Of a stretch of DNA of 64,000 bases, positions 1 through 64,000 are shown one piece after another; the stretch's first letter is position 1; each line of letters starts with the position of its first letter. A model generated the notes under the pieces. It did not search any database, was not told the origin of the DNA, and worked only from the letters and a program-made list of their open reading frames with translations. The DNA comes from Lysobacter capsici (GTDB taxonomy: Bacteria; Pseudomonadota; Gammaproteobacteria; Xanthomonadales; Xanthomonadaceae), in NCBI RefSeq assembly GCF_014779555.2, contig NZ_CP094357.1:3472001-3536000 (forward strand), in the 5' to 3' direction. The translations under genes were made by a program, and so were the position numbers.

Positions 1-240
1 GCGGTCGCGCGTTTCGACCGCGCCTGGGCCGGCGAGCGCTACCAGCCGGCGGCGAAGCAGCGCCTGCTGCCGATCGGCCAGGGCTACAGCGCGCATCTGA
101 CCTATCTGATCGGCGACGACGGCGCGATCTTCGGCGGCTACGACGACAGCCTGCGCCGTTTCGGCGACAGCGTCGAAGATGCGCTCGGGAATATTCTTCT
201 GCGGCGCAATCAGCGCATCGTCGCGATCGCGCTGGATTGA
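1..240 (+). CDS. SUKH-3-like immunity protein, C-terminal part
   Basis: The frame is open from the window edge to a TGA at 238-240 and gives 79 residues with no start, so the N-terminus lies outside the window. The stretch LPIGQGYSAHLTYLIG, followed by DDGAIFGGYDDSLRRFGDS and then EDALGNILL, resembles the C-terminal half of SUKH-3 proteins (a polar 'PIG' turn, a short strand ending in D-G, then 'GDS..EAL..L'). SUKH proteins are usually immunity proteins of contact-dependent or secreted polymorphic toxins, or sit in their loci. The toxin, if there is one, would be upstream and cannot be seen. The family call is from pattern memory, not a search. Confidence 0.55.
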   Translation, partial: AVARFDRAWAGERYQPAAKQRLLPIGQGYSAHLTYLIGDDGAIFGGYDDSLRRFGDSVEDALGNILLRRNQRIVAIALD

Positions 241-530
241 GCAGGGTCTGGCGCGGCGGCGATCGTTCGCGGCGTCGCTGGACGTACGCGACGCGGTACA
301 TCGCGCCGCCGTGGGCGAGCGCGCATCGCACGATTGCTTCGCGGGCAATCGCTCGACGCGCATCCGATCGGCTCGATCAAGGCGAACGACGGCCGTCGCC
401 CGCTTCGCCGGCCCCTAGGCAGCAAGCCCTCATCCGCGCGTAGAGCGCGACCACCGAAGCGCTTGCCGAGACCGCGCCGCGCGCTTAACGGCTAAGCTGT
501 AAACCCGTCATCGCCAAACCGAGGCCGCGC

Positions 531-1079
531 GTGTCCTTCGTTCCTGATCTGTCCGCCGATGCAAACCTGCCGGCCCGCCGTGTGCGCTCGGCGCTGCGCC
601 GCGGCCTCGCGGCCTTGCCGCTGGCCTTGGCGCTGGCCGCCGCGACCGTGAGCCTGAGCGCCTGCAAGCGTCCGGCCGCGCAAGAAGAGCAAGCCGCCGC
701 GCCGAAGGTGTTCAGCGGCCGCATCGCCCAGTTCCAGACCATCGACGAACGCCCGGGCACCGGCGCGGTCGCCCAGTCGGGCCAGGAAGTGATCGTGCAG
801 TACACCGGCTGGTTCTACGACGAAAAGGCCGTGAACAAGCGCGGCAGCAAGTTCGACAGCTCCTACGACCACGGCAAGCCTTTCAGCTTCCTGCTCGGCG
901 CCGGCCGGGTGATCCGCGGCTGGGACGACGGCGTGGCCGGCATGCGCGTCGGCGGCAAGCGCGTGCTGATGGTCCCGCCGGACATGGCCTACGGCCGCGA
1001 CGGCGCCGGCGGCGGCGTGATCCCGCCCGACGCCTCGCTGGTGTTCGAGGTCGAATTGCTGGGCGTGCAGGCGCATTGA
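531..1079 (+). CDS. FKBP-type peptidyl-prolyl cis-trans isomerase, lipoprotein
   Basis: The 182-residue product has an N-terminal hydrophobic segment ending in a lipobox-like LSAC (Cys45), then a single FKBP domain from about residue 75 to the end. FKBP landmarks are VQYTGWFYD, KFDSSYD, PFSFLLGAGRVIRGWD, a run of MRVGGKR, and the closing VFEVELLGV. It should be a membrane-anchored periplasmic proline isomerase helping protein folding. The longest frame starts with GTG at 531; GTG at 582 would give a more ordinary 28-residue lipoprotein signal, so the start is uncertain. The gene stands alone; the 290 bp before it hold nothing convincing. Downstream is a repeat array. Confidence 0.9.
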   Translation: MSFVPDLSADANLPARRVRSALRRGLAALPLALALAAATVSLSACKRPAAQEEQAAAPKVFSGRIAQFQTIDERPGTGAVAQSGQEVIVQYTGWFYDEKAVNKRGSKFDSSYDHGKPFSFLLGAGRVIRGWDDGVAGMRVGGKRVLMVPPDMAYGRDGAGGGVIPPDASLVFEVELLGVQAH

Positions 1080-1140
1080 GTCGGCGCACGGGCCCGGCCC
1101 GCTAGCCGGCCAATCGAATCGCCGGATGCGATGTTCGCGA

Positions 1141-1950
1141 CTGTAGGAGCGGCGTAAGCCGCGACCACGACACTTCATCTGCATCGATACCAGCGCCGAA
1201 GGCGTTGTCCCGCGGTCGCGGCTCACGCCGCTCCTACAGGGGGCGGCCCTGAATCACCGCGACCGGGGTGCGAGGTTCGCGACTGTAGGAGCGGCGCAAG
1301 CCGCGACCGCGACACTTCATCTGCATCGATACCCGCGCCGAAGGCCTGATGCCGCGGTCGCGGCTCGCGCCGCTCCTACAGGGGGCGGCCCTGAATCACG
1401 ACGACTGGGCTGCGACGTTCGCGACTGTAGGAGCGGCGTAAGCCGCGACCGCGACACTTCATCGACATCGATACCGGCGCCGAAGGCCTGATGCCGCGGT
1501 CGCGGCTCGCGCCGCTCCTACAGGGGGCGGCCCTGAATCACGGCGACCGGGATGCAACGTTCGCGACTGTAGGAGCGGCGCAAGCCGCGACCACGACACT
1601 TCATCTGCATCGATGCCCGCGCCGAAGGCGTGGTCCCGCGGTCGCGGCTCGCGCCGCTCCTACAGGGGGCGGCCCTGAACCACGGCGACCGGGCTGCGAC
1701 GCTTGCGACTGTAGGAGCGGCGCAAGCCGCGACCGCGACACTTCATCTGCATCGATACCCGCGCCGAAGGCCTGATGACGCGGTCGCGGCTCGCGCCGCT
1801 CCTACAGGGGGCGGCCCTGAATCACGGCGATCCGGATGCAACGTTCGCGACTGTAGGAGCGGCGCAAGCCGCGACCGCGACACTTCATCTGCATCGAGAC
1901 CCGCGCCGAAGGCCTGATGCCGCGGTCGCGGCTCGCGCCGCTCCTGCAGG
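1141..1950. repeat. Six-unit hairpin array, 142 bp period
   Basis: CTGTAGGAGCGGCG recurs at 1141, 1283, 1425, 1567, 1709 and 1851, an exact 142 bp step each time. In each unit it is matched about 80 bases later by its complement CGCCGCTCCTACAG, with further complementary arms (GCCGCGACC / GGTCGCGGC), so every unit can form a long hairpin. The linker between hairpins (GGGGGCGGCCCTGAATCACG and what follows) is also repeated. The last unit has CTCCTGCAG instead of CTCCTACAG. No open frame with protein character is present. Such palindromes are common between genes in Xanthomonadaceae; tandem copies this regular look like amplification of a whole unit. Confidence 0.95.
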
Positions 1951-2084
1951 GAGCATCCCCAAAGCCAGCGCTCGCGCGACTCGAACCGCCCCAGCACCAA
2001 CAAAACTTTGCTTATCCGGTCGTTAGCAAGCGACTGCAAAAACTGACAGTGGGTCGGTGGTTCCTGTCCGCCACTTGCCCTACA

Positions 2085-2135
2085 CTGTGACGCAATGCAT
2101 ATTTTTTTGTGATTTATTACACTAATTAGTCACAG
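2085..2135 (+). promoter_or_regulatory. Promoter region with inverted repeat before roadblock operon
   Basis: This is an AT-rich island inside very GC-rich DNA, 40-90 bases before the operon start. CTGTGAC at 2085-2091 and GTCACAG at 2129-2135 form a perfect 7 bp inverted repeat 37 bases apart. Between them TGTGA at 2108-2112 followed after 6 bases by ACACT gives a partial match to the CRP/Clp consensus. Which protein binds is not known; a Clp (CRP-like) role is a guess. Confidence 0.4.
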
Positions 2136-2174
2136 CACAATCTGCGTCAAGCGTGCTCAGGGGATCGCAAGGAC

Positions 2175-2615
2175 ATGCAGCAAACCACGGTGGAATTGTT
2201 GTTGGGGCGACTGGAATCGTCCCACCGTACCGAGAATTCGCTCGGCGTACTGCTGACGGAGGAACTCGCGCGCTGCAAGCAGCGGCTGCCGGACCTGCGC
2301 ACGATCTGCGTGTCCACCGCCGACGGCCGGCCGCTGGCCGAACTCGAATCCGGCCAGGCCGATGCGCGCCGGATCGCGGCGATGGCCAATTCCTTTCTGA
2401 CCCTGGGCGAGACCCTGGCCAAGGAGGTCAAGCTCAGCGGCGCCGATTACGCGACGGTGTGCACCTCGCGCGGCAACATCGTGCTGTTCCGCATCGATGC
2501 GCCCAAGCCGCTGACCCTGCTGGCGATGGCCGGCAGCGACACCAACCTGGCCTTGCTGCTGGTCGCCACCCGCGACTGCGCCACCCGCATCGGCGCCCTG
2601 CTCGCGCGCCGCTGA
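2175..2615 (+). CDS. Roadblock/LC7 domain protein (first of two)
   Basis: The 146-residue product has the roadblock/LC7 pattern: an amphipathic helix, a strand with ICVSTADGRPLAEL, a long helix (RRIAAMANSFLTLGETLAKE), and paired strands such as TVCTSRGNIVLFRI followed by LLAMAGSDTNLALLLVATR. Proteins of this fold (MglB type) bind and regulate small Ras-like GTPases at the inner face of the membrane, often in motility or polarity control. It is the first gene of a four-gene cluster ending in such a GTPase at 4105-4671, so it is likely one of the GTPase regulators. A purine-rich stretch (GCAAGGAC) directly precedes the ATG. Confidence 0.85.
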   Translation: MQQTTVELLLGRLESSHRTENSLGVLLTEELARCKQRLPDLRTICVSTADGRPLAELESGQADARRIAAMANSFLTLGETLAKEVKLSGADYATVCTSRGNIVLFRIDAPKPLTLLAMAGSDTNLALLLVATRDCATRIGALLARR

Positions 2616-2740
2616 TCCCGTATACGCCGCCCTCGCGCGCATCCGCGCGCGCGCGGCGAATGCGCGCAGCGGCCGCAACCGCGCCACCCGCTACACGCCC
2701 GACCCACCGCACTTCCCATCGAACCGCAACGGAGCCGCAC

Positions 2741-3100
2741 ATGTCGAAACTGCAACTGGACGAACTCAACAACCTGGCCGGCTTCGTCGGCGCTGCGCTG
2801 GTCGACAGCGACAGCGGCATGGCGCTGGCCACCTCCGGCGGCGGCAACGTCGATCTGGAAGTCGCCGCGGCCGGCAACTCCGAAGTGGTGCGCGCCAAGC
2901 GTCGCGTCGCCGAGCAGCTAGGCCTCAACGACACCATCGAAGACGTCCTGATCAGCCTGAGCAAGCAGTACCACCTGATCCGCCCGCTCGAAAGCAACCC
3001 GACCTTGTTCCTGTACGTGGTGCTGGACCGCTCGCGCGCCAACCTGGCGATGGCCCGTCACGAACTCAAGTCGTTCGAAAAGACCCTCGACTTCAAGTGA
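2741..3100 (+). CDS. Roadblock/LC7 domain protein (second)
   Basis: The 119-residue product starts MSKLQLDELNNLAGFVGAAL and keeps the roadblock core: VDSDSGMALATSGGG, then a helix, then DVLISLSKQYHLIRPL and TLFLYVVLDRSRANLAMARH. It is distantly related to the preceding gene and lies 125 bases after it. Two roadblock proteins may form a heterodimer, or may act on different states of the GTPase; neither can be told from sequence. The ATG at 2741 is chosen because the in-frame sequence before it is low-complexity and unlike a roadblock protein. Confidence 0.85.
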   Translation: MSKLQLDELNNLAGFVGAALVDSDSGMALATSGGGNVDLEVAAAGNSEVVRAKRRVAEQLGLNDTIEDVLISLSKQYHLIRPLESNPTLFLYVVLDRSRANLAMARHELKSFEKTLDFK

Positions 3101-3137
3101 TGGCCGCGCGGCCGCGCGCCATAACCGCCACCGGTTG

Positions 3138-4115
3138 ATGCGAGACACGCGCATGCCATCGTCCAAACGCTACCTCGTCGTCAGCGCCGATCTCGACAAA
3201 TCGCGGCATGCGCGTCTGCATGCCGCGTGCGTCGGCCTGCGCGAGCAAGGCATCGAGATCGACCTGCAGGCGTGGAGCGATCGCCCCGCGCATCTGCTGG
3301 TCACCGGCACCGAAACCAGCCTGAGCCGCAACGCGGTCGAGCAGGCGATGCGCCGCGGCATTCCGGTGTTGCGCATCGGCCGTCTGCCGTGGGATCCCGA
3401 TTCGGTGCATTCGGTCGACATCAATATCGAGGCCGGCGAGCTCGGACGCAGCCTGCGCGAACGCCTGCGCCACGGCCGCGACGACGCCGAGGCCAACGGT
3501 ACGAGCGCCGCCGGCGCGCTGCCGTTCGTGCAACACCTGTTGAGCGCGCCCAAGGGCCTGTACCTGTTCGAATCGGGGCTGTTCCGCCTGGTCGCCGATC
3601 TGGGCGCCTCGCGCATGCACATGATCCGGCGCATGCCCTACCCGGAGTTGGTCGCCGAAGCGATGAGCCCGAACTGGTTCATCACCGCGCTGACGCAGAA
3701 GCAGTACGTCGAGAAATACCGGCAGGACGTGACCCAGAGCTATTCGCTGGAATCCTTGCTGTGGGACATCGCCATCGCCCACGACGCGCCGCTGGCGCAG
3801 GTCGATCCGCTGCGTCCGCTGCAACTGCGCGGCTGGCCGCTGATGCCGTCGACCGCGTTGCCGACGCAATGGCTGCTGCCGCTGGGGTGTCTGTTGCGCG
3901 GTCCGTGGTCGCTGCCGGCGCTGGCCGAGGCCACCGCCACGCCGCACGCCGAATTGAAGCGGCTGTTCGCGGTCGCCCTGGCCACCGGACTGGCCGAAGC
4001 CGCGCCCGCCGCGATGCCCGCGCATCGTCAGGGCGGATCGTCCGAACTGGGTTTGATCCGACGCCTCGCGCGCCGGTTCGGCCTGAATTTCCTGGGAGCC
4101 GGCAGTGGCCAGTGA
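3138..4115 (+). CDS. Unknown partner protein of roadblock/GTPase cassette
   Basis: About 325 residues. The N-terminal third alternates strands and helices like a small Rossmann or receiver-like fold (RYLVVSADL, AHLLVTGTE, GIPVLRIGRL), but no phosphoacceptor pattern is clear. The middle has LLSAPKGLYLFESGLFRLVA, and the C-terminal part (LLRGPWSLPALAEATATPHA, then ELKRLFAVALATGLAEA) looks like a winged helix. Start choice is open: TTG 3135, ATG 3138 or ATG 3153. The gene overlaps the GTPase gene by 11 bases, so the two are probably translationally coupled. An adaptor or effector of the GTPase is the likely role, by context only. Confidence 0.7.
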   Translation: MRDTRMPSSKRYLVVSADLDKSRHARLHAACVGLREQGIEIDLQAWSDRPAHLLVTGTETSLSRNAVEQAMRRGIPVLRIGRLPWDPDSVHSVDINIEAGELGRSLRERLRHGRDDAEANGTSAAGALPFVQHLLSAPKGLYLFESGLFRLVADLGASRMHMIRRMPYPELVAEAMSPNWFITALTQKQYVEKYRQDVTQSYSLESLLWDIAIAHDAPLAQVDPLRPLQLRGWPLMPSTALPTQWLLPLGCLLRGPWSLPALAEATATPHAELKRLFAVALATGLAEAAPAAMPAHRQGGSSELGLIRRLARRFGLNFLGAGSGQ

Positions 4116-4671
4116 CGTGATCAAACTCGCCTTCGTCGGCGGCATGGGCGCCGGCAAGACCACCGCGATCCGCGCGATCTCCGACGTCGAACCGGTCAGC
4201 ACCGAAATGCCGATCAGCCATGCGCTGATGGGCGAGAAGACCCACACCACGGTGGCGCTGGACTACAGCACCATCGAACTGGACGGCGGCGAGCTGCTGC
4301 ACGTGTACGGCGTGCCGGGCCAGCGCTACCTCAACTTCATGTGGCCGCTGGTGTGCGACGGCGCGGTCGGCATCATCGTGCTGGTCGCGGCCGATGCCGG
4401 CGATATGGTCGCGCAAACCGACATGCTGCTGGTCGAGTTCGCCAAGATCGCGCCGCAGGCCTCGTTCGCGGTCGGGGTCACCCACACCGACGTGAGCAAC
4501 GATTTCGGCCTGCTGCATTTCCGCGACGCGCTGACCCAGCTCGGCCACAAGCTGCCGGTGGTGCGGCTGGACGCGCGCGACGGCGCGCAGGTCGAGGCCT
4601 TGATCCGGATATTGCTGTCGTACCGCTACGCCGAGTCGGTGGTGAACCAGCGCGCGTCGACATCGGTCTGA
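4105..4671 (+). CDS. MglA/Cvn-like small GTPase
   Basis: 188 residues from a GTG start inside the end of the previous gene. A P-loop GGMGAGKT is at 12-19. The switch II region reads GVPGQRY (69-75), with PGQ where Ras has D-x-x-G, and the expected N-K-x-D base-recognition motif is replaced by THTD (126-129). These substitutions are characteristic of the bacterial Rup/MglA-like family found with roadblock proteins (for example the Streptomyces conservons). It should switch between GTP and GDP forms under control of the two roadblock proteins encoded upstream, probably in polarity or surface motility. The substrate process is not shown by the sequence. Confidence 0.85.
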   Translation: MASDVIKLAFVGGMGAGKTTAIRAISDVEPVSTEMPISHALMGEKTHTTVALDYSTIELDGGELLHVYGVPGQRYLNFMWPLVCDGAVGIIVLVAADAGDMVAQTDMLLVEFAKIAPQASFAVGVTHTDVSNDFGLLHFRDALTQLGHKLPVVRLDARDGAQVEALIRILLSYRYAESVVNQRASTSV

Positions 4672-4738
4672 GCCGACGCCAAGACAACCACAGCGCAAGG
4701 CTCGCCGCGGCGAGCCCTGCGTGTTGTCGCCGTAACGA

Positions 4739-5770
4739 CTAAGCGATCGCCCGCAACGCCTGCGCCGCCAGTTCGAACGAGCGCAGCCGCGCGCCGTGGT
4801 CGAACACGTTCGCGGTGATCATCAGTTCGTCCGGCCGATGCCGCTCGATGAAGGCGGCGATGCCTTCGCGCACTTCAGGCGGGTCGCCGACCACCGCGCA
4901 GGCCAGCGCCTGGGCCACGCCGGCTTTCTCGATCGGCGTCCAGAAGGTTTCGATGTCATCGATCGGCGGCGGGATCAGCCCGGGCCGGCCGCGACGCAGA
5001 TTGACGAAGGACTGCTGCTGGGTGGTGAACAGACGCTTGGCCTGCGCGCTATCGTCGGCCGCGACCACGTTCAAGGCCAGCATCGCGTGCGGCCGCTGCA
5101 GGCGCGCGGAGGGTTTGAAATCGCGCCGGTACAAGGTCAGCGCTTCGTCCATCGCATCGGGCGCGAAATGCGAGGCGAATGCGAACGGCAGGCCCATCGC
5201 CGCCGACAGGCGCGCGCTGAACAGACTCGATCCGAGCAACCACACCGGCACTTCCAGCCCGCCGCCGGGCACGGCCTGCACGGTCTGACCCGGCTGCACC
5301 GGGCCGAAGTAATGCAGCAGTTCGGCCACGTCCTGCGGAAAGCTATCGGCGCCGTCGTAGTAGCGACGCAGCGCGCGCGCCGTGGCTTGGTCGGTACCGG
5401 GCGCGCGGCCCAGGCCCAGGTCGATGCGGTCCGGGTACAGCGATGCCAGGGTGCCGAACTGCTCGGCGACCTGCAGCGGCGCGTGATTGGGCAGCATGAT
5501 CCCGCCCGCGCCGACCCGGATCGTCGAGGTGCCGCCGGCGATATGGCCGATCAGCACCGCGGTCGCGGCGCTGGCGATGCCCGGCATGTTGTGGTGTTCG
5601 GCCAGCCAGTAGCGGTTGTAGCCCAGCGCTTCGGCATGACGGGCCAGGTCCAGGCTGTTGGCGAAGGCCTGACGGGCGTCGCTGCCCTGGGTGACGGGGG
5701 CGAGGTCGAGCACGGAATACGGCAGCATGCGGAAGTGTTCCGGGGAGAGTGCATACGATCTGGGGGCCAT
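4739..5770 (-). CDS. LLM class flavin-dependent oxidoreductase
   Basis: About 343 residues. It matches the bacterial luciferase-like YhbW group: [11 protein letters not shown] near the start, [50 protein letters not shown] and [13 protein letters not shown]. It should bind FMN in a TIM barrel and oxidise an unknown small substrate. The frame is open back to 5851, but that stretch is a dispersed repeat; ATG 5770 or ATG 5728 (which aligns with the usual family start) are the real candidates. It converges with the GTPase operon, ending 68 bases away. Confidence 0.88.
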
Positions 5771-5870
5771 GGCGCGCGATTCCAGCGGCGTATTCGGTCC
5801 GGATCGGCGTTTCTGTGTTGCCTTGGTGGCCCTTATCGCAGGATGCGGCATTGCCGCGCCCTCGCCCCAA

Positions 5871-5895
5871 CCCCTCTCAGCTAGCGGGAGAGGGG
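5871..5895. repeat. Short palindrome, CCCTCTC family
   Basis: CCCCTCTC and GGGAGAGGGG are separated by 7 bases and can form a hairpin. The same family occurs at 53254-53277. These are dispersed intergenic palindromes and this copy sits just upstream of the flavin oxidoreductase gene. Confidence 0.75.
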
Positions 5896-5939
5896 GCTGG
5901 AACGCAGTGCAGGAAGCAAGACGATGACCGTCGTGGGCT

Positions 5940-6410
5940 TCAGAACAGGTCGAACTTCAAACCCTCGCGCTCGTTGTCCCAGATCGTGCAGAACACCCAC
6001 CAGCGCCCGTGCTCATGGCACAGCTGGATGCTGTTGGCGCCGCGCTTGAGCAGCACCGGCGAATCGGCGCTCGGGCGCGCGTCGTACTTGCTCCACACGT
6101 GCGCGATCTGACCGAAGCGCTCGATCCGCTGGTCGGTCTCGACCTCGTAGAAGGACTGCGTGGCGAACAAGCCCTCGACGTCGGCGATATAGCTTTCCAC
6201 GTCGAACACCACCGCGCGGGTCGAGCCGTCGGCCTCGACCACGGTGCGCAGGCTCAGGCCGCGCGGGTGATACAGATAGCGGAACCGCGCCCAGTCGCGC
6301 GGCGCCCCGGCCGGGCCGGAGATGCATTCGTAGATCGCGCGGACCAGGCGACCGATGTCCTGGGTGTCGGCGATCCATTGCGCGGGCACGGCTTGATGCG
6401 AGTCGTTCAT
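5940..6410 (-). CDS. SnoaL/NTF2-like protein of unknown function
   Basis: 156 residues from the ATG at 6410, which has GAGGAG about 9 bases before it; the frame opens further upstream at 6458 but without such a site. The pattern of an early helix ([15 protein letters not shown]), a tyrosine/aspartate rich region ([21 protein letters not shown]), and paired strands ending in [31 protein letters not shown] and W is typical of the nuclear-transport-factor-2 fold. Members bind small ligands or act as enzymes of many kinds, so no reaction can be named. Confidence 0.75.
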
Positions 6411-6477
6411 GACGCGGCACACTCCTCGGTGATGATCTGAATTCGAATCGACAACCAAGCGGACACCGATGCCGGCC

Positions 6478-6630
6478 TCAGCCCGGCATCGGCCAGCCCG
6501 CGAGCGGCGCGATCAGCCAGTACAAGCCGCCGATCACCAGCAGCCACATCGCGCCCTTGAGCAGCAAGCCGACCAGTTTGAACGCCAGATACAACCCGGC
6601 GATTACGACGAGGATGGCGACGATGTCCAT
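6478..6630 (-). CDS. Small two-helix membrane protein, 50 residues
   Basis: The frame runs from ATG 6630 to TGA 6478 and encodes 50 residues, nearly all hydrophobic: MDIVAILVVIAGLYLAFKLV, a lysine-bearing turn, then a second segment WLLVIGGLYWLIAPLAGW. A GGAG site lies about 6 bases before the ATG. Two short membrane-spanning helices are predicted by eye. It follows the SnoaL-like gene's region on the same strand, but upstream of it. Function unknown; codon composition and the ribosome site make it likely to be real rather than chance. Confidence 0.65.
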   Translation of the reverse strand: MDIVAILVVIAGLYLAFKLVGLLLKGAMWLLVIGGLYWLIAPLAGWPMPG

Positions 6631-7106
6631 GCAGGCTCCAGCAACAAAACGGCCCCGAGCTTAGAACGTGCGGCTGTTACCGACCAAGTGCCACAGGCAA
6701 GGGGTGTCGTCGCAGGGCTGAAGCCGCGGGCAAGGCATCGCGGCGACCACAGGCATGCACCTGCCAGCTTTGTCAGGTCGCGGCGCGAAAGCGCGCGACT
6801 TGCTGTCACTATCAGGCCATGGCCCGGACCAGAGCGGCCTCGCCACCGGGTCGGTCAGCGCGTTCGCAGCCCGGTCTTCGACCCGCCGCCAACCGCCGCC
6901 GACACCCCGCAATAAAAAAATCTCGACAAGCCGACGAACGGCAGGAACAATTTCCTAACATTTGGGTCTACCGCATCGATCGATACGCGTATGTGCCGCA
7001 AAGCACACCCCGCGCGATCGAAACGTAGTCGAAACTCTTGGGGACCGGCCGGGCAGGATCGCCCGGCCCGGCACTAGCCACCGCACCACGGATCGGAATC
7101 TCCGCA
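6631..7106. other. Intergenic region with AT-rich promoter-like stretch
   Basis: No convincing gene. An AT-rich run (AATAAAAAAATCTCG near 6911, then CAATTTCCTAACATTTGGG near 6947) stands out and may carry the promoter for the alpha-2-macroglobulin/PBP1C operon. A possible upstream TTG start at 7038 is not favoured. Confidence 0.4.
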
Positions 7107-10100
7107 ATGCAAACCTCTGCCCCGCCCCCGCAACCGGCTCCCGCCGCGGAGTCCGGCGACGCCGGCCGCCCGAAACCTTGGACGCGCGCCAGCCGCGCCG
7201 TGTTCGGCGACATCGCCTGGTCGCCGCCGTCCTGGCTCGCCGCGCTGTTCGCGCGCATCCGGCAAAAACCCGGCCTGTATCTGGGCAGCCTGCTCGGGCT
7301 GATCGTGGTCGGCTCGCTGAGCTATTGGTTGGTCACCCGGCCCAAACCGGTCATCCCCGGCGCGCTCACGATCGAACTGCACAGCCCCGAGCTCACCGAT
7401 TACGACCGCACCCCGCCCAAGGTCGACAGCCTGCGGCTGAGCTTTTCCGACTCGGCCGCGCCGATCAAGCAAGTCGGTTCGGCGCCGGTCGGGGTGACGA
7501 TGACCCCGGAACTCAAGGGCGCGTGGACCTGGGAAGACGACAAGACCCTGGTGTTCACCCCGTCGGAAGACTGGCCGGTCAAGACTAAGTATTCGATCGA
7601 ACTCGATCCCAAGCAGACCGTCGCGCCCAAGGTCGTGCTGCAGGAGAACGCGTTCGAATTCGAGACCGCGCCGTTCAAGGCCGAGATCGCCAACAGCGAG
7701 TTCTATCAGGACCCGCAGGACCCGGCGCTCAAGAAAGCCGTGTTCGAACTCAAGTTCTCGCACCCGGTCGATGAAACCGAACTGCAGCGGCGCATCGCGC
7801 TGAAGCTGGCCGACGGCGCGTCGACCGCGCTGGCCGCGCCCAAGTACACCGTCACCTACGACGAACGCAGGCTCAAGGCCTGGGTCCATTCCGAACCGCT
7901 GACCCTGCCCGAGAACGGCGGCACCGTGGTGCTCGACCTCGCCGCCGGCGTGCCCGCCAAGCGCGGCGGCACCGGCAGCGCCGACAAGCTCAGCGCCAGC
8001 GTGCGCCTGCCCTCGCTGTACAGCGTCAACGTCAGCGACGTGGCCGCGACCCTGGTCGAGAACGAGCGCTTCGAACCCGAACAAGTGCTGGTGCTGACCT
8101 TCAACAACGCCATGCGCGACACCGACGTGGCCGGCGCCGTGCGCGCCTGGCTGCTGCCGGCCAAGGACCCGCGCCGTCCGGCCGCGCAGCAGAGCGGCAA
8201 TTACAGCTGGTCGCAGAGCGATGTCGACGAAGCCGTGCTCAAGGCCGCCACCGCGCTGCCGCTGAGCGCGATGCCGACCGAGCGCGAATACATCGAAAGC
8301 CACAGCTTCAAGTTCCAGGCCCCGCCGGGCCGGCGCATCTACCTGCGCGTCAACAAGGGCCTGAAGGCCTTCGGCGGTTTCATGCTCGGCGCCAACTACG
8401 CCAGCGTGCAGACCGTGCCCGAGTACCCCAAGCTGCTGCGTTTCGTCGGCGACGGCGCGCTGCTGTCGCTGCGCGGCGAACGCCGGATCAGCGTGGTCTC
8501 GCGCAACGTGCCGGCCGCGCGCCTGGAGATTGCACGCGTCCTGCCCGATCAAATTCAACACCTGGTGTTCAACAACAACGGCAGCTACGACAAGCCGACC
8601 TTCTACAACCTCAGCGCCGACAGCCTGGTCGAACGCGAGGAAAAACGCCTGGTGCTGCCGGCCGAGAACCCGGCCAAGGCTCATTACGAAGGCGTCGACC
8701 TGGGCCAATACCTCAAGCCCAACCGCCGCGGCGTGTTCCTGCTGAGCCTGCGCACGATGAGCGAGTCCGACCGCAATCGCAGCGCCGCCGAAACTTTGGC
8801 CGACGACGCCGGCAGCGAGGAAGACACCCGCCTGATCGTGCTGACCGACCTGGGCATCGTGGTCAAGCAGGCGATGGACGGACGCCGCGACGTGTTCGTG
8901 CAGTCGCTGTCCAACGGCACGCCCGTGGCCGGCGCGCGCGTGCGCGCGGTGGCCCGCAACGGCGAGACCCTGATCGAAACCGACACCGACGCCAGCGGCC
9001 GCGCGCAGTTGCCGTCGCTGACCGGCTTCAAGCGCGAAAAACAACCGGCGATGCTGACCGTCAGCCAGGGCGAGGATTATTCGTTCCTGCCGATCGACGA
9101 CTACAAGCGCAAGCTCGACTACTCGCGCTTCGACATCGGCGGCGAACCCAACGACCTGGAGGCCGGCGCGCTCAACGCCTTCCTGTTCTCCGATCGCGGC
9201 CTGTACCGGCCGGGCGACACCATCAACATCGGCATGATCGTGCGCGCCGCCGACTGGAAGCGTCCGCTGACCGGCCTGCCGCTGGAATGGGAGTTCACCG
9301 ATCCGCGCGGCAACGTGGCCAAGCGCGAGAAGCTCAAGCTCAGCGAACAAGGCTTCGAAAGCGCGAGCTTCGCGCCGAGCGACAGCGCGCCCAGCGGCAC
9401 TTGGCAGATCCAGTTGTTCCTGCTCGGCCGCGACGATCAGCGCACCACGATCGGCTCGACCTCGGTGCAGGTGCGCGAGTTCGCGCCCGACACGATGAAG
9501 GTCAGCGCCAAGCTGTCCTCGGATAACCCCAACGGCTGGATCAAGCCCGAGCAGTTGTCGGCGACGGTCGAGGCCGAAAACCTGTTCGGCACCCCGGCGC
9601 AGCAGCGCCGGGTCGAAGGCACGATGGTGCTGCGTCCCTACTTCCCGAGTTTCGCCCAGCACCCGGGGTATCAGTTCTTCGACCCGCAGCGGGCCAAGGA
9701 AGGTTACGACGAAGCGCTCAGCGACCAGACCACCAATGCCGACGGCAAGGCCGAGTTCAAGCTCGACCTGACCAAGTACGAACGCGCGACCTACCAGCTG
9801 AGCTTCCTGGCGCGCGCGTTCGAACCCGGCAGCGGCCGCAGCGTCGCCGCGCAGACCACCGCGCTGGTGTCGAACAACGATTTCCTGGTCGGCATCAAGC
9901 CGGTCGACGATCTGAACTACGTCAAGCGCGGCGCCAAGCGCGCCCTGCAGTTGCTCAGCATCGGCCAGGACGGCAAGCCCAAGGCGGTCGACGGCCTGCA
10001 TGCGGTGGTGGTCGAGAAGCGTTATGTGTCGGTGCTGACCAAGCAGGATTCGGGCCTGTACCGCTACGTCTCGCACGAACGCCGCTACGACCTGCGCGAT

Positions 10101-13037
10101 CAACCGGTCGCGATGGCCGGCGGCCGTCAGACCGTCACGCTGCCGACCGACCAGCCCGGCGACTTCGTGCTCGAAGTGCGCGGCGGCGACGGCAAGGTGC
10201 TCAACCAGATCGGCTACCGCATCGCCGGCGCGGCCAACCTGAGCCGTTCGCTGGAACGCAACGCCGAGCTCAGCCTCACCTTGTCCAAGCCCAGCTACAA
10301 GCCGGGCGAAACCATCGAGATCAGCATCCGCGCGCCGTATGCCGGCAGCGGATTGATCACCTTGGAACGCGACAAGGTCTACGCCCACGCCTGGTTCCGC
10401 GCCGACAGCAGCGCCAGCGTGCAGAAGATCACCGTGCCGGCGGATTTCGAAGGCAACGGCTACATCAACGTGCAGTTCCTGCGCGATCCGAACTCCGACG
10501 AGATCTACATGAGCCCGCTGTCGTACGGCGTGGCGCCGTTCGCGGTCGATCGCAGCGCGCGCACCCAGCCGCTGACACTGGATTTGCCCAAGGTGACCAA
10601 GCCCGGCACGCCGATGACCGCGGATGTCACCACCGACGGCAAGGCGCGCGTGGTCCTGTTCGCGGTCGACGAAGGCATCCTGCAGGTCGCGCGTTATCGC
10701 GTCGGCGAGCCGCTGGATCACTTCTTCCGCAAGAAGGCGCTGCAGGTCGACACCGCGCAGATCCTCGACCTGCTGCTGCCCGAGTTCAGCCGCATCGCCG
10801 CTTCGGCCGCGCCCGGCGGCGACGGCGAAGGCGGCATGTCCAAGCACCTCAATCCGTTCAAGCGCAAGACCGAGAAACCGGCGGTGTGGTGGTCGGGCAT
10901 CGTCGATGTCGACGGCGCGCATCAGTTCAAGTTCACCCTGCCCGATCACTTCAACGGCAAGGTGCGGGTGGTCGCGGTGGCGGTCACGCCCGAACGCATC
11001 GGCGTGATCCAGCGCGATGCGATCGTGCGCGGCGATTTCGTGCTGACCCCGACCGTGCCGACCCATGTCGCGCCCGGCGACGAGTTCGACCTGCCGGTCG
11101 GCGTGGCCAACACCATCGAAGGCGCCAAGAGCGCGGCGCAAGTCGCGGTGAGCCTGCAACTGCCGCCGTCGCTGACCCTGGTCGGCGCGGCGCCGGCCGC
11201 GGTCTCGATCGCGCCGCGCAGCGAAACCACGGTGCGGTTCCGGGTGCGCGCCGGCAATGCGCTCGGCGCCTTGCCGATCGGCATCCAGGCCGCCTCGGGC
11301 AGCGCGTACAAGGCGCAGCGACGGATCGAACTGTCGTTGCGACCGGCGCTGGTCGCGCGCCAGGACCTGATCGCCGGCCGCGCCGACAAGCGCACGGTCA
11401 TCCAGCCGCTGCGTTCGATGTACGACCAGCACGCCACGCGCCAGGTCTCGGCCTCGGTGTCGCCGCTGGTGGCGCTGGACGGGCTGAGCGCTTACCTCGG
11501 CGATTATCCGCACCAGTGCAGCGAGCAGTTGCTCAGCGGCGCGTTCCCGGCGCTGGTGCTGCAGTCGCATCCCGAACTGGGCAAGGTGATCGGCCCGGGC
11601 GCGGGCAATCCCAGGCTCGGCATTATCGACGTGCTGCGCTCGCGCCAGAACAGCGAAGGCGGCATCGGTCTGTGGACGGCGACGCCGGACGCCGACGATT
11701 TCGTTACCGGTTACGCGGCGCTGTACCTGCTCGAAGCGCGCGACCGCGGTCAGGCCGTGCCCGACGACCTGCTGCGTTCGCTCAACAGCTATCTGGAACA
11801 GATGGCCGCCGACCGTTCCGGCAACGATCTGGCCTCGCTGCGCAGCCGTGCCCTGGCCGTATACCTGCTGGTCCGTCAGGGCCGCACCGCAAGCAACCTG
11901 CTCAGCGGCGTGCATGAGCAGATCAAGCGCGATCAGCCCAAGACCTGGGAAAACGACGTGGCCGGTCTGCTGATCGCGTCGAGCTACCAGTTGTTGCAGC
12001 AGGACAAGGCCGCGCGGCCGCTCGCCAACAAGGCGCTGATCCGCGCCAACCGCAACGCGCCGGCCGCGGCCAGTGCGTACGCGGATTACTACGACAACGG
12101 CATCGACCAGGCCTGGACGGTGTACCTGCTCAATCGCCACTTCGCCGCGCTGTCCAAGGAGCAGCTCAAGCCGGCGGCGCTGGAACGCCTGCTCGATCCG
12201 CTGCGCAACAACAGCTACAACACCTTGTCCTCGGCGCTGACCGTGCTGGCGATGGACGCCTACGCCGGCGCGCAGCCGCAGCAGCCGCTGCCGGTGCTGG
12301 AAGCGGCCGGCAAGGACGGCAAGTCGCGGCGCATCGGGGCCGCCCAGGGTTCGATCGCGCGCGGCGGTTTCGCCGGCGGCGATTTGCGCCTGTGGGTCGC
12401 GCCGGGCGGCCCGGCGCCGGCCTGGTACCTGGTCAATCAAAGCGGCTTCGATCGCGCGCTGCCCAAGGCGGTGCAGGACAAGGGCCTGGAAGTGATCCGC
12501 GATTACCTCGACGACGCCGGCAAGCCGATCGCCGCGCTCAAGCAGGGCCAGGAAGTCACCGTGCGCCTGCGGGTGCGCGCGTTGGGCGCGCAGGCGCGCG
12601 GCAATATCGCGGTGGTCGACCTGCTGCCGGGCGGTTTCGAACCGGTGATGCAGTACGCCGCCGCGCCGACCGCCAGCGATGCCGGCAGCAGCGATTCGGA
12701 AGAGGAAGGCTGCGAGGAAGAGTGCGGCGACAGCGAAGGCGGCGATGAAGACGGCCAGCCTTCGCGCGACGGCGCGGATCCGAACGCCGCGCCGCAGCAG
12801 ACCCTCGCCCTGCCCGGTTCGACCTTCACGCCCGAGCATGTCGAGCAGCGCGAAGACCGCATCGTCCTGTACGGCGATGTCGGCAGCGCGGTCACCGAGT
12901 TCAAGTACAAGGTGCGCGCCAACAACAGCGGCAAGTTCGTGGTGCCGCCGGTGTACGCCGAGTCGATGTACGAGCGCTCGGTGTACGCGCAGGGCGGCCC
13001 GGCCGGTGAGTTGCAGGTGACCGTGCCGACGCCATGA
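7107..13037 (+). CDS. Alpha-2-macroglobulin family protein with thioester motif
   Basis: 1,976 residues, longer than the roughly 1,650 of E. coli YfhM. A proline-rich cytoplasmic stretch is followed by one membrane helix (about 56-76, LYLGSLLGLIVVGSLSYWLV), so the bulk is periplasmic and anchored in the inner membrane. A chain of macroglobulin domains follows, with FSDRGLYRPGDTINIGMIVR and later the thioester site CSEQ at 1471-1474 in the PHQCSEQLL context. The thioester lets the protein trap attacking proteases covalently. Near the C-terminus an acidic insert (about 1860-1895, with SEEEGCEEECGDSEGGDED) contains two cysteines and is unusual. The stop overlaps the PBP1C start as ATGA, so the two are co-translated, the arrangement known for this family: macroglobulin guards the periplasm while PBP1C repairs peptidoglycan. 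Confidence 0.93.
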   Translation: MQTSAPPPQPAPAAESGDAGRPKPWTRASRAVFGDIAWSPPSWLAALFARIRQKPGLYLGSLLGLIVVGSLSYWLVTRPKPVIPGALTIELHSPELTDYDRTPPKVDSLRLSFSDSAAPIKQVGSAPVGVTMTPELKGAWTWEDDKTLVFTPSEDWPVKTKYSIELDPKQTVAPKVVLQENAFEFETAPFKAEIANSEFYQDPQDPALKKAVFELKFSHPVDETELQRRIALKLADGASTALAAPKYTVTYDERRLKAWVHSEPLTLPENGGTVVLDLAAGVPAKRGGTGSADKLSASVRLPSLYSVNVSDVAATLVENERFEPEQVLVLTFNNAMRDTDVAGAVRAWLLPAKDPRRPAAQQSGNYSWSQSDVDEAVLKAATALPLSAMPTEREYIESHSFKFQAPPGRRIYLRVNKGLKAFGGFMLGANYASVQTVPEYPKLLRFVGDGALLSLRGERRISVVSRNVPAARLEIARVLPDQIQHLVFNNNGSYDKPTFYNLSADSLVEREEKRLVLPAENPAKAHYEGVDLGQYLKPNRRGVFLLSLRTMSESDRNRSAAETLADDAGSEEDTRLIVLTDLGIVVKQAMDGRRDVFVQSLSNGTPVAGARVRAVARNGETLIETDTDASGRAQLPSLTGFKREKQPAMLTVSQGEDYSFLPIDDYKRKLDYSRFDIGGEPNDLEAGALNAFLFSDRGLYRPGDTINIGMIVRAADWKRPLTGLPLEWEFTDPRGNVAKREKLKLSEQGFESASFAPSDSAPSGTWQIQLFLLGRDDQRTTIGSTSVQVREFAPDTMKVSAKLSSDNPNGWIKPEQLSATVEAENLFGTPAQQRRVEGTMVLRPYFPSFAQHPGYQFFDPQRAKEGYDEALSDQTTNADGKAEFKLDLTKYERATYQLSFLARAFEPGSGRSVAAQTTALVSNNDFLVGIKPVDDLNYVKRGAKRALQLLSIGQDGKPKAVDGLHAVVVEKRYVSVLTKQDSGLYRYVSHERRYDLRDQPVAMAGGRQTVTLPTDQPGDFVLEVRGGDGKVLNQIGYRIAGAANLSRSLERNAELSLTLSKPSYKPGETIEISIRAPYAGSGLITLERDKVYAHAWFRADSSASVQKITVPADFEGNGYINVQFLRDPNSDEIYMSPLSYGVAPFAVDRSARTQPLTLDLPKVTKPGTPMTADVTTDGKARVVLFAVDEGILQVARYRVGEPLDHFFRKKALQVDTAQILDLLLPEFSRIAASAAPGGDGEGGMSKHLNPFKRKTEKPAVWWSGIVDVDGAHQFKFTLPDHFNGKVRVVAVAVTPERIGVIQRDAIVRGDFVLTPTVPTHVAPGDEFDLPVGVANTIEGAKSAAQVAVSLQLPPSLTLVGAAPAAVSIAPRSETTVRFRVRAGNALGALPIGIQAASGSAYKAQRRIELSLRPALVARQDLIAGRADKRTVIQPLRSMYDQHATRQVSASVSPLVALDGLSAYLGDYPHQCSEQLLSGAFPALVLQSHPELGKVIGPGAGNPRLGIIDVLRSRQNSEGGIGLWTATPDADDFVTGYAALYLLEARDRGQAVPDDLLRSLNSYLEQMAADRSGNDLASLRSRALAVYLLVRQGRTASNLLSGVHEQIKRDQPKTWENDVAGLLIASSYQLLQQDKAARPLANKALIRANRNAPAAASAYADYYDNGIDQAWTVYLLNRHFAALSKEQLKPAALERLLDPLRNNSYNTLSSALTVLAMDAYAGAQPQQPLPVLEAAGKDGKSRRIGAAQGSIARGGFAGGDLRLWVAPGGPAPAWYLVNQSGFDRALPKAVQDKGLEVIRDYLDDAGKPIAALKQGQEVTVRLRVRALGAQARGNIAVVDLLPGGFEPVMQYAAAPTASDAGSSDSEEEGCEEECGDSEGGDEDGQPSRDGADPNAAPQQTLALPGSTFTPEHVEQREDRIVLYGDVGSAVTEFKYKVRANNSGKFVVPPVYAESMYERSVYAQGGPAGELQVTVPTP

Positions 13038-15412
13038 CCGTGCGCGCAATCCTGCGCCGCGGCCTGCGGCGATGGCGGTGGTGGCTGCTGAGCCTCACCG
13101 TCCTCGCCGCGATGCTGATCGGCGCGCGGTGGTGGCCCCACCCGTCGTTATCCGAATCGATTCCTCTATCCACCGTCGTGCGCGATCGCGAGGGCCGGCT
13201 GCTGCGGCTGACCCTCGCCAGCGATCAGCGTTACCGGCTGTGGGTGCCGCTCAAGGACATCTCGCCGCAACTGGTCGAAGCGGTGATGCTGCAGGAAGAC
13301 GCCTGGTTCCGCTGGCATCCGGGCTTCAACCCGATCAGCCTGGTGCGCGGCGCGTGGTCGACCTATGGCAGCGGCGAGGCGCGGATCGGCGGCTCGACCC
13401 TGACCATGCAGCTCGCGCGTCTGCGCTGGCGCCTGCAGACCCGCGACGTGCGCGGCAAGCTGGTGCAGATCGCGCGCGCGCTGCAACTGGAATTGTTTTA
13501 TTCCAAGGACGAGATCCTCGAGGCCTACCTCAACTTCGCGCCCTACGGCGGCAATATCGAAGGCGTCGGCGCGGCCAGCCTGATCTACTACCGCAAGCCA
13601 CCCGATCGCGTGACGCTTCCCGAATCGCTCGCCTTGGCGGTGCTGCCGCAAGCGCCGTCGCGCCGCGGCAAACTCGCCGCGCGCGAAGACGACGCCTTCT
13701 ACATCGGTACCGGTCTTGAGGCCGCGCGCGCCCGCCTGTATGCGCGCTGGCGCGAGCGACACCCCGAAGACCTCGCCGAGGACGCGCTGCTGAATCTGCC
13801 GCTGCGCCTGCACAGCGCGCGCGAACTGCCGTTCCGCGCGCCGCATCTGGTCGACCGGGTATTGGCCGAACGCGCCTGGCATCCGCAGGCCGGGCCGGAA
13901 CTCAAGACCACGCTCGACGCGCGCCTGCAACGCCTGCTCGAAGAACGCGTGCGCAATCATCTGCAACGCGAACGCAGCCGCGGCCTGCGCAACGCCAGCG
14001 CGATCCTGATCGACACCCGCGACATGGGCGTGCGCGCGCTGGTCGGTTCGGCCGATTACTTCGACGCTTCGATCCAGGGCCAGGTCAACGGCAGCGACGC
14101 CAAGCGTTCGCCCGGCTCGACCCTCAAGCCCTTCATCTATGCCCTCGCCCTCGACCAGGGCGTGCTGCATCCGCAGACCGTGCTGCGCGACGTGCCCAGC
14201 GCGTTCGGGCCGTACACGCCGGAGAATTTCGACGGCCGCTTCATGGGCCCGGTGACCGCGACCGAGGCGCTGGTGCGCAGCCGCAACATCCCCGCGGTCA
14301 GCGTCGCCGCGCAGCTCAAGCAACCCACGTTCTACGACTTCCTGCGCCAGGCCGGGGTCAGCCGCATGGCCAGCAAGGATCACTACGGCCTGGCCCTGGT
14401 GCTAGGCGGCGGCGAAGTGACGATGGAGGAACTCGCGCGCATGTACGCGATGCTCGGCAACGACGGACGCTTGCGCCCGCTGCGCTGGCGCGAGGACGAT
14501 CCGCAGGAGGAAGGCGCGCGCCTGCTCAGCGCCGAGGCGTCCTACATCACCCGCGACATGCTGCGGCAAAATCCGCGCCCCGACGCGGGTTCGCAACCGG
14601 CCTCGCGGCCCTTGCCGGTGGCGTGGAAGACCGGCACCTCGTGGGCGTTCCGCGATGCCTGGAGCGCCGGCATCGTCGGCCCTTACGTGCTGGTGGTGTG
14701 GCTGGGCAATTTCGACGGCTCCAGCAATCCGGCGCTGATCGGGGTGGAAGCCGCCGCGCCGCTGTTCTTCGACATCGTCGACGGCCTGCAGGCCGCGCGC
14801 GTGGATCTGGCCGAACCGGCGCGGCAATGGCCGATCAACATCAAGCGGGTCGAAGTGTGTCGCGCCAGCGGCGATCTGCCCAACGCGTGGTGCCCGCAGC
14901 GCGGCATGACCTGGTTCATTCCGGGCAAGTCGCCGATCCGGATCAGCACCGTGCATCGCGCGATCGCGCTGGACCGCGCCACCGGCCGACCGGCCTGCGG
15001 ACGCTTCGACCCGAGCACGATGCGCACCGAGGTGTTCGAATTCTGGCCGTCGGACCTGGCCCAGGTGTTCGTGCAGGCCGGCATTCCGCGACGACGGCCA
15101 CCCGCCGGCCACGAGTGCGGCGGCGCGCAGGACTGGCTGGGCTCGGCGCCGAGCATCACCTCGCCCTACCGCGCCACCCGTTACACGATGCGGCTGTCGC
15201 ATCCCGACCAGGTCAACCTGAGTCTGGCCGCGACCGTCGACGCCGATGTGTCGAAGGTGTTCTGGTTCGTCGGCAACACCTTCATCGGCAGCGCCGACGC
15301 CGGCAAGGCGCTGGCGTGGACGCCGGACCGCACCGGCCAGTTCCGTCTGTCGGTGGTCGACGATCATGGCCGCAGCGACGAACGCGAGATCGAGGTCGCG
15401 GTGGTGCAGTAG
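13034..15412 (+). CDS. pbpC: Penicillin-binding protein 1C
   Basis: 792 residues. An N-terminal membrane helix (about 16-32) is followed by a GT51 transglycosylase domain with the catalytic glutamate in LQEDAWFRWHPG (E88) and GGSTLTMQLARL. The transpeptidase domain has S-T-L-K at 362-365, S-R-N at 416-418 and K-T-G-T-S at 532-536. The last hundred residues match the C-terminal domain special to PBP1C. All catalytic motifs are intact, so it should polymerise and cross-link peptidoglycan. The start overlaps the alpha-2-macroglobulin stop by 4 bases. Confidence 0.95.
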   Translation: MTVRAILRRGLRRWRWWLLSLTVLAAMLIGARWWPHPSLSESIPLSTVVRDREGRLLRLTLASDQRYRLWVPLKDISPQLVEAVMLQEDAWFRWHPGFNPISLVRGAWSTYGSGEARIGGSTLTMQLARLRWRLQTRDVRGKLVQIARALQLELFYSKDEILEAYLNFAPYGGNIEGVGAASLIYYRKPPDRVTLPESLALAVLPQAPSRRGKLAAREDDAFYIGTGLEAARARLYARWRERHPEDLAEDALLNLPLRLHSARELPFRAPHLVDRVLAERAWHPQAGPELKTTLDARLQRLLEERVRNHLQRERSRGLRNASAILIDTRDMGVRALVGSADYFDASIQGQVNGSDAKRSPGSTLKPFIYALALDQGVLHPQTVLRDVPSAFGPYTPENFDGRFMGPVTATEALVRSRNIPAVSVAAQLKQPTFYDFLRQAGVSRMASKDHYGLALVLGGGEVTMEELARMYAMLGNDGRLRPLRWREDDPQEEGARLLSAEASYITRDMLRQNPRPDAGSQPASRPLPVAWKTGTSWAFRDAWSAGIVGPYVLVVWLGNFDGSSNPALIGVEAAAPLFFDIVDGLQAARVDLAEPARQWPINIKRVEVCRASGDLPNAWCPQRGMTWFIPGKSPIRISTVHRAIALDRATGRPACGRFDPSTMRTEVFEFWPSDLAQVFVQAGIPRRRPPAGHECGGAQDWLGSAPSITSPYRATRYTMRLSHPDQVNLSLAATVDADVSKVFWFVGNTFIGSADAGKALAWTPDRTGQFRLSVVDDHGRSDEREIEVAVVQ

Positions 15413-15475
15413 CGCCGCCGCCCAGGGGTCTGAGTGGCGCTGGCGAGAGCCTGTTGGAAGTCGCTGAAAAATAGG

Positions 15476-15507
15476 CTCGTCATTTCCGCGAATGCGGGAA
15501 TGACGAG
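15476..15507. terminator. Palindrome after pbpC, possible terminator
   Basis: CTCGTCATTTCCGC and GCGGGAATGACGAG flank a GAAT loop: a 14 bp stem with one G-T pair. It belongs to the GTCATTCCCGCGAA palindrome family that also occurs near 28814 and 38886. It lies 64 bases after pbpC and could stop transcription, but the T-run is missing on the plus strand. Confidence 0.5.
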
Positions 15508-15579
15508 CAAAAAACGCGGGTGCCGCGATCCGGCCGACCCTGGCGTAGGATGACGTTCGCCATCATCCCAAAGCCCCTC

Positions 15580-16311
15580 ATGCCGCGTTCGCCGAGCGTT
15601 TGCCTATCGCCCGCCCTGCTGGCGCTGGTCGTGTCGATTCCCGGTGCGTTCGCGATGTCGCCCGCCTCCGCGGCCACTGTCTCCAACGAGCAATCCGTCG
15701 CCACACTCGCCCGGGGCTGCTGGGCCATACGCGGCGCCGCCGACGACGGCGTGGCACGCCGATTGAACTGGCGCGAAGCGAAGCTATCGCCCTCGGGATT
15801 GTTCGGCGAAATCCACCGCGTCGTCCCCGACCCGCGCGAGCGTTCGCTGCAACTGGCGCTGACCAATCACGGTTCCCAGTTGATCATGGCGGTTCTTCCC
15901 GACGGCGCCAACGACGACGGCGCCACCCTCGCCTGGCCGGCGAAGATCCCCCTGCAACCTGCCGATCCACGCACGTGGCGGCCCATCGACAGGTTGCAAC
16001 TCTCGTTCACCGCGCGCGCATGGCGCATCGTGTTCGAGCACGGCGATATGCCGACCACGCTCAGCGACCGCCCGGCGATACCCGGTACGCACACGGCCTA
16101 TTATCAGCAGCGGCACGGCCCGATTATTCTCCGGCTCGAAGTATCGGCCGACCGATTGCGGATGCAGACGATCCTGCTGGCGGAGCGTCTTCCCGATCCC
16201 ACCATCGGACCGCAACTGGAGTTGCTGTTCGAAGGCCGGCGCGAGAGCTGCGATGCGGCGACCGCCACGCCGCCCGCATCCGATCCCCGTCTACCGAAGC
16301 GGCGACACTGA
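15580..16311 (+). CDS. Exported protein of unknown function (GCW paralogue 1)
   Basis: 243 residues from ATG 15580. A signal peptide (MPRSPSVCLSPALLALVVSI, ending near AMSPASAA) is followed by a conserved RGCWAIR and a C-terminal LLFEGRRESCD. The next gene has the same plan: MPRS start, RGCW near residue 45, and VLFDGGRDGCD at the end. The two cysteines, one early and one at the end, could be bonded in the periplasm. The rest is strand-rich and not recognised. Upstream in-frame ATG 15550 is possible but would hide the signal peptide. Function unknown. Confidence 0.75.
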   Translation: MPRSPSVCLSPALLALVVSIPGAFAMSPASAATVSNEQSVATLARGCWAIRGAADDGVARRLNWREAKLSPSGLFGEIHRVVPDPRERSLQLALTNHGSQLIMAVLPDGANDDGATLAWPAKIPLQPADPRTWRPIDRLQLSFTARAWRIVFEHGDMPTTLSDRPAIPGTHTAYYQQRHGPIILRLEVSADRLRMQTILLAERLPDPTIGPQLELLFEGRRESCDAATATPPASDPRLPKRRH

Positions 16312-16408
16312 ACGCCATCGTGCCCGCGCGCGCCGGCCTTCACGACAAGCAGCGCGCGAACGCCTAGTGTGGTCGTGTGCGCCACCGGTCCCTTGCGAGA
16401 ACCCCGCC

Positions 16409-17068
16409 ATGCCGCGTTCCCTGATTGCTTTCACCCTCGGCGCGTCGCTGCTCGCGCTCGGCTGCTCCCATGCCGAAGCCGCCAAGCGCCCCGCATCGCC
16501 GCCGTCGCCGGCCGCGCCGGCCGATATCGACGCGGTGCGCGGCTGCTGGATCCAGAAAGTCGAACCCGACGGCCGCGCCACCTTGCTGCTGCGCCTGCTG
16601 CCCGACCGCGAACGCGCCGATTGGCTCACCGGCCAGTTGCAGCGCGCCGACGGCGACGATCCGGACAAACGCCTGCGCCTGATGTTCTCGCGCGACGGCC
16701 AGCACGCGGCGATGGCGACCGCGCCGATCGTGTCGGCGCCCATGAGCGGCCACGCCGACGCGCCGGTCAAGACCCTGCGCTCGGCCAAGGCCCGCAAGCC
16801 CGGCGCCGATCTGATGCCGACCTTGGTCGCCAATCCCAGCGGACAAGTCGAATACGTCCGCTCGGCCACGACCGCGGCGCCGGCGAAGAATGCCGCGGCA
16901 GGCACGCGGGTGATCGAATACCTCGAACGCGGCGGCGGCAAGCGCCTGCGGGTCGAAGTCTCGGCCGAACACCTCAAGCTCAGCGTCAGCGCCACCGGAT
17001 TGCGTCCGCAAAACGCGAAGGCGCAGCAAGCGGTGCTGTTCGACGGCGGACGCGACGGCTGCGATTGA
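16409..17068 (+). CDS. Exported protein of unknown function (GCW paralogue 2)
   Basis: 219 residues. The signal sequence MPRSLIAFTLGASLLALGCS may be a lipobox (LALGC), making this a lipoprotein; then a proline/alanine linker, RGCWIQKVEPDGRATLLLRL, and the end VLFDGGRDGCD. It is a diverged tandem copy of the preceding gene, 97 bases downstream, and differs by having a long low-complexity centre (about 95-170). No enzymatic motif is visible. Confidence 0.75.
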   Translation: MPRSLIAFTLGASLLALGCSHAEAAKRPASPPSPAAPADIDAVRGCWIQKVEPDGRATLLLRLLPDRERADWLTGQLQRADGDDPDKRLRLMFSRDGQHAAMATAPIVSAPMSGHADAPVKTLRSAKARKPGADLMPTLVANPSGQVEYVRSATTAAPAKNAAAGTRVIEYLERGGGKRLRVEVSAEHLKLSVSATGLRPQNAKAQQAVLFDGGRDGCD

Positions 17069-17101
17069 TCGCGCGTCCGCGTCGAACGTCGCGACCCACG
17101 C

Positions 17102-18418
17102 CTACTTCGCCGCGGTCACCCGCCACACCGTATTGCCGACATCGTCGCTGACCAGCAAGGCGCCGTGCTTGTCCAGGCGCACGTCCACCGGCCGCCCTTG
17201 CGCGTCTTCCTCGGCATTGAGGAAACCAGTCAGCACATCGACCGGCGCGCCATCGGGCTTGCCGTTCTTGAACGGCACGTAGATCACCTTGTAGCCGCTC
17301 TTGGGCTTGCGGTTCCACGAACCATGCTGGCCCACGAACAAACCGTTCGCGAACGCCGCCGGCAGGCTGGTGCCCTGCGAGAACGCGATGCCGAGCGAGG
17401 CGGTATGCGGCCCGAGCGCGTAATCGGGCACCAAGGCCTTGGCGACCAGTTCCGGGTTCTGCGGTTTCACCCGCGCGTCCACATGCTGGCCGTAGTAGCT
17501 GTAAGGCCAGCCATAAAACCCGCCGTCCTTGACCGAGGTGATGTAGTCGGGCACCAGGTCGCTGCCGATCTCGTCGCGTTCGTTGACCGCGGTCCACAAC
17601 GCGCCGGTGCCCGGCTCCCAGGCCAGGCCGTTGGGATTGCGCAGGCCGGTCGCGAACAAACGCTTTTCGCCGCTGGCGCGATCGAGTTCCCAGATCGCCG
17701 CGCGGCCCTCTTCCTTGTCCAGCCCGTTCTCGCCGACATTGCTGTTGGAACCGACGGTGATGTAGAGCTTGGCGCCGTCGCGGCTGGCGATCAGGTTCTT
17801 GGTCCAGTGATGATTGAGCCCGGCCGGCAGGTCGGTGACCTTGACGCCCTTGTCGGTAATCGTGGTGTCGCCGTCGCGGTACGGAAAACGCCACACCGCA
17901 TCGGCGTTGGCGACGTACAGCTCGTTGTCGACCAGGGCCATGCCGAACGGCGAATGCAGGTCCTTGAGCAGCACCGTGCGCAATTCGGCGACGCCGTCGT
18001 TGTCGGCATCGCGCAGCAGACTGATCCGATCCGCGCTGGGCACGGCCGCGCCGGCCTTCTTCATCACCCGGCCCGCCATCCAGGCCTTGAAACCCGACGG
18101 TTTTTCGCCGTCGGACGGCGCATTGCTTTCGGCGACCAGCACATCGCCGTTAGGCAGCACCTGCAGCCAGCGCGGATGATCCAGCCCGACCGCGAACGCG
18201 GTCACCGCCAGCCCCGGCGCCGGCGTCGGCTTGGCGCCTTGCGGCCAACCGATCGCGGGCGCGATGTTGACGGTCGGCAGCGTGGTCGGATTCGGCGACG
18301 GCAAGGTCGGCGACGCGCCGGTGCCGTCGGAGACTTGCAGGCGCGCGCTTTCGCCGCAGGCGGTCAGCGCGAGTGCGGCGGCGATCGATAACGCGGTCAC
18401 GCGCGGCGAGCGGATCAT
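17102..18418 (-). CDS. PQQ-dependent sugar/sorbosone dehydrogenase-like lipoprotein
   Basis: 438 residues with a lipoprotein signal ([10 protein letters not shown], Cys21) and a six-bladed beta-propeller like soluble glucose/L-sorbosone dehydrogenases. Landmarks include [108 protein letters not shown] and GQHGSWNR. It should sit in the periplasm on a lipid anchor and oxidise a sugar using PQQ; the true substrate is not known. It converges with the second GCW gene, only 33 bases apart. Confidence 0.9.
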
Positions 18419-18674
18419 GGTCGGACTCCTGGGGCGAGCGATGCTTGCCGCGAGAATGCGGCGAAGGAAGTAAAGCCGGCGAGAAACGCGGCGAATCGGC
18501 GCGAATCGGTACGGGTAATGTGAAGCCCGCCGGTTTTGTACGACCGCCCGCGCCTGCTACGCCGTTGCGGGTGGAGTTGAGCCGCGCGGCCTTTCGATCG
18601 GTACTCGATGGAGTTTCGACGCGATCGGAACAAAAACGCCCGGACTTACGCTTCTCCCGCCAGTGTTGTCGGAA

Positions 18675-19277
18675 TCAATGCCCGCACTGATTCTCACACG
18701 GCTCGCCGTCACCGTCGCCGTCCATCTCGGTATTGGGGCAGTGCTGCACAAAGAACCGCGCTTCTTCGCAGGAGCTCATCTGCAAGCAACGACTGCGCCC
18801 GTCGCAAACGAATGTTGGCCGAGTGCGTGAGCTGGCGGCCGCGGATTCGGCCGACGACTTGGGCAATGCCCGATGGCGGTCCGATACGGCGGCGGCGTCC
18901 GCGGGTTCGGCCATCGGCGCGGTCATGGCATCGCGACGGCCGAAGTAATGGTTGTAGCCCACCAAGCCGATCGCGGCGACCGCCGCGAGGCTCAGCGCAC
19001 TGCCGATCAGCCCCGAACGCGGCGCGGCCGCGTCGCGTGTCGATCGACCACGGGTCGGCCGCGAGGCTTCGCCGGCACGCATCACATTGATCGCTTCTTT
19101 CTTGCCGTCGGGCTTGATGCGTATTTCGAACGACACCAACTCGTTCACCCGCGGCCGCGCGCCACCGCGCCGGAACGCGGACACATGCACGAACAGTTCC
19201 TCGCTGCCCTGCGCCGGGGCGATGAAACCGAAGCCGCGCTCGTCATTCCATTTGACCAGGGTTCCGTGGGTTCTCAT
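18675..19277 (-). CDS. Cold-shock domain, membrane helix and excalibur domain fusion
   Basis: 200 residues in three parts. Residues 1-68 are a cold-shock domain with RNP motifs RGFGFI and LFVHVS, which bind single-stranded nucleic acid. Residues about 90-107 (LIGSALSLAAVAAIGLVG) form one membrane helix. Residues 155-200 are an excalibur domain, CLQMSSCEEARFFVQHC then DGDGDGEPCENQC, a calcium-binding cysteine-rich module usually outside the cytoplasm. The start at 19277 gives the standard cold-shock N-terminus. Nucleic-acid binding inside and calcium binding outside would be joined across the membrane if the helix spans it. Confidence 0.85.
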   Translation of the reverse strand: MRTHGTLVKWNDERGFGFIAPAQGSEELFVHVSAFRRGGARPRVNELVSFEIRIKPDGKKEAINVMRAGEASRPTRGRSTRDAAAPRSGLIGSALSLAAVAAIGLVGYNHYFGRRDAMTAPMAEPADAAAVSDRHRALPKSSAESAAASSRTRPTFVCDGRSRCLQMSSCEEARFFVQHCPNTEMDGDGDGEPCENQCGH

Positions 19278-19381
19278 ATGCGGTGCAGGCAAGCGAGGTC
19301 GTCCCAGTATTCGCCGGGAAATACCGCCATACAAGGCCCGTAACACAGCGCAGCGGCAGCGCTCGTGCCTAGAATGCAGGC

Positions 19382-20293
19382 ATGAAAATCACCCTGGACG
19401 AATTGCTGGCCTTCGCCACCGTGGTCGACACCGGTTCGATCACGGCCGCGGCCGAGTCGCTGGAGCAGACCGTGTCCGGGGTCAGCCGCGCCCTGAGCCG
19501 GCTGGAGGAAAAGCTCGGCACCACCCTGCTGCGGCGGACCACGCGCCGGCTGGAGTTGACAGAGGAAGGCCAGGCCATGCTGGCCCGCGCGCGCGCGATC
19601 CTGGCGTCGGTCGAGGACGCCGAGGAGCAGATGGCGCTGCGCCGGCAGCAGCCGGCCGGGCGCTTGCGGGTGAATGCGGCGTCGCCGTTCATGCTGCACG
19701 CGATCGTGCCGTTGGTCGGCGATTTCCGTATCAGGTATCCGCAGATCGAACTGGAGCTCAACACCAACGACCAGATCATCGATCTGCTCGAGCAACGGAC
19801 CGACATCGCGATCCGGATCGGCGCGCTCGCCGATTCGACCCTGCACGCGCGGCCGCTGCCGAGCAGCCGCCTGCGCGTGCTCGCCAGTCCGGCCTATCTG
19901 AAAGCCTATGGCACGCCGCGCGAGGTGGCCGATCTGGGCGCGCACACCCTGCTCGGTTTCGCGCCGACCGCGACGCTCAACCGCTGGCCGTTGCGCGACG
20001 CGCACGGCAATGAACTCGACATCGCGCCGAACCTGCACGCGTCCAGCGGCGAGACCCTGCGTCAGCTCGCGCTGGCCGGGGAAGGCATCGTCTGTCTTTC
20101 CGACTTCATGACCCGACTCGACCGCCACGACGGCGCGCTGGTGCAGTTGTTCGCGCGCGAGACCCTGGACGTGCGCCAGCCGATCAACGCGGTGTATTAC
20201 CGCAACACCCAACTGGCGTCGCGGATCGCCTGTTTCCTGGATTTCGTCGCCCAGCGGCTGACGCCTAGCGGTGGCGAGGCTGCCTGGGAATGA
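19382..20293 (+). CDS. LysR family transcriptional regulator
   Basis: 303 residues. The winged helix-turn-helix occupies residues 1-60 (LLAFATVVDTGSITAAAESL, then SGVSRALSRLEEKLGTTLL), followed by a periplasmic-binding-protein-like effector domain with the usual LRVNAASPFMLHAIVPLV and DIAIRIGALADSTLHARPLP. It is closest in style to the LysR group that acts near single oxidoreductases, but no divergent target gene is obvious: the divergent neighbour is the cold-shock/excalibur gene. Confidence 0.92.
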   Translation: MKITLDELLAFATVVDTGSITAAAESLEQTVSGVSRALSRLEEKLGTTLLRRTTRRLELTEEGQAMLARARAILASVEDAEEQMALRRQQPAGRLRVNAASPFMLHAIVPLVGDFRIRYPQIELELNTNDQIIDLLEQRTDIAIRIGALADSTLHARPLPSSRLRVLASPAYLKAYGTPREVADLGAHTLLGFAPTATLNRWPLRDAHGNELDIAPNLHASSGETLRQLALAGEGIVCLSDFMTRLDRHDGALVQLFARETLDVRQPINAVYYRNTQLASRIACFLDFVAQRLTPSGGEAAWE

Positions 20294-20354
20294 GTCTGGC
20301 TTGTCCGGTCCGGGTTCGTCTGGGCTTGCGCGCACGCCGATCCGCAACGAGAAA

Positions 20355-20386
20355 GCCCCGCACCGCGTAGCGCCGCGGTGCGGGGC
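20355..20386. terminator. Strong hairpin between convergent genes
   Basis: GCCCCGCACCGCG and CGCGGTGCGGGGC pair around a short loop. Read on the minus strand it is followed by TTTCTCGTT, so it could end transcription coming from the serine hydrolase gene; on the plus strand it follows the LysR gene by 61 bases. The rest of 20294-20769 shows no gene. Confidence 0.65.
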
Positions 20387-20769
20387 CGGAAGTGGCGAGC
20401 GGGCACGGTCCCGCTCAACCACAAGCGGCCGCCGGCGTCCTGGAGCCACGCCGACGGGCGGACCGGACCGTAGCCCAGTCCTAGACAACAACGACGCGGG
20501 CGGCGCATCTCCCTACCCCGTCGCCGGCCACGATCCTGCGATCGGCCGAGGCGAAGCCCCGTGGCCTGGGATCGGGCGCAGGCCGGTCTCGCGAACACCC
20601 ACCTGGGACATGCGCTGGTCCGGCGAGTTCCGATCAGCGACTGAAACGCGTCAGACCGCGCGGCGTCGAATCCATCGTGCGCGCGGCTTCAAGCCCGGCC
20701 CTCAACCACCGCACTCGGCGAAGCTCGCACATGGCATGACCCAACTGCGCGCGACCGAACCCGAATCCC

Positions 20770-22404
20770 TCACCCCGCCTTCTTGTCCGCATCCGGCTTC
20801 GCCACCGGCGTCAAACGCAGATCCTGGAAATCGAAACTGAAATCGGTCAGCGGCGAGATCGCCTCCATCCGCACCTCGCGCACCTTGCCGTCCGGGGTCA
20901 GCGAGAAATTGACGAACGCGTCGGCGTTGAGCCAACGCTGATCCCAGCGCACCACGAAGGTGTCGTGCTGCCACGGGGTGAGTTCGCCGATCAGGTCCTT
21001 GGTGCGGCCGAAACGCAGACGCAGCTTGCCGCCCGCGGCCGCTTCGACGTAGACATCGCCGTACCACGGGTCGCGATAGGTGCCGGCGTAACCCGACAGC
21101 GGCAGCGACGGCTTCGATGTCGCATCGCGCGCCTTGAGGTGCTGGTTCCAGTCCTCGTCGGCCTTGCCGCGGCTCTTGGCCAGCGCCGCGCCGTACGCGG
21201 CGTTCCAATCGGTTTTCGGCGCGCCCAGATACGCATCGAGCGCGCGCATCGTCACCGCCTGGAACGCGCCGCCGAGTTCGGCGTTGGTCAGCACCACCAC
21301 GCCGAGTTTGTGCTCGGGCACCAAGGTCACCCGCGAGACCATGCCGGGCCAGCCGCCGGTATGCCAGACCAGTTTCTTGCCGCGGTAGTCGGTGAGCTGC
21401 CAGCCTTCGCCGTAACCGGAGAAATTCGGCTTGACCGGCGCGAGTTCGGGCACCGCCGGTTCGGCGATCGGCATCGGCGTGACCACCGACCACATCTCCT
21501 TCTGGCGCTTGGCGCTGAACAGCCGTTGCTCCTTGTCGCCCTCGCGCGCGTAGACGCCGCCGTCGAGCTGCACCCGCATCCACTTGCTCATGTCGTGCAC
21601 GCTGGAATACAGCCCGCCCGCGCCGGCCACGTTCGACCAGGTCATCCGCGGCGCCGCCTGCAGGTCCTTGAAATCGGCCTTGGCGTGACCGCTGGCGACG
21701 TTGTCGCCGGCGCGCAGCGCATCGGAGTTGTAGCGGGTCTCGTCCATGCCCAGCGGCTTGAAGATGCGCTGGGTCAGGAACTCGCGATAGCTCTGGCCGC
21801 TGGCCTTTTCGATCACCAGTTGCGCGACGCCGTAAAGAATATTGTCGTAAGCGTATTGGCCGCGAAAGCCGCCGCTGAGCGGCACTTCGGCCAGGCGCCG
21901 CGCGACTTCCTCGTTGCTGTAATCGGTGCCCGGCCAGTACAGCAGATCGCCCGCGCCCAGGCCCAGGCCGCTGCGATGCGCGAGCAGATCGCGCACGCGC
22001 ATTTCGCGGGTGACGTAGGGGTCGGACATGCGGAACCACGGCAGCTGATCGATCACCCGGTCGTCCAGGCTCAACTTGCCTTCGTCGGCGAGCATCGACA
22101 GCGAGGCCGAGGTGAAGGCCTTGGTGTTGGAGGCGATCGCGAACAGCGTGTGCGCGTCGACCGCCTCGGGCTTGCCGAGTTCGCGCAGGCCGTAGCCGCG
22201 TTCGAGCACGATCCGGCCGTCCTTGACGATCGCCACCGCGATGCCGGGCACGTCGAACTGCTTGCGCACCGCGTCGACGTAGGCGTCGAAGTCCTGCAGT
22301 TGTTCCGGCAGCGCCTGCTCCGGCGCGGCGCTCATGCAGATCAGCAGGCCGGCGCCGTGCGCCTTCCAGTCGGTGGCTCGCATCGTGTCTGTATCCCTGG
22401 TCAA
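20770..22404 (-). CDS. Serine hydrolase, class C beta-lactamase fold
   Basis: 544 residues. The beta-lactamase/transpeptidase-like domain has S-N-T-K at 92-95 in AIASNTKAFTSASLS, Y-D-N at 186-188 in YAYDNILYG, and HTGGWPGM as the third element. A C-terminal domain of about 130 residues (LPLSGYAGTYRDPWYGDVYV onwards) is the DUF3471-type extension. Relatives carry a signal peptide; here the first 28 residues are not a convincing one, so the export status is unclear. Probable D-amino-acid peptidase or esterase. Confidence 0.9.
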   Translation of the reverse strand: MTRDTDTMRATDWKAHGAGLLICMSAAPEQALPEQLQDFDAYVDAVRKQFDVPGIAVAIVKDGRIVLERGYGLRELGKPEAVDAHTLFAIASNTKAFTSASLSMLADEGKLSLDDRVIDQLPWFRMSDPYVTREMRVRDLLAHRSGLGLGAGDLLYWPGTDYSNEEVARRLAEVPLSGGFRGQYAYDNILYGVAQLVIEKASGQSYREFLTQRIFKPLGMDETRYNSDALRAGDNVASGHAKADFKDLQAAPRMTWSNVAGAGGLYSSVHDMSKWMRVQLDGGVYAREGDKEQRLFSAKRQKEMWSVVTPMPIAEPAVPELAPVKPNFSGYGEGWQLTDYRGKKLVWHTGGWPGMVSRVTLVPEHKLGVVVLTNAELGGAFQAVTMRALDAYLGAPKTDWNAAYGAALAKSRGKADEDWNQHLKARDATSKPSLPLSGYAGTYRDPWYGDVYVEAAAGGKLRLRFGRTKDLIGELTPWQHDTFVVRWDQRWLNADAFVNFSLTPDGKVREVRMEAISPLTDFSFDFQDLRLTPVAKPDADKKAG

Positions 22405-22510
22405 ACCGTCAAGGCATCACTGTCGGCGATCGCGGCGGCGGATGCCAGAGGCCCGCCGTGCGTCCAGGCCGCATAATGTCCGACCGTTCCGCGCGACCGC
22501 CTGTCCCAGC

Positions 22511-23782
22511 ATGTCCGTTCCTATGCCCTACCCGCCCGACACGGCCCTGCCCGGCCTCGCCGTGATCGGCGGCGGCCCCGCCGGCCTGATGGCCGCGCAG
22601 GTCGCGCGTTCGCTGGGCGTGCAGGTCGATCTGTTCGAGGCCAAGGGCTCGGTCGGGCGCAAGTTCCTGATCGCCGGCAAGGGCGGGCTCAACCTCACCC
22701 ACGGCGAGCCGCGGCCGGCGTTCGACCGACGCTTTGGTGCGCGCAGCGACGCGGTCGGCCAATGGCTGGACCGTTTCGACGCCGACGCGCTGCGCGAATG
22801 GGCGCGCGGTTTCGGCGTGGACACTTACATCGGCAGCTCCGGCCGGGTGTTCCCGATGGACCGCAAGGCCGCGCCGCTGCTGCGCGGCTGGGTGCGGCGC
22901 TTGCGCGAGGACGGCGTGCGCTTCCACGTGCAGCACCGCTGCCTGGGCTGGAGCGAGGACGGCGCGCTGCGTTTCGAAACCCCGCACGGCGAAACCCGGA
23001 TTCGCGCGCGCGCCAGCGTGCTCGCGCTCGGCGGCGGCAGTTGGCCGGAGCTGGGTTCCGACGGCGCATGGACCGATTGGCTGGGCGAACGCGGCATCGA
23101 CATCGCGCCGTTGCAGCCGTCCAACTGCGGTTTCGACATCGGCTGGAGCGAGCATTTCGTCGCTCGCCATGCCGGCGCGCCGCTCAAGGCGGTGATCGCG
23201 CATTGGCGCGACGAGCGCGGACAGGCGCAGGCGCTGCAGGGCGAATGCGTGGTCAGCGCGGACGGGATCGAGGGCAGCCTGATCTATGCCTTGTCGGCGA
23301 CGTTGCGCAAGGCGATCGCGACGCTCGGCCACGCCGACTTGCAACTGGATCTGGCGCCGGGCCGCGAGCTGGACCGGCTGCAACGCGACTTCGCCCAGCC
23401 GCGCCGCGGCCGCAGCGTCGGCGAACATCTGCGCCGGCAGACCGGGCTGGACGCGGTCAAGACCGCGCTGGTGTTCGAAGTGCTCGGCAAGGACGGTCTG
23501 AACGATCCGGCCGTGGTAGCGGGCACGATCAAGCGCCTGCCGCTGCGCCTGCTGCGCGCGCGCCCGATCGCCGAAGCGATCAGCAGCGCGGGCGGCGTGC
23601 GTCTGGAAGCGATGACCGCCGAACTGGAATTGCGCTCGTCGCCGCGCGGCGTGTTCTGCGCCGGCGAAATGCTGGATTGGGAAGCGCCGACCGGCGGTTA
23701 TCTGCTGACTGCGTGTTTCGCCAGCGGGTTGATCGCCGGACAGGCGGCTGCGCGGCATTTGCTGGGCGGATCGGGTGGTTGA
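22511..23782 (+). CDS. NAD(P)/FAD-dependent oxidoreductase, BaiN/HI0933 family
   Basis: 423 residues. A Rossmann FAD site lies near the start (AVIGGGPAGLMAAQVA) followed by VDLFEAKGSVGRKFLIAGKG and GLNLTH, which are signatures of the HI0933/BaiN flavoproteins (TIGR03862 subgroup). The C-terminal GVFCAGEMLDWEAPTGGYLL closes the FAD fold. It starts 106 bases from the divergent serine hydrolase gene, so the two may share a promoter region. The substrate is unknown. Confidence 0.9.
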   Translation: MSVPMPYPPDTALPGLAVIGGGPAGLMAAQVARSLGVQVDLFEAKGSVGRKFLIAGKGGLNLTHGEPRPAFDRRFGARSDAVGQWLDRFDADALREWARGFGVDTYIGSSGRVFPMDRKAAPLLRGWVRRLREDGVRFHVQHRCLGWSEDGALRFETPHGETRIRARASVLALGGGSWPELGSDGAWTDWLGERGIDIAPLQPSNCGFDIGWSEHFVARHAGAPLKAVIAHWRDERGQAQALQGECVVSADGIEGSLIYALSATLRKAIATLGHADLQLDLAPGRELDRLQRDFAQPRRGRSVGEHLRRQTGLDAVKTALVFEVLGKDGLNDPAVVAGTIKRLPLRLLRARPIAEAISSAGGVRLEAMTAELELRSSPRGVFCAGEMLDWEAPTGGYLLTACFASGLIAGQAAARHLLGGSGG

Positions 23783-23788
23783 TTCGCG

Positions 23789-24160
23789 AAGCAACAGCAA
23801 ATCCCCCGGCGCACTCACACAAGCGCCACCAAACAGATACGCAGGCGCCAGCCCCTTTTTTCAAAGTGGGCTCATTGACGCGCGCTTTGACCGTAGCGAT
23901 TGAAGCGCTCGATGTAGCTTGCGCTGTTGGATTTCGAGCACGCGTTGAAATCCACGAACCCATGAATCCCCGAGGCCGATTCCCCCCTTTGAAAAAAGGG
24001 GGGCCAGGGGGGATTTGCTTTTGCTTTTGCTTTTGCTTTTGCCTGCGCAAGCAACAGCGAATCCCCCGGCGCACTCACCAAAGCGACATCAAACAGATGC
24101 GCCGGGCGCCAGCCCCCTTTTGCAAAGTGGGCTCATTGACGTGCGCTTGGATCGTGGCGA
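23789..24160. repeat. Composite intergenic repeat with direct copies and hairpin
   Basis: A block beginning AATCCCCCGGCGCACTCAC occurs at about 23800 and again at about 24060, each followed by AAACAGATGCG-like sequence, GCGCCAGCCCC and CAAAGTGGGCTCATTGACG. Between them CCCCCCTTT-GAAA-AAAGGGGGG (23982-24003) is a perfect 9 bp stem with a GAAA tetraloop. At 24014-24042 there are four tandem TTTTGC units. No gene is visible in 23783-24336. Confidence 0.8.
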
Positions 24161-24336
24161 TATCAAAGCGGTGCGTTGATCGGGGCTTGGAGCGTTCGAT
24201 CGACGCGTTTGGCAAGACTATCGACGCGCTCGGCAAGACTCGGGCAACTGGATTTGCGAGCCCATGAGCCTGCAAACCCACATCACGTCTGTGCGAACAA
24301 CCAGCGGCGATCGCTACGCCGCCGAACCCGATCGCC

Positions 24337-24966
24337 TCAAGCCGGCGCCTTCTCAGCCGCCTTGCCCATATAGAACATCGAGGCGCACAAGCCCACGCCC
24401 TGCGCGGTCGCCGCGGGCAGGTCGCTGCCCTGCAAGGCGATCAGCTTGACCACGTCGCCGGTCGATTCGGTGACCCTGGCCAGGGCGATGAAGCCGGTCG
24501 GCACGGTGCCGCAGAACGCGTTGGCCGGGGTTTCCTTCGGCGGGACCTGTTCGATCACGCGACGCAGTTCGATGGTCTGGCTGGCCTCGACCTGCATCGT
24601 CGCGCCGTAGGTCTGGCCGGCCGAATACTGATCGCCGCCACGCACGATCGCGACTCGCTCGGTCTTGTACAACGAGCCGTTTTCGCCCTTGAGCTCCAGG
24701 TCGTCGATGGTCAGCTTGCCGGTGGTGGCCTGGGCGACCGGGTTGCCCGGTTCGAAGGTGCCCAGCGCGACCGGGGTCAGGGTCGGCGGCGAAGCGCGCG
24801 CCACCGGATCGGCGTCCGGATCGGGCACCGACTGTTGCGGCGGCGGCGGAGCGGCGGTGGTTTCCTGCGGGGCGGCAGTGTTGACCGGCGCACCCTGGCT
24901 GCATGCGGCGAGCGCCAATACGGCGAGCGCGAGCACGGTCGGGGCGGGGAACAAGCGTCGGTTCAT
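24337..24966 (-). CDS. Lipoprotein of unknown function
   Basis: 209 residues. The lipoprotein signal VLALAVLALAACSQG (Cys22) is followed by an alanine/proline-rich linker to about residue 65, then a compact C-terminal domain with KLTIDDLELKGENGSLYKTE, GATMQVEASQTIELRRVI, and two cysteines (FCGTVPTGF and GLCASMFYMGK). The linker suggests the globular part stands off the membrane. No family is recognised. It is flanked by repeats on its 3' side and divergent from nothing; the TrhO gene follows upstream on the same strand. Confidence 0.8.
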   Translation of the reverse strand: MNRRLFPAPTVLALAVLALAACSQGAPVNTAAPQETTAAPPPPQQSVPDPDADPVARASPPTLTPVALGTFEPGNPVAQATTGKLTIDDLELKGENGSLYKTERVAIVRGGDQYSAGQTYGATMQVEASQTIELRRVIEQVPPKETPANAFCGTVPTGFIALARVTESTGDVVKLIALQGSDLPAATAQGVGLCASMFYMGKAAEKAPA

Positions 24967-25165
24967 TCGGGGTCCTCGTAGCTGATCGACTGGGCCTGCG
25001 CGGACGGCTCCACAAGGGTTACCGCTGGAACGCGAGGCCTGGCTGCATTCGCTGCGCGCGGGGGATCGGCGCGGGGGCGCCGGCGCGGTGCGAACGCGCA
25101 GCCTAACCGCTGGACCGGTTTGGACGGGTTAATAGTTTGTAATAAATGGCAAAAACGCCGACCGC

Positions 25166-25906
<741 letters not shown>

Positions 25907-26167
25907 GGCCGCCATTCTAAGCCAGCGCCGTCGCGGGCCGGCTTTGCGGACTGGGCCCGGGCGGCGAACCGGCGGCGCCTTTGCGAGCCTGACACGACCC
26001 GGCTGGGCCGGACCTGAACCGCGCCGCGAACCTTCCGGGCACCCGGCTGTCCCAATGCTTGCGTGGCCGCCAAGCGAAAACGCGAGCCGCGCAAGGTGCC
26101 GCAGCGAGGGCCAAACGCCCGAGCTTGCGGGCATCGTCCTGATCTCACGCCACAAGGAGGCGTTTGC

Positions 26168-26479
26168 ATGAAGGTACAGCTCAACACCGATCACCATCTG
26201 CGCGGCGACGCGTCGCTCAGCCAGCACGTCGCGGGCGTGGTCGATCATTCCCTGGCGCGGTTCCGCGATCAGGTCACCCGGGTCGAAGTGCATCTGCGCG
26301 ACGTCAACGGCGCCAAGGCCGGCGGCGGCGACAAGCACTGCACCATCGAGGCGCGGCTGGAAGGCCGCCCGCCGGTGGCCGCGACCCAGGACGCCGACAC
26401 CATGCGCGCGGCGATCAGCGGCGCGGCGCGCAAGCTGCAGCGGGTGCTGGACAGTTCGCTGGGTCGATTGTCGAGCTGA
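26168..26479 (+). CDS. Ribosome hibernation/HPF-RaiA family protein
   Basis: 103 residues of the sigma-54 modulation/S30EA type: a strand, a long helix with SLSQHVAGVVDHSLARFRDQ, strand VEVHLRDVNG, strand KHCTIEARLEGRPPVAAT, and helix MRAAISGAARKLQRVLDS. The basic helices bind 16S rRNA near the decoding centre in HPF proteins. A perfect AGGAGG lies 7 bases before the ATG. No companion rpoN gene is nearby, so it is probably a second, stress-related copy. Confidence 0.85.
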   Translation: MKVQLNTDHHLRGDASLSQHVAGVVDHSLARFRDQVTRVEVHLRDVNGAKAGGGDKHCTIEARLEGRPPVAATQDADTMRAAISGAARKLQRVLDSSLGRLSS

Positions 26480-27081
26480 GGGTGCTGGTTCGCGCGCGGT
26501 CGGCCTGGTAGCGATCGAATCAATACGCCCGGGTGGATGCGTCGGTGAAACGAAGCCATCCCAGCCGATAGCGCTACGGGCGGACCGCCGTTTACGAATC
26601 CGCGAAGCAGATGCCGTGTTGGAACCGCGCCAGCCTGGGTAACCGCTGGCGCGTACGGACCCGATCCGATCGCATCGGATTTCGCCAGGCTCCATGCGAG
26701 CCTGGCGATCGCGGGGACCTCGATGCAGCCGTGCAGGATTTCGGCACCCGCGCGCATCGTTTCGATCCGCTGATCGCGGGCGCTCAAGACCGCGAAGTTC
26801 GCGCGACGACGCCGTCGTCAGGCCGCCTGCATCGGTCCTGGATCGGAATGCGGCAGCGCGCACCGGAAAAAATCGCCCCAGCCATCCGGCCCTGTTAGCG
26901 GCGGCGCACGGCCTTGATCGCACGACGATTTTTTCGCCAACGCGGTGCATCCGCGCGACGTTCCGGCACCGATCGCAAGACCGCCGTACGCACTCGCTCC
27001 ACACGCGGTATTTTTGATACGAATCAGGTATTTACAAATAAAAAAACGAATCCGAAGCTGGCCGTTCCTTAAGCACCGCGG
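26480..27081. other. Intergenic region with AT-rich island before porin gene
   Basis: About 600 bases with no supportable gene. The last 75 bases (27008-27052: TATTTTTGATACGAATC, then ATTTACAAATAAAAAAACG) are strikingly AT-rich against the surrounding DNA and probably contain the promoter of the Tsx-like porin gene. Confidence 0.5.
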
Positions 27082-27873
27082 ATGCCTGCCGTGTCGCGAC
27101 TGGCCCAGCTTCGTCTGTTGTCGATGGCCGCTCTCGGCCTGATCGCTCCCTGCGCGCAGGCCCTGGACTGGTCGAGCACCGAACTGCAGTGGCAGCGCGG
27201 CCGGCTCGAGCTTCCCTATTCCGACAACGCCAGCGCGCAGACCACCGTGTGGACGTTCCAGCACGCCAACGGCTGGAAGTACGGCGACAACTTCGGCTTC
27301 ATCGACTTCAGCCGCGGCCGCGGCGACCTGGATGCCTACGGCGAGTACTACGGCCACTTCAGCCTCGGCAAGATCCGTGGCGCGAAGACCGGCTGGGGCC
27401 CGGTCAAGGACATCGGCCTGCTGGCCGGGGTCAACGCCGCCGAAGAGGCCAAGGTGCTCAAGTACCTGCCGGGCCTGCGCCTGTCGCTGGACGCGCCGGG
27501 CTTCGCCTTCCTCAACCTGGACATCACCGCCTACCTCGACGACAGCCGCGGCGTGCGCCACGGCGGCGCGCCGAAGGAAGGCGACAGCTGGATGGTCGAC
27601 CTCAACGGCGCGCGTGCCTTCAAGATCGGCAAGGCCGGCTTCAGCATCGAGGGCCACATCGAGTACGTCGCCGCGCGCCGCGACGAATTCGGCCAGCGCG
27701 TACCGGCGCATGTGCTGGCCCAGCCGCAGATCCGCTACGACCTGGGCGAACGGCTGTGGGGCTGGCCGAACCAGGTGTTCGTCGGCGTGGAGTATCAGTA
27801 TTGGCGCAACAAGCTGGGCGATGCGAACACCGACGAATCGGCGATCCAGGCGCTGGTGGTCTGGCGTCTGTAA
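27082..27873 (+). CDS. Tsx/OmpK-like nucleoside channel, outer membrane
   Basis: 263 residues. A signal peptide ends near CAQA-LDW (about 27). The rest is a series of amphipathic strands: TTVWTFQHANGWKYGDNFGF, FIDFSRGRGDLDAYGEYYGH, a strand at FLNLDITAYLDDSRG and QVFVGVEYQYWRNK, ending in the C-terminal VWRL typical of beta-barrels. It belongs to the nucleoside-specific porin family (Tsx, OmpK). It should admit nucleosides or similar solutes through the outer membrane. Confidence 0.85.
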   Translation: MPAVSRLAQLRLLSMAALGLIAPCAQALDWSSTELQWQRGRLELPYSDNASAQTTVWTFQHANGWKYGDNFGFIDFSRGRGDLDAYGEYYGHFSLGKIRGAKTGWGPVKDIGLLAGVNAAEEAKVLKYLPGLRLSLDAPGFAFLNLDITAYLDDSRGVRHGGAPKEGDSWMVDLNGARAFKIGKAGFSIEGHIEYVAARRDEFGQRVPAHVLAQPQIRYDLGERLWGWPNQVFVGVEYQYWRNKLGDANTDESAIQALVVWRL

Positions 27874-27882
27874 GCGCGCGGC

Positions 27883-28539
27883 TCAGCGCTTGGTGGTGAT
27901 CGCGCGGCGCAGGTTGTTGCGCGCGGCCGCGTCGAAGCGTTGGTGGTAGTGGTCGCTGAGAAAGATCCGTTCGCGCTTGAGCAGCGCTTTGAGGAAGCGG
28001 CGGCGGTTGAGCCGGAACAAGGGACCGGGCACGTGGCCGCGGTATTCGGCGGCGATGCCGCGGTCGTAGGCGTCGAACGCGGACGGTTCGGCGCCGAGGA
28101 TGGCCATGTCGCCATCGAGGAACAAACGGGTTTCTTCGTCGACGTCGTCGCGCGCGATCGCGCCGTGGCGCGCGGTCAGTTCGATCAGTTCGGCGACGCG
28201 GTCGGCGTCGATGCCCTCGCCCGCCAGCCAGCGCGCGATGTGTTCGCGCGCCAGCAGCGCCGAGCGGGCTTCGTTGTCGCGTCGGCCGGCGTCGTAGATC
28301 GCGTCGTGGTACAGCACCGCCAGCGCGACTTCGCGCGGCTGGCGCCAGCCCGGGCCAGCGGCGACGTCGGTGTAGTGACGCAGCACTTCGGCGACGTGGC
28401 CGATGTTGTGGTAAGCGCGCGTCGGGGTGGCGTAGGCGGCTTCGAGCGCGGCGCGTTGTTCCGCCGACAGGGACAGCGGCAACGAGGCTAGCGCTGTCTC
28501 GGGCAGGCGGCCTTGGGATTCGCTGGCGGGGTCGGACAT
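27883..28539 (-). CDS. HD-domain phosphohydrolase-like protein
   Basis: 218 residues from MSDPASES; the frame runs on upstream to 28818, but through low-complexity G/T-rich DNA. Landmarks of the HD fold are TRAYHNIGHVAEVLRHY, the metal pair in VLYHDAIYDAG (H-D) and ELIELTARHG, with DGDMAILG later. It resembles the N-methyl-D-aspartate-like predicted metal-dependent HD hydrolases (COG4339). Substrate unknown. Its stop is 10 bases from the convergent porin stop. Confidence 0.85.
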   Translation of the reverse strand: MSDPASESQGRLPETALASLPLSLSAEQRAALEAAYATPTRAYHNIGHVAEVLRHYTDVAAGPGWRQPREVALAVLYHDAIYDAGRRDNEARSALLAREHIARWLAGEGIDADRVAELIELTARHGAIARDDVDEETRLFLDGDMAILGAEPSAFDAYDRGIAAEYRGHVPGPLFRLNRRRFLKALLKRERIFLSDHYHQRFDAAARNNLRRAITTKR

Positions 28540-28813
28540 CGCGGCATGCACGCTTGGGTCGGTGCGGGCATCTTGGCATTTTTGCGGGTTTGGCGGTTTG
28601 TGCTGGTTGTCGTAACCGTGGTGTGTGTTGGTCCTTCCGTGGCGCTGTGGTCGCCGATGCCGTTGGTTTGGTGTCGTTGTCTCGGTGTCGTTGGTCTGGT
28701 GCCGTTGTCTAGGCTTCGTCGGCTTGGTTTCGTTGGTTTCGTTGGCGCCGTCACTCTCTTGGTTTGATGTCGTTGATGTCGCTTGCTGTTGGCCGCGACG
28801 AAACCCCCAAGTC

Positions 28814-28898
28814 GTCATCCCCGCGAAGGCGGGGATCCAGAGACTTCAGAGCCATGCCGCGGTGAAGCCCTGGATCCCCGCCTTCGCGGGGATGACGG
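28814..28898. repeat. Inverted pair of GTCATCCCCGCGAAGGCGGG palindromes
   Basis: GTCATCCCCGCGAAGGCGGG at 28814 and its complement ending in GATGACG at about 28898 face each other across the centre; each half is itself a palindrome. The same family is present at 15476 and 38886. Confidence 0.85.
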
Positions 28899-28955
28899 TC
28901 TTTGGAGAATCGCGTGGGAAATGGATGCACCGTTGCCGTTGCGGCGAGAGCAGCG

Positions 28956-29021
28956 GTTGCGGTGGTGCCGCAGCTAACTGGATACACCGTTGCGGTGGTG
29001 TCGCAGCTAGCTGGCTACACC
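28956..29021 (+). repeat. 33 bp tandem repeat, two copies
   Basis: GTTGCGGTGGTG(C/T)CGCAGCT followed by A(A/G)CTGG(A/C)TACACC is present twice head to tail (28956-28988 and 28989-29021) with three differences. Confidence 0.85.
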
Positions 29022-29240
29022 GCGGAAAGTCACAGGATGTTCGGCTTCGCCGAAGTAAGGCGCAGCCCGCGTTCGCGGGAAGGACGACCTGAAAGAGACG
29101 CGGCGAAATAAAGAACGCCGTTGTTGCTGATGCGAAACGAGCGATTGCAGTTGGGTCGCGATGAAGTCTTGGATCTCCGCCTACACGGCGGTGATGTCGA
29201 TCTCGAAAAAACGCGAATGGACAATAGATGCATCGTTGCC

Positions 29241-29332
29241 CTCCCGCTTCCCAACTCCCGACTCCCGACTCCCGACTCCCTACTCCCTACTCCCTACTCC
29301 CGACTCCCTACTCCCGATTCCCGATTCCCGCC
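29241..29332 (+). repeat. Heptamer repeat tract (CTCCCGA/CTCCCTA)
   Basis: About 12 tandem units of a seven-base word, CTCCCGA alternating with CTCCCTA and later TTCCCGA, end 38 bases before the stop of the giant autotransporter gene. Such tracts vary in unit number by slippage, but this one lies outside the reading frame. Confidence 0.85.
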
Positions 29333-29370
29333 ACCCGGGCGCGGCCCAAAAGCCGCGCCCGGCACTTCGA

Positions 29371-32300
29371 TCAGTACTTCTTCTCAAGATTGATCATGAA
29401 GCTGTTGTCGTCGTCGTTGCCGCTGCCGAACAGGCCGCGGTATTCGAAACGCAGGACCCAGTCGCGCTCGGTCTGCAGGATCGCGCCGAGGCCGAACACG
29501 AAGCGGTTGCGGTCCAGGCCGTCGATGCGGGCGCGGTAGAACGGGCCGCCGACCATGTCGGCATAGCTCATCGTGGCGAAGCTGTCGTCCTGGAAGTCGT
29601 GCTGGTATTCCAGGCGCAGCTGCGGCGCGAACGTGCCCCAGCGGACCGGGTAGCTGTAGTCCATGCGCAGGCCCAGGCTGGTGGTGGTCGTGTCGATGTC
29701 CTGGTCGCGATAGTTCAGCACGTACTGCGCGTCGCCGCGTTCGGTGTAGCCGTCCAGGCGCGCGCGGGCGACGTCCAGGCGGGCATACGGGGAAATCCGC
29801 AGGCGGTCGCGCTGGTAGTCGGCGCCGGCCGAGATCGAGACGAACCACTGATTGCCGTCGCGCGAGCCGGTGACCATGCCGCCGGTGTCGGTGACGAAGC
29901 GGCGCGAGTCGAACGACAGCCATTGGTAACCCAGCAGACCATCGAGATAGAAACTCTTGCCCGGGTGGTAGCTGGCGTACAGCACCGCGCTGTAGCCGTG
30001 GGCCTTGCTGCGGCTGCCGTGCTGGCCGACTTCGGTGTCGTCGCGGCCGTAGCCGATGCCGCCGCCCAACGCGAAGTCGTCGCGCAGGCGGTAGTCGGCG
30101 CCGGCGCTGATGCCGGTGGTCTCGAAGTCGATGCCGCTCGCGCCGCCGCTGCGGCCGTCGCGGTTACCGCTGTTCAAGGTACCGCCGGTCCACAGGCCGT
30201 AACGCGAGCCCGTGCCCTGCACCGGCGGCTTGGACTCGATCGCGGCGCGTTCGTCGCCGAGCATCGGCTGACGGCAGTCGTTGCCCGGGGTGCGCGGCGC
30301 GTCGTCGCGGCAACGCGGGTCGATCGAGAAGCTCAGGCCGTTGTCGAAGCGCGCGCCCTCTTCGCCGCCGCCGTGCAGGCCTTCCAGACGCTGCTGGAAG
30401 TTGCCGATCTGGGTGGTGGCGAAGCGACGCGTGGCCGAGGTCTGCGCCGACAGCACGCCGAGCACTTCGGCGTCCTTGGACGGATCGCTGCGCGGCATGA
30501 CTTCGACTTCGATCGTCGCCACCGCCGAGGTGGCGAAGGCGTTGTTGAGGGTGAAGCTGGCGACCGCGATGCCGGAGTAGCCGATCACCGGGGTGTAGGT
30601 CAGCTGATAGCTGCCGCCCGAGCCGCTGACCGCCGCCGTGCCCGACGATGCCGGGGTCAGCGAGACCAGGTTCGCGCCGGTGAACGGACCGCCGGTGGCG
30701 CCGGCGACCAGGTCGACGGTGATGGTCGCGCCGGCGACCGTGCGCACCCGCCGCGACTGCGCGACCGGCACCGCGTTGACGGTGATGGTCGAGGTGATCG
30801 GCGCGGACGGACCGAAGGCGTTGTTCAAGGTGTAGGTCAGCGCGATCGCGCCGACGGTGGTGGCCGCGGGCGTGTAGACGATCTGGGTGCCCTGCACCAC
30901 CGCGGTGCCCGAGCTCGGCGGATTGAGCAAGGTCACGCCGGTGAACGGCGAGCCGGTGGCGCCGGCGGCGGCGTCGATGGTGACCGGCTGGGTCGACAGC
31001 GTGGTCGCGGTCTGCGGCTGGCCCTGCGGAACCGGCAAGGCGTTGACCGTGATCGTGACCGTGGCCGGCGCCGAGGTGCCGCCGGGGCCGCTGGCGGTGT
31101 AGGTGAAGCTGTCGCTGCCGAAGTAGTTCGCGGCCGGCGTGTAGATCACGTCGGTGCCGCTGACCGTGGCGGTGCCGTGGGCCGGCGCGGTGCCGAGCGC
31201 GATCGAGGTGATGATGCCGGTGTCGTTGGCGGTGACATCGATCGTCACCGGCGCGTTCGACAAGGTGCTCGCGCTGTCGTCGACCGCGACCGGCACCGCG
31301 TCGGCGATGACGATCGTGTACGGCGCGGTGGTGTTGTAGCCGGCGTCGTCGGTCGAGCGGATGTTGGCGGTGTAGCTGCCGGCGGTGGTCGGAGTGCCGC
31401 TGAGCACGCCGGCCGAGCTGAAGCTCAGACCGATCGGCAGGTTGCCCGAGACGATCGAATAACTGTACGGGGCGATGCCGCCGCTGCTGCTCAGGCTCTG
31501 GTTGTAGGCCACGCCGACCGTGCCGCCCGGCAACGTCGCCGGCGCGATCGTGATGATCGCCGGGTCGATGGTGAAGGTGTAGACCTTCGACGCGGTCTGA
31601 CCGTTGCTGTCGGTGGACCGCACGGTCACGCTGAAGTTGCCGTCCGAGCGCGGGATGCCGGAGAACGCGCCGGCCGAGCTGAAGCTCATGCCGATCGGCA
31701 ACGCGCCGCTGAGCAGCGAGTAGCTGTACGGCGCGACGCCGCCGGTGCTGCTGAGGCTGGCGTTGTAGGCGACCGCGGCGGTGCCGTTGGGCAGGGTCGG
31801 CGGATCGATCGCGATGGCCGGGGTGGCGACCACGATGGTGTAGTTCTGCTGTAGGGCGAACGGCGCGCCGGCGCCGGTGCTCGAATCGAGCACGCGCACC
31901 GCGATGTTGTAGTTGCCCGGAACCGTCGGCGTGCCGCTGAGCACGCCGGCCGAACTGAAGCTCACGCCCACCGGCAACGAACCGGCGGCCAGGCTGAAGC
32001 TGTACGGCGCCGAGCCGCCGCTGGCGGCGAAGTTGATGGTCGAGGCGACGCCGTAGTTCATCGGCAGGTTGCCCGGCGCCGGAGTCATCGCCAGGGTCGG
32101 CGCGCCCACCGTCAGGGTGAAGATCTGGCCCTGGGTGAACGGGCCATTGCCGGTGCTGCTGTCGGTCGCGCTGGCGTTGAGGCTGAAGCTGCCGGCCGCG
32201 GTCGGCGTGCCGCTGACGGTGACGCTGTCGGCGGTGGTGCCGGTGACGCTCAGGCCGCCCGGCAGGCCGGCCACGTTGAAGCCGGTGTACGGCGAGGTGC

Positions 32301-35300
32301 CGCCGGCCCAGGTGAAGGTCTGGGTGTAGGCGGCGCCGACCTGCGCGGTCAACGGACCTGAGGCGGTCACGGTGATGGTCGGGTTGCCGACCGTGATCGT
32401 GACCGTCGCCGGAGCCGAGGTGCCGGCCACGTTGGTCGCGGTGTAGGTGAAGCTGTCGGGACCGGCGTAACCGGCGGTCGGCGTGTAGGTGATCGTGGTG
32501 CCGCTGGCCGTCGCGGTGCCGTGCGCGGGCGCGGCGGCGACCGCCACCGAGGCCGGAATGCCGGCGGTGATGTTCAAGGTGATCGGATTGGCGGTGCTGT
32601 TGAAGGCGACCGTGGCCGAGACCGGATTGGCGACCGGGACGATGTCGTTGACCTGCAGCGCATAAGTCTGCGGCGCCGAGGTGTACGGGCCGGTGCCGGT
32701 GCTGCTGTCGGTCGCGCGCAGGCTGAAGCTGTAGCTGCCCGGCGCGGTCGGCGTGCCCGAGATCACACCGGCGCTGCTGACGCTGAGGCCCGGCGGCAAG
32801 CTGCCGGCGCTGACCGCGTAGGTGTACGGCGCGGTGCCGCCGGTGGCGGCGTTGACGGTGGCGCTATACGGGTTGGTCACCGTCGCCGCGGCCAGGGTGG
32901 TCGGCGGCAGGATCACCGTCGAGGCCGCGATGGTCACGCTGTAGGCGCGCGAACCGGTGTACGGGCCGCTGCCGGTGCTGCTGTCGGTCGCGGTGATGGT
33001 GAAGTTGAAGGTGCCGCCCGCGCTCGGCGTGCCGCTGACGGTGCCGTTGCTGGCCAGGCTGAGGCCGGCCGGCAAGGCGCCGGCGGTGATCGCGAAGGTA
33101 TAGCCCGCGGTGCCGCCCGACGCGGTCACGGTCTGGCTGTAGGCCTGGGCCACGCCGCCGCCCGGCAGGGTCGCCGGGCTGACCACGATCGTCGCAGCGC
33201 TGACGGTCAGGGAGTAAGCACGCGAACCGCTTTGCACATTGGCGTCGCTCGCGGTCACGGTGAAGTTGAAGGTGCCGCCCGCGGTCGGCGTGCCGGCAAC
33301 GGTGCCGGCGCTGCTCAGGCTCACGCCGGGCGGCAAGGCGCCGGCGGTGACCGCGAAGGTGTACGCGCCGATACCGCCGCTGGCGCTCAAGGTCTGGCTG
33401 TAGGCGGTCGCGACCTGCGCACCCGGCAAGGTGGGCGGTGCGATCACGATGGTCGGCGCGGCCACCTGCATGACGTAGTTCTGGGTACGTGCGAACGGAG
33501 CGCCCGTACCGGTGGAACTGTCGCGCGCCCGCACCGAGAAGGTGAACAAGCCAGTCACGGACGGCGTGCCCGAGAGCACGCCGGTGTTCGCGTCCAGGCT
33601 CAGGCCGGCCGGCAATGCACCCGCCGACACGCTGTAGTTGTAGGGCGCGGTGCCGCCGCCGGCGACGAAGGTCTGGCTGTAGGCGGCGCCGTAGCTCGCG
33701 TTGAGCGTGCCGGCCGCGGGCGTCAGGGTCAGGGTCGGCGCGCTGACCGTCAGGGTGAACGCCTGCCCGACCGTGAACGGGCCGTTGCCGGTGCTGCTGT
33801 CGGTGGCGCTGGCATTGAGGGCGAAGCTGCCGGCCGCGCTCGGCGTGCCGCTGACGGTCGCGCTGTTGGCGGTGGTACCGGTGATCGACAGGCCCGCCGG
33901 CAAGCCGGTGACCGCGAAGCCGCTGAACGGCGAGGTGCCGCCGGTCCAGGTGAAGGTCTGGGTGTAGGCGACGCCGATCTGCGCGGTCAGCGGGCCGGAC
34001 GCGGACACCGTGATCGTCGGCGCGGTCACCGTGATCGTGACCGTGGCCGGCGCCGAGGTACCGGCGCTGTTGGTCGCGGTGTAGGTGAAGCTGTCGGGAC
34101 CGGCGTAACCGGCGGTCGGGGTGTAGGTGATGGTGGCGCCGGTCGCCGTCGCGGTGCCATGCGCGGCCGCCGTGCCGATCGCCACCGAGGTCGGAATGCC
34201 GCCGGTGATGTTCAAGGTGATCGGATTGGCGGCGCTGTTGTAAGCGACCGTGGCCGAGACCGGATTGGCGACCGGCGGGATGTTGACGACCTGCAAGGTG
34301 TAGCCGCGCGGGGCCGAACTGTACGCGCCGCTGCCGGTGCTGCTGTCGGTCGCGGTCACGGCGAAGTTGAAGGTGCCCGGGGCGGTCGGCGTGCCCGACA
34401 GCGTGCCCGTGCTGCTCAGGCTCATGCCGGGCGGCAAGGCGCCCGCGCTGAGGGCGTAGGTGTACGGCGCGGTGCCGCCGCTGGCGGGGTTGAGATTGGC
34501 GCTGTACGCGACCGCGACGGTGGCGGGAGCGAAGCTGGTCGCCGGCAGCAGCACGGTCGGCGGCGCGATCACCAGCGCATAGGCGCGCGCACCGGTGTGC
34601 GGCGCGCCGGTACCGGTGCTGCTGCCGGTCGCGGTGACGGTGAAGTTGAAGGTGCCGCCGGCGGTCGGCGTCCCGCTCAGGGCGCCGGCGCTGCTCAGGG
34701 TCAGACCGGCCGGCAAGGCGCCCGCGGTGATCGCATAGGTGTACGGCGCGATGCCGCCGCTGGCGGTGATCGCCTGGCTGTAAGCGGCCGCGACCGTGCC
34801 GTTGGGCAAGGTGGTCGGCGCGATCAGCGTGACCGGCGGCGCCACCACCAGGCTGTAGGCGCGGGTGCCGAAGAAGCTGTTGGCGTCGGTGGCGCGGACG
34901 GTGAAGTTGAAGGTGCCGGCCGCGGTCGGGGTGCCGATCAGGGCGCCGCTGGTGGTGTTGAGGCTCAGGCCGGCCGGCAGCGCGCCGGCGGTGATGGCGA
35001 AGGTGTACGGCGCGGTGCCGCCGCCGCCGGTGAAGGTCTGGCTGTAGGCGACGCCGACGGTGGCGCCGGGGATGGTGGCCGGGTTGACGACGATGGTGGG
35101 TTCGAGCGCGACGGTGACGTTATACGTCTTGATACCGAAGGCGATCGCGGGAACGCCCGGGCCCAGATCGCTGTCGTCGACCGACTTGACGGTGAAGCTG
35201 TAGTTGCCCGTGGTGGTCGGCGTGCCGGTGATCGCGCCGCCGGCGCTCAGGCTCAAGCCAGGCGGCAGCGCCCCGCTGTTGATCGTGTAGGTATACGGCG

Positions 35301-36060
35301 CATTGCCGCCGGTGCTGGTGAGCTGGGCCGAATACGGATAGTTGCGGGTCATCGCCGGCAACGGGTCCGGGCCGATGACCGGCTGATTGTTCGGGATGGT
35401 GATCTGGTACGACTTCACCACGCTGATCGCGGTCGGCGTGGTCGAATCGGTCACGGTGATCGCGATCGGGAAATTGCCACGCTGCCGCACCGTGCCGCTG
35501 AAGGTGCCGTTGCTGAAGTTCAGACCGTTCGGCAGGGCGCCGCTGGTCCGGACATAGGTATAGGGCCCGACGCCCCCGGTGGTGGTCATGGTCTGGCTGT
35601 AAGCCACGCCCAGGGCGGGATTGATCGTCGCCGGACTGACCGTGAGCGGGCTGACGCCCGGCGCGATCGTCACGTTGACCGTGATGTCGCCGCCGTTGCC
35701 GTCGGGCACGATGAACGTGTCGCTGAGCGCGCTGTCGCCGTTATGGGTATAGGTGAGCGTCTGCACGCTCTGGGCGACCGTCTGGACGGCGGCGGAGCCG
35801 TGCGGGGTCGGGTACGTAGCCACGGCCAGGCCGAAGTTGGCCGGTCCGTCGCAGGTACTCACGTCGATCGTCTGGTTGCCGCCGTTGGCGACCGACATGG
35901 TGAGCACAGGGCAGAACGCCGAGGGTCCCGCCGCGGCCGACCCGGCCCATAGGGCTATCAGTCCGCATAGCGCGAACAAGCCGGAGCGAAGTACGGTGTG
36001 CAGGCGCGAGACGAAAGAACCGCCCGCATGGCGCGCTGACTGCTGTTGCATGTTGGTCAT
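29371..36060 (-). CDS. Giant Ig-repeat autotransporter-like surface protein
   Basis: About 2,229 residues (ATG 36060, or ATG 36051 which has GGGG spaced better). A signal peptide (SGLFALCGLIALWAGSAAAG) and a short head domain are followed by 14 putative Ig (He_PIG) modules, each about 85-92 residues with the pattern Y-S-Q-T, GG.APYTY, G-ALP-G-L, SGTPT.G, plus five cadherin/Big-like modules (HGTATATG, YTPTAGYAG, PDSFTYTATN). The last 280 or so residues form an autotransporter beta-barrel: GISAGADYRLRDDFALGGGI, YLDGLLGYQWLSFDSRR, then alternating strands ending in FMINLEKKY. It should be exported and display the repeats at the cell surface, as adhesin or matrix protein. It is transcribed divergently from the collar-protein operon. 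Confidence 0.88.
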   Translation of the reverse strand: MTNMQQQSARHAGGSFVSRLHTVLRSGLFALCGLIALWAGSAAAGPSAFCPVLTMSVANGGNQTIDVSTCDGPANFGLAVATYPTPHGSAAVQTVAQSVQTLTYTHNGDSALSDTFIVPDGNGGDITVNVTIAPGVSPLTVSPATINPALGVAYSQTMTTTGGVGPYTYVRTSGALPNGLNFSNGTFSGTVRQRGNFPIAITVTDSTTPTAISVVKSYQITIPNNQPVIGPDPLPAMTRNYPYSAQLTSTGGNAPYTYTINSGALPPGLSLSAGGAITGTPTTTGNYSFTVKSVDDSDLGPGVPAIAFGIKTYNVTVALEPTIVVNPATIPGATVGVAYSQTFTGGGGTAPYTFAITAGALPAGLSLNTTSGALIGTPTAAGTFNFTVRATDANSFFGTRAYSLVVAPPVTLIAPTTLPNGTVAAAYSQAITASGGIAPYTYAITAGALPAGLTLSSAGALSGTPTAGGTFNFTVTATGSSTGTGAPHTGARAYALVIAPPTVLLPATSFAPATVAVAYSANLNPASGGTAPYTYALSAGALPPGMSLSSTGTLSGTPTAPGTFNFAVTATDSSTGSGAYSSAPRGYTLQVVNIPPVANPVSATVAYNSAANPITLNITGGIPTSVAIGTAAAHGTATATGATITYTPTAGYAGPDSFTYTATNSAGTSAPATVTITVTAPTITVSASGPLTAQIGVAYTQTFTWTGGTSPFSGFAVTGLPAGLSITGTTANSATVSGTPSAAGSFALNASATDSSTGNGPFTVGQAFTLTVSAPTLTLTPAAGTLNASYGAAYSQTFVAGGGTAPYNYSVSAGALPAGLSLDANTGVLSGTPSVTGLFTFSVRARDSSTGTGAPFARTQNYVMQVAAPTIVIAPPTLPGAQVATAYSQTLSASGGIGAYTFAVTAGALPPGVSLSSAGTVAGTPTAGGTFNFTVTASDANVQSGSRAYSLTVSAATIVVSPATLPGGGVAQAYSQTVTASGGTAGYTFAITAGALPAGLSLASNGTVSGTPSAGGTFNFTITATDSSTGSGPYTGSRAYSVTIAASTVILPPTTLAAATVTNPYSATVNAATGGTAPYTYAVSAGSLPPGLSVSSAGVISGTPTAPGSYSFSLRATDSSTGTGPYTSAPQTYALQVNDIVPVANPVSATVAFNSTANPITLNITAGIPASVAVAAAPAHGTATASGTTITYTPTAGYAGPDSFTYTATNVAGTSAPATVTITVGNPTITVTASGPLTAQVGAAYTQTFTWAGGTSPYTGFNVAGLPGGLSVTGTTADSVTVSGTPTAAGSFSLNASATDSSTGNGPFTQGQIFTLTVGAPTLAMTPAPGNLPMNYGVASTINFAASGGSAPYSFSLAAGSLPVGVSFSSAGVLSGTPTVPGNYNIAVRVLDSSTGAGAPFALQQNYTIVVATPAIAIDPPTLPNGTAAVAYNASLSSTGGVAPYSYSLLSGALPIGMSFSSAGAFSGIPRSDGNFSVTVRSTDSNGQTASKVYTFTIDPAIITIAPATLPGGTVGVAYNQSLSSSGGIAPYSYSIVSGNLPIGLSFSSAGVLSGTPTTAGSYTANIRSTDDAGYNTTAPYTIVIADAVPVAVDDSASTLSNAPVTIDVTANDTGIITSIALGTAPAHGTATVSGTDVIYTPAANYFGSDSFTYTASGPGGTSAPATVTITVNALPVPQGQPQTATTLSTQPVTIDAAAGATGSPFTGVTLLNPPSSGTAVVQGTQIVYTPAATTVGAIALTYTLNNAFGPSAPITSTITVNAVPVAQSRRVRTVAGATITVDLVAGATGGPFTGANLVSLTPASSGTAAVSGSGGSYQLTYTPVIGYSGIAVASFTLNNAFATSAVATIEVEVMPRSDPSKDAEVLGVLSAQTSATRRFATTQIGNFQQRLEGLHGGGEEGARFDNGLSFSIDPRCRDDAPRTPGNDCRQPMLGDERAAIESKPPVQGTGSRYGLWTGGTLNSGNRDGRSGGASGIDFETTGISAGADYRLRDDFALGGGIGYGRDDTEVGQHGSRSKAHGYSAVLYASYHPGKSFYLDGLLGYQWLSFDSRRFVTDTGGMVTGSRDGNQWFVSISAGADYQRDRLRISPYARLDVARARLDGYTERGDAQYVLNYRDQDIDTTTTSLGLRMDYSYPVRWGTFAPQLRLEYQHDFQDDSFATMSYADMVGGPFYRARIDGLDRNRFVFGLGAILQTERDWVLRFEYRGLFGSGNDDDNSFMINLEKKY

Positions 36061-36368
36061 CCCCTGACGGGGCGGCCCCGGGCGTCGTGCCCGGCTCCGC
36101 CACCGTGTACCCAATGATCGATCTGGTCCTGGTCTGCATGCCGCGTGCCCCTGGCATGCCCCTTTCCATGACCTGATACGCAGTTCGGCAGGAAAACCGG
36201 CCGCCTTCGCCGCCGATCTGCGTTAAGCAAGATCATGGCGCTCACGCGCCATGCCTGGCCCGGTCGGACCGGCCCGTTCCCGCCGTGCGCGGACGGGGCG
36301 TGCGGCGGAGGCACGGTATTTCATCCGGAAGCGCGCACGGCGCCCGGAAACATCCTCTGGGGGAAGAG
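36061..36368. other. Divergent promoter region, autotransporter / collar operon
   Basis: 308 bases between two divergent start codons. A hairpin CATGGCG-CTCACG-CGCCATG lies at 36236-36255. CTGGGGGAAGAG just before 36369 is a fair ribosome site for the first collar gene. No gene is visible. Shared control of the adhesin and the collar operon is possible. Confidence 0.5.
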
Positions 36369-36899
36369 ATGACAGAAGTATTCCTGGGACAGATCATTAC
36401 CGTCGGGTTCGGTTTCACGCCCAAGGGCTTTGCCCCGTGCAACGGCCAACTCATGCCGATCGCGCAGAACCAAGCGCTGTTTTCGTTGCTGGGCACCATG
36501 TACGGCGGCAACGGCACGACGAACTTCGCATTGCCGAACATGCAAAGCCGTACGCCGGTGGGGGCCGGCGCGTCGGCCGACGGAAGCTGGAATCCGTCGC
36601 CGTATCAGTACGGCGAAACCGGCGGCGTCGAAAACGTCACCCTGCTGACACCGCAGCTGCCGGCCCACAACCACAACCTGTGCGGCGTCACCACCGCCAC
36701 CAACGCACGCAACCCGACCAGCAATTTCTACGGAACCACCTCGACCGCGATCTATGCGAACACCGGGAAGGCCCAGGTGGCGTTGTCGCCGGCGACCATC
36801 GGTCAGACCGGCAGCACCACGCCGCATCCGAACCTGCAGCCGTATTGCGCGATCAACTTCTGCATCGCCTTGCAAGGCATCTACCCGTCGCGCAACTGA
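36369..36899 (+). CDS. Phage tail collar domain protein 1 (microcystin-dependent type)
   Basis: 176 residues of the tail-collar/microcystin-dependent protein family. The N-terminal half MTEVFLGQIITVGFGFTPKG then APCNGQLMPI, LFSLLGTMYGGNGTTNFALP is the conserved collar; then LPAHNHNLCG and the C-terminal INFCIALQGIYPSRN. These proteins lack a signal peptide. In phages the domain joins tail fibres to the tail; in bacteria stand-alone copies of unknown function are often in gene triplets. It is first in the operon. Confidence 0.88.
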   Translation: MTEVFLGQIITVGFGFTPKGFAPCNGQLMPIAQNQALFSLLGTMYGGNGTTNFALPNMQSRTPVGAGASADGSWNPSPYQYGETGGVENVTLLTPQLPAHNHNLCGVTTATNARNPTSNFYGTTSTAIYANTGKAQVALSPATIGQTGSTTPHPNLQPYCAINFCIALQGIYPSRN

Positions 36900-36976
36900 G
36901 CGCCGGGCGGGCAACAGACAGAAGGTCGCGCGAGGCGGCCACACCTTTCAGAATTCAAGGTTCCGGAGTAACTACT

Positions 36977-37507
36977 ATGAGTGAGCCCTTTGTCGGCGAA
37001 ATCCGACTGTTCGGCTTCGGCCGCGTTCCCAACGGCTGGTTCGCCTGCGATGGCTCGTTGCAGTCCATCGCCGAATACCAAGTCCTGTTCACGCTGATCG
37101 GCACGACCTACGGCGGCGACGGCATCAGCACCTTCGCCGTACCCGATCTGCGCAGCCGGGTACCGATTCACCAGGGCACCGGACCCGGCCTGAGCAACTA
37201 CGTGATCGGCCAGGCGTCCGGCACGGAGAGCGTCACCCTCACCCAGCAACAGATGCCGGCGCATGGCCACACCCTGCTGGCGACGACCGAACTCGCCGAC
37301 GCGACCCAGATTGGCGCCGGCGTCGAGCTCGGCGCGCTCAACGGCGACACCATGTACGTCACCGACACCACCGATTCCACGTTTGTGCCGATGAATCTGG
37401 CCGCGTTGACGACCAGCGGCGGCAGCCAACCGCACAACAACCTCATGCCGACATTGACGGCGCTGTTCTGCATTGCCTGGGCCGGCATCTTCCCCCAGCA
37501 GAACTGA
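36977..37507 (+). CDS. Phage tail collar domain protein 2
   Basis: 176 residues, a diverged paralogue of its neighbours: MSEPFVGEIRLFGFGRVPNG, WFACDGSLQSI, TLIGTTYGGDGISTFAVPDL, MPAHGHTLL, and the end FCIAWAGIFPQQN. It has the shortest identity to the others in the middle 85 residues, the part expected to differ. GGAG precedes the ATG by 8 bases. The gap from copy 1 is 77 bases. Confidence 0.87.
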   Translation: MSEPFVGEIRLFGFGRVPNGWFACDGSLQSIAEYQVLFTLIGTTYGGDGISTFAVPDLRSRVPIHQGTGPGLSNYVIGQASGTESVTLTQQQMPAHGHTLLATTELADATQIGAGVELGALNGDTMYVTDTTDSTFVPMNLAALTTSGGSQPHNNLMPTLTALFCIAWAGIFPQQN

Positions 37508-37570
37508 TCCCATTCGCCACGCCCTGCGCCGCGTCGCGCGAGCGCATGGCAGATTCAAGAGGACATCGTC

Positions 37571-38116
37571 ATGACCGAACCTTTCATCGGCCAGATCCAG
37601 ATTTTCGGCTTCAACTTCGCTCCACGCGGCTGGGCCGCCTGCAACGGCGCAACGCTGACGATCCAGCAGAACACCGCCTTGTTCGCCCTGCTGGGCACTC
37701 AGTACGGCGGCAACGGCCAGAGCACGTTCCAGTTGCCGAACTTCGCCAACCGCGCGGTCGACAGTGCCACGCTACCCACCACACCTCCCCCGCCTGGTCT
37801 GACTCAGCGCTCCATGGGCGAGACTTTCGGCTCCAACTCGGTCACCCTGACCACCCAGGAAATGCCGAGCCACACCCACGGCGTGAACATCTCCAACCAA
37901 CAGGTCGCCACCAAGAAAGCCGCTTCCCCCAGCGCCGGCAACGCGCTGGGCTCGCCCAACGCGAACGCGTTCGTAGCCGGCACCGCCGCCAACGCGCAAT
38001 TCTCGCCGACCCTGGTCCTGCCCACCGGCAACAACCAGCCGCACGAAAATCGTCAGCCCTATCTCGCGATGAACTTCTGCATCGCGCTGGAAGGCATCTT
38101 CCCCTCGTTCCCATAA
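37571..38116 (+). CDS. Phage tail collar domain protein 3
   Basis: 181 residues, the third member: MTEPFIGQIQIFGFNFAPRG, WAACNGATLTI, ALLGTQYGGNGQSTFQLPNF, MPSHTHGVNI and the end MNFCIALEGIFPSFP. The middle is again the least conserved. The gap from copy 2 is 63 bases; the next gene begins 3 bases after its stop, so all four genes are probably one transcript. Confidence 0.88.
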   Translation: MTEPFIGQIQIFGFNFAPRGWAACNGATLTIQQNTALFALLGTQYGGNGQSTFQLPNFANRAVDSATLPTTPPPPGLTQRSMGETFGSNSVTLTTQEMPSHTHGVNISNQQVATKKAASPSAGNALGSPNANAFVAGTAANAQFSPTLVLPTGNNQPHENRQPYLAMNFCIALEGIFPSFP

Positions 38117-38119
38117 ACC

Positions 38120-38680
38120 TTGCACGCAAACCCGACCACCGCGCCGCTGTCGTTCCCCGAGGAGCGCGGCGGCACGTTCGACCTTCCCGCGTCGCTATGG
38201 CGACGCGGGATCGGCCTGCGCGCGGCGCATAGCCAGGACATCGCCTGGCTGCGTCTGCTCTATCGGCAATTGCGCGGCGTCGAATTCGCGCCGATGGGCT
38301 GGCCCGAGCCGGCGCTGCATGCCTTTCTCGACCAGCAGTTCGCGCTGCAGCACATCCACTACACGCGCCACTATCAGGGCGTCGACTTCCTCATCATCGA
38401 ACGCGACGGCCAGCCGGTCGGACGCTTCTATCTGCAGACCAATCCGCCCGATCATCTGCTGGTCGACATCAGCCTGGGCGACGGCGCGCGCGGGCAAGGC
38501 ATCGGCACCGCGCTGATCGGATGGGCGCAGCAGCAGGCGCAGGCCGCGCGCTGCGGCATGCGCCTGCATGTCGAGCACGGCAATCAGGATGCGCTGCGCC
38601 TGTATCGCCGGCTGGGCTTCGGCGTGGTCGAGGCGATGCCGACGCATGCGCTGATGCGCTGGCGGCCGGAGTTCGGTTGA
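38120..38680 (+). CDS. GNAT family N-acetyltransferase
   Basis: 186 residues from a TTG start 3 bases after the third collar gene (no ATG is available until the fold has begun). The GNAT signature is the acetyl-CoA binding loop DGARGQGIGTALIGWAQQQA; the strand VDFLIIERDGQPVGRFYLQ and the end LYRRLGFGVVEAMPTH complete the fold. Its position directly behind the three collar proteins suggests it acetylates one of them or a related substrate, but this is context only. Confidence 0.82.
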   Translation: MHANPTTAPLSFPEERGGTFDLPASLWRRGIGLRAAHSQDIAWLRLLYRQLRGVEFAPMGWPEPALHAFLDQQFALQHIHYTRHYQGVDFLIIERDGQPVGRFYLQTNPPDHLLVDISLGDGARGQGIGTALIGWAQQQAQAARCGMRLHVEHGNQDALRLYRRLGFGVVEAMPTHALMRWRPEFG

Positions 38681-38996
38681 TTCGAACTGGCTCGATTGAG
38701 CCGGTTTGATTGAGCCGGCTTGATTCGGGCTGACTTGGTTGAACCCGGCTCGATTGAGTCGGGCTCGATTGAGTCGGGTTTAATCGAATCGGGCTTGATC
38801 CGGCGCGAGCGCCGCATCGTCAGCCGTGATCGCATTTCGATGGGCGGCCGGGGATGCATGCGCGCAGCTGCCGCGATTTTTTGCCCGTCATTCCCGCGAA
38901 GGCGGGAATCCAGGACTTCACCCAGGCATGACTGTGAAGTCTCTGGAGACTCGGCTCCGCCGAAGTAAAGCAACGCACGCCTTCGCATGAATGACG
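38680..38996. repeat. Imperfect tandem repeats and palindrome
   Basis: From 38680 to about 38805 a 13-18 base word with the core GATTGAGTCGGG (or GATTGAGCCGG) recurs about eight times. GTCATTCCCGCGAAGGCGGG at 38886 is one arm of the dispersed palindrome family; a degenerate partner lies near 38980. No gene is seen here. Confidence 0.7.
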
Positions 38997-39039
38997 AGCA
39001 AGCAACGAGTCGCCGCGCGCGCCGCTCGACGCAAATCGA

Positions 39040-39330
39040 TCAGTTGAAAATCGCCTGATACAAAAACCCCTCGCGCTCGCGCGCGACCGGAACCAGGAAA
39101 ATACCGACCTCGCCGATCGACGCATGCCGCATGACATAGGTCTGCTGCGGAAACAGGAACGCCGAGGCATTGCGGAACAGCAGCGAGAACGGCGCCCGCA
39201 CCGCCTGCTGCGGCTGCGTGCTCAGCGCGCGCGCTTCGACCAGCACGAACGGTACTTCGCCGTCGTTGAGCACGGCCGAGTAGGTCTCGTTTACGTGCGA
39301 GCTGAAGTGATCGAGCGTCAACAGTTCCAT
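39040..39330 (-). CDS. DUF6916-like small protein
   Basis: 96 residues: MELLTLDHFSSHVNETYSAV, VPFVLVEARALS, RAPFSLLFRNASAFLFPQQT, YVMRHASIGEVGIFLVPVAR and YQAIFN at the end. The strand pattern and F-S-L-L-F-R, G-x-x-x-F-L-V-P-V, Y-x-A-I-F-N resemble DUF6916. I recall such genes beside tail-collar genes in related bacteria, which would tie it to the preceding operon, but it is transcribed the other way. Confidence 0.7.
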   Translation of the reverse strand: MELLTLDHFSSHVNETYSAVLNDGEVPFVLVEARALSTQPQQAVRAPFSLLFRNASAFLFPQQTYVMRHASIGEVGIFLVPVAREREGFLYQAIFN

Positions 39331-40031
39331 CGCGGGGCCTCCCCAAGCCGAGGACGCATCGTCGTCGCGCGCGGCCTGCGATGCAAGCCCCATGACAGGT
39401 TTTTTGCACGAATGCGTGGCGGATGGACGTTCCATCCGGCCCGAACGGGGCCACGACCGGCGGCGAGGCGATCGGTTCGATCTGTCCGGGACCGGGACGA
39501 CGCGGCCGTCCCACTGTGATCGCCCGGCAATGCGCAAACCGCGGCAACCAACACCGCACACCATCGCCGGCTCCGGCCGCCCCGCCGCAAGCCCAGTTGC
39601 GGCGGGACAACGGCCGGAGCCGCCAACAGCGCGGGCTTCCCTGCCCGCTTCGGCTTTCATCACTGACGGAGATGAAAGGCGTCCAAACCTTGCGTGGCGC
39701 CATGAGGCGTCACCTGACCCGCATGGCGGTCCGTGCCGGCCGCGGCGCCCGCCTGGCGAAACGCCGGCGAACGCCGCGAACCGGTCGACACCGGGGATCG
39801 CGCAATCCCGTCCCGGACGGCGCACGTCGCGCCGGCCCGATCGGCCAGGCCATCACCACGACGAGATGGCCGGCGGACCGGCCGCGCCATGCGCGCGGTC
39901 CGATCCGGGTACTGCGTATCGGCGCGCGCCTGTGCGCGGCCGTCCCCTACCCCTTTCCGAGGGGTACCGGTAGCGTCGCCGCGATCCGTGCGGCGACGGT
40001 GAAACCTGCGGCACGAGCCGCGTCGGGCGGG
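39331..40031. other. Gene-free gap in Ig/collar locus
   Basis: 700 bases where the open frames on both strands have arginine/proline-rich, non-protein-like composition. Two hairpins stand out: CTTTCATC / GATGAAAG at about 39654-39678, and TACCCCT / AGGGGTA at 39948-39966. The second lies just past the end of the following minus-strand gene. Confidence 0.45.
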
Positions 40032-40583
40032 TTACAAAACGGCGGCCGCGGTCGCCGGCAGCACGCGGTCGCGGATCGCGGTCACCGCCACCACCGCTTC
40101 GGCGCTGTCCTGACCGGACTGCACGCGATAGGTGTAGGTGTCGACGCCTTCGAAGCCCGGATCGGGGATGTAGGTCGCACGACCGTCCCGAATCCGCACT
40201 TCGCCGTGCCGCGGCGCCTGCGCCAGGCTGTAATGCATGGCCGCGCCGTTGCCGATCGAGCCGCGCAAGGCGACGGTCGACGCGGCGCCGTCCAGGCTGT
40301 GGGTGACCAGATCGGCCGCGGCGAGCGGCTCGTAACGGCGCAGGCCCTGGATGTCGTTCTGGATCGACCGCGCCAGCGCCTGACGCCCGCGCTCGGGCGC
40401 GACCGCCTGTTCGAAACGCAAGCGCGCCTGGTGGTGCGGCGAAATCTCCTGGATCGAAGATCGCAGCGGCTGCGAAGCCGGACTGCGAGTCTGGCTCACG
40501 TTCGGGGCACCGGACGCACCGACGGCGGACGCGATCAGCGCCAGACTCAGTACGAGGGGCCCCTGGATACTCTTGTACGGCAT
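40032..40583 (-). CDS. Small exported protein with one Ig/cadherin-like module
   Basis: 183 residues from the ATG at 40583 (GGAG 6 bases before it). A signal peptide (IQGPLVLSLALIASAVGASG) precedes a low-complexity helical stretch and a C-terminal module HYSLAQAPRHGEVRIRDGRA, YIPDPGFEGVDTYTYRVQSG, which has the same HG, YTP, GYAG-D-FTYT pattern as the cadherin/Big-like modules of the giant autotransporter. It is probably secreted or periplasmic and may bind or join that surface system. Confidence 0.75.
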   Translation of the reverse strand: MPYKSIQGPLVLSLALIASAVGASGAPNVSQTRSPASQPLRSSIQEISPHHQARLRFEQAVAPERGRQALARSIQNDIQGLRRYEPLAAADLVTHSLDGAASTVALRGSIGNGAAMHYSLAQAPRHGEVRIRDGRATYIPDPGFEGVDTYTYRVQSGQDSAEAVVAVTAIRDRVLPATAAAVL

Positions 40584-41345
40584 GCCAACTCCTTCTGGGT
40601 TGCAACGATGGGGGATGTTCCGGATCGCGCGTCCTTGCGCCGCATCGCTTGCGCGATGCGAGCGAGCTCGCGATTGCCGAACTGTTGCTCGGCGGGTTCT
40701 TGAGGGGCGGGCTCTGCCGGGTTCCGGACCCGGTGCGACGTCCTGTCGCCACCGGGAAAACATGATCCCATCCGGGTGTCGCACAGACCGAGATTGGGCC
40801 GCCGCGCGAGCGCGAAAATCGCCTTCGTGACGGCTTTTCGATGGGCGTCACAGCGTCGTCGTCGACGCGATCGATCAGCGGCGAAAAGCGCGCGCGGATC
40901 GACAGTGAAAACACCACGCGGCGACGGCGAACAAGCAAGCGTTGTTCGCGAAATTCATGCAATGCGATGCGCTGTCGCGCTGGCGCGAATCGCGTGGTGT
41001 CGACCGGATCGGTGGCGGCGACCCGGCGAGAATAAACGCGGTTCGCCGCATGCCCGGATCGAGGCCCGCGTGCGGGTCTGAAACTGCGCGGCCAATGATG
41101 CGTTCAAGCGCTCGGATGCGCTCGCCGAACGCGGGGCTTGACGGCGCGAAAAACCGCGCCGACCCGTCAGGAAACCTGGGCCGGCAGGCCATGCGCAGTG
41201 AGGCGACGCCGGAAATCGAATCGATTGCTCAAGCAAGCGAGCGTTTCAGCTGCCCGCGGCGTACGCGGCAGACGATTCCTCTCCGCCGATCGCGACCGCG
41301 GCGCCGAAACGGCGCCGCGGTGGCTTCAACTCAGTACCTGTCGCC
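40584..41345. other. Intergenic region upstream of the Ig-module gene
   Basis: 760 bases. Open frames are present but have biased composition (Arg/Ala/Pro) and no ribosome sites. Nothing supportable was found. Confidence 0.4.
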
Positions 41346-41855
41346 TCAGTACTTGCCCATGTAATCTCGCTTGCCGATGTTGACGCCGTTGCCGCGCAAG
41401 ATCGCGTAGGTGGTGGTGACGTGGAAGAAGAACTGCGGCAGGCCGTAATGGACGAGGTAATCGGCGCCGCCGAAACGGCGTTCCTTCGGGGTGCCCGGGC
41501 GCAGCACGATCTCGCGGTCCTGCGCGCCTTCGAACAGCGCCGGTTCCAGGCTGCCGACGAAGTCGAGGGTCTTGGCGATCAGCGCCTGCAGTTCGGCGAA
41601 GCTGCGCTCGCTGTCGTCGTACACCGGCACTTCGACGTCGGCCAGACGCGCGCTGATGCCCTTGGCGAAGTCGCAGGCGATCTGGACCTGGCGCAGCAGC
41701 GGGAACATGTCGGGGAACAGACGCGCCTGCAGGTAGGCGTCGGGGTCGATCTTGTGTTCGCCGGCGTGGGCTTCGGTCTTGGCGAGGATCTCGGCGAGGC
41801 TGCCGAGCAACTGCTTGAGCACCGGTACGCTGGCGGAGTACATCGAAAGGGTCAT
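41346..41855 (-). CDS. DUF1993 family protein
   Basis: 169 residues starting MTLSMYSASVPVLKQLLGSL. The pattern ARLFPDMFPLLRQVQIACDF, SFAELQALIAKTLDFV and the end PQFFFHVTTTYAILRGNGVN IGKRDY-like is typical of DUF1993, which is related to the DinB/YfiT four-helix proteins. No metal-binding triad is obvious. Function unknown. Confidence 0.85.
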   Translation of the reverse strand: MTLSMYSASVPVLKQLLGSLAEILAKTEAHAGEHKIDPDAYLQARLFPDMFPLLRQVQIACDFAKGISARLADVEVPVYDDSERSFAELQALIAKTLDFVGSLEPALFEGAQDREIVLRPGTPKERRFGGADYLVHYGLPQFFFHVTTTYAILRGNGVNIGKRDYMGKY

Positions 41856-41997
41856 GGCGATTTCGTCGTGCGGAGGGAAGCGCTCATGGTACGCCACGCG
41901 ACTCGATCGCGACGGCGATAGCGACGCGTTATCCAGGCGCGCAACGGGCAGCACCCGCTTTTCGCGAGCACTCGGATCAAAGCAGCACGCGAGGTGT

Positions 41998-42483
41998 CTA
42001 TTCCGCGCGCTTACCCCCACGCCGCGGCTTGGCCTGCTGCAACGCCGCCGCCCAACGCTGCGCGCCCGAGCCCTGCTCGCCCCAGGTGTCGTCCGGATTG
42101 GCCAGGCGGCAACGATCGATCGACAGACAACCGCAACCGATGCACTGGTCCAGGGTGTCGCGCATCAGGCTCAGGTTGGCGATGCGTTGTTCGAGTTCGT
42201 CCTTCCACGCCGCCGACAGGCGCACCCAGTCCGCGCGCGTGGGCGCGCGCGATCCGGGCAAGGTGTCGAGCGCTTCGCGAATCGTCGCCAGCGGCATGCC
42301 CACGCGCTGGGCGACGCGGATGACCGCGATCCGGCGCAAGGTGTCGCGGCTGTAGCGGCGCTGGTTGCCGGCGGTGCGCAGGCTGTGGATCAGGCCCTTG
42401 GCCTCGTAGAAATGCAGGGCCGATACCGCCACGCCGGAGCGTTCGGCCACCTGGCCGACGGTGAGTTCCATGTTCATGCGCAT
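41998..42483 (-). CDS. soxR: SoxR redox-sensing MerR-family regulator
   Basis: 161 residues. The N-terminal MerR helix-turn-helix is LTVGQVAERSGVAVSALHFY; a dimer helix follows and the [2Fe-2S] ligands are C114, C117, C119 and C125 in QCIGCGCLSIDRC, the exact SoxR spacing. Oxidation of the cluster by redox-cycling drugs or superoxide switches on the target promoter. It is divergent from the quinone reductase, with the box between them. The start may be ATG 42483, 42477 or 42471. Confidence 0.95.
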   Translation of the reverse strand: MRMNMELTVGQVAERSGVAVSALHFYEAKGLIHSLRTAGNQRRYSRDTLRRIAVIRVAQRVGMPLATIREALDTLPGSRAPTRADWVRLSAAWKDELEQRIANLSLMRDTLDQCIGCGCLSIDRCRLANPDDTWGEQGSGAQRWAAALQQAKPRRGGKRAE

Positions 42484-42495
42484 CCGCCCGGGGGG

Positions 42496-42526
42496 TTGAC
42501 CTTAACCAATGTTGAGGTTTTATCGT
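42496..42526 (+). promoter_or_regulatory. SoxR-controlled promoter with SoxR box
   Basis: A -35 TTGACC at 42496-42501 and a -10 TATCGT at 42521-42526 are 19 bases apart, the over-long spacer that MerR-family activators require. Centred in the spacer, CCTTAACCAATGTTGAGG at 42500-42517 is an 18 bp near-palindrome matching the E. coli SoxR box (CCTCAA..TTGAGG). It drives the quinone reductase gene at 42555. Confidence 0.85.
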
Positions 42527-42554
42527 GCGCTTCGACCTCTTTCGACGTCAAGCC

Positions 42555-43565
42555 ATGGCCACCCCGCACGCCGATCCACGTCCACCCGATGCTTCCGCGC
42601 ACGCCGCCCGCGTCAAGGCGGTGGTCTTCGATCGTTACGGCGCGCCCGAAGTGCTGCATGCGATCGAATTGCCGATGCCGCAGGCCGGTCCCGGCGAGAT
42701 CAGGGTGCGGGTGCGCGCGGCCGGGGTGCGGCCCAGCGACATCGCCGCGCGCAGCGGTCTGGGCCGCGACAGCGAATCGGGCGAAGACGGCCGACCGGCG
42801 TTTCCGCGCCGCCTGGGCAACGAATTCGCCGGTGTCGTCGATCAGGTCGGCGCCGGAGTCGATGCGTTCGCGCCCGGCGACGAAGTGATGGGCTGGGCGG
42901 TGGCGATGAGTTACGCCGAGGTCCTGACCGTGCCCGCCGAACAGGTCGTGCACAAACCGGTCACAATGAGTTGGGCGGTGGCCGGCGCGTTGCCCTCGAC
43001 CGGCCAGACCGCGCACGCGGCGCTGTGCGATCTGCGCCTGCGACGCGGCGAGCGCGTGCTGATCCATGGCGCGGCCAGCGGCATCGGCAGCGTCGCGGTG
43101 CAGTTGGCGCGCGCCTGGGGCCTGCGGGTGATCGGCAGCGCCGCGGCGGGCGATCACGACTACCTGCGCGCGCTCGGCGCGCAACCGATCGACGACGACC
43201 ACCGCGGCATCGCGCAGGCGCGGGTGCTGGCGCCCGACGGCGTGGATGCGGTGTTCGATGCGCTCGGCGTCGATCGCTTCGACGACTGGCTCGCGCTGTG
43301 CGGCGATCCGGCCCGCATCGCGACCCTGTGCGATTCGCCGCGCGCGCATCGCCTCGGCCTGCGGACCGTACGCAGCCGACGCAGCCGCGCGCGCCTGGCC
43401 GAACTGGTCGCGATGCACGAACGCCATGGCCTGCTGGTGCATGTGCGCGAGATGTTTCCGTTGACCCGCGCCGCCGAAGCGCATCGCGCGGTCGAGCGCG
43501 GGCCGGGGCGCGGCAAGGTCGTGCTGATGGTGTACGCGCCGTTGACGCTGAGGTTCTGCGCATGA
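42555..43565 (+). CDS. Quinone oxidoreductase-like NADPH reductase
   Basis: 336 residues, a zinc-free medium-chain dehydrogenase of the quinone oxidoreductase type: VVFDRYGAPEVLHAIELPMP, then AGVRPSDIAARSGLG, a GxGxxG-like ERVLIHGAASGIGSVAVQLA nucleotide site, and TRAAEAHRAVERGPGRGKVV at the end. The start is the ATG at 42555, because 42525 lies in the -10 element. It is probably controlled by SoxR and reduces quinones or redox-cycling compounds. Confidence 0.88.
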   Translation: MATPHADPRPPDASAHAARVKAVVFDRYGAPEVLHAIELPMPQAGPGEIRVRVRAAGVRPSDIAARSGLGRDSESGEDGRPAFPRRLGNEFAGVVDQVGAGVDAFAPGDEVMGWAVAMSYAEVLTVPAEQVVHKPVTMSWAVAGALPSTGQTAHAALCDLRLRRGERVLIHGAASGIGSVAVQLARAWGLRVIGSAAAGDHDYLRALGAQPIDDDHRGIAQARVLAPDGVDAVFDALGVDRFDDWLALCGDPARIATLCDSPRAHRLGLRTVRSRRSRARLAELVAMHERHGLLVHVREMFPLTRAAEAHRAVERGPGRGKVVLMVYAPLTLRFCA

Positions 43566-43588
43566 ACATGGTGATCATCGCCGTATCG

Positions 43589-43689
43589 CGCTCGACCGCG
43601 GAAGGCGCTCCAGCCCCGATGTCCGACGAACAACTGCTGGCTAGGCGGAGCGGTCGCATCGGGTCTGGAGCGTCTTCCGCGGTCGAGCG
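43589..43689. repeat. Long inverted repeat between reductase and MFS genes
   Basis: The 33 bases at 43589-43621 (starting CGCTCGACCGCGGAAG) and 43657-43689 (ending CTTCCGCGGTCGAGCG) are inverted copies with about two differences, around a 35 base loop. It can form a very stable RNA hairpin. No T-run follows, so it is not a plain terminator. Confidence 0.85.
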
Positions 43690-43745
43690 TCTGGCGACGA
43701 CAGCCGTATTTGCCCGATCGGGCGGCAACGGCTGAGGCCGTCGGC

Positions 43746-45344
43746 ATGGAAACCACCCGGCTCATGATGGCGGACCGTCCGACGCCGGCCGGCGATGCGG
43801 ACATGCGCGCGTCCGAATCCAGCCGCGTCGGGGCGGGTGCTCCGTCCAGTCACGATTTCGCGCAGGAGTTATGCGCGCAAGAGTCCGCGGCCACCAATCC
43901 ATCCTTGCAGGAAAACCGCTCCATCAAACACTCCGCCGAAAACGCAAACGATCGCGAGCTCTCGAACACCGAGGCCAACACGGCCGACACCGCTGACAGC
44001 CTGTTCGCGCCGCGCTATCGCGGCCTGAGCCTCGGCGCCGTGGCCCTGGTCGCGCTGGTCGCGTTCGAAGCACTGGCCGTGACCACCGCGATGCCGACCG
44101 TCGCGCGCGCGCTCGACGGCTTGCCGCTGTACGCGCTCGCGTTCGGCGGCACCCTCGCCGCCAGCGTGGTCGGCATGGTCGCCGCCGGGCGCTGGGCCGA
44201 TGCGCGCGGTCCGGCCGCGCCGCTGCGCCACGGCATCGCCTGGTTCGCGCTGGGCTTGATTCTCGCCGGGCTGGCGCCGTCGATGCTCGCGCTGATCGCC
44301 GGCCGCGTGGTCCAGGGCTTCGGCGGCGGATTGATCTCGGTCGCGCTGTACGTGGTGGTCGGCCGGGTCTATCCGGTCGCGCTGCGGGTCAAGGTATTCG
44401 TCGCGTTCGCCGCGGCCTGGGCGGTGCCGGCGGTGGTCGGCCCGGCGATCAGCGGCGCGATCGTCGAACACCTCGGCTGGCGCTGGGTGTTCCTGTCGGT
44501 ACCGGTGGTGGCCTTGGTCGCGGCCTGGCTGGTGCTGCCGTCGCTGCGCGGGCTCGGCCCGTCTGCGCCTCGCGAAGCGACGCACAGCGCCGGCCAGCAA
44601 CGCACCCGGCTGCTGTGGGCGCTGCTGACCACCGCCAGCCTGCTCGCGCTGCATTACGGCGGCCAGCAACGCGGCTGGCCCGCGCTTGCGTGGCTGGCGC
44701 CGGCGATCGCGCTGCTCGGCTGGGCCGCCTCGCGGCTGCTGCCGGTCGGCGCGCTGCGCGCGGCGCGCGGCCTGCCGGCCGTGGTCTCGCTGCGCGGCAT
44801 CGCCGCGGGCGGGTTCTTTCTCAGCGAAGCCTACATCCCGCTGCTGTTGTCGCAGGAACGCGGGCTGTCGCCGACCTGGGCCGGGCTGGTGCTCACCCTC
44901 GGCGCGATCGGCTGGTCGACCGGTTCGTGGTATCGCGGCCGCAGCAGCGATACGGGCGCGCCGCAGCGGTTCCTGCAGGCCGGTATGGCGATGCTCGCGC
45001 TCGGCGTGATCGCGATCGCCGCCTTGATCTGGCCGCACACCCCGCTCGCGCTCGGCGTCGCCGGCTGGGTGCTGTCCGGGCTCGGCATGGGCCTGATCTA
45101 TCCGACCTTGTCGGTGCTGATGCTGGAACTGTCGCCGCCCGAGCAACAGGGCGTGAACTCCTCGGCGCTGCACCTGGGCGATGCGATCTACACCGCGACC
45201 GCGTTGGCGGTCGGCGGTTCGCTGTTCGCCGCGTTGCTGGGCCGTTCGCACACGCTGGCCTATCTGTGCGGCTTCGCGATCGCTTTCGCGCTGGCGTTGC
45301 TCGGGTTGGTGCTGGCGACGCGGGTGCGGGTCGATGCGGCTTGA
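43746..45344 (+). CDS. MFS efflux transporter (multidrug type)
   Basis: About 532 residues. The first 85 or so residues are polar and unrelated to the family; then 14 or so membrane segments of the DHA type begin at RGLSLGAVALVALVAFEALA with VTTAMPTVARAL. Later landmarks are GRVVQGFGGGLISVALYVVV and GLGMGLIYPTLSVLML. Several in-frame ATGs (43746, 43764, 43803) make the start uncertain. As the next gene after a SoxR-controlled reductase it fits the typical redox-drug export role, as in non-enteric SoxR regulons. Confidence 0.88.
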   Translation: METTRLMMADRPTPAGDADMRASESSRVGAGAPSSHDFAQELCAQESAATNPSLQENRSIKHSAENANDRELSNTEANTADTADSLFAPRYRGLSLGAVALVALVAFEALAVTTAMPTVARALDGLPLYALAFGGTLAASVVGMVAAGRWADARGPAAPLRHGIAWFALGLILAGLAPSMLALIAGRVVQGFGGGLISVALYVVVGRVYPVALRVKVFVAFAAAWAVPAVVGPAISGAIVEHLGWRWVFLSVPVVALVAAWLVLPSLRGLGPSAPREATHSAGQQRTRLLWALLTTASLLALHYGGQQRGWPALAWLAPAIALLGWAASRLLPVGALRAARGLPAVVSLRGIAAGGFFLSEAYIPLLLSQERGLSPTWAGLVLTLGAIGWSTGSWYRGRSSDTGAPQRFLQAGMAMLALGVIAIAALIWPHTPLALGVAGWVLSGLGMGLIYPTLSVLMLELSPPEQQGVNSSALHLGDAIYTATALAVGGSLFAALLGRSHTLAYLCGFAIAFALALLGLVLATRVRVDAA

Positions 45345-45381
45345 GATGGGTCGCGGGTCTTGAGGTTGATGAAGTTGTATT

Positions 45382-45436
45382 CCGCGGTCGCGGCTTGTGC
45401 TCCAAGGAAGTCCAGCAGGACGCCGCTCCTACAGGT
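45382..45436. repeat. Relic half of the CTGTAGGAGCGGCG hairpin family
   Basis: CCGCGGTCGCGGCT then, after about 26 inserted bases, CGCCGCTCCTACAGG match the 3' half of the hairpin unit found in the arrays at 1141 and 60046. Confidence 0.7.
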
Positions 45437-45468
45437 AGGCATGTCGCTTTTGCTTGGGCTTGAAGTCT

Positions 45469-46020
45469 CGCAGTTCATCCAGCGCTGCGAGGCCACTGAC
45501 TCGCGTTAGAAAAAGCACACCCGAAGGGCGGCGCACATGGATGTGCGCCGTGCGCCACCGGGACAGGATGTCCCGTGTGGCGCATGCCCGCGTCTGCTCC
45601 GCACTTGCGGGCACTTGATTCACAAAAAAGCATTTTTCTTTGGTTACCTTTCTTTTGTTGCTTTAGACAAAAGAAAGTGACCCGCCGCTTCAGCGGCGGA
45701 ACGCTTTTGATCCTGCTTGCAGCTTTAAAGGCTTCGAAGCTTTGAAGCTCTAGAACTTTTGAAGCCAAAGGCAAGATCAACAGCTTTCGTCCGCAAGCGG
45801 CCGAGTTACTTTCTTTTGTCAAAAGCGACAAAAGAAAGGTAACCAAAGAAAAACGCTTTTCTTTGAATCAAAGGCCCGCAAGTGCGGAGCAGACGCAGGC
45901 ATGCGCCACGCGGGACATCCATGTCCCGGTGGCGCACGGCGTGCATCCTGCACGCCGCCCTTCGGGTGTGCTTTTGCTAACGCGAGTTCGATGCTTCGCA
46001 GCGCTGGATGAACTGCGCGA
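45469..46020. repeat. Large inverted repeat, arms about 215 bp
   Basis: Left arm 45469-45681 (CGCAGTTCATCCAGCGCTGC onwards) and right arm 45804-46020 (ending GCAGCGCTGGATGAACTGCG) are inverted copies with a 122 base centre. Both arms contain a CTTTGGTTACCTTTCTTTTG block, and the same predicted peptide (RACATRDI..., ALDELRDF...) can be read outward from each arm; these frames are almost surely not genes. No transposase, target-site duplication or flanking gene was seen. It is probably a dispersed non-autonomous element. Confidence 0.85.
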
Positions 46021-46263
46021 CTTCTGGCTCGAGCTGAAGCTCATGCCAAAGCTAGAGCTAAAAGCCAACGAAAGTAATTCGCTGCTTGCTGCTCCGCGCA
46101 GGCATGGGCGGCTCCGCGTTCGCCGCGTCGGAAAGGCGTCCCCCGCCACGATCGAAGCGGCCACGCCCGCCGCGCGCAAGAACGACTCGGCCAAAGGCGA
46201 TCCCGCCAACGGCCGCTGCGCCCTCGGTATGCGGGACTTTTCGCCCTCGCCTCGCCCGCTCAG

Positions 46264-47481
46264 TCAGCCCGCAATCTCGGGTTCGTCCGCCGACACCGGC
46301 CGCGGCAACGACTTCGCCTGCGCCAGCCGCTGATACAGCGCCACCACCTGCTCCATCAAGCCCTCGGTGCTCCAGGCCCGCGCATCCACCGGCCCGGCCG
46401 CGGACAACTGCGCGCGCAGTTGCGGCGAACGCAGCACCGTGGCGAGGTGGCCGGCGAAGGCCTCGACGTTGTCCTCGCTGACCACCGCGCTGCGCGCGCC
46501 GCGCAACACCGTCGCGGTGCCCATCACCGCGGTCGACACGATCGGCACGCCCAGCGCCATCGCCTCGATCAGCACCAGCCCCTGGGTTTCGGTCGGCGAG
46601 GCGAATACGAACGCATCGCCGGCGCGGTAGGCATCGAGCAGGCTGGTGCGGCGGTCGAGATTGCCGAAGAAACGCACGTTGCGTTCCAGGCCGTGTTCCT
46701 TCGCCAAGCGCTTGAGCCGCTCCGCGTCCGGCCCTTCGCCGGCGATGACGAACATCAACTCGGGAAACTCGCCGAGCAGGCGCTTGGCCACCTGCAACAG
46801 GAACGCGATGTTCTTCTCGACCGCGAGCCGGCTGACCGTGACCACGGTCGGGCGATTGGCGGCGATGCCGTGCTCGGCGCGAAAGCGCGCGCCGTCGCCG
46901 CGCGCGAACTCGCTCAGGTCGATTCCGGTCGGCAGCACCGTCGACGGCGTGCGGATGCCGTAGCGATCGAGCACCTCGACCATCTGCGCGGTCGGCACGA
47001 TCAGATGATCGACGCCGTGGCACAGCACCCGCGAGAGTTTGCGCGCGGCCATCCGCAACAGCGGCGCCGGCGCCCACGGCAGGTAGTGACCGATGTATTC
47101 CTCGAAATAGGTGTGGTACGTCTCCACCGTCGGCCGCCCGGTCTGCGCGGCCAGGCGCACCCCCAGGCCGTGCGCGCGGAACGGGGTGTGGATGTGGATC
47201 ACGTCCCAATGCCGCCGCGCCAGTTGCGGCTGGATGCGGCGCAGCTCCGGCGCGCGGATCAGCCGATCCTCGGGATCGAAGAAGATCACCCGCGAGCCCA
47301 GCCGGATGATCTCGAACTCGCCGCTGTCGTGCTGTTCCTGGCCGCTGTCGGGCCCGTAATCGGGCGCCACCAGAGTCACCGAATGGCCCATGCGCGCCAG
47401 CGACTGGGCGAAGGTGCGGATCGAGCTCGACACCCCGTTGACCCGCGGAAAATACACGTCAGACAGCATCAGGATGTCCAT
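46264..47481 (-). CDS. GT4-type glycosyltransferase
   Basis: 405 residues. The start MDILMLSDVYFPRVNGVSSS and the acceptor-side DVIHIHTPFRAHGLGVRLA are typical of the GT-B MgtA/PimB-like group; the donor side has RLAVEKNIAFLLQVAKRL, RFFGNLDRR and the E-x7-E motif in SPTETQGLVLIEAMALG. It may glycosylate a lipid such as diacylglycerol or glucuronyl-lipid. Its start faces the phospholipase gene on the opposite strand, 135 bases away. Confidence 0.9.
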   Translation of the reverse strand: MDILMLSDVYFPRVNGVSSSIRTFAQSLARMGHSVTLVAPDYGPDSGQEQHDSGEFEIIRLGSRVIFFDPEDRLIRAPELRRIQPQLARRHWDVIHIHTPFRAHGLGVRLAAQTGRPTVETYHTYFEEYIGHYLPWAPAPLLRMAARKLSRVLCHGVDHLIVPTAQMVEVLDRYGIRTPSTVLPTGIDLSEFARGDGARFRAEHGIAANRPTVVTVSRLAVEKNIAFLLQVAKRLLGEFPELMFVIAGEGPDAERLKRLAKEHGLERNVRFFGNLDRRTSLLDAYRAGDAFVFASPTETQGLVLIEAMALGVPIVSTAVMGTATVLRGARSAVVSEDNVEAFAGHLATVLRSPQLRAQLSAAGPVDARAWSTEGLMEQVVALYQRLAQAKSLPRPVSADEPEIAG

Positions 47482-47616
47482 CCGGCCAGCCTAGGCGGGC
47501 GACATGACCGATTTGTGGCGGTTATCGCGGCAAACGCCGCTTCGGTTCAGTCCGGACAGGCGCGCGCGGCGCGCGGCTGCGACAATGCCCGTCCCCCATC
47601 CGTCGCCGTATCGCTC

Positions 47617-49107
47617 ATGTCAGAAGACGTTGCCGCCATCGACTCCCCGCCGCCGCGCCGCCTGCGCCGCTGGCTCAAGCGCGCGACCGCGTTGCTGCTG
47701 GTGGCCTGGATCGCGATGGGCGCCTACCAGGTCTATAAGCCGCTGCTGCCCGGGATCAGCCAGGCCGGCCCGCTGCGCAGTGCGACCGACGTGGCCCTGC
47801 TGACCGACATCACCTGGGTCGACGCGGCCAATCAACGCCACAGCGATCAGCACGTATTCGACGAAACCCTGCGCCTGATCGGCCAGGCCCAACGAGTGAT
47901 CGTCGCCGATCAATTCCTGTTCAACGACTTCGGCAGCCAGGGCGGCGAGGTCGAATACCGCAAGCTGAGCCAGCAACTCACCGACGCGTTGATCGCGCGC
48001 AAACGCGCCGTGCCGCGGTTGCATGCCGTGCTGATTACCGACCCCATCAACACCGTGTACGGCGGCCTGCCGTCGCCGCGACTGGACGCCTTGCGCGCGG
48101 CCGGGGTCGAGGTGGTGACCACCGACCTGCGCCGCCTGCGCGCGCCCAATCCGGCCTGGTCGGGGCTGTGGCATCTGTGCTGCGGCTGGGCCGGCAACAA
48201 CGACCGCGACGGCTGGATCGCCAATCCGCTCGGTCCGGGCAAGGTCACCCTGCGCAGCTGGCTGAGCCTGCTCAATCTCAACGCCAATCATCGCAAGACC
48301 TTGGTGGTCGACCAGGGCGACACCTGGACCGCGCTGGTCGCCTCGGCCAATCCGCACGACGCCAGCAGCCTGCACGGCAACGTCGCGCTGCGCTTCAGCG
48401 GCGCGGCCGCGCTCGACCTGCTCGCGAGCGAACGCGCGGTGGTCGCGCTGTCGGGCGGGTCGTGGCCGCAAGGCCTGCCGACCTCGGTGCCGCCCGACAG
48501 CATCGTCGACACCACCTCGGCGCCGCGCGTGCAGATACTGACCGAAGCCAGGATCCGCGACGGCCTGCAGGCGGCGATCGACGGCGCCCACGGCGGCGAC
48601 CGGATCGATATCGCGGTGTTCTATTTCTCCCATCGCCGCCTGATCGATGCGGTCATCGCCGCGCACAAGCGCGGGGTCGGCGTGCGCGTGCTGCTCGATC
48701 CGAACGAGGACGCGTTCGGACGCAAGAAGAACGGCGTGCCCAATCGCCAGGTCGCCTCGGAACTGCACGCGGCCGGCGTGCCGCTGCGCTGGTGCGACAC
48801 CCACGGCGAGCAATGCCACGCCAAGCTGCTGCTGCGCAGCGATCGCGACGGCGGCATCGAACTGATCGCCGGCTCGGCCAACTACACCCGCCGCAATCTG
48901 GACGATTACAACCTGGAAAGCAGCGCGCGCGTGGTCGCCGAATCCGACGCGCCGGTCGCGCGTCAGGCCGCCGAGTATTTCGAACAAAGCTGGAGCAACG
49001 GCGCCGGCCGCGGCATCAGCGCCGACTACCCACGCTACGCCGACGAATCGCAGTGGCGCAAGCTGTGGTATCGGTTCAGCGAGGCCAGTGGGTTGTCGAG
49101 TTTCTAG
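47617..49107 (+). CDS. Phospholipase D-like protein with N-terminal anchor
   Basis: 496 residues. A cytoplasmic basic stretch and one membrane helix (about 22-39) precede two HKD-type motifs: NHRKTLVVD with H225, K227, D232 and ASAN after it, and CHAKLLLRSDRD with H401, K403 and GSANYTRRN after it. The second motif has its D one position later than usual. Both halves are intact, so it should be a phosphodiesterase on phospholipids or nucleic acid. The stop TAG overlaps the stop of the convergent small gene. Its last 27 codons are duplicated at 50429-50511. Confidence 0.88.
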   Translation: MSEDVAAIDSPPPRRLRRWLKRATALLLVAWIAMGAYQVYKPLLPGISQAGPLRSATDVALLTDITWVDAANQRHSDQHVFDETLRLIGQAQRVIVADQFLFNDFGSQGGEVEYRKLSQQLTDALIARKRAVPRLHAVLITDPINTVYGGLPSPRLDALRAAGVEVVTTDLRRLRAPNPAWSGLWHLCCGWAGNNDRDGWIANPLGPGKVTLRSWLSLLNLNANHRKTLVVDQGDTWTALVASANPHDASSLHGNVALRFSGAAALDLLASERAVVALSGGSWPQGLPTSVPPDSIVDTTSAPRVQILTEARIRDGLQAAIDGAHGGDRIDIAVFYFSHRRLIDAVIAAHKRGVGVRVLLDPNEDAFGRKKNGVPNRQVASELHAAGVPLRWCDTHGEQCHAKLLLRSDRDGGIELIAGSANYTRRNLDDYNLESSARVVAESDAPVARQAAEYFEQSWSNGAGRGISADYPRYADESQWRKLWYRFSEASGLSSF

Positions 49108-49412
49108 TCCTCGGCAACGGCGGGTCCGATCACTGCCGCCTGCTCGGCGATGTGCCTGTCCAGCCAGCCGAGAAACCGCTGGAAGTGCTCCACCATTTCT
49201 TCGTCGCGATACAAATAAGGCAGATTGCCTGGCGTGTATTGCGCCAGGCGATCCAACATGCGCGAAGCCGGGGTGTCGTGGTCCTCGCCGAACAAACGCA
49301 GAAGTTCGCCCTCAAGCGGATAACGCAGATCTCTACTGGTATTGCCGGCCAGAAATTGCACGACCATGGCACGCAGCGCCGAATAATCGTCCGCGATTCC
49401 GCCAGTCGTCAT
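49104..49412 (-). CDS. Small protein of unknown function, immunity-like context
   Basis: 102 residues: LRAMVVQFLAGNTSRDLRYP, LLRLFGEDHDTPASRMLDRL, EMVEHFQRFLGWLDRH, helical and acidic. It overlaps the gene before it on the same strand by 4 bases (ATGA) and its stop overlaps the stop of the phospholipase gene. The layout (tight operon, converging with a phospholipase) is like an effector-immunity arrangement, but there is no direct evidence. No family recognised. Confidence 0.7.
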   Translation of the reverse strand: MTTGGIADDYSALRAMVVQFLAGNTSRDLRYPLEGELLRLFGEDHDTPASRMLDRLAQYTPGNLPYLYRDEEMVEHFQRFLGWLDRHIAEQAAVIGPAVAED

Positions 49413-50083
49413 GGCTGCCGCGTCTGGCTCGAGGCCAAGTAGGTTTCCAGACTCGGCCGGCCCTGCCGATGCCAGTCGGGATAACTCATCTGGAAGTAAG
49501 CCGTCATCGTGCCCGGCAGGCTGTCGCGCGCGGCCTGCGCGCCACCGCGACGATACAGCTCGCCGATGCGCTGCTGCTCCTCTTTCAGCCGCTGTACTTG
49601 CTGCGGCGAAGGAGCGAGCCTGAGTGGCAATTGCGGCCGGGGCAAAGGGTCCAGCGCGGAGCGAATCCGCGCCAGCGCGATCAGCGATTCGGTATTCCCG
49701 ATCTCGCCATCGCCCAGATCGGCTACCGCCAGGGCCAGCTCGATCGCCGACCGGCGGTGCTCGGTCAGCGCGCTCGCTTCCGACAAAGGCTGTCGATACA
49801 GTGGATGCGGAGCCAGCGCCGCGAGCCATGCCGCTTGGGTCCGCGCGCAATAGCCGTGCTCGAACAACAGATCGTGCAGCAGCCAGATATCGAGTGCGGC
49901 GATGCCGCGCAGACTCACATAGTAGATTTCCAGCTCGTCGTACTGCGCTTGCGGATACTCGCTCAGTCGCTCGGCATGCTCCTGCCCCTTGCGCACCATC
50001 GAGTCCAGAAACTGGGCCGTGCCCAGCTCGTGATAAGGCAATCCACGGACCGTCCATAACGCGTCCTGCGCCAGATAATGCAT
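49409..50083 (-). CDS. Unknown protein X (paralogue 1 of duplicated unit)
   Basis: 224 residues: MHYLAQDALWTVRGLPYHEL, YPQAQYDELEIYYVSLRGIA, LDIWLLHDLLFEHG, ELYRRGGAQAARDSLPGTMT, FQMSYPDWHRQGRPSLETYL. A paralogue at 50530-51222 shares this plan at perhaps half its residues. It is helix-rich with no signal peptide or catalytic motif. The next gene starts inside its stop. The two copies sit in a tandem duplication whose flanks are much better conserved than the genes. Confidence 0.8.
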   Translation of the reverse strand: MHYLAQDALWTVRGLPYHELGTAQFLDSMVRKGQEHAERLSEYPQAQYDELEIYYVSLRGIAALDIWLLHDLLFEHGYCARTQAAWLAALAPHPLYRQPLSEASALTEHRRSAIELALAVADLGDGEIGNTESLIALARIRSALDPLPRPQLPLRLAPSPQQVQRLKEEQQRIGELYRRGGAQAARDSLPGTMTAYFQMSYPDWHRQGRPSLETYLASSQTRQP

Positions 50084-50264
50084 ACATCAAGGTCCGTTGC
50101 GATCGAAGGCCGCCCCAGACTAGGGCCCGCCGATCCGCGATTCAACCGATTCGCGCATCGGCTTGCTGCAGCGCAATGTGCCCCATCGGACGATGGCGCC
50201 GACCTGCGCGCGGTGGCCCACTGCGGCCACGCCGGAATCGCTGCCGGCCTGGGGAGTCGACCGC

Positions 50265-50427
50265 ATGTCCGTTCGCCTGAGCAGGACCCGTCCCGCATCC
50301 TGGTATCACGCCGTGATCGCATTGACCCTGGCGCTGTGCGGTGTCGGCGCCGCGCACGCGTCGACCGAAGTCACCGGCTTCGGCAGCAATCCCGGCAATC
50401 TGCGCATGTTCAAGTACGTGCCGCCTG
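50265..50427 (+). pseudogene. Truncated head of PHB-depolymerase-like gene
   Basis: The first 54 codons (MSVRLSRTRPASWYHAVIAL, a signal peptide, then STEVTGFGSNPGNLRMFKYV) match the start of the full esterase at 51412, as does the non-coding stretch 50175-50264. After CCGCCTG at about 50427 the sequence changes abruptly into the tail of the phospholipase gene. The fused frame stays open to 50612, but there is no esterase core. Confidence 0.88.
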
Positions 50428-50428
50428 G

Positions 50429-50511
50429 ACTACCCGCGCTACGCCGACGAATCGCAGTGGCGCAAGCTGTGGTATCGGTTCAGCGAGGCGAGCGGGCTAT
50501 CGAGTTTCTGA
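50429..50511 (+). pseudogene. Duplicated 3' tail of the phospholipase D gene
   Basis: ACTACCCGCGCTACGCCGAC and the following 60 bases match the end of the phospholipase gene (49025-49107) at more than 90 percent of positions. It is out of frame with the truncated esterase head that is joined to it. It ends in its own TGA at 50509-50511. Confidence 0.88.
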
Positions 50512-50529
50512 TCGATCGACCGGCGATGC

Positions 50530-51222
50530 TCATGGCGTCGCGCGAACGCCTTGCAGATACCGCTCCATGCTGGGATAGCCAAGGCGTCGCCAAGCGGCAT
50601 GGCTCAGGTTGAAAAAACCAATCACCGTTCCCGGTATCGCATCGCGTGCTGCTTGCGCGCCGTGTCGACGGTAGATCTGGCCGACCCGTTGGCGGTCCTC
50701 TTGAAGCTGCTGCAACTGCTCCGGCGTCGGCATGAGCCGCAGCAGCACCATTGGCTTGGGTAGCGGGGCGAGCGCTTCGCGGATGCGTTGCATGCACGAC
50801 GCGGCCGAACCCGCATCGCCGACATCGTCCGATTCCTCGTAAGCGGAAAGGGCCAGCGCGAGCAACCGCGCCTGACCGCGCTGATAACGCTCGTCGTTCA
50901 GCACCCGCGCCTGCGCCTCACGCAGCAACGGCTCGTACAGCGGGTGCGGCGACAAGGCCGCGAACCACGCACCGGCCAGCAATTGTTGCGGCATGAGTTC
51001 GAACAACAGATCGTGCAGCAGGCACAGGTCCAGCGCGGCCATGCCGCGCAGGCTCAGGTAGTGCTGTTCCAACGCGTCGTACTGGCGTTGCGGATATTCG
51101 GCCAGTTCCTGCGCATGCTGTTGTCCGGCAAGATCCATGTCGGCCAGGAATTCGGGCCGGCCCAGGACACGAAACGGCAGCCCGGACGTGACCCAGAACG
51201 CATCGTCGGGCAGATAGTGCAT
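50530..51222 (-). CDS. Unknown protein X' (paralogue 2 of duplicated unit)
   Basis: 230 residues with the same plan as 49409-50083: MHYLPDDAFWVTSGLPFRVL, YPQRQYDALEQHYLSLRGMA, LDLCLLHDLLFELM, GQIYRRHGAQAARDAIPGTV, FNLSHAAWRRLGYPSMERYL. It has no small partner gene behind it; the duplicated phospholipase tail follows instead. The divergence from paralogue 1 is far greater than that of the flanking DNA, which suggests fast change of the protein. Confidence 0.8.
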   Translation of the reverse strand: MHYLPDDAFWVTSGLPFRVLGRPEFLADMDLAGQQHAQELAEYPQRQYDALEQHYLSLRGMAALDLCLLHDLLFELMPQQLLAGAWFAALSPHPLYEPLLREAQARVLNDERYQRGQARLLALALSAYEESDDVGDAGSAASCMQRIREALAPLPKPMVLLRLMPTPEQLQQLQEDRQRVGQIYRRHGAQAARDAIPGTVIGFFNLSHAAWRRLGYPSMERYLQGVRATP

Positions 51223-51411
51223 TCAACGAGGCCCTGGGCTACGACGGGACCGCCAGCCTACGCAGCGCGGCCGCATCGCTCAAGCCCACGCCGCGCTGCG
51301 CGCAGGCGATTGCTGCGGCGCAATGTGCCCCATCGGACGATGGCGCGCGCTGCCGCGCGGTGGCCCACTGCGGCCACGCCGGAATCGCTGCCGGCCTGGG
51401 GAGTCGATCGC

Positions 51412-53220
51412 ATGTCCATTCGCCTGAGCAGGGTTCGTGCCGTATCGCTGTATCCGTCGCTGATCGCAGTGACGCTCGCGCTATGCGGCGTCGGCGCGGC
51501 GCAGGCCTCGACCGAAGTCACCGGCTTCGGCAGCAATCCCGGCAATCTGCGCATGTTCAAGTACGTGCCGCCTGAGCTTCCGGCCGATGCGCCGCTGGTG
51601 GTCGCGATGCACGGCTGTTCGCAGAGCGCGGCTAGTTACGACGCGGAGAGTGGCTGGGAACTTCTGGCGCAGCGCTGGCATTTCGCCGTGGTCCTGCCGC
51701 AGCAGCAGAGCGCCAACAATTCCAGCGCCTGCTTCAACTGGTTCGAAACCGGCGACACCACCCGCGGCCAAGGCGAAGCGCTGTCGATCAAGCAGATGAT
51801 CGACAAGATGCGCGCCGATCACGGCAGCGCCGCCGATCGCGTCTACGTCACCGGCCTGTCCTCCGGCGGCGCGATGACCGCGGTGATGCTGGCGACCTAT
51901 CCGGAAGTGTTCGCCGGCGGCGCGATCGTGGCCGGCATTCCGTATCGCTGCGCGACCAGTTCCAGCGCGGCGTTCAGCTGCATGTCGCCCGGCAGCGACC
52001 TCACCCCGGCGCAATGGGGCGACAAGGTGCGCGCCGCGAGCACGCATACCGGGCCGTGGCCGATCGTATCGATCTGGCACGGCGACGCCGATTATGTCGT
52101 GCGTCCGGCCAATGCGGCCGAAAGCCTGCAGCAATGGACCAATGTGCATGGCATCGATCAGGTCGCCGATGTCGAGGACAGCGTCGCCGGTTATCCGCAC
52201 AAGGTCTATCGCGACGCGCAAGGCCGCGCGCGGGTCGAAACCTACACCATCACCGGCATGGGCCACGGCACGCCGGTCGATCCGGGCACGGGCGAAAGCC
52301 AGTGCGGCAGCGCCGGCGCGTACGTGCTCGACGTCAATATTTGTTCGAGCTATTACATCGGCCGGTTCTGGGGCCTGGACGATCTCGACTCGAGCCTGCC
52401 GCAGGTCGCGCTGACCGCGCCGGTCGACGGCGCGGCGGTCAGCGGCACGGTCGCGCTCAGCGCGAACGCGAGCGACGACGCGGGCGTGGAACGGGTCGAT
52501 TTTCTGCTCGACGGCGCGTTGATCGCCAGCGACGCGCAAGCGCCGTACACCGCCAGCTGGAACAGCGCGAGCGCCAGCAACGGCGCGCATACCCTGCAGG
52601 CGCGCGCCGAGGACATCGCCGGCAACACCGCGACCTCGGCGGCGGTGCACGTCACCGTCAGCGGCGGCACCAGCGGCCCGCCGCAGGTGCTGAGCTTCGA
52701 CAACGAAGACGCCAACGACGGCTACGTCAAGGCCAACGCCGATGGCGGCGCGCCCGCGGTCGGCACCCTGGAAGCCAGCCTGGGGCTCGCGCTCGGCCGC
52801 GGCACCGACGGCAAGTTCAACCGCAGCGTGCTGTCGTTCGACACCTCGGCCCTGCCCGACGGCGCGACGATCGTGTCGGCCTCGCTCAGCGTCGCCTACC
52901 GCAGCGCCAACGGCGATCCGTGGAGCCAACCGGCCGGCAATCGCCTGTTGATCGACGTGCGCAACGGTTGCCTGGGCGGCTGCGCGATCGAGGCCGGCGA
53001 TTATGCGGCCGCGGTGGATGCGTCCACGGTCGCCGAACTGGCGCGTTTTACCGGCGGGACCCAGAGCAGCAGCGTGTTCAATGCGGCGGGGCTGGGCGCG
53101 ATCAATCGCGGCGGGCGCACGCAGTTGCGGCTGCGCTTCGAACAGTTGCCGGGGGCTACGAGTTATCTGTGGATCGATCGCGGCGCGAGCGCGAAGTTGC
53201 GGGTGGAGTATCTGCCTTGA
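51412..53220 (+). CDS. Secreted PHB-depolymerase-type esterase with Ig domain
   Basis: 602 residues. A signal peptide (about 1-32, ending ASTEV) precedes an esterase domain with the lipase box GLSSG (S150), acid D227 in WHGDADYVV and H285 in GMGHGTPVD. A bacterial Ig-like domain (about 325-420, LTAPVDGAAVSGTVALSANA) and a C-terminal strand-rich domain (about 425-602, DNRLRE-like, LSFDNEDANDGYVKANADGG) follow. It should degrade an extracellular polyester or feruloyl-type ester. A beheaded copy of its first 54 codons lies at 50265. Confidence 0.9.
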   Translation: MSIRLSRVRAVSLYPSLIAVTLALCGVGAAQASTEVTGFGSNPGNLRMFKYVPPELPADAPLVVAMHGCSQSAASYDAESGWELLAQRWHFAVVLPQQQSANNSSACFNWFETGDTTRGQGEALSIKQMIDKMRADHGSAADRVYVTGLSSGGAMTAVMLATYPEVFAGGAIVAGIPYRCATSSSAAFSCMSPGSDLTPAQWGDKVRAASTHTGPWPIVSIWHGDADYVVRPANAAESLQQWTNVHGIDQVADVEDSVAGYPHKVYRDAQGRARVETYTITGMGHGTPVDPGTGESQCGSAGAYVLDVNICSSYYIGRFWGLDDLDSSLPQVALTAPVDGAAVSGTVALSANASDDAGVERVDFLLDGALIASDAQAPYTASWNSASASNGAHTLQARAEDIAGNTATSAAVHVTVSGGTSGPPQVLSFDNEDANDGYVKANADGGAPAVGTLEASLGLALGRGTDGKFNRSVLSFDTSALPDGATIVSASLSVAYRSANGDPWSQPAGNRLLIDVRNGCLGGCAIEAGDYAAAVDASTVAELARFTGGTQSSSVFNAAGLGAINRGGRTQLRLRFEQLPGATSYLWIDRGASAKLRVEYLP

Positions 53221-53253
53221 GTGCTGTGTACGCCTGAGCCGCCCTCACCCCTA

Positions 53254-53277
53254 CCCTCTCCCGCAAGCGGGAGAGGG
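53254..53277. repeat. Short palindrome after esterase gene
   Basis: CCCTCTCCCGC and GCGGGAGAGGG form a perfect stem (the palindrome family also at 5871). It lies 34 bases past the esterase stop and could act as a transcription brake. Confidence 0.75.
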
Positions 53278-53357
53278 AGTCGAAACGGCCACAAAACGCC
53301 GTGTCGGGCGAAATGTTCGGCCAACCTCGCCGCCCCGTCTCGCCCCCAGCCACACCG

Positions 53358-53909
53358 ATGCCGTATCGTTCGCGCATGGACGAACTTCGCTACCTGCGCG
53401 GCTACGGCGAGCGCGTGATGGATCAGGTCCGCGCGCTGATCGACAGCGGGCGGCTGGCCGAAGTGCTGCGCAATCGCTACAGCGCCAGCCACGAAGTGCG
53501 CGACGACAAGGCCTTGTTCGAGTACGTGGTCGCGATCAAGGAGCGCTACATGCGCAAGGCCGAGCCGCTCAACAAGGTCATCTACGACAACAAGCTGCAT
53601 GTGGTGAAGCATGCGCTGGGCACCCATACGGCGATCTCGCGCAATCACGGCGGAAAGCTCAAGGCCGCGCGCGAGATCCGCATCGCCACCTTGTTCCGCG
53701 ATGCGCCGGCCGAATTCCTGGAGATGATCGCGGTTCACGAACTGGCTCATCTCAAGCATCGCGATCACGACAAAAGCTTTTATCAGCTGTGCGAGCACAT
53801 GAGCCCGCACTACCACCAGCTCGAATTCGACCTGCGCCTGTACCTGACCCAGCTCGAGCTGGCGGCCGCGCCCTCGCGCGACCGCGACGGCGCGGCCGGC
53901 GCCGACTGA
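53358..53909 (+). CDS. YgjP-like zinc metallopeptidase
   Basis: 183 residues from ATG 53358 (ATG 53376 is an alternative). The motif VHELAHLKHRDHDKSFYQLC (H127, E128, H131) is the zinc site of the YgjP/WLM family (M48-related), and RIATLFRDAPAEFLEMI precedes it. The ordinary family member is about 170-240 residues and cytoplasmic. Function in most bacteria is unknown. Confidence 0.88.
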   Translation: MPYRSRMDELRYLRGYGERVMDQVRALIDSGRLAEVLRNRYSASHEVRDDKALFEYVVAIKERYMRKAEPLNKVIYDNKLHVVKHALGTHTAISRNHGGKLKAAREIRIATLFRDAPAEFLEMIAVHELAHLKHRDHDKSFYQLCEHMSPHYHQLEFDLRLYLTQLELAAAPSRDRDGAAGAD

Positions 53910-54308
53910 TCCGCATCTCGTTATCCGCATCGTCACCCGAGTCACGGTCGCCGACGCGATCGATCGCCGATTCAGCCGGCATACGTAGCCGCGCCCGGCA
54001 CGCGCTGGAGCGACCGGACACGGCACCGCCCCGGCACGCCGCAACACCGGCAACGCCGCGTTCGGGCAAATCCCGACAAATCGACCGGGCCGTCATGCGA
54101 GCCGGGCACCGACGAAGCGACCCGATACGCCCGCAGGCCCTCGCGCAAGGCCCAGCCTCATTCGCCCGACACGCCCCATATGCGAATAAACGCATAAACC
54201 GCACCCATCCCGTGCAGCATCGTTGCGGCGGAATTGCCGCGACGACCCGGGCGAGGCGCATCGGTTAGAATCCGCCCTGTTTCGTCCCCTTCAGCGGCAA
54301 GCAAGCTT
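53910..54308. other. Intergenic region
   Basis: About 400 bases without a supportable gene. The part just before 54309 (GGTTAGAATCCGCCCTG at 54263) resembles a GC-rich species -10 region, but no clear promoter can be assigned. Confidence 0.4.
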
Positions 54309-55124
54309 ATGGATCGCATCCAGATCGGCGCCTTGATCGAGCGCAAACTCGAACAGCAGGCCCAGCAACTCACCCAGCAGTGGCACCAGGCCGCGCCGAT
54401 CCATCATTTCGTCATCGACGATCTGTTGCCGCCCGAACTGGCCACGCGGATTTTCGCGGCGTTTCCGCCAGCCTCGAAAATGATGCTGCGCAAGAATCTG
54501 CGCGAACTCAAATACGTGTCCGCGCAGATGGATCAGCACGATCCGCTGCTGGAGGAAATCGTGTTCGCGTTCCAGCAGCCGGGCGTGCTCGAGGCCATTC
54601 GCGCGATCACCGGGCTGCGCTCGCTGTACCCCGACGCGCATCTGTACGCGGGCGGGATTTCGGTCATGGGCCAGGGCCATTTCCTCAACCCGCATCTGGA
54701 CAACTCCCACGACAAGGATCGCGAGCGTTACCGCGTCCTCAATCTGCTGTATTACGTCAGCCCGGATTGGGAACAGGCCAACGGCGCCAATCTGGAACTG
54801 TGGCCCGACGGTCCCGATGGCGAAGCGAATACCATCGTCAGCCGTTTCAACCGGCTGGCGGTGATGGTGACCAACCAGCATTCGTGGCATTCGGTGTCGG
54901 CCAATACCACCGATCGGCCGCGTTGCTGCGTGTCCAATTATTATTTTTCCGATCATCCGGTCGGCGCGGGCGAGTACTTCCATCCGACCTCGTTCCGCGG
55001 CCGTCCCGAGCAGCCGCTGCGCGACCGGGTGCTGCGCGCCGACGCGATGCTGCGCGGCTGGGTGCGTAAGCTCTTCCCCAAGGGCGTGCGCGCGACCAAG
55101 CACGTCTACAAGAAGGACGAGTGA
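54309..55124 (+). CDS. 2-oxoglutarate/Fe(II)-dependent oxygenase
   Basis: 271 residues. The cupin-like core has the iron triad H129-x-D131 (HLDNSHDKD) and H194 (QHSWHSVSAN), with R203 or R205 as the 2-oxoglutarate binder. It belongs to the prolyl-4-hydroxylase-like group. The C-terminal KLFPKGVRATKHVYKKDE is basic. Substrate unknown. Nothing next to it gives context. Confidence 0.85.
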   Translation: MDRIQIGALIERKLEQQAQQLTQQWHQAAPIHHFVIDDLLPPELATRIFAAFPPASKMMLRKNLRELKYVSAQMDQHDPLLEEIVFAFQQPGVLEAIRAITGLRSLYPDAHLYAGGISVMGQGHFLNPHLDNSHDKDRERYRVLNLLYYVSPDWEQANGANLELWPDGPDGEANTIVSRFNRLAVMVTNQHSWHSVSANTTDRPRCCVSNYYFSDHPVGAGEYFHPTSFRGRPEQPLRDRVLRADAMLRGWVRKLFPKGVRATKHVYKKDE

Positions 55125-55252
55125 ACGCCGATCGGCGATCGCCTGTCAGGGCGATCGCGACCGGGCGAGCCGGGTTGATGTCCACCGATCCGGCTTGAAC
55201 CGACAGCTCCGTTTCAAGGACGAAAACGGCAAGGCCGCCGTGGACGGCGACC

Positions 55253-56536
55253 TCAGCCCGAGTCGCCCTCGCGCACCATCAACAGCGCGATCAAGGTCAA
55301 CGCCCCGGCCGCGGCCAGGTAATAGCCGACATAGGCCAGGCCATACCGGTTCGCCAACTGGGTCGCGATCCACGGCGCGAACGAAGCGCCGAGAATGCCG
55401 GCGAGATTGAACGCCAGCGAGGCGCCGGTATAACGCACCGCGGTCGGGAACATCTCGGCCAGGATCGTGCCCAGCGGGCCGTAAGTCAGGCCCATGATGC
55501 CCAGGCCCAGACCGAGGAACAGCAAGGTGCCCCAGGCGCTGCCGGTCGAGAACAACGGCGCGAAGAAAATGCCGAAGCCGATCACCGCCACCGTCGACAG
55601 GATCATCGCCAGACGCCGCCCACGGCGATCGGCGAACAGTGCCGACAGCGGAATGGTGATGGCGAAGAACACCACGCTGCCCAGTTGCAGCAGCAGGAAC
55701 TGTTCGCGGGTGTAGCCCAGTTTCGAAGTGCCCCAGCTCAACGCGAACACCGTCATCAGATAGAACAGCACGAAGGTCGCCAGGGCGCCGAAGGTGCCGG
55801 CGACCAGCGCGCCGGGGTGATTGCGCAGCACCTGCAGCATCGGCAGCCTGACCCGCTCGTGCTGGTCGATCGCGCGCTGGAACGCCGGGGTCTCGTTGAT
55901 CCGCAGCCGCACCCACAGGCCGACGAACACCAGCGCCGCGCTGGCCACGAACGGAATCCGCCAGCCCCAGGCGAAGAAGGCTTCGTCGCCGAGGGTGTCG
56001 GTCAGCAGCAGGAAGATCCCGGTCGAGAGGAAAAACCCGATCGGCGCGCCGAGCTGCGGAAACATGCCGTACCACGCGCGCTTGCCGGGCGGCGCGTTCT
56101 CGGTCGCCAGCAGTACCGCGCCGCCCCACTCGCCGCCCAGCCCCAGGCCCTGGCCGAACCGGCACAGCGCGAGCAGCGCAGGCGCGAGGATGCCGATGCT
56201 GTCGTAGGTCGGCAGCAGGCCGATCGCGACCGTCGACAGACCCATGGTCAGCAAGGCCGCGACCAGGGTCGCCTTGCGGCCGATGCGGTCGCCGTAATGG
56301 CCGAACACCGCCGCGCCGACCGGACGGGCGATGAAGGCCAGGGCGAAGGTCGCCAGCGACTGCAGCACCGCCGTGCCCGGGTCGGCGCTGGTGAAGAACA
56401 GCTTCGGAAACACCAGCACCGCGGCGGTGGCGTAGATGTAGAAATCGAAGAACTCGATGGTGGTGCCGATCAGGCTCGCGAACAGCACGCGGGCCGGGGA
56501 GTTGCTCGGGGCCGAGGCCGGTGCGGCTGCGCTCAT
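55253..56536 (-). CDS. MHS family MFS transporter
   Basis: 427 residues, twelve membrane segments. Landmarks of the metabolite:H+ symporter group are SLIGTTIEFFDFYIYATAAV, RPVGAAVFGHYGDRIGRKAT, QGLGLGGEWGGAVLLATENA, and GWRIPFVASA. It probably imports an organic acid, shikimate or proline/betaine-like solute. The neighbouring divergent gene encodes a dehydrogenase, 153 bases away. Confidence 0.9.
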   Translation of the reverse strand: MSAAAPASAPSNSPARVLFASLIGTTIEFFDFYIYATAAVLVFPKLFFTSADPGTAVLQSLATFALAFIARPVGAAVFGHYGDRIGRKATLVAALLTMGLSTVAIGLLPTYDSIGILAPALLALCRFGQGLGLGGEWGGAVLLATENAPPGKRAWYGMFPQLGAPIGFFLSTGIFLLLTDTLGDEAFFAWGWRIPFVASAALVFVGLWVRLRINETPAFQRAIDQHERVRLPMLQVLRNHPGALVAGTFGALATFVLFYLMTVFALSWGTSKLGYTREQFLLLQLGSVVFFAITIPLSALFADRRGRRLAMILSTVAVIGFGIFFAPLFSTGSAWGTLLFLGLGLGIMGLTYGPLGTILAEMFPTAVRYTGASLAFNLAGILGASFAPWIATQLANRYGLAYVGYYLAAAGALTLIALLMVREGDSG

Positions 56537-56689
56537 CGAGACGTCCGATTGGGGGGGGATCGGTGAATTGTTACCCGATCCGCACCCGCTTCGGCAAAGC
56601 GACCGCGCAAACCGTGCCGGCCGCATCCGGCGCTGGCCGCGCGCGCCGCGATCCGGCAAGGTGTGCCATCCCCCGCATGAGTTCGCAGC

Positions 56690-57763
56690 ATGAGCGCGCC
56701 CGCTCCCGTCCGCGTGGCCCTGATCGGCTACGGTTTCGCCGGCAAGACCTTCCATGCGCCGTTGATCTCCGCCACGCCCGGCCTGTCGCTGGGCGTGGTC
56801 GGCTCGCGCGATCCGGCCAAGGTCCACGCCGACTACCAGTACATGAGCGTGGTCGACGACCCGTTCGCCGCCGCCACCGACCCGCGCGTGGAGCTGGTGG
56901 TGATCGCCACCCCGAACGACAGCCATGCCCCGCTCGCGCGCGCCGCGCTGGCCGCCGGCAAGCACGTGGTGGTCGACAAGCCGTTCACCCTGGACCTGGC
57001 GCAAGCGCGCGAGTTGATCGCATTGGCAAAGCACCATCGGCGCGTGCTGTCGGTGTTCCACAACCGCCGCTGGGACAGCGACTACCTCGGGGTCAAGCAG
57101 GCGATCGAGGAAGGCCTGCTCGGCCCGGTCGTGCATTTCGAATCGCATATCGACCGCTACCGCCCGCAGGTGCGCGAGCGCTGGCGCGAACAGGCCGGCC
57201 CCGGCACCGGCGTGTGGTGGGACCTGGGACCGCATCTGGTTGATCAGGCCTTGCAGTTGTTCGGCCTGCCCGAGCGCGTCGTCGCCAGCCTGGCCACGCA
57301 ACGCCGCGACGGCCAGGTCAGCGACTGGGCGCATGTGCTGCTCGACTACGGCCAGCGCCGGGTGATCCTGCACGCCAGCATGCTCGCCGCCGGCGGCAGC
57401 GCGCGTTTCACCGTCCACGGCGAGCGCGGCAGCCTGATCAAACCGCGCGCCGATCAACAGGAAGCGCAGCTGCTGGCCGGCGTGGTGCCCGGTTCGCCCG
57501 GCTGGGGCGCGGACGGCGACGACCTGATCTTCCACGACGGCGAAGGCTCGCGCCGCCTGACCACGCCCTCGGGCGATCAGCGCCGCTATTACATGGCGGT
57601 CTTCGATGCGATCCGCGAGCGCGGCGACAACCCGGTGACGCCGACCCAGGCGCTGGCGGTGATGGCGGTGCTGGAGGCGGCGGTGGAATCGGCGGCGACG
57701 GGGCGCGCGACCGCGCCGGCGCTCGATGCGGACGAACGCGCGGCGTTTAGCGGCGGCGCCTGA
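56690..57763 (+). CDS. Gfo/Idh/MocA family oxidoreductase
   Basis: 357 residues. The Rossmann site VRVALIGYGFAGKTFHAPLI, then HVVVDKPFTLDLAQARELIA (the family EKP variant is DKP) and the H-x-x-D site VWWDLGPHLVDQALQLFGLP. It matches the YvaA/YdgJ type. A sugar or inositol derivative is the likely substrate. It is divergent from the MHS transporter, which may import its substrate. Confidence 0.9.
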   Translation: MSAPAPVRVALIGYGFAGKTFHAPLISATPGLSLGVVGSRDPAKVHADYQYMSVVDDPFAAATDPRVELVVIATPNDSHAPLARAALAAGKHVVVDKPFTLDLAQARELIALAKHHRRVLSVFHNRRWDSDYLGVKQAIEEGLLGPVVHFESHIDRYRPQVRERWREQAGPGTGVWWDLGPHLVDQALQLFGLPERVVASLATQRRDGQVSDWAHVLLDYGQRRVILHASMLAAGGSARFTVHGERGSLIKPRADQQEAQLLAGVVPGSPGWGADGDDLIFHDGEGSRRLTTPSGDQRRYYMAVFDAIRERGDNPVTPTQALAVMAVLEAAVESAATGRATAPALDADERAAFSGGA

Positions 57764-57970
57764 GCCGCTGCGGGCTTCGCATGCGTCGCCGGCAATGCTC
57801 GTAACGATAGGTTACGGCTGTCGCATTACGGCCTGACCGGGCTGCCTTCAACTGGTTCTTACATTCATGACGCTACCTTGCGTACATGAATCCAATGAAC
57901 CGACCGCAGTTTCATGTGCAGCGCCCGATGAGCCCCGCTCCTTTGAGCGTGTTTCCATGAGCGTGCTCCG

Positions 57971-59101
57971 ATGAGCGCGCAATGCGAGTACAGCTTCGGC
58001 ATCGAGGAAGAATTCTTCCTGGTCCGCCCGCATTCGCGCCTGCTCGCGACCCAGGTGCCCAGCCGCCTGCTCAAGCGCGCGCGCGCCGAGCTGGGCGAAT
58101 CGATCGAAAGCGAACTGCTGCAGGCGCAGATCGAGATCGCCACGCCGGTGCAATGCGATATCGCCCAGGCCCAGCGGCAGCTCAGCGAACTGCGACGCGG
58201 TCTGTCGTCGCTGGCGCACGATCATGGGCTGGCCTTGCTGGCGGCGGGCACGCACCCGCTGGGGCAATGGCGCGAACAGATTCATACCGACAAGCCGCGT
58301 TATCGCCGCTTGGTCGAGGATTTCCAGATCGTCGCCCGCCGCAGCCAGGTGTGCGGGCTGCACGTTCATGTGCAGCTGCCCGACGACGTCGACCGCGTGC
58401 AGGCGATGAACCGGGCGATGCCGTGGCTGCCGCTGCTGCTGGCGTTGTCCACCTCCTCGCCGTTCTGGGACCGCTTCGACACCGGGCTGATGAGCTACCG
58501 CCAGGCCATGTACGACGAATGGCCGCGCACCGGCATCCCGGATTTCTTCGAGGATCAGGCCGACTACGACGCGTTCGCCGCGGTGCTGGTGCGGGCCGGC
58601 GCGATCAGCGATGCCAGTTCGTTGTGGTGGGCGATCCGGCCTTCGCCGAATTTCCCCACCGTCGAACTGCGCATCGCCGATGCCTGCACCCGGGTCGAGG
58701 ACAGCGTGGCGATCGCCGCGTTGTACCGCTGCCTGATGCGGCATATCGCCATGCGCCCGGCCGATGCGCCGCCGTGCAACGCGAGCACGCGCCGGATCAT
58801 CGACGAAAACCGCTGGCGGGCCAAGCGCTTCGGCCTGCAGGCGAGCTTCCTCGATGCGCAGGGCAATACCGAGCCGGCGGTCGATCAATTGCAGCGCCTG
58901 CGCGCGCTCTGCCACGAGGACGCGCAGGCCCTGGATTGCGTCGACGCGCTCAAGACCCTGGACGCGATCGTCGAACGCGGCAGCAGCGCGCACACGCAGT
59001 TGCAGGTCTATCGCGAACAACGCCAGCACGGCGCCACCCGCGCCAACGCACTCAAGCATGTGGTCGACTGGTTGCTGGAAACCACGGTGCCCGCCGCATG
59101 A
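57971..59101 (+). CDS. ybdK: Carboxylate-amine ligase, YbdK type (GCS2 family)
   Basis: 376 residues. The start SFGIEEEFFLV is the ATP/glutamate signature of the family; VCGLHVHVQLPD, SLWWAIRPSPNFPTVELRIA and SLAHDHGLALLAAGTHPLGQ follow. It should join a carboxylate such as glutamate to an amine, using ATP. The length matches E. coli YbdK (372). It is 126 bases before a class I glutamine-amidotransferase-like hydrolase on the same strand. Confidence 0.9.
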   Translation: MSAQCEYSFGIEEEFFLVRPHSRLLATQVPSRLLKRARAELGESIESELLQAQIEIATPVQCDIAQAQRQLSELRRGLSSLAHDHGLALLAAGTHPLGQWREQIHTDKPRYRRLVEDFQIVARRSQVCGLHVHVQLPDDVDRVQAMNRAMPWLPLLLALSTSSPFWDRFDTGLMSYRQAMYDEWPRTGIPDFFEDQADYDAFAAVLVRAGAISDASSLWWAIRPSPNFPTVELRIADACTRVEDSVAIAALYRCLMRHIAMRPADAPPCNASTRRIIDENRWRAKRFGLQASFLDAQGNTEPAVDQLQRLRALCHEDAQALDCVDALKTLDAIVERGSSAHTQLQVYREQRQHGATRANALKHVVDWLLETTVPAA

Positions 59102-59227
59102 CCTCGCCACCTCGTTCATGCCCCGCTCCGACTGCCCCGCGAATCATCCGACTACGGATCCTCTGATTCCGAACCATTCCGTTCCGATTGCAAAGCGCCA
59201 CCCGACCTCGCTCTGGATACCCCCGCC

Positions 59228-60028
59228 ATGCCCGCTTCCGCCCGCAAACTGCTGATCGGCCTGTCGCCGCGCCTGATGCGCAACCTGCCGCCCGAATACG
59301 GCTTTCGCAACAAGACCCTGCAATACCTGGAGCAGTCCATGGCCCATTGGGTCATGGCCAGCGGCGCGCTGGTGGTGATGATTCCCACCGTCGACGCCAC
59401 CGGCGCGGTCCAGGCCACCGATCTGGCGGTGCGCGACTACGCGAGTTCGCTGGACGGGCTGATCCTGCAAGGCGGCGCCGACATCGACCCGCAGGCCTAC
59501 GGCGAGCGCCCCAGCGAAATGCTGATGACCACCGATCCGGATCGCGACCGCTTCGAGTTGAACCTGCTGCGCGCCTTCGTCGACGCCGGCAAGCCGGTGC
59601 TCGGCATCTGCCGCGGCATGCAGCTGATCAACGTCGCCCACGGCGGCAGCCTGTACCAGGACTTGGTCGGCGGCGGCGCGACCCGCGCGCAGCACTACAT
59701 CCCGGCGCAGTACGACGAACACGCGCATTCGCTGCGCATGCGCGAGGACGGCTGGCTGGCGTCGCTGTATCCGCAGGCCGCCGATCCGCGGGTCAATTCG
59801 ATCCATCACCAGGGCGTCAAGAGTCTCGGCGCAGGCCTGGACGTGGAAGCCTGGTCGGAAGACGGCATCCCCGAATGCATCCGCGGCAGCGGCGACAGCT
59901 TCGTAGTCGGCGTGCAGTGGCATCCGGAGTTCCACGATCATCGTTTCCCGGAATTGCTGCCGGGCCGGCCCTTGCTGATGTCGTTCATGGAAGCCGCGCG
60001 CAAACGCGAACAAGCCTTGGCCGCCTGA
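59228..60028 (+). CDS. Gamma-glutamyl-GABA hydrolase family protein
   Basis: 266 residues. The nucleophile is C128 in LGICRGMQLINV; H232 and E234 in VQWHPEFHD complete the triad of class I GATase-like gamma-glutamyl hydrolases (PuuD type). RLILQGGADIDP-like SLDGLILQGGADIDPQAYGE is the family's second hallmark. It hydrolyses a gamma-glutamyl amide. The gene is followed by the second hairpin array. Confidence 0.92.
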   Translation: MPASARKLLIGLSPRLMRNLPPEYGFRNKTLQYLEQSMAHWVMASGALVVMIPTVDATGAVQATDLAVRDYASSLDGLILQGGADIDPQAYGERPSEMLMTTDPDRDRFELNLLRAFVDAGKPVLGICRGMQLINVAHGGSLYQDLVGGGATRAQHYIPAQYDEHAHSLRMREDGWLASLYPQAADPRVNSIHHQGVKSLGAGLDVEAWSEDGIPECIRGSGDSFVVGVQWHPEFHDHRFPELLPGRPLLMSFMEAARKREQALAA

Positions 60029-60045
60029 GTCATCACGCCAGCCCC

Positions 60046-60977
60046 CTGTAGGAGCGGCGCAAGCCGCGACCGCGAAACCACGCCTGCATCGCAAGCCGAA
60101 TGTCGCGGTCGCGGCTCGCGCCGCTCCTACAGCCGGAGATGCGATGTCGACATGTGGCTGTGCAATACCGAAAACGATCAAGCGGCGTGAACCACCCGGA
60201 TCGCCAATCGCATCCACCACGCAGCCGCACGCCGGCTGCGCAAGCCACGTATCCCCCTGTAGGAGCGGCGTGAGCCGCGACCGCGACATCACGCATTCGA
60301 CGCAATCCGGATGTCGCGATCGCGGCTTACGCCGCTCCTACAGCCGGGGATGCGATGTCGACATGTGGCTGTGCAATACCGAAAACGATCCGGGCGGCAT
60401 GAACCACCCGGATCGCCAATCGCATCCACCACGCATCCGCACGCCGGCTGCGCAAGCCACGTATCCCCCTGTAGGAGCGGCGCAAGCCGCGACCGCGACA
60501 TCACGCATTCGACGCAATCCGGATGCCGCGGTCGCGGCTCACGCCGCTCCTACAGCCGGAGACGCGATGTCGACATGTGGCTATGCAATACCGAAAACGA
60601 TCAAGCGGCGTGAACCACCCGGATCGCCAATCGCATCCACCACGCATCCGCACGCCGGCTGCGCAAGCCACATATCCCCCTGTAGGAGCGGCGTGAGCCG
60701 CGACCGCGAAACCACGCCTGCGACGCAAGCCGGATGTCGCGGTCGCGGCTCGCGCCGCTCCTACAGCCGGAGACGCGATGTCGACATGTGGCTGTGCAAT
60801 ACCGAAAACGATCAAGCGGCGTGAACCACGCGGATCGCCAATCGCATCCACCACGCATCCGCACGCCGGCCGCGCAAGCCACGTATCCCACTGTAGGAGC
60901 GGCGCAAGCCGCGACCGCGAAACGACGCCTGCGTCGCAAGCCGGATGTCGCGGTCGCGGCTCGCGCCGCTCCTACAG
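60046..60977. repeat. Five-unit hairpin array, about 211 bp period
   Basis: CTGTAGGAGCGGCG occurs at 60046, 60257, 60469, 60680 and 60891 (steps 211, 212, 211, 211). Each is matched by an inverted copy as in the array at 1141, but the spacer differs: GCGATGTCGACATGTGGC, then GAAAACGATC, GTGAACCAC, GGATCGCCAATCGCATCCA. So the palindrome is shared and the linker is not. Open frames here are artefacts. Confidence 0.95.
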
Positions 60978-61076
60978 GGGGCCGACGAAACCACAAGGCC
61001 ATCGAAACGAAACAACCCGGGCAGCCTGAGCCACCCGGGTCGCAAAGCGCATCAACCACGCGATCGATACGACGGC

Positions 61077-63155
61077 TTACAAACTCGCCGCGCAGTTGTA
61101 ACAGACCAGCGCGAAATCCTGATCGGTATCGTCGCCGGCATTGGGCAATCCATTCGAATTGATGTCGGTCGCGCGCACCACGACGTTGACGCTGCCGCCG
61201 TGCTGCGCGGCCTGCAGGAACACGCCTTCGCCGTTGTTGCGCGCATCGGCGGCACCGCCGGTGGCCGACCAGCCGGCGCTGTTGAACACGTTGCCCAGGT
61301 AGGTGTTGCCGCCCGCGGTCACGCGCAGATCCAGGTTGTTGTTCCAGGCCGGCGTGGTACCGCCCAGGCCGTGACCGGGCGCGTCGGTCCACACCAGCAT
61401 GACCCGCACCGGCTTGCTCGGATCGGCGGCGGTGAAGGTGCGCGTCCAGCTCTCGCCGGTGTTGTTGAACACATGGGTCTGATCGACGTACTGCACCGCC
61501 TGCGCCGGACGCAGCACCGGGTCGATCAACATGCGGCCCCAACCCTGCTTGCTGTCGGGCGCGGTCGCCAGGGTGCCGCCGTCGGCGTCGAGTTTGCCGA
61601 CCAGGTTCTGCGCGACCGCGGTGAACGCGGCCTTGGTCAACGCCGGGCTGGGATCGACGCTGAAACGATTGCGGTAGTACTGCACGAACAAGGCACTGGC
61701 GCCGGCCACCTGCGGCGAGGCCATGCTGGTGCCGCACATCAGGCCATGACCGGTCGCGCTGTTGGCCGAATCGATCGAACACCCCGGCGCGACCATCGCC
61801 GGAATACGCCGGCCGTCCAGCGCCGGGCCGTGCGCGGTGTTGCTGGACAGATCGTTGATCGCCGCCAGTTGCACCGTCGCCGAGGTCTGGCCCTTGGTCG
61901 AGCCGATGGTGAAGGTGTTCTTGGCTTCGTCGGGCGAACCCTGGCTCTGGGTGCCGCCGTTGCCGTTCATGAACGACAGCACGTAGGCTAGCGGCTGATC
62001 GCCGGGCGCATCGGGATCGGCGTCGCGCACGCCGACATCGACCTGGCGCGTGTCGCCGTCGTAGCCGCGCGGCGAACCCGCCGGGCCCCAGCTGTTGCCG
62101 GAAATCACCGCGCGGTTGCGCACCGATTGAGTCATCAGCAACAGCATGCCGCCGGCCTGAGTGTAGAACGGCGAATAGCGCTGTTCGACCAGCTTGGCGC
62201 CGGGCGCGACGCCGAGGCCACGCAGGAAGCTGCCGGTCGACGCGGTGGCACGCACGTTCGAGGCGCCGTCGCCGGCCATGATCGCGGCGGTGTGGGTGCC
62301 GTGCGCGCTGCTCGCGCTGCCGCCGCAGGTGGTGCCGGTGCAGGCGGCCATGCGCGCGACCAGATCCGGATGGGTGTGATAGATGCCGCCGTCGACGTTG
62401 GCGATGATCACGCCGGTGCCGTTGACGCCCGCCGTGCTCAGATAACTCACATAACCGGGCACCGCGAGATTGCTCGCGTTGAGGTTGCCGGCGTTGATCT
62501 GGCTGCTCATCTCGCCGCGCAGGCCGCCGTCGGTGGGCACGCTCTGCACGCTGTACACGCCCGGCGTCTGCGCGAGCGCGGCGAGTTGATCGGCGGGCAG
62601 TTGCACGGTCTGCGTCTGCAGATGACGGTCGACGATCTTCGCGCCCAGGCCGGTATCGGCGATGCCGATCTTGGCCAGGTTCGCGCCGAGCGCGCTGCCG
62701 CGATGGCTGATCACATTGACCTGCACCGGCCCGGTCGCGGCCTTGCTCAGCGCGGCCGCGCGCAGTTCGGGCTGGACCCGGTACGCCGGCAGGAAATCGC
62801 CGCTCCAGCGCACTTCGCGCTGTCCGGCCAGACGCGCGAGCGCGTCGCGCTTGCCCCAGGCGATGTAGGTATAGGGATGCACGTACTGCACCGGTTCCAG
62901 TCCGGCGCGACGCAGCTCGTCCAGCCACGCCTGCTGCACGGGACCGGTGAACTGGACCATGCGCCAGTCCTCGCCGTCGGCGCGCGCGCGGCCCCAGGCG
63001 CTGGCGGCCTGCACCGGTTTGCTGGTGAGCGGATCGAAGCGCAATCCGCCCAGATCGAGTTCGAAACCGCCGGCGGGCGGCGCGGCTTGCGCGGCGAAAA
63101 GCGGCGCCAGGCCGATAGCCAGGACGATGGCGGTGTGCAGATGGCGACGGGTCAT
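61077..63155 (-). CDS. Secreted subtilisin-like serine protease (S8)
   Basis: 692 residues with a signal peptide (AIVLAIGLAPLFAAQA) and a long N-terminal pro-like region. The catalytic triad is D255 (IIANVDGGIYH), H285 (SAHGTHTAAIMAG) and S477 (CGTSMASPQVAG), with the oxyanion N354 in ISGNSWG. The C-terminal domain is a P-domain/jelly-roll type (about 550-692, RVMLVWTDAPG). It is likely exported and acts on extracellular proteins. It lies next to the array at 60046 and is the last complete gene. Confidence 0.93.
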   Translation of the reverse strand: MTRRHLHTAIVLAIGLAPLFAAQAAPPAGGFELDLGGLRFDPLTSKPVQAASAWGRARADGEDWRMVQFTGPVQQAWLDELRRAGLEPVQYVHPYTYIAWGKRDALARLAGQREVRWSGDFLPAYRVQPELRAAALSKAATGPVQVNVISHRGSALGANLAKIGIADTGLGAKIVDRHLQTQTVQLPADQLAALAQTPGVYSVQSVPTDGGLRGEMSSQINAGNLNASNLAVPGYVSYLSTAGVNGTGVIIANVDGGIYHTHPDLVARMAACTGTTCGGSASSAHGTHTAAIMAGDGASNVRATASTGSFLRGLGVAPGAKLVEQRYSPFYTQAGGMLLLMTQSVRNRAVISGNSWGPAGSPRGYDGDTRQVDVGVRDADPDAPGDQPLAYVLSFMNGNGGTQSQGSPDEAKNTFTIGSTKGQTSATVQLAAINDLSSNTAHGPALDGRRIPAMVAPGCSIDSANSATGHGLMCGTSMASPQVAGASALFVQYYRNRFSVDPSPALTKAAFTAVAQNLVGKLDADGGTLATAPDSKQGWGRMLIDPVLRPAQAVQYVDQTHVFNNTGESWTRTFTAADPSKPVRVMLVWTDAPGHGLGGTTPAWNNNLDLRVTAGGNTYLGNVFNSAGWSATGGAADARNNGEGVFLQAAQHGGSVNVVVRATDINSNGLPNAGDDTDQDFALVCYNCAASL

Positions 63156-63757
63156 GGGAGTTCTCTTGGAAGGCCGAAGGAACGCCGCCCGAACGGGCGA
63201 CGACGCGTTGAAGCGATCTGGGAAAAACACCGGAATGCGGCGTTCGGACTGCGGGCGTGTCGCGAGCGTCGCCGAACGCCCATCGACACTGCGCCCGCGC
63301 GATGGCCGCGTCCACGCAATTCCGAACGTCGCTTCGAAATGATCATTGAGAGTGATCACAGAATCCCGAACGCGCGCTCACGGCCCGATGCGTGCGTCGC
63401 ATTCACACGCATGACCCGCGATCGCGCGCGCGTACCGCGCAGGCATGAGACCTGCGGAGAACATCGCGTTTTTTGCCGATTTCCGGTTGCGGCGACGCGA
63501 CGCGGCGCAATCGCGGGCCTGCATCACATTCGCGATTCGCCATGCATCGCGCGCCGAATCACCTATTGAGGACGAACGACACACTTACGGCACGCTAATG
63601 ACTTAAACATCTCGTCGTTTTTACGCGAATACCCGACCGCGAACGTGCAACGGCATTTTTAGTGGTTGATCCGGCCGCGTTTGTGTTCTTACATTCGTCC
63701 AGCGTCGCGTCGTTCTGCCCGACACGACCGCGCGCACCGAACCAGGGGATCAGCACC
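63156..63757. other. Divergent intergenic region before partial gene
   Basis: 600 bases between the protease start and the next gene. The AT-rich stretch at 63590-63690 may carry the promoter of the gene at 63758. The open frames in it lack protein-like composition. Confidence 0.45.
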
Positions 63758-64000
63758 ATGAACCATCGATCTCTATGCACGCTCGGCCTGTGGCTTGCGA
63801 TCAGCGGCACCGCGATCGCGGCCAGTTGCCCCCCGGGCCAGCGCGCCACCTCGCGCGGCGCGAACGCAAGCAAGACGTCCTGCGCCACACCGTCGCGCCC
63901 GCGCGAACGCAAGCCCGTCGACCAGGCGCGGGTCGCACCGGCGCGCATCGAATGGTCCGACCGCTGGGGCGCGATCGCCACCGGCCATGGCAACGCGTTC
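63758..64000 (+). CDS. Exported protein, probable DUF4189, 3' end missing
   Basis: 81 codons are visible before the window ends. A signal peptide (LCTLGLWLAISGTAIAA) is followed by a proline/arginine-rich linker with SCPPGQ and then IEWSDRWGAIATGHGNAF. The W-x-D-R-W-G-A-I start of a globular domain is characteristic of DUF4189 proteins of Xanthomonadaceae, which are small exported proteins of unknown role. Confidence 0.6.
   Translation, partial: MNHRSLCTLGLWLAISGTAIAASCPPGQRATSRGANASKTSCATPSRPRERKPVDQARVAPARIEWSDRWGAIATGHGNAF

Follow-up and report, generated by a model that had tools for sequence, protein, structure and literature searches.

The gene order in this part of the Lysobacter capsici chromosome raises the question of why three consecutive genes for proteins of the phage tail-collar type should lie beside the gene of a giant adhesin. 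In the window, by which we mean the whole stretch of 64,000 nucleotides analysed, the initial annotation had listed an autotransporter diverging from three collar genes and a GNAT acetyltransferase gene, followed by a DUF6916 gene, and Pfam searches confirmed all of these genes at their positions. The features are as follows.

29371..36060, minus strand: giant Ig-repeat autotransporter, 2,229 aa (Pfam and repeat analysis)
36061..36368, no strand: intergenic region of 308 bp, across which the autotransporter and collar A diverge
36369..36899, plus strand: collar subunit A, 176 aa, leaderless, with HxH motif (PF07484, alignment, tree)
36977..37507, plus strand: collar subunit B, 176 aa, leaderless, with HxH motif (PF07484, alignment, tree)
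37571..38116, plus strand: collar subunit C, 181 aa, leaderless, with HxH motif (PF07484, alignment, tree, AlphaFold model)
38120..38680, plus strand: module-specific GNAT acetyltransferase, TTG start, with acetyl-CoA-loop motif (PF00583; same distribution as the collar trio)
39040..39330, minus strand: DUF6916 partner protein, 96 aa, without signal peptide here (PF21880)
40032..40583, minus strand: genus-specific neighbour, a small protein of exported type carrying a single Big_9 module (Pfam)

Collars A, B and C matched PF07484 with E-values of 2e-24, 1e-24 and 6e-26, respectively (86-91 bits, curated cut-off 24), and they were the only matches to this family in the whole 6.24 Mb genome, as the window DUF6916 (E 4e-29) was the only match to PF21880. 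The GNAT gene starts 3 bp downstream of the end of collar C, and its product matched PF00583 (E 3e-14) and was seen by alignment to contain R-x-x-G-x-G, the acetyl-CoA loop motif of the GNAT superfamily. The autotransporter is of type Va, having a signal-peptide-like N-terminus (by reading), 14 He_PIG and 5 Big_9 stretches and a C-terminal beta-barrel (PF03797, E 2e-55). A promoter scan gave nothing above chance, the single promoter-like match beginning within collar A. When ten flanking genes were searched against Pfam, seven belonged to ordinary chromosomal families (rhodanese, S30AE, DUF1993, MerR, ADH, MFS and glycosyltransferase) and three had no match; no phage gene was among them, as had been noted from the letters alone, and no other structural or lysis genes of a prophage or tailocin were found near the locus.

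To see whether the set is conserved, a co-occurrence check across Xanthomonadaceae had been set beforehand. It revealed that at least three collars were present in 51 of the 198 family genomes sampled and that the GNAT subfamily, called at 144 bits or more (the next GNAT scored 92 bits), was present in exactly the same 51, a coincidence far beyond chance; 48 of these also had DUF6916. An autotransporter-type passenger lies divergently to collar 1 in 38 of the 51 triplet regions, in 33 of them with a match to the barrel as well, while in the remaining 13 another giant precedes the collars on the same strand (7), the contig ends (2) or neither is adjacent (4). The order is thus not unique to this genome, nor are the parts scattered at random. 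The small exported protein, which had been counted with the locus, is indeed present and has one Big_9 match (E 6e-9); it was, however, matched in 6 of 9 loci of the genus, counting the window's own, and loci elsewhere in the family gave no match to it at this place. It is thus probably no part of the system, and the conserved set is made up of four components: the giant, the collars, the GNAT and DUF6916.

Beyond the family, a collar match was found in 43 of 44 genomes with DUF6916 in the phylum sample, compared with 57 of the remaining 354, and loci with trio, GNAT, DUF6916 and giant protein were found in six phyla. Among 52 loci from other phyla, picked by the collar alone and having at least 5 kb on both sides, GNAT lay within 3 kb of the collars in 40, DUF6916 in 39, an ORF of at least 1000 aa in 43 and all three in 32, the densities of GNAT, DUF6916 and such ORFs near the collars being 45, 56 and 6 times, respectively, those farther off. 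On the other side, 20 of the 52 lacked at least one of GNAT, DUF6916 and giant, and several Paenibacillus loci had collars and a giant and nothing more. The module and its trio are well supported: a giant protein of surface type belongs with collars, GNAT and DUF6916 to a single conserved module, with no phage genes beside the window copy. Published tables for Acaryochloris also have collars, acetyltransferase and neighbours changing together. Recurrent extra neighbours were leader-bearing proteins of 208-259 aa and 405-430 aa, and none of the six tested had a Pfam match. The giants carry surface or export features of different kinds (autotransporter, RTX, T9SS, S-layer, IPTL-CTERM). They are the variable part of the set and can stand in for one another as partners, the autotransporter being one such giant among several. 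In its barrel and repeats the window giant resembles type V autotransporter adhesins with He_PIG/Big_9, but it differs from plain ones in being tied to the collar/GNAT/DUF6916 set, which also accompanies giants bearing other export features.

The three collars are not recent copies of one another. In a tree of 79 trios, which were the best among the matches listed and so do not give proportions for collars at large, none of the 237 collars had a same-locus paralogue as its nearest relative, whereas 212 had one of the same position; position labels changed 26 times on the tree, compared with at least 99 times in 40 shuffles. The collars therefore represent three old subunit lines conserved across phyla. 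The collar family profile matched the receptor-binding domain of the T4 short tail fibre gp12 (1ocy, E 5e-6) and a long tail fibre (8kec, E 5e-9) in the PDB, the relation extending over the collar domain, and the HxH motif of gp12 was present in 212 of the 237 collars, including all three of the window, and not found in 25. In T4 gp12, a phage homotrimer encoded by one gene, this motif holds metal; the module, in contrast, has three paralogues and no phage. A title cited in PMC4949626 describes gp12 as a knitted trimeric metal-binding fold. In the available part of the report on virophage DSLV2, three consecutive PF07484 proteins form a 1:1:1 heterotrimer that binds Synechococcus cells (PMC12724248, J Virol 2025). 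The window locus likewise has three consecutive same-strand PF07484 genes with position-conserved subunits; DSLV2, however, is viral, its third gene adjoins a minor capsid gene where the GNAT gene lies here, and the word acetyltransferase is absent from that part of the report. By analogy, it is most likely that A, B and C form one 1:1:1 gp12-like heterotrimer; the AlphaFold monomer model of collar C was confident only over about residues 11-60.

Natural fusions also join the parts. One collar-collar-GNAT protein combines position-2 and position-3 collar types, two Paenibacillus collar-collar proteins combine the position-2 type with a mixed 1/2 type and leave the position-3 type separate, and a GNAT-DUF6916 fusion was found. 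A protein with three collars in one chain, bearing a Sec-like leader and a PEP-CTERM-like tail, is circularly permuted by its HMM positions; an RTX-bearing chain of the same kind is permuted by reading, with no HxH motif seen. It had been suggested at the outset that the collars are modified by the acetyltransferase and form or cap a surface structure. Joint action of collars and GNAT is supported by the collar-collar-GNAT fusion and by their occurrence in exactly the same genomes of the family sampled. A single heterotrimer is more likely than a filament of collars. By alignment, the GNAT has a conserved subfamily of its own, and it scored 35.2 bits against the RimI equivalog TIGR01575 (NCBIfam; cut-off 86.4); the top PDB matches of its profile often were N-terminal acetyltransferases such as RimI and NAA50, other GNATs matched as well, and the matches were mainly to the general acetyl-CoA half. 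Ser, Ala or Thr were enriched at collar position 2, which they occupied in 89% of 269 collars with GNAT and in 81% of 37 without; since the latter is nearly as high, these residues are no specific sign of N-terminal acetylation and were dropped as a GNAT signature, being only suggestive.

Based on these comparisons, the following working model is proposed for the locus as one copy of a widespread chromosomal, non-phage module. The dedicated GNAT would acetylate the collars while they are still cytoplasmic, the Ser, Thr or Ala left after Met removal being the likeliest site, and A, B and C would co-fold into a single knitted trimer like that of gp12, with a metal ion on the three HxH motifs probably closing it. 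DUF6916, whose best PDB match had an E-value of 1.3 and which in some lineages has Tat-type paralogues, may be a small factor for assembly or escort. Binding of a surface ligand (glycan or LPS) would fall to the variable stretch that follows the N-terminal collar domain and precedes the C-terminal strand, and the giant, here the autotransporter, would be the stalk or anchor with which the finished tip works on the outside of the cell. The most likely role of the trio is that of a receptor-binding tip on such a stalk, and the model as a whole seems to us evenly poised between right and wrong. Its extension to a general adhesion or recognition organelle of many phyla, in which each lineage would supply the export route for its giant Ig/cadherin stalk and which would be concealed by the label "tail fiber protein", is put forward somewhat more tentatively.

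Export is the step at which the surface model meets its main competitor, a complex that stays in the cytoplasm, where the collar trimer together with GNAT and DUF6916 would serve the giant as a dedicated chaperone or modification station, holding it, acetylating it or timing its export. No signal peptide was found on collars of GNAT loci, in 353 flush starts and 3 longer called starts (47 incomplete calls were left out), and because a GNAT, moreover, is expected to be cytoplasmic, a surface location would need an extra export step. The fusions of GNAT to collars and to DUF6916 fit such a complex, as does DUF6916 itself, most of whose proteins show no signal (a crude pattern flagged 27 of 154). 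Related collars elsewhere, on the other hand, have Sec-like leaders (10 proteins from 5 loci, by reading) or features pointing to export of the PEP-CTERM-like or RTX kind, the exoproteome of Ruegeria pomeroyi includes a collar protein, and the giants are so unlike in sequence and export features that a common client is improbable; the complex is thus rather unlikely. Less probable still, the collars might act as effectors or decoys that bind receptors, either set free or kept on the surface and directed against phages or neighbours for example, with the giant just a co-regulated adhesin. Kinship to phage receptor-binding tips and the cell-binding virophage trio speak for this, but giants are about six times denser beside collars than 3-9 kb off, the ten flanking genes contain no defence-type family, and none of six proteins matched the 5,027 PADLOC defence models at E 1e-3, on which ground a known anti-phage system was rejected.

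An origin as a prophage or tailocin remnant would agree with PHROGs, which place the collars as tail proteins and in which the GNAT matched phage acetyltransferases (E 7e-11), and with some prophage-like collar loci elsewhere (L257, L262, L248 and L253, by reading). The scanned flanks, however, have no phage gene, the window DUF6916 and GNAT were unmatched in 50,697 phage records, the best phage match of collar B had 40% identity, and three subunit lines have been kept across phyla, so that this origin was rejected as highly improbable. For a chance neighbourhood in one lineage no point is left in favour after the co-occurrence results, and its probability is negligible. Returning to the surface tip, if it is real, a surface recognition system would extend across Lysobacter-like bacteria, Paenibacillus, Bacteroidota and Acidobacteriota, and the function of bacterial collar triplets would become directly testable.

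Collars of other settings were also compared. RhiB of Rhizobium is described with a phage tail collar domain (PMC13133039), and the rhiABC operon is rhizosphere-expressed (PMC4149787); in the available parts of these sources RhiB is the sole collar protein, and neither a module GNAT nor DUF6916 is mentioned. RhiA of the same operon was used as a cytoplasmic marker, which speaks against a surface location, though no collar domain is recognised in RhiA itself. In a tree including eight trios from a viral collection, all nine collars from the small viral contigs L267, L269 and L270 grouped together, apart from the bacterial A, B and C lines and nearest to bacterial position-2 collars, the first two collars of L277 adjoined those of corresponding position in L120 and in the window's family, and the trios of L272, L274, L275 and L307 were scattered. 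No description of the module was found in the open-access literature searched. Many genes on bacterial chromosomes, moreover, bear a phage tail fibre annotation and are overlooked for that reason.

All seven genes that the initial annotation had described at this locus were confirmed by Pfam matches and coordinates, as follows:

29371-36060, minus strand, giant autotransporter with a PF03797 barrel, 14 He_PIG stretches and 5 Big_9 stretches
36369-36899, plus strand, collar A (PF07484), position 1 of the trio
36977-37507, plus strand, collar B (PF07484), position 2
37571-38116, plus strand, collar C (PF07484), position 3
38120-38680, plus strand, GNAT acetyltransferase
39040-39330, minus strand, DUF6916 (PF21880) gene
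40032-40583, minus strand, small Big_9 protein

A gap of 308 bp separated the autotransporter from the three PF07484 genes, the GNAT gene began 3 bp after the last of these, and no further PF07484 or PF21880 match was found elsewhere in the 6.24-Mb genome. Pfam scanning of ten flanking genes revealed ordinary chromosomal matches in seven and no match in three; none was a phage gene, in agreement with the initial annotation. An inverted pair of 76-nt repeats (28823-28898 and 38885-38960, 84% complementary), the second separating the GNAT and DUF6916 genes, perhaps belongs to an intergenic repeat family, and CTCCCGA-type short tandem repeats (29241-29338) were located immediately past the 3′ end of the autotransporter gene.

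Co-occurrence in other Xanthomonadaceae, the check suggested in the initial annotation, was borne out for the trio and the GNAT. PF07484 was present in 61 of 198 family genomes, with at least three matches in 51 and a single match in 10, and a profile built from 43 module GNAT proteins had matches of at least 144 bits at 52 places in 51 genomes, the next-best match scoring 92 bits. The genomes with at least three collars and those with the module GNAT were the same 51, and the other 147 had neither; these genomes are related and not independent, so that the 51/51 coincidence represents fewer events than a Fisher test implies. DUF6916 was found in 49 of the 198, namely 48 of the 51 trio genomes and G175, and was apart from the trio in two of the 48 (about 14 kb off in G089, on a different contig in G061). 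The 51 fetched triplet regions contained 1) an autotransporter-type passenger divergent from collar A in 38, with the barrel matched too in 33, 2) another giant upstream of collar A on the collar strand in seven, 3) neither giant type adjacent in four, and 4) a truncated contig in two. In G175 (L086, 9931-10608), a DUF6916 ORF extended beyond this domain into other sequence and an autotransporter came next; no collar or GNAT was seen there, and the arrangement looks like a collapsed module.

In the phylum sample, DUF6916 was detected in 44 of 398 genomes, and a collar match accompanied it in 43 (all but G267), compared with 57 of the remaining 354; in G247, the collars were about 46 kb from DUF6916. 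The 46 regions around these genes, several on short contigs, differed in gene order and strand and included a called collar in 42 (the L141 collar was missed by the gene caller yet present in the collar profile scan), a GNAT match (34-225 bits) in 39 and an ORF longer than 1,300 aa in 24. Scanning of species genomes with one collar motif gave, as the best 80 of at least 591 matches, 79 loci from many phyla; being the matches nearest a conserved trio, they are a biased sample. Among these best 80, 78 loci had called collars, with GNAT in 55, DUF6916 in 52 and an ORF of at least 1,000 aa in 48 within 3 kb, and the 52 loci flanked by 5 kb or more on each side had GNAT in 40, DUF6916 in 39 and a giant ORF in 43, all three partners being present in 32 and at least one absent in 20. 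Partner matches in the same sample fell mostly within 3 kb rather than at 3-9 kb (GNAT 55 vs 2, DUF6916 68 vs 2, giants 50 vs 13). Still among the best 80 of at least 591, the trio with all three partners occurred in six phyla, i.e., Pseudomonadota, Acidobacteriota (L187, L214, L229), Chloroflexota (L188), Bacteroidota (L189, L223, L235), Bacillota (L212, L236) and Actinomycetota (L213, L241), and partial sets were seen in Planctomycetota (L186) and Verrucomicrobiota (L220, L221). Annotated records of Paenibacillus, Deinococcus and Hymenobacter also had partial sets. In the NCBI annotation, the set itself is present on the Ruegeria TM1040 megaplasmid, as a choice-of-anchor giant, three proteins named tail fiber protein, one hypothetical, a GNAT and a 97-aa hypothetical. 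The module is real and extends across phyla; transfer of the whole module may account for part of this spread. No description of it was found among the papers listed in searches of the open full-text literature (bioRxiv and most subscription papers lying outside this scope), and the term "DUF6916" was absent from the open full-text papers searched.

A tree was constructed from 79 complete trios (237 collars), comprising 23 from Pseudomonadota, 12 Acidobacteriota, 5 Chloroflexota, 5 Bacteroidota, 4 Bacillota, 3 Verrucomicrobiota, 3 Actinomycetota and 24 without a phylum name, the family being represented by the window and ten chosen loci. The nearest neighbour was never a paralogue from the same locus (0/237) and was the same-position collar of another locus for 212, the remaining 25 including 20 exchanges between positions 1 and 2. 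The tree required 26 changes of position label; when labels were shuffled within loci 40 times, the number never fell below 99. The three collars are thus old lines, distinct from one another and retained together. The collar profile matched both T4 gp12 (1ocy, E 5e-6) and, at E 5e-9, a long tail fibre (8kec), and 212 of the 237 collars had an HxH motif. The AlphaFold2 monomer of collar C (mean pLDDT 73), which has a C-terminal strand at residues 168-172, scored 90-95 by blocks over residues 11-60 and 52-75 over 61-180, as expected if the remainder requires partners. According to the available part of a report on the virophage DSLV2 (PMC12724248), its three consecutive PF07484 proteins co-purified as a 1:1:1 heterotrimer binding Synechococcus cells, and its subunits likewise cluster by position; the window trio shares both the gene arrangement and the position-wise grouping, whereas DSLV2 is a virophage, and "bacterial genomes" and "chromosom" are absent from the main text. 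A, B and C are likely to form one heterotrimer.

Fusions were found in several loci. L161 had a single ORF of position-2 collar, position-3 collar and GNAT, with an adjoining separate collar of mixed 1/2 type; in Paenibacillus L219 and L224, a position-2 type was fused to a collar of mixed 1/2 type, next to a separate position-3 type; and L147 had a GNAT-DUF6916 fusion. In L243, a single ORF with three collars and three HxH motifs also had a Sec-like leader and a tail read as PEP-CTERM-like, and its HMM model positions in order (136-173, 6-100, 142-173, 4-101, 141-173, 3-102) reveal a circular permutation. On reading, the L244 chain of three collars with RTX repeats also began with a C-terminal collar segment and showed no HxH; only a single C-terminal segment was above the HMM threshold. 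Such permuted chains fit a unit of pseudo-threefold symmetry, each copy being completed by the C-terminal strand of a different one.

Scanning of 24 giants detected Big_9 in 11, Cadherin_4 in 8, Cadherin_5 in 7 and He_PIG in 5, with a T9SS tail (PF18962) in 4, SLH in 3, and autotransporter barrel, RTX repeats and IPTL-CTERM in 2 each; certain other giants had, on reading, an N-terminal LEPR-XLL-like motif. The partner is thus a surface-type protein with variable export features, while collars, GNAT and DUF6916 are constant.

The GNAT lay on the collar strand in 50/51 family, 24/24 phylum and 45/53 other countable loci. N-terminal acetyltransferases, RimI and NAA50 included, were common among its top PDB relatives, mainly over the general acetyl-CoA half; identity with RimI was rejected, the curated cut-off not being reached. 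In GNAT loci, 353 collar starts were flush with the domain and three called starts were longer, all without a leader, 47 truncated calls not being judged. Where no GNAT reached 60 bits, 63 starts were flush, 18 truncated and 15 leader-like, five of the last being set aside as phage-type N-termini; the 10 left were collars with Sec leaders (by reading) in L249, L254, L255, L256 and L261, L254 having a weaker GNAT match. These starts fit an enzyme whose substrate is the native N-terminus. Of 269 collars, 89% had Ser, Ala or Thr as residue 2, compared with 37% of 1,031 other genes, a bias that is no proof of N-terminal acetylation since it was also present in 81% of 37 collars without GNAT. N-terminal acetylation of the collars by the GNAT is a guess with some support.

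As to location, the giants beside the collars, the leaders or tails of some collar relatives, Tat-like leaders on DUF6916 paralogues (9/154 flagged by a strict pattern, further ones by reading) and a collar protein (YP_165745.1) in the Ruegeria pomeroyi exoproteome (available part of PMC4949626) argue for action at the surface, and against it stand the leaderless module collars and the use of RhiA (rhiABC operon) as a cytoplasmic marker (available part of PMC2275737). On balance, we favour the surface for the collars. In the available part of an Acaryochloris report (PMC11633204), the changed-gene tables hold together collars AM1_3688 to 3690, acetyltransferase AM1_3686 and hypotheticals AM1_3684 and AM1_3687, all with negative ratios; AM1_3685 was not found in them.

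The window DUF6916 and GNAT had no match among 50,697 phage records; PHROGs acetyltransferase families matched the GNAT (E 7e-11), and the best phage matches of collar B were Microbacterium phage tail proteins (40% identity). In 2.9 million viral contigs, 77 collar-related loci were found, 13 having at least two full collars or a GNAT/DUF6916 match. One 5.5-kb viral-collection contig (L271, IMGVR_UViG_2848685470_000004) contained nine collar ORFs, like three successive trios, one ORF pair overlapping. In some loci, proteins of 208-259 aa bearing leaders (by reading) and having no Pfam match separated collar C from the GNAT (L059:13089-13715, L240:10533-11312, L129:10803-11453, L229:10616-11305); they are possibly an extra exported subunit. 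In alphaproteobacteria, this place was occupied by a protein of 405-430 aa, likewise lacking a Pfam match (L263:9607-10824, L168:10626-11918). An asparagine-synthase-like gene adjoined the trio in L121 (5212-7116), and a lasso-peptide B2 gene and a PqqD gene were located near the Deinococcus trio (L265).
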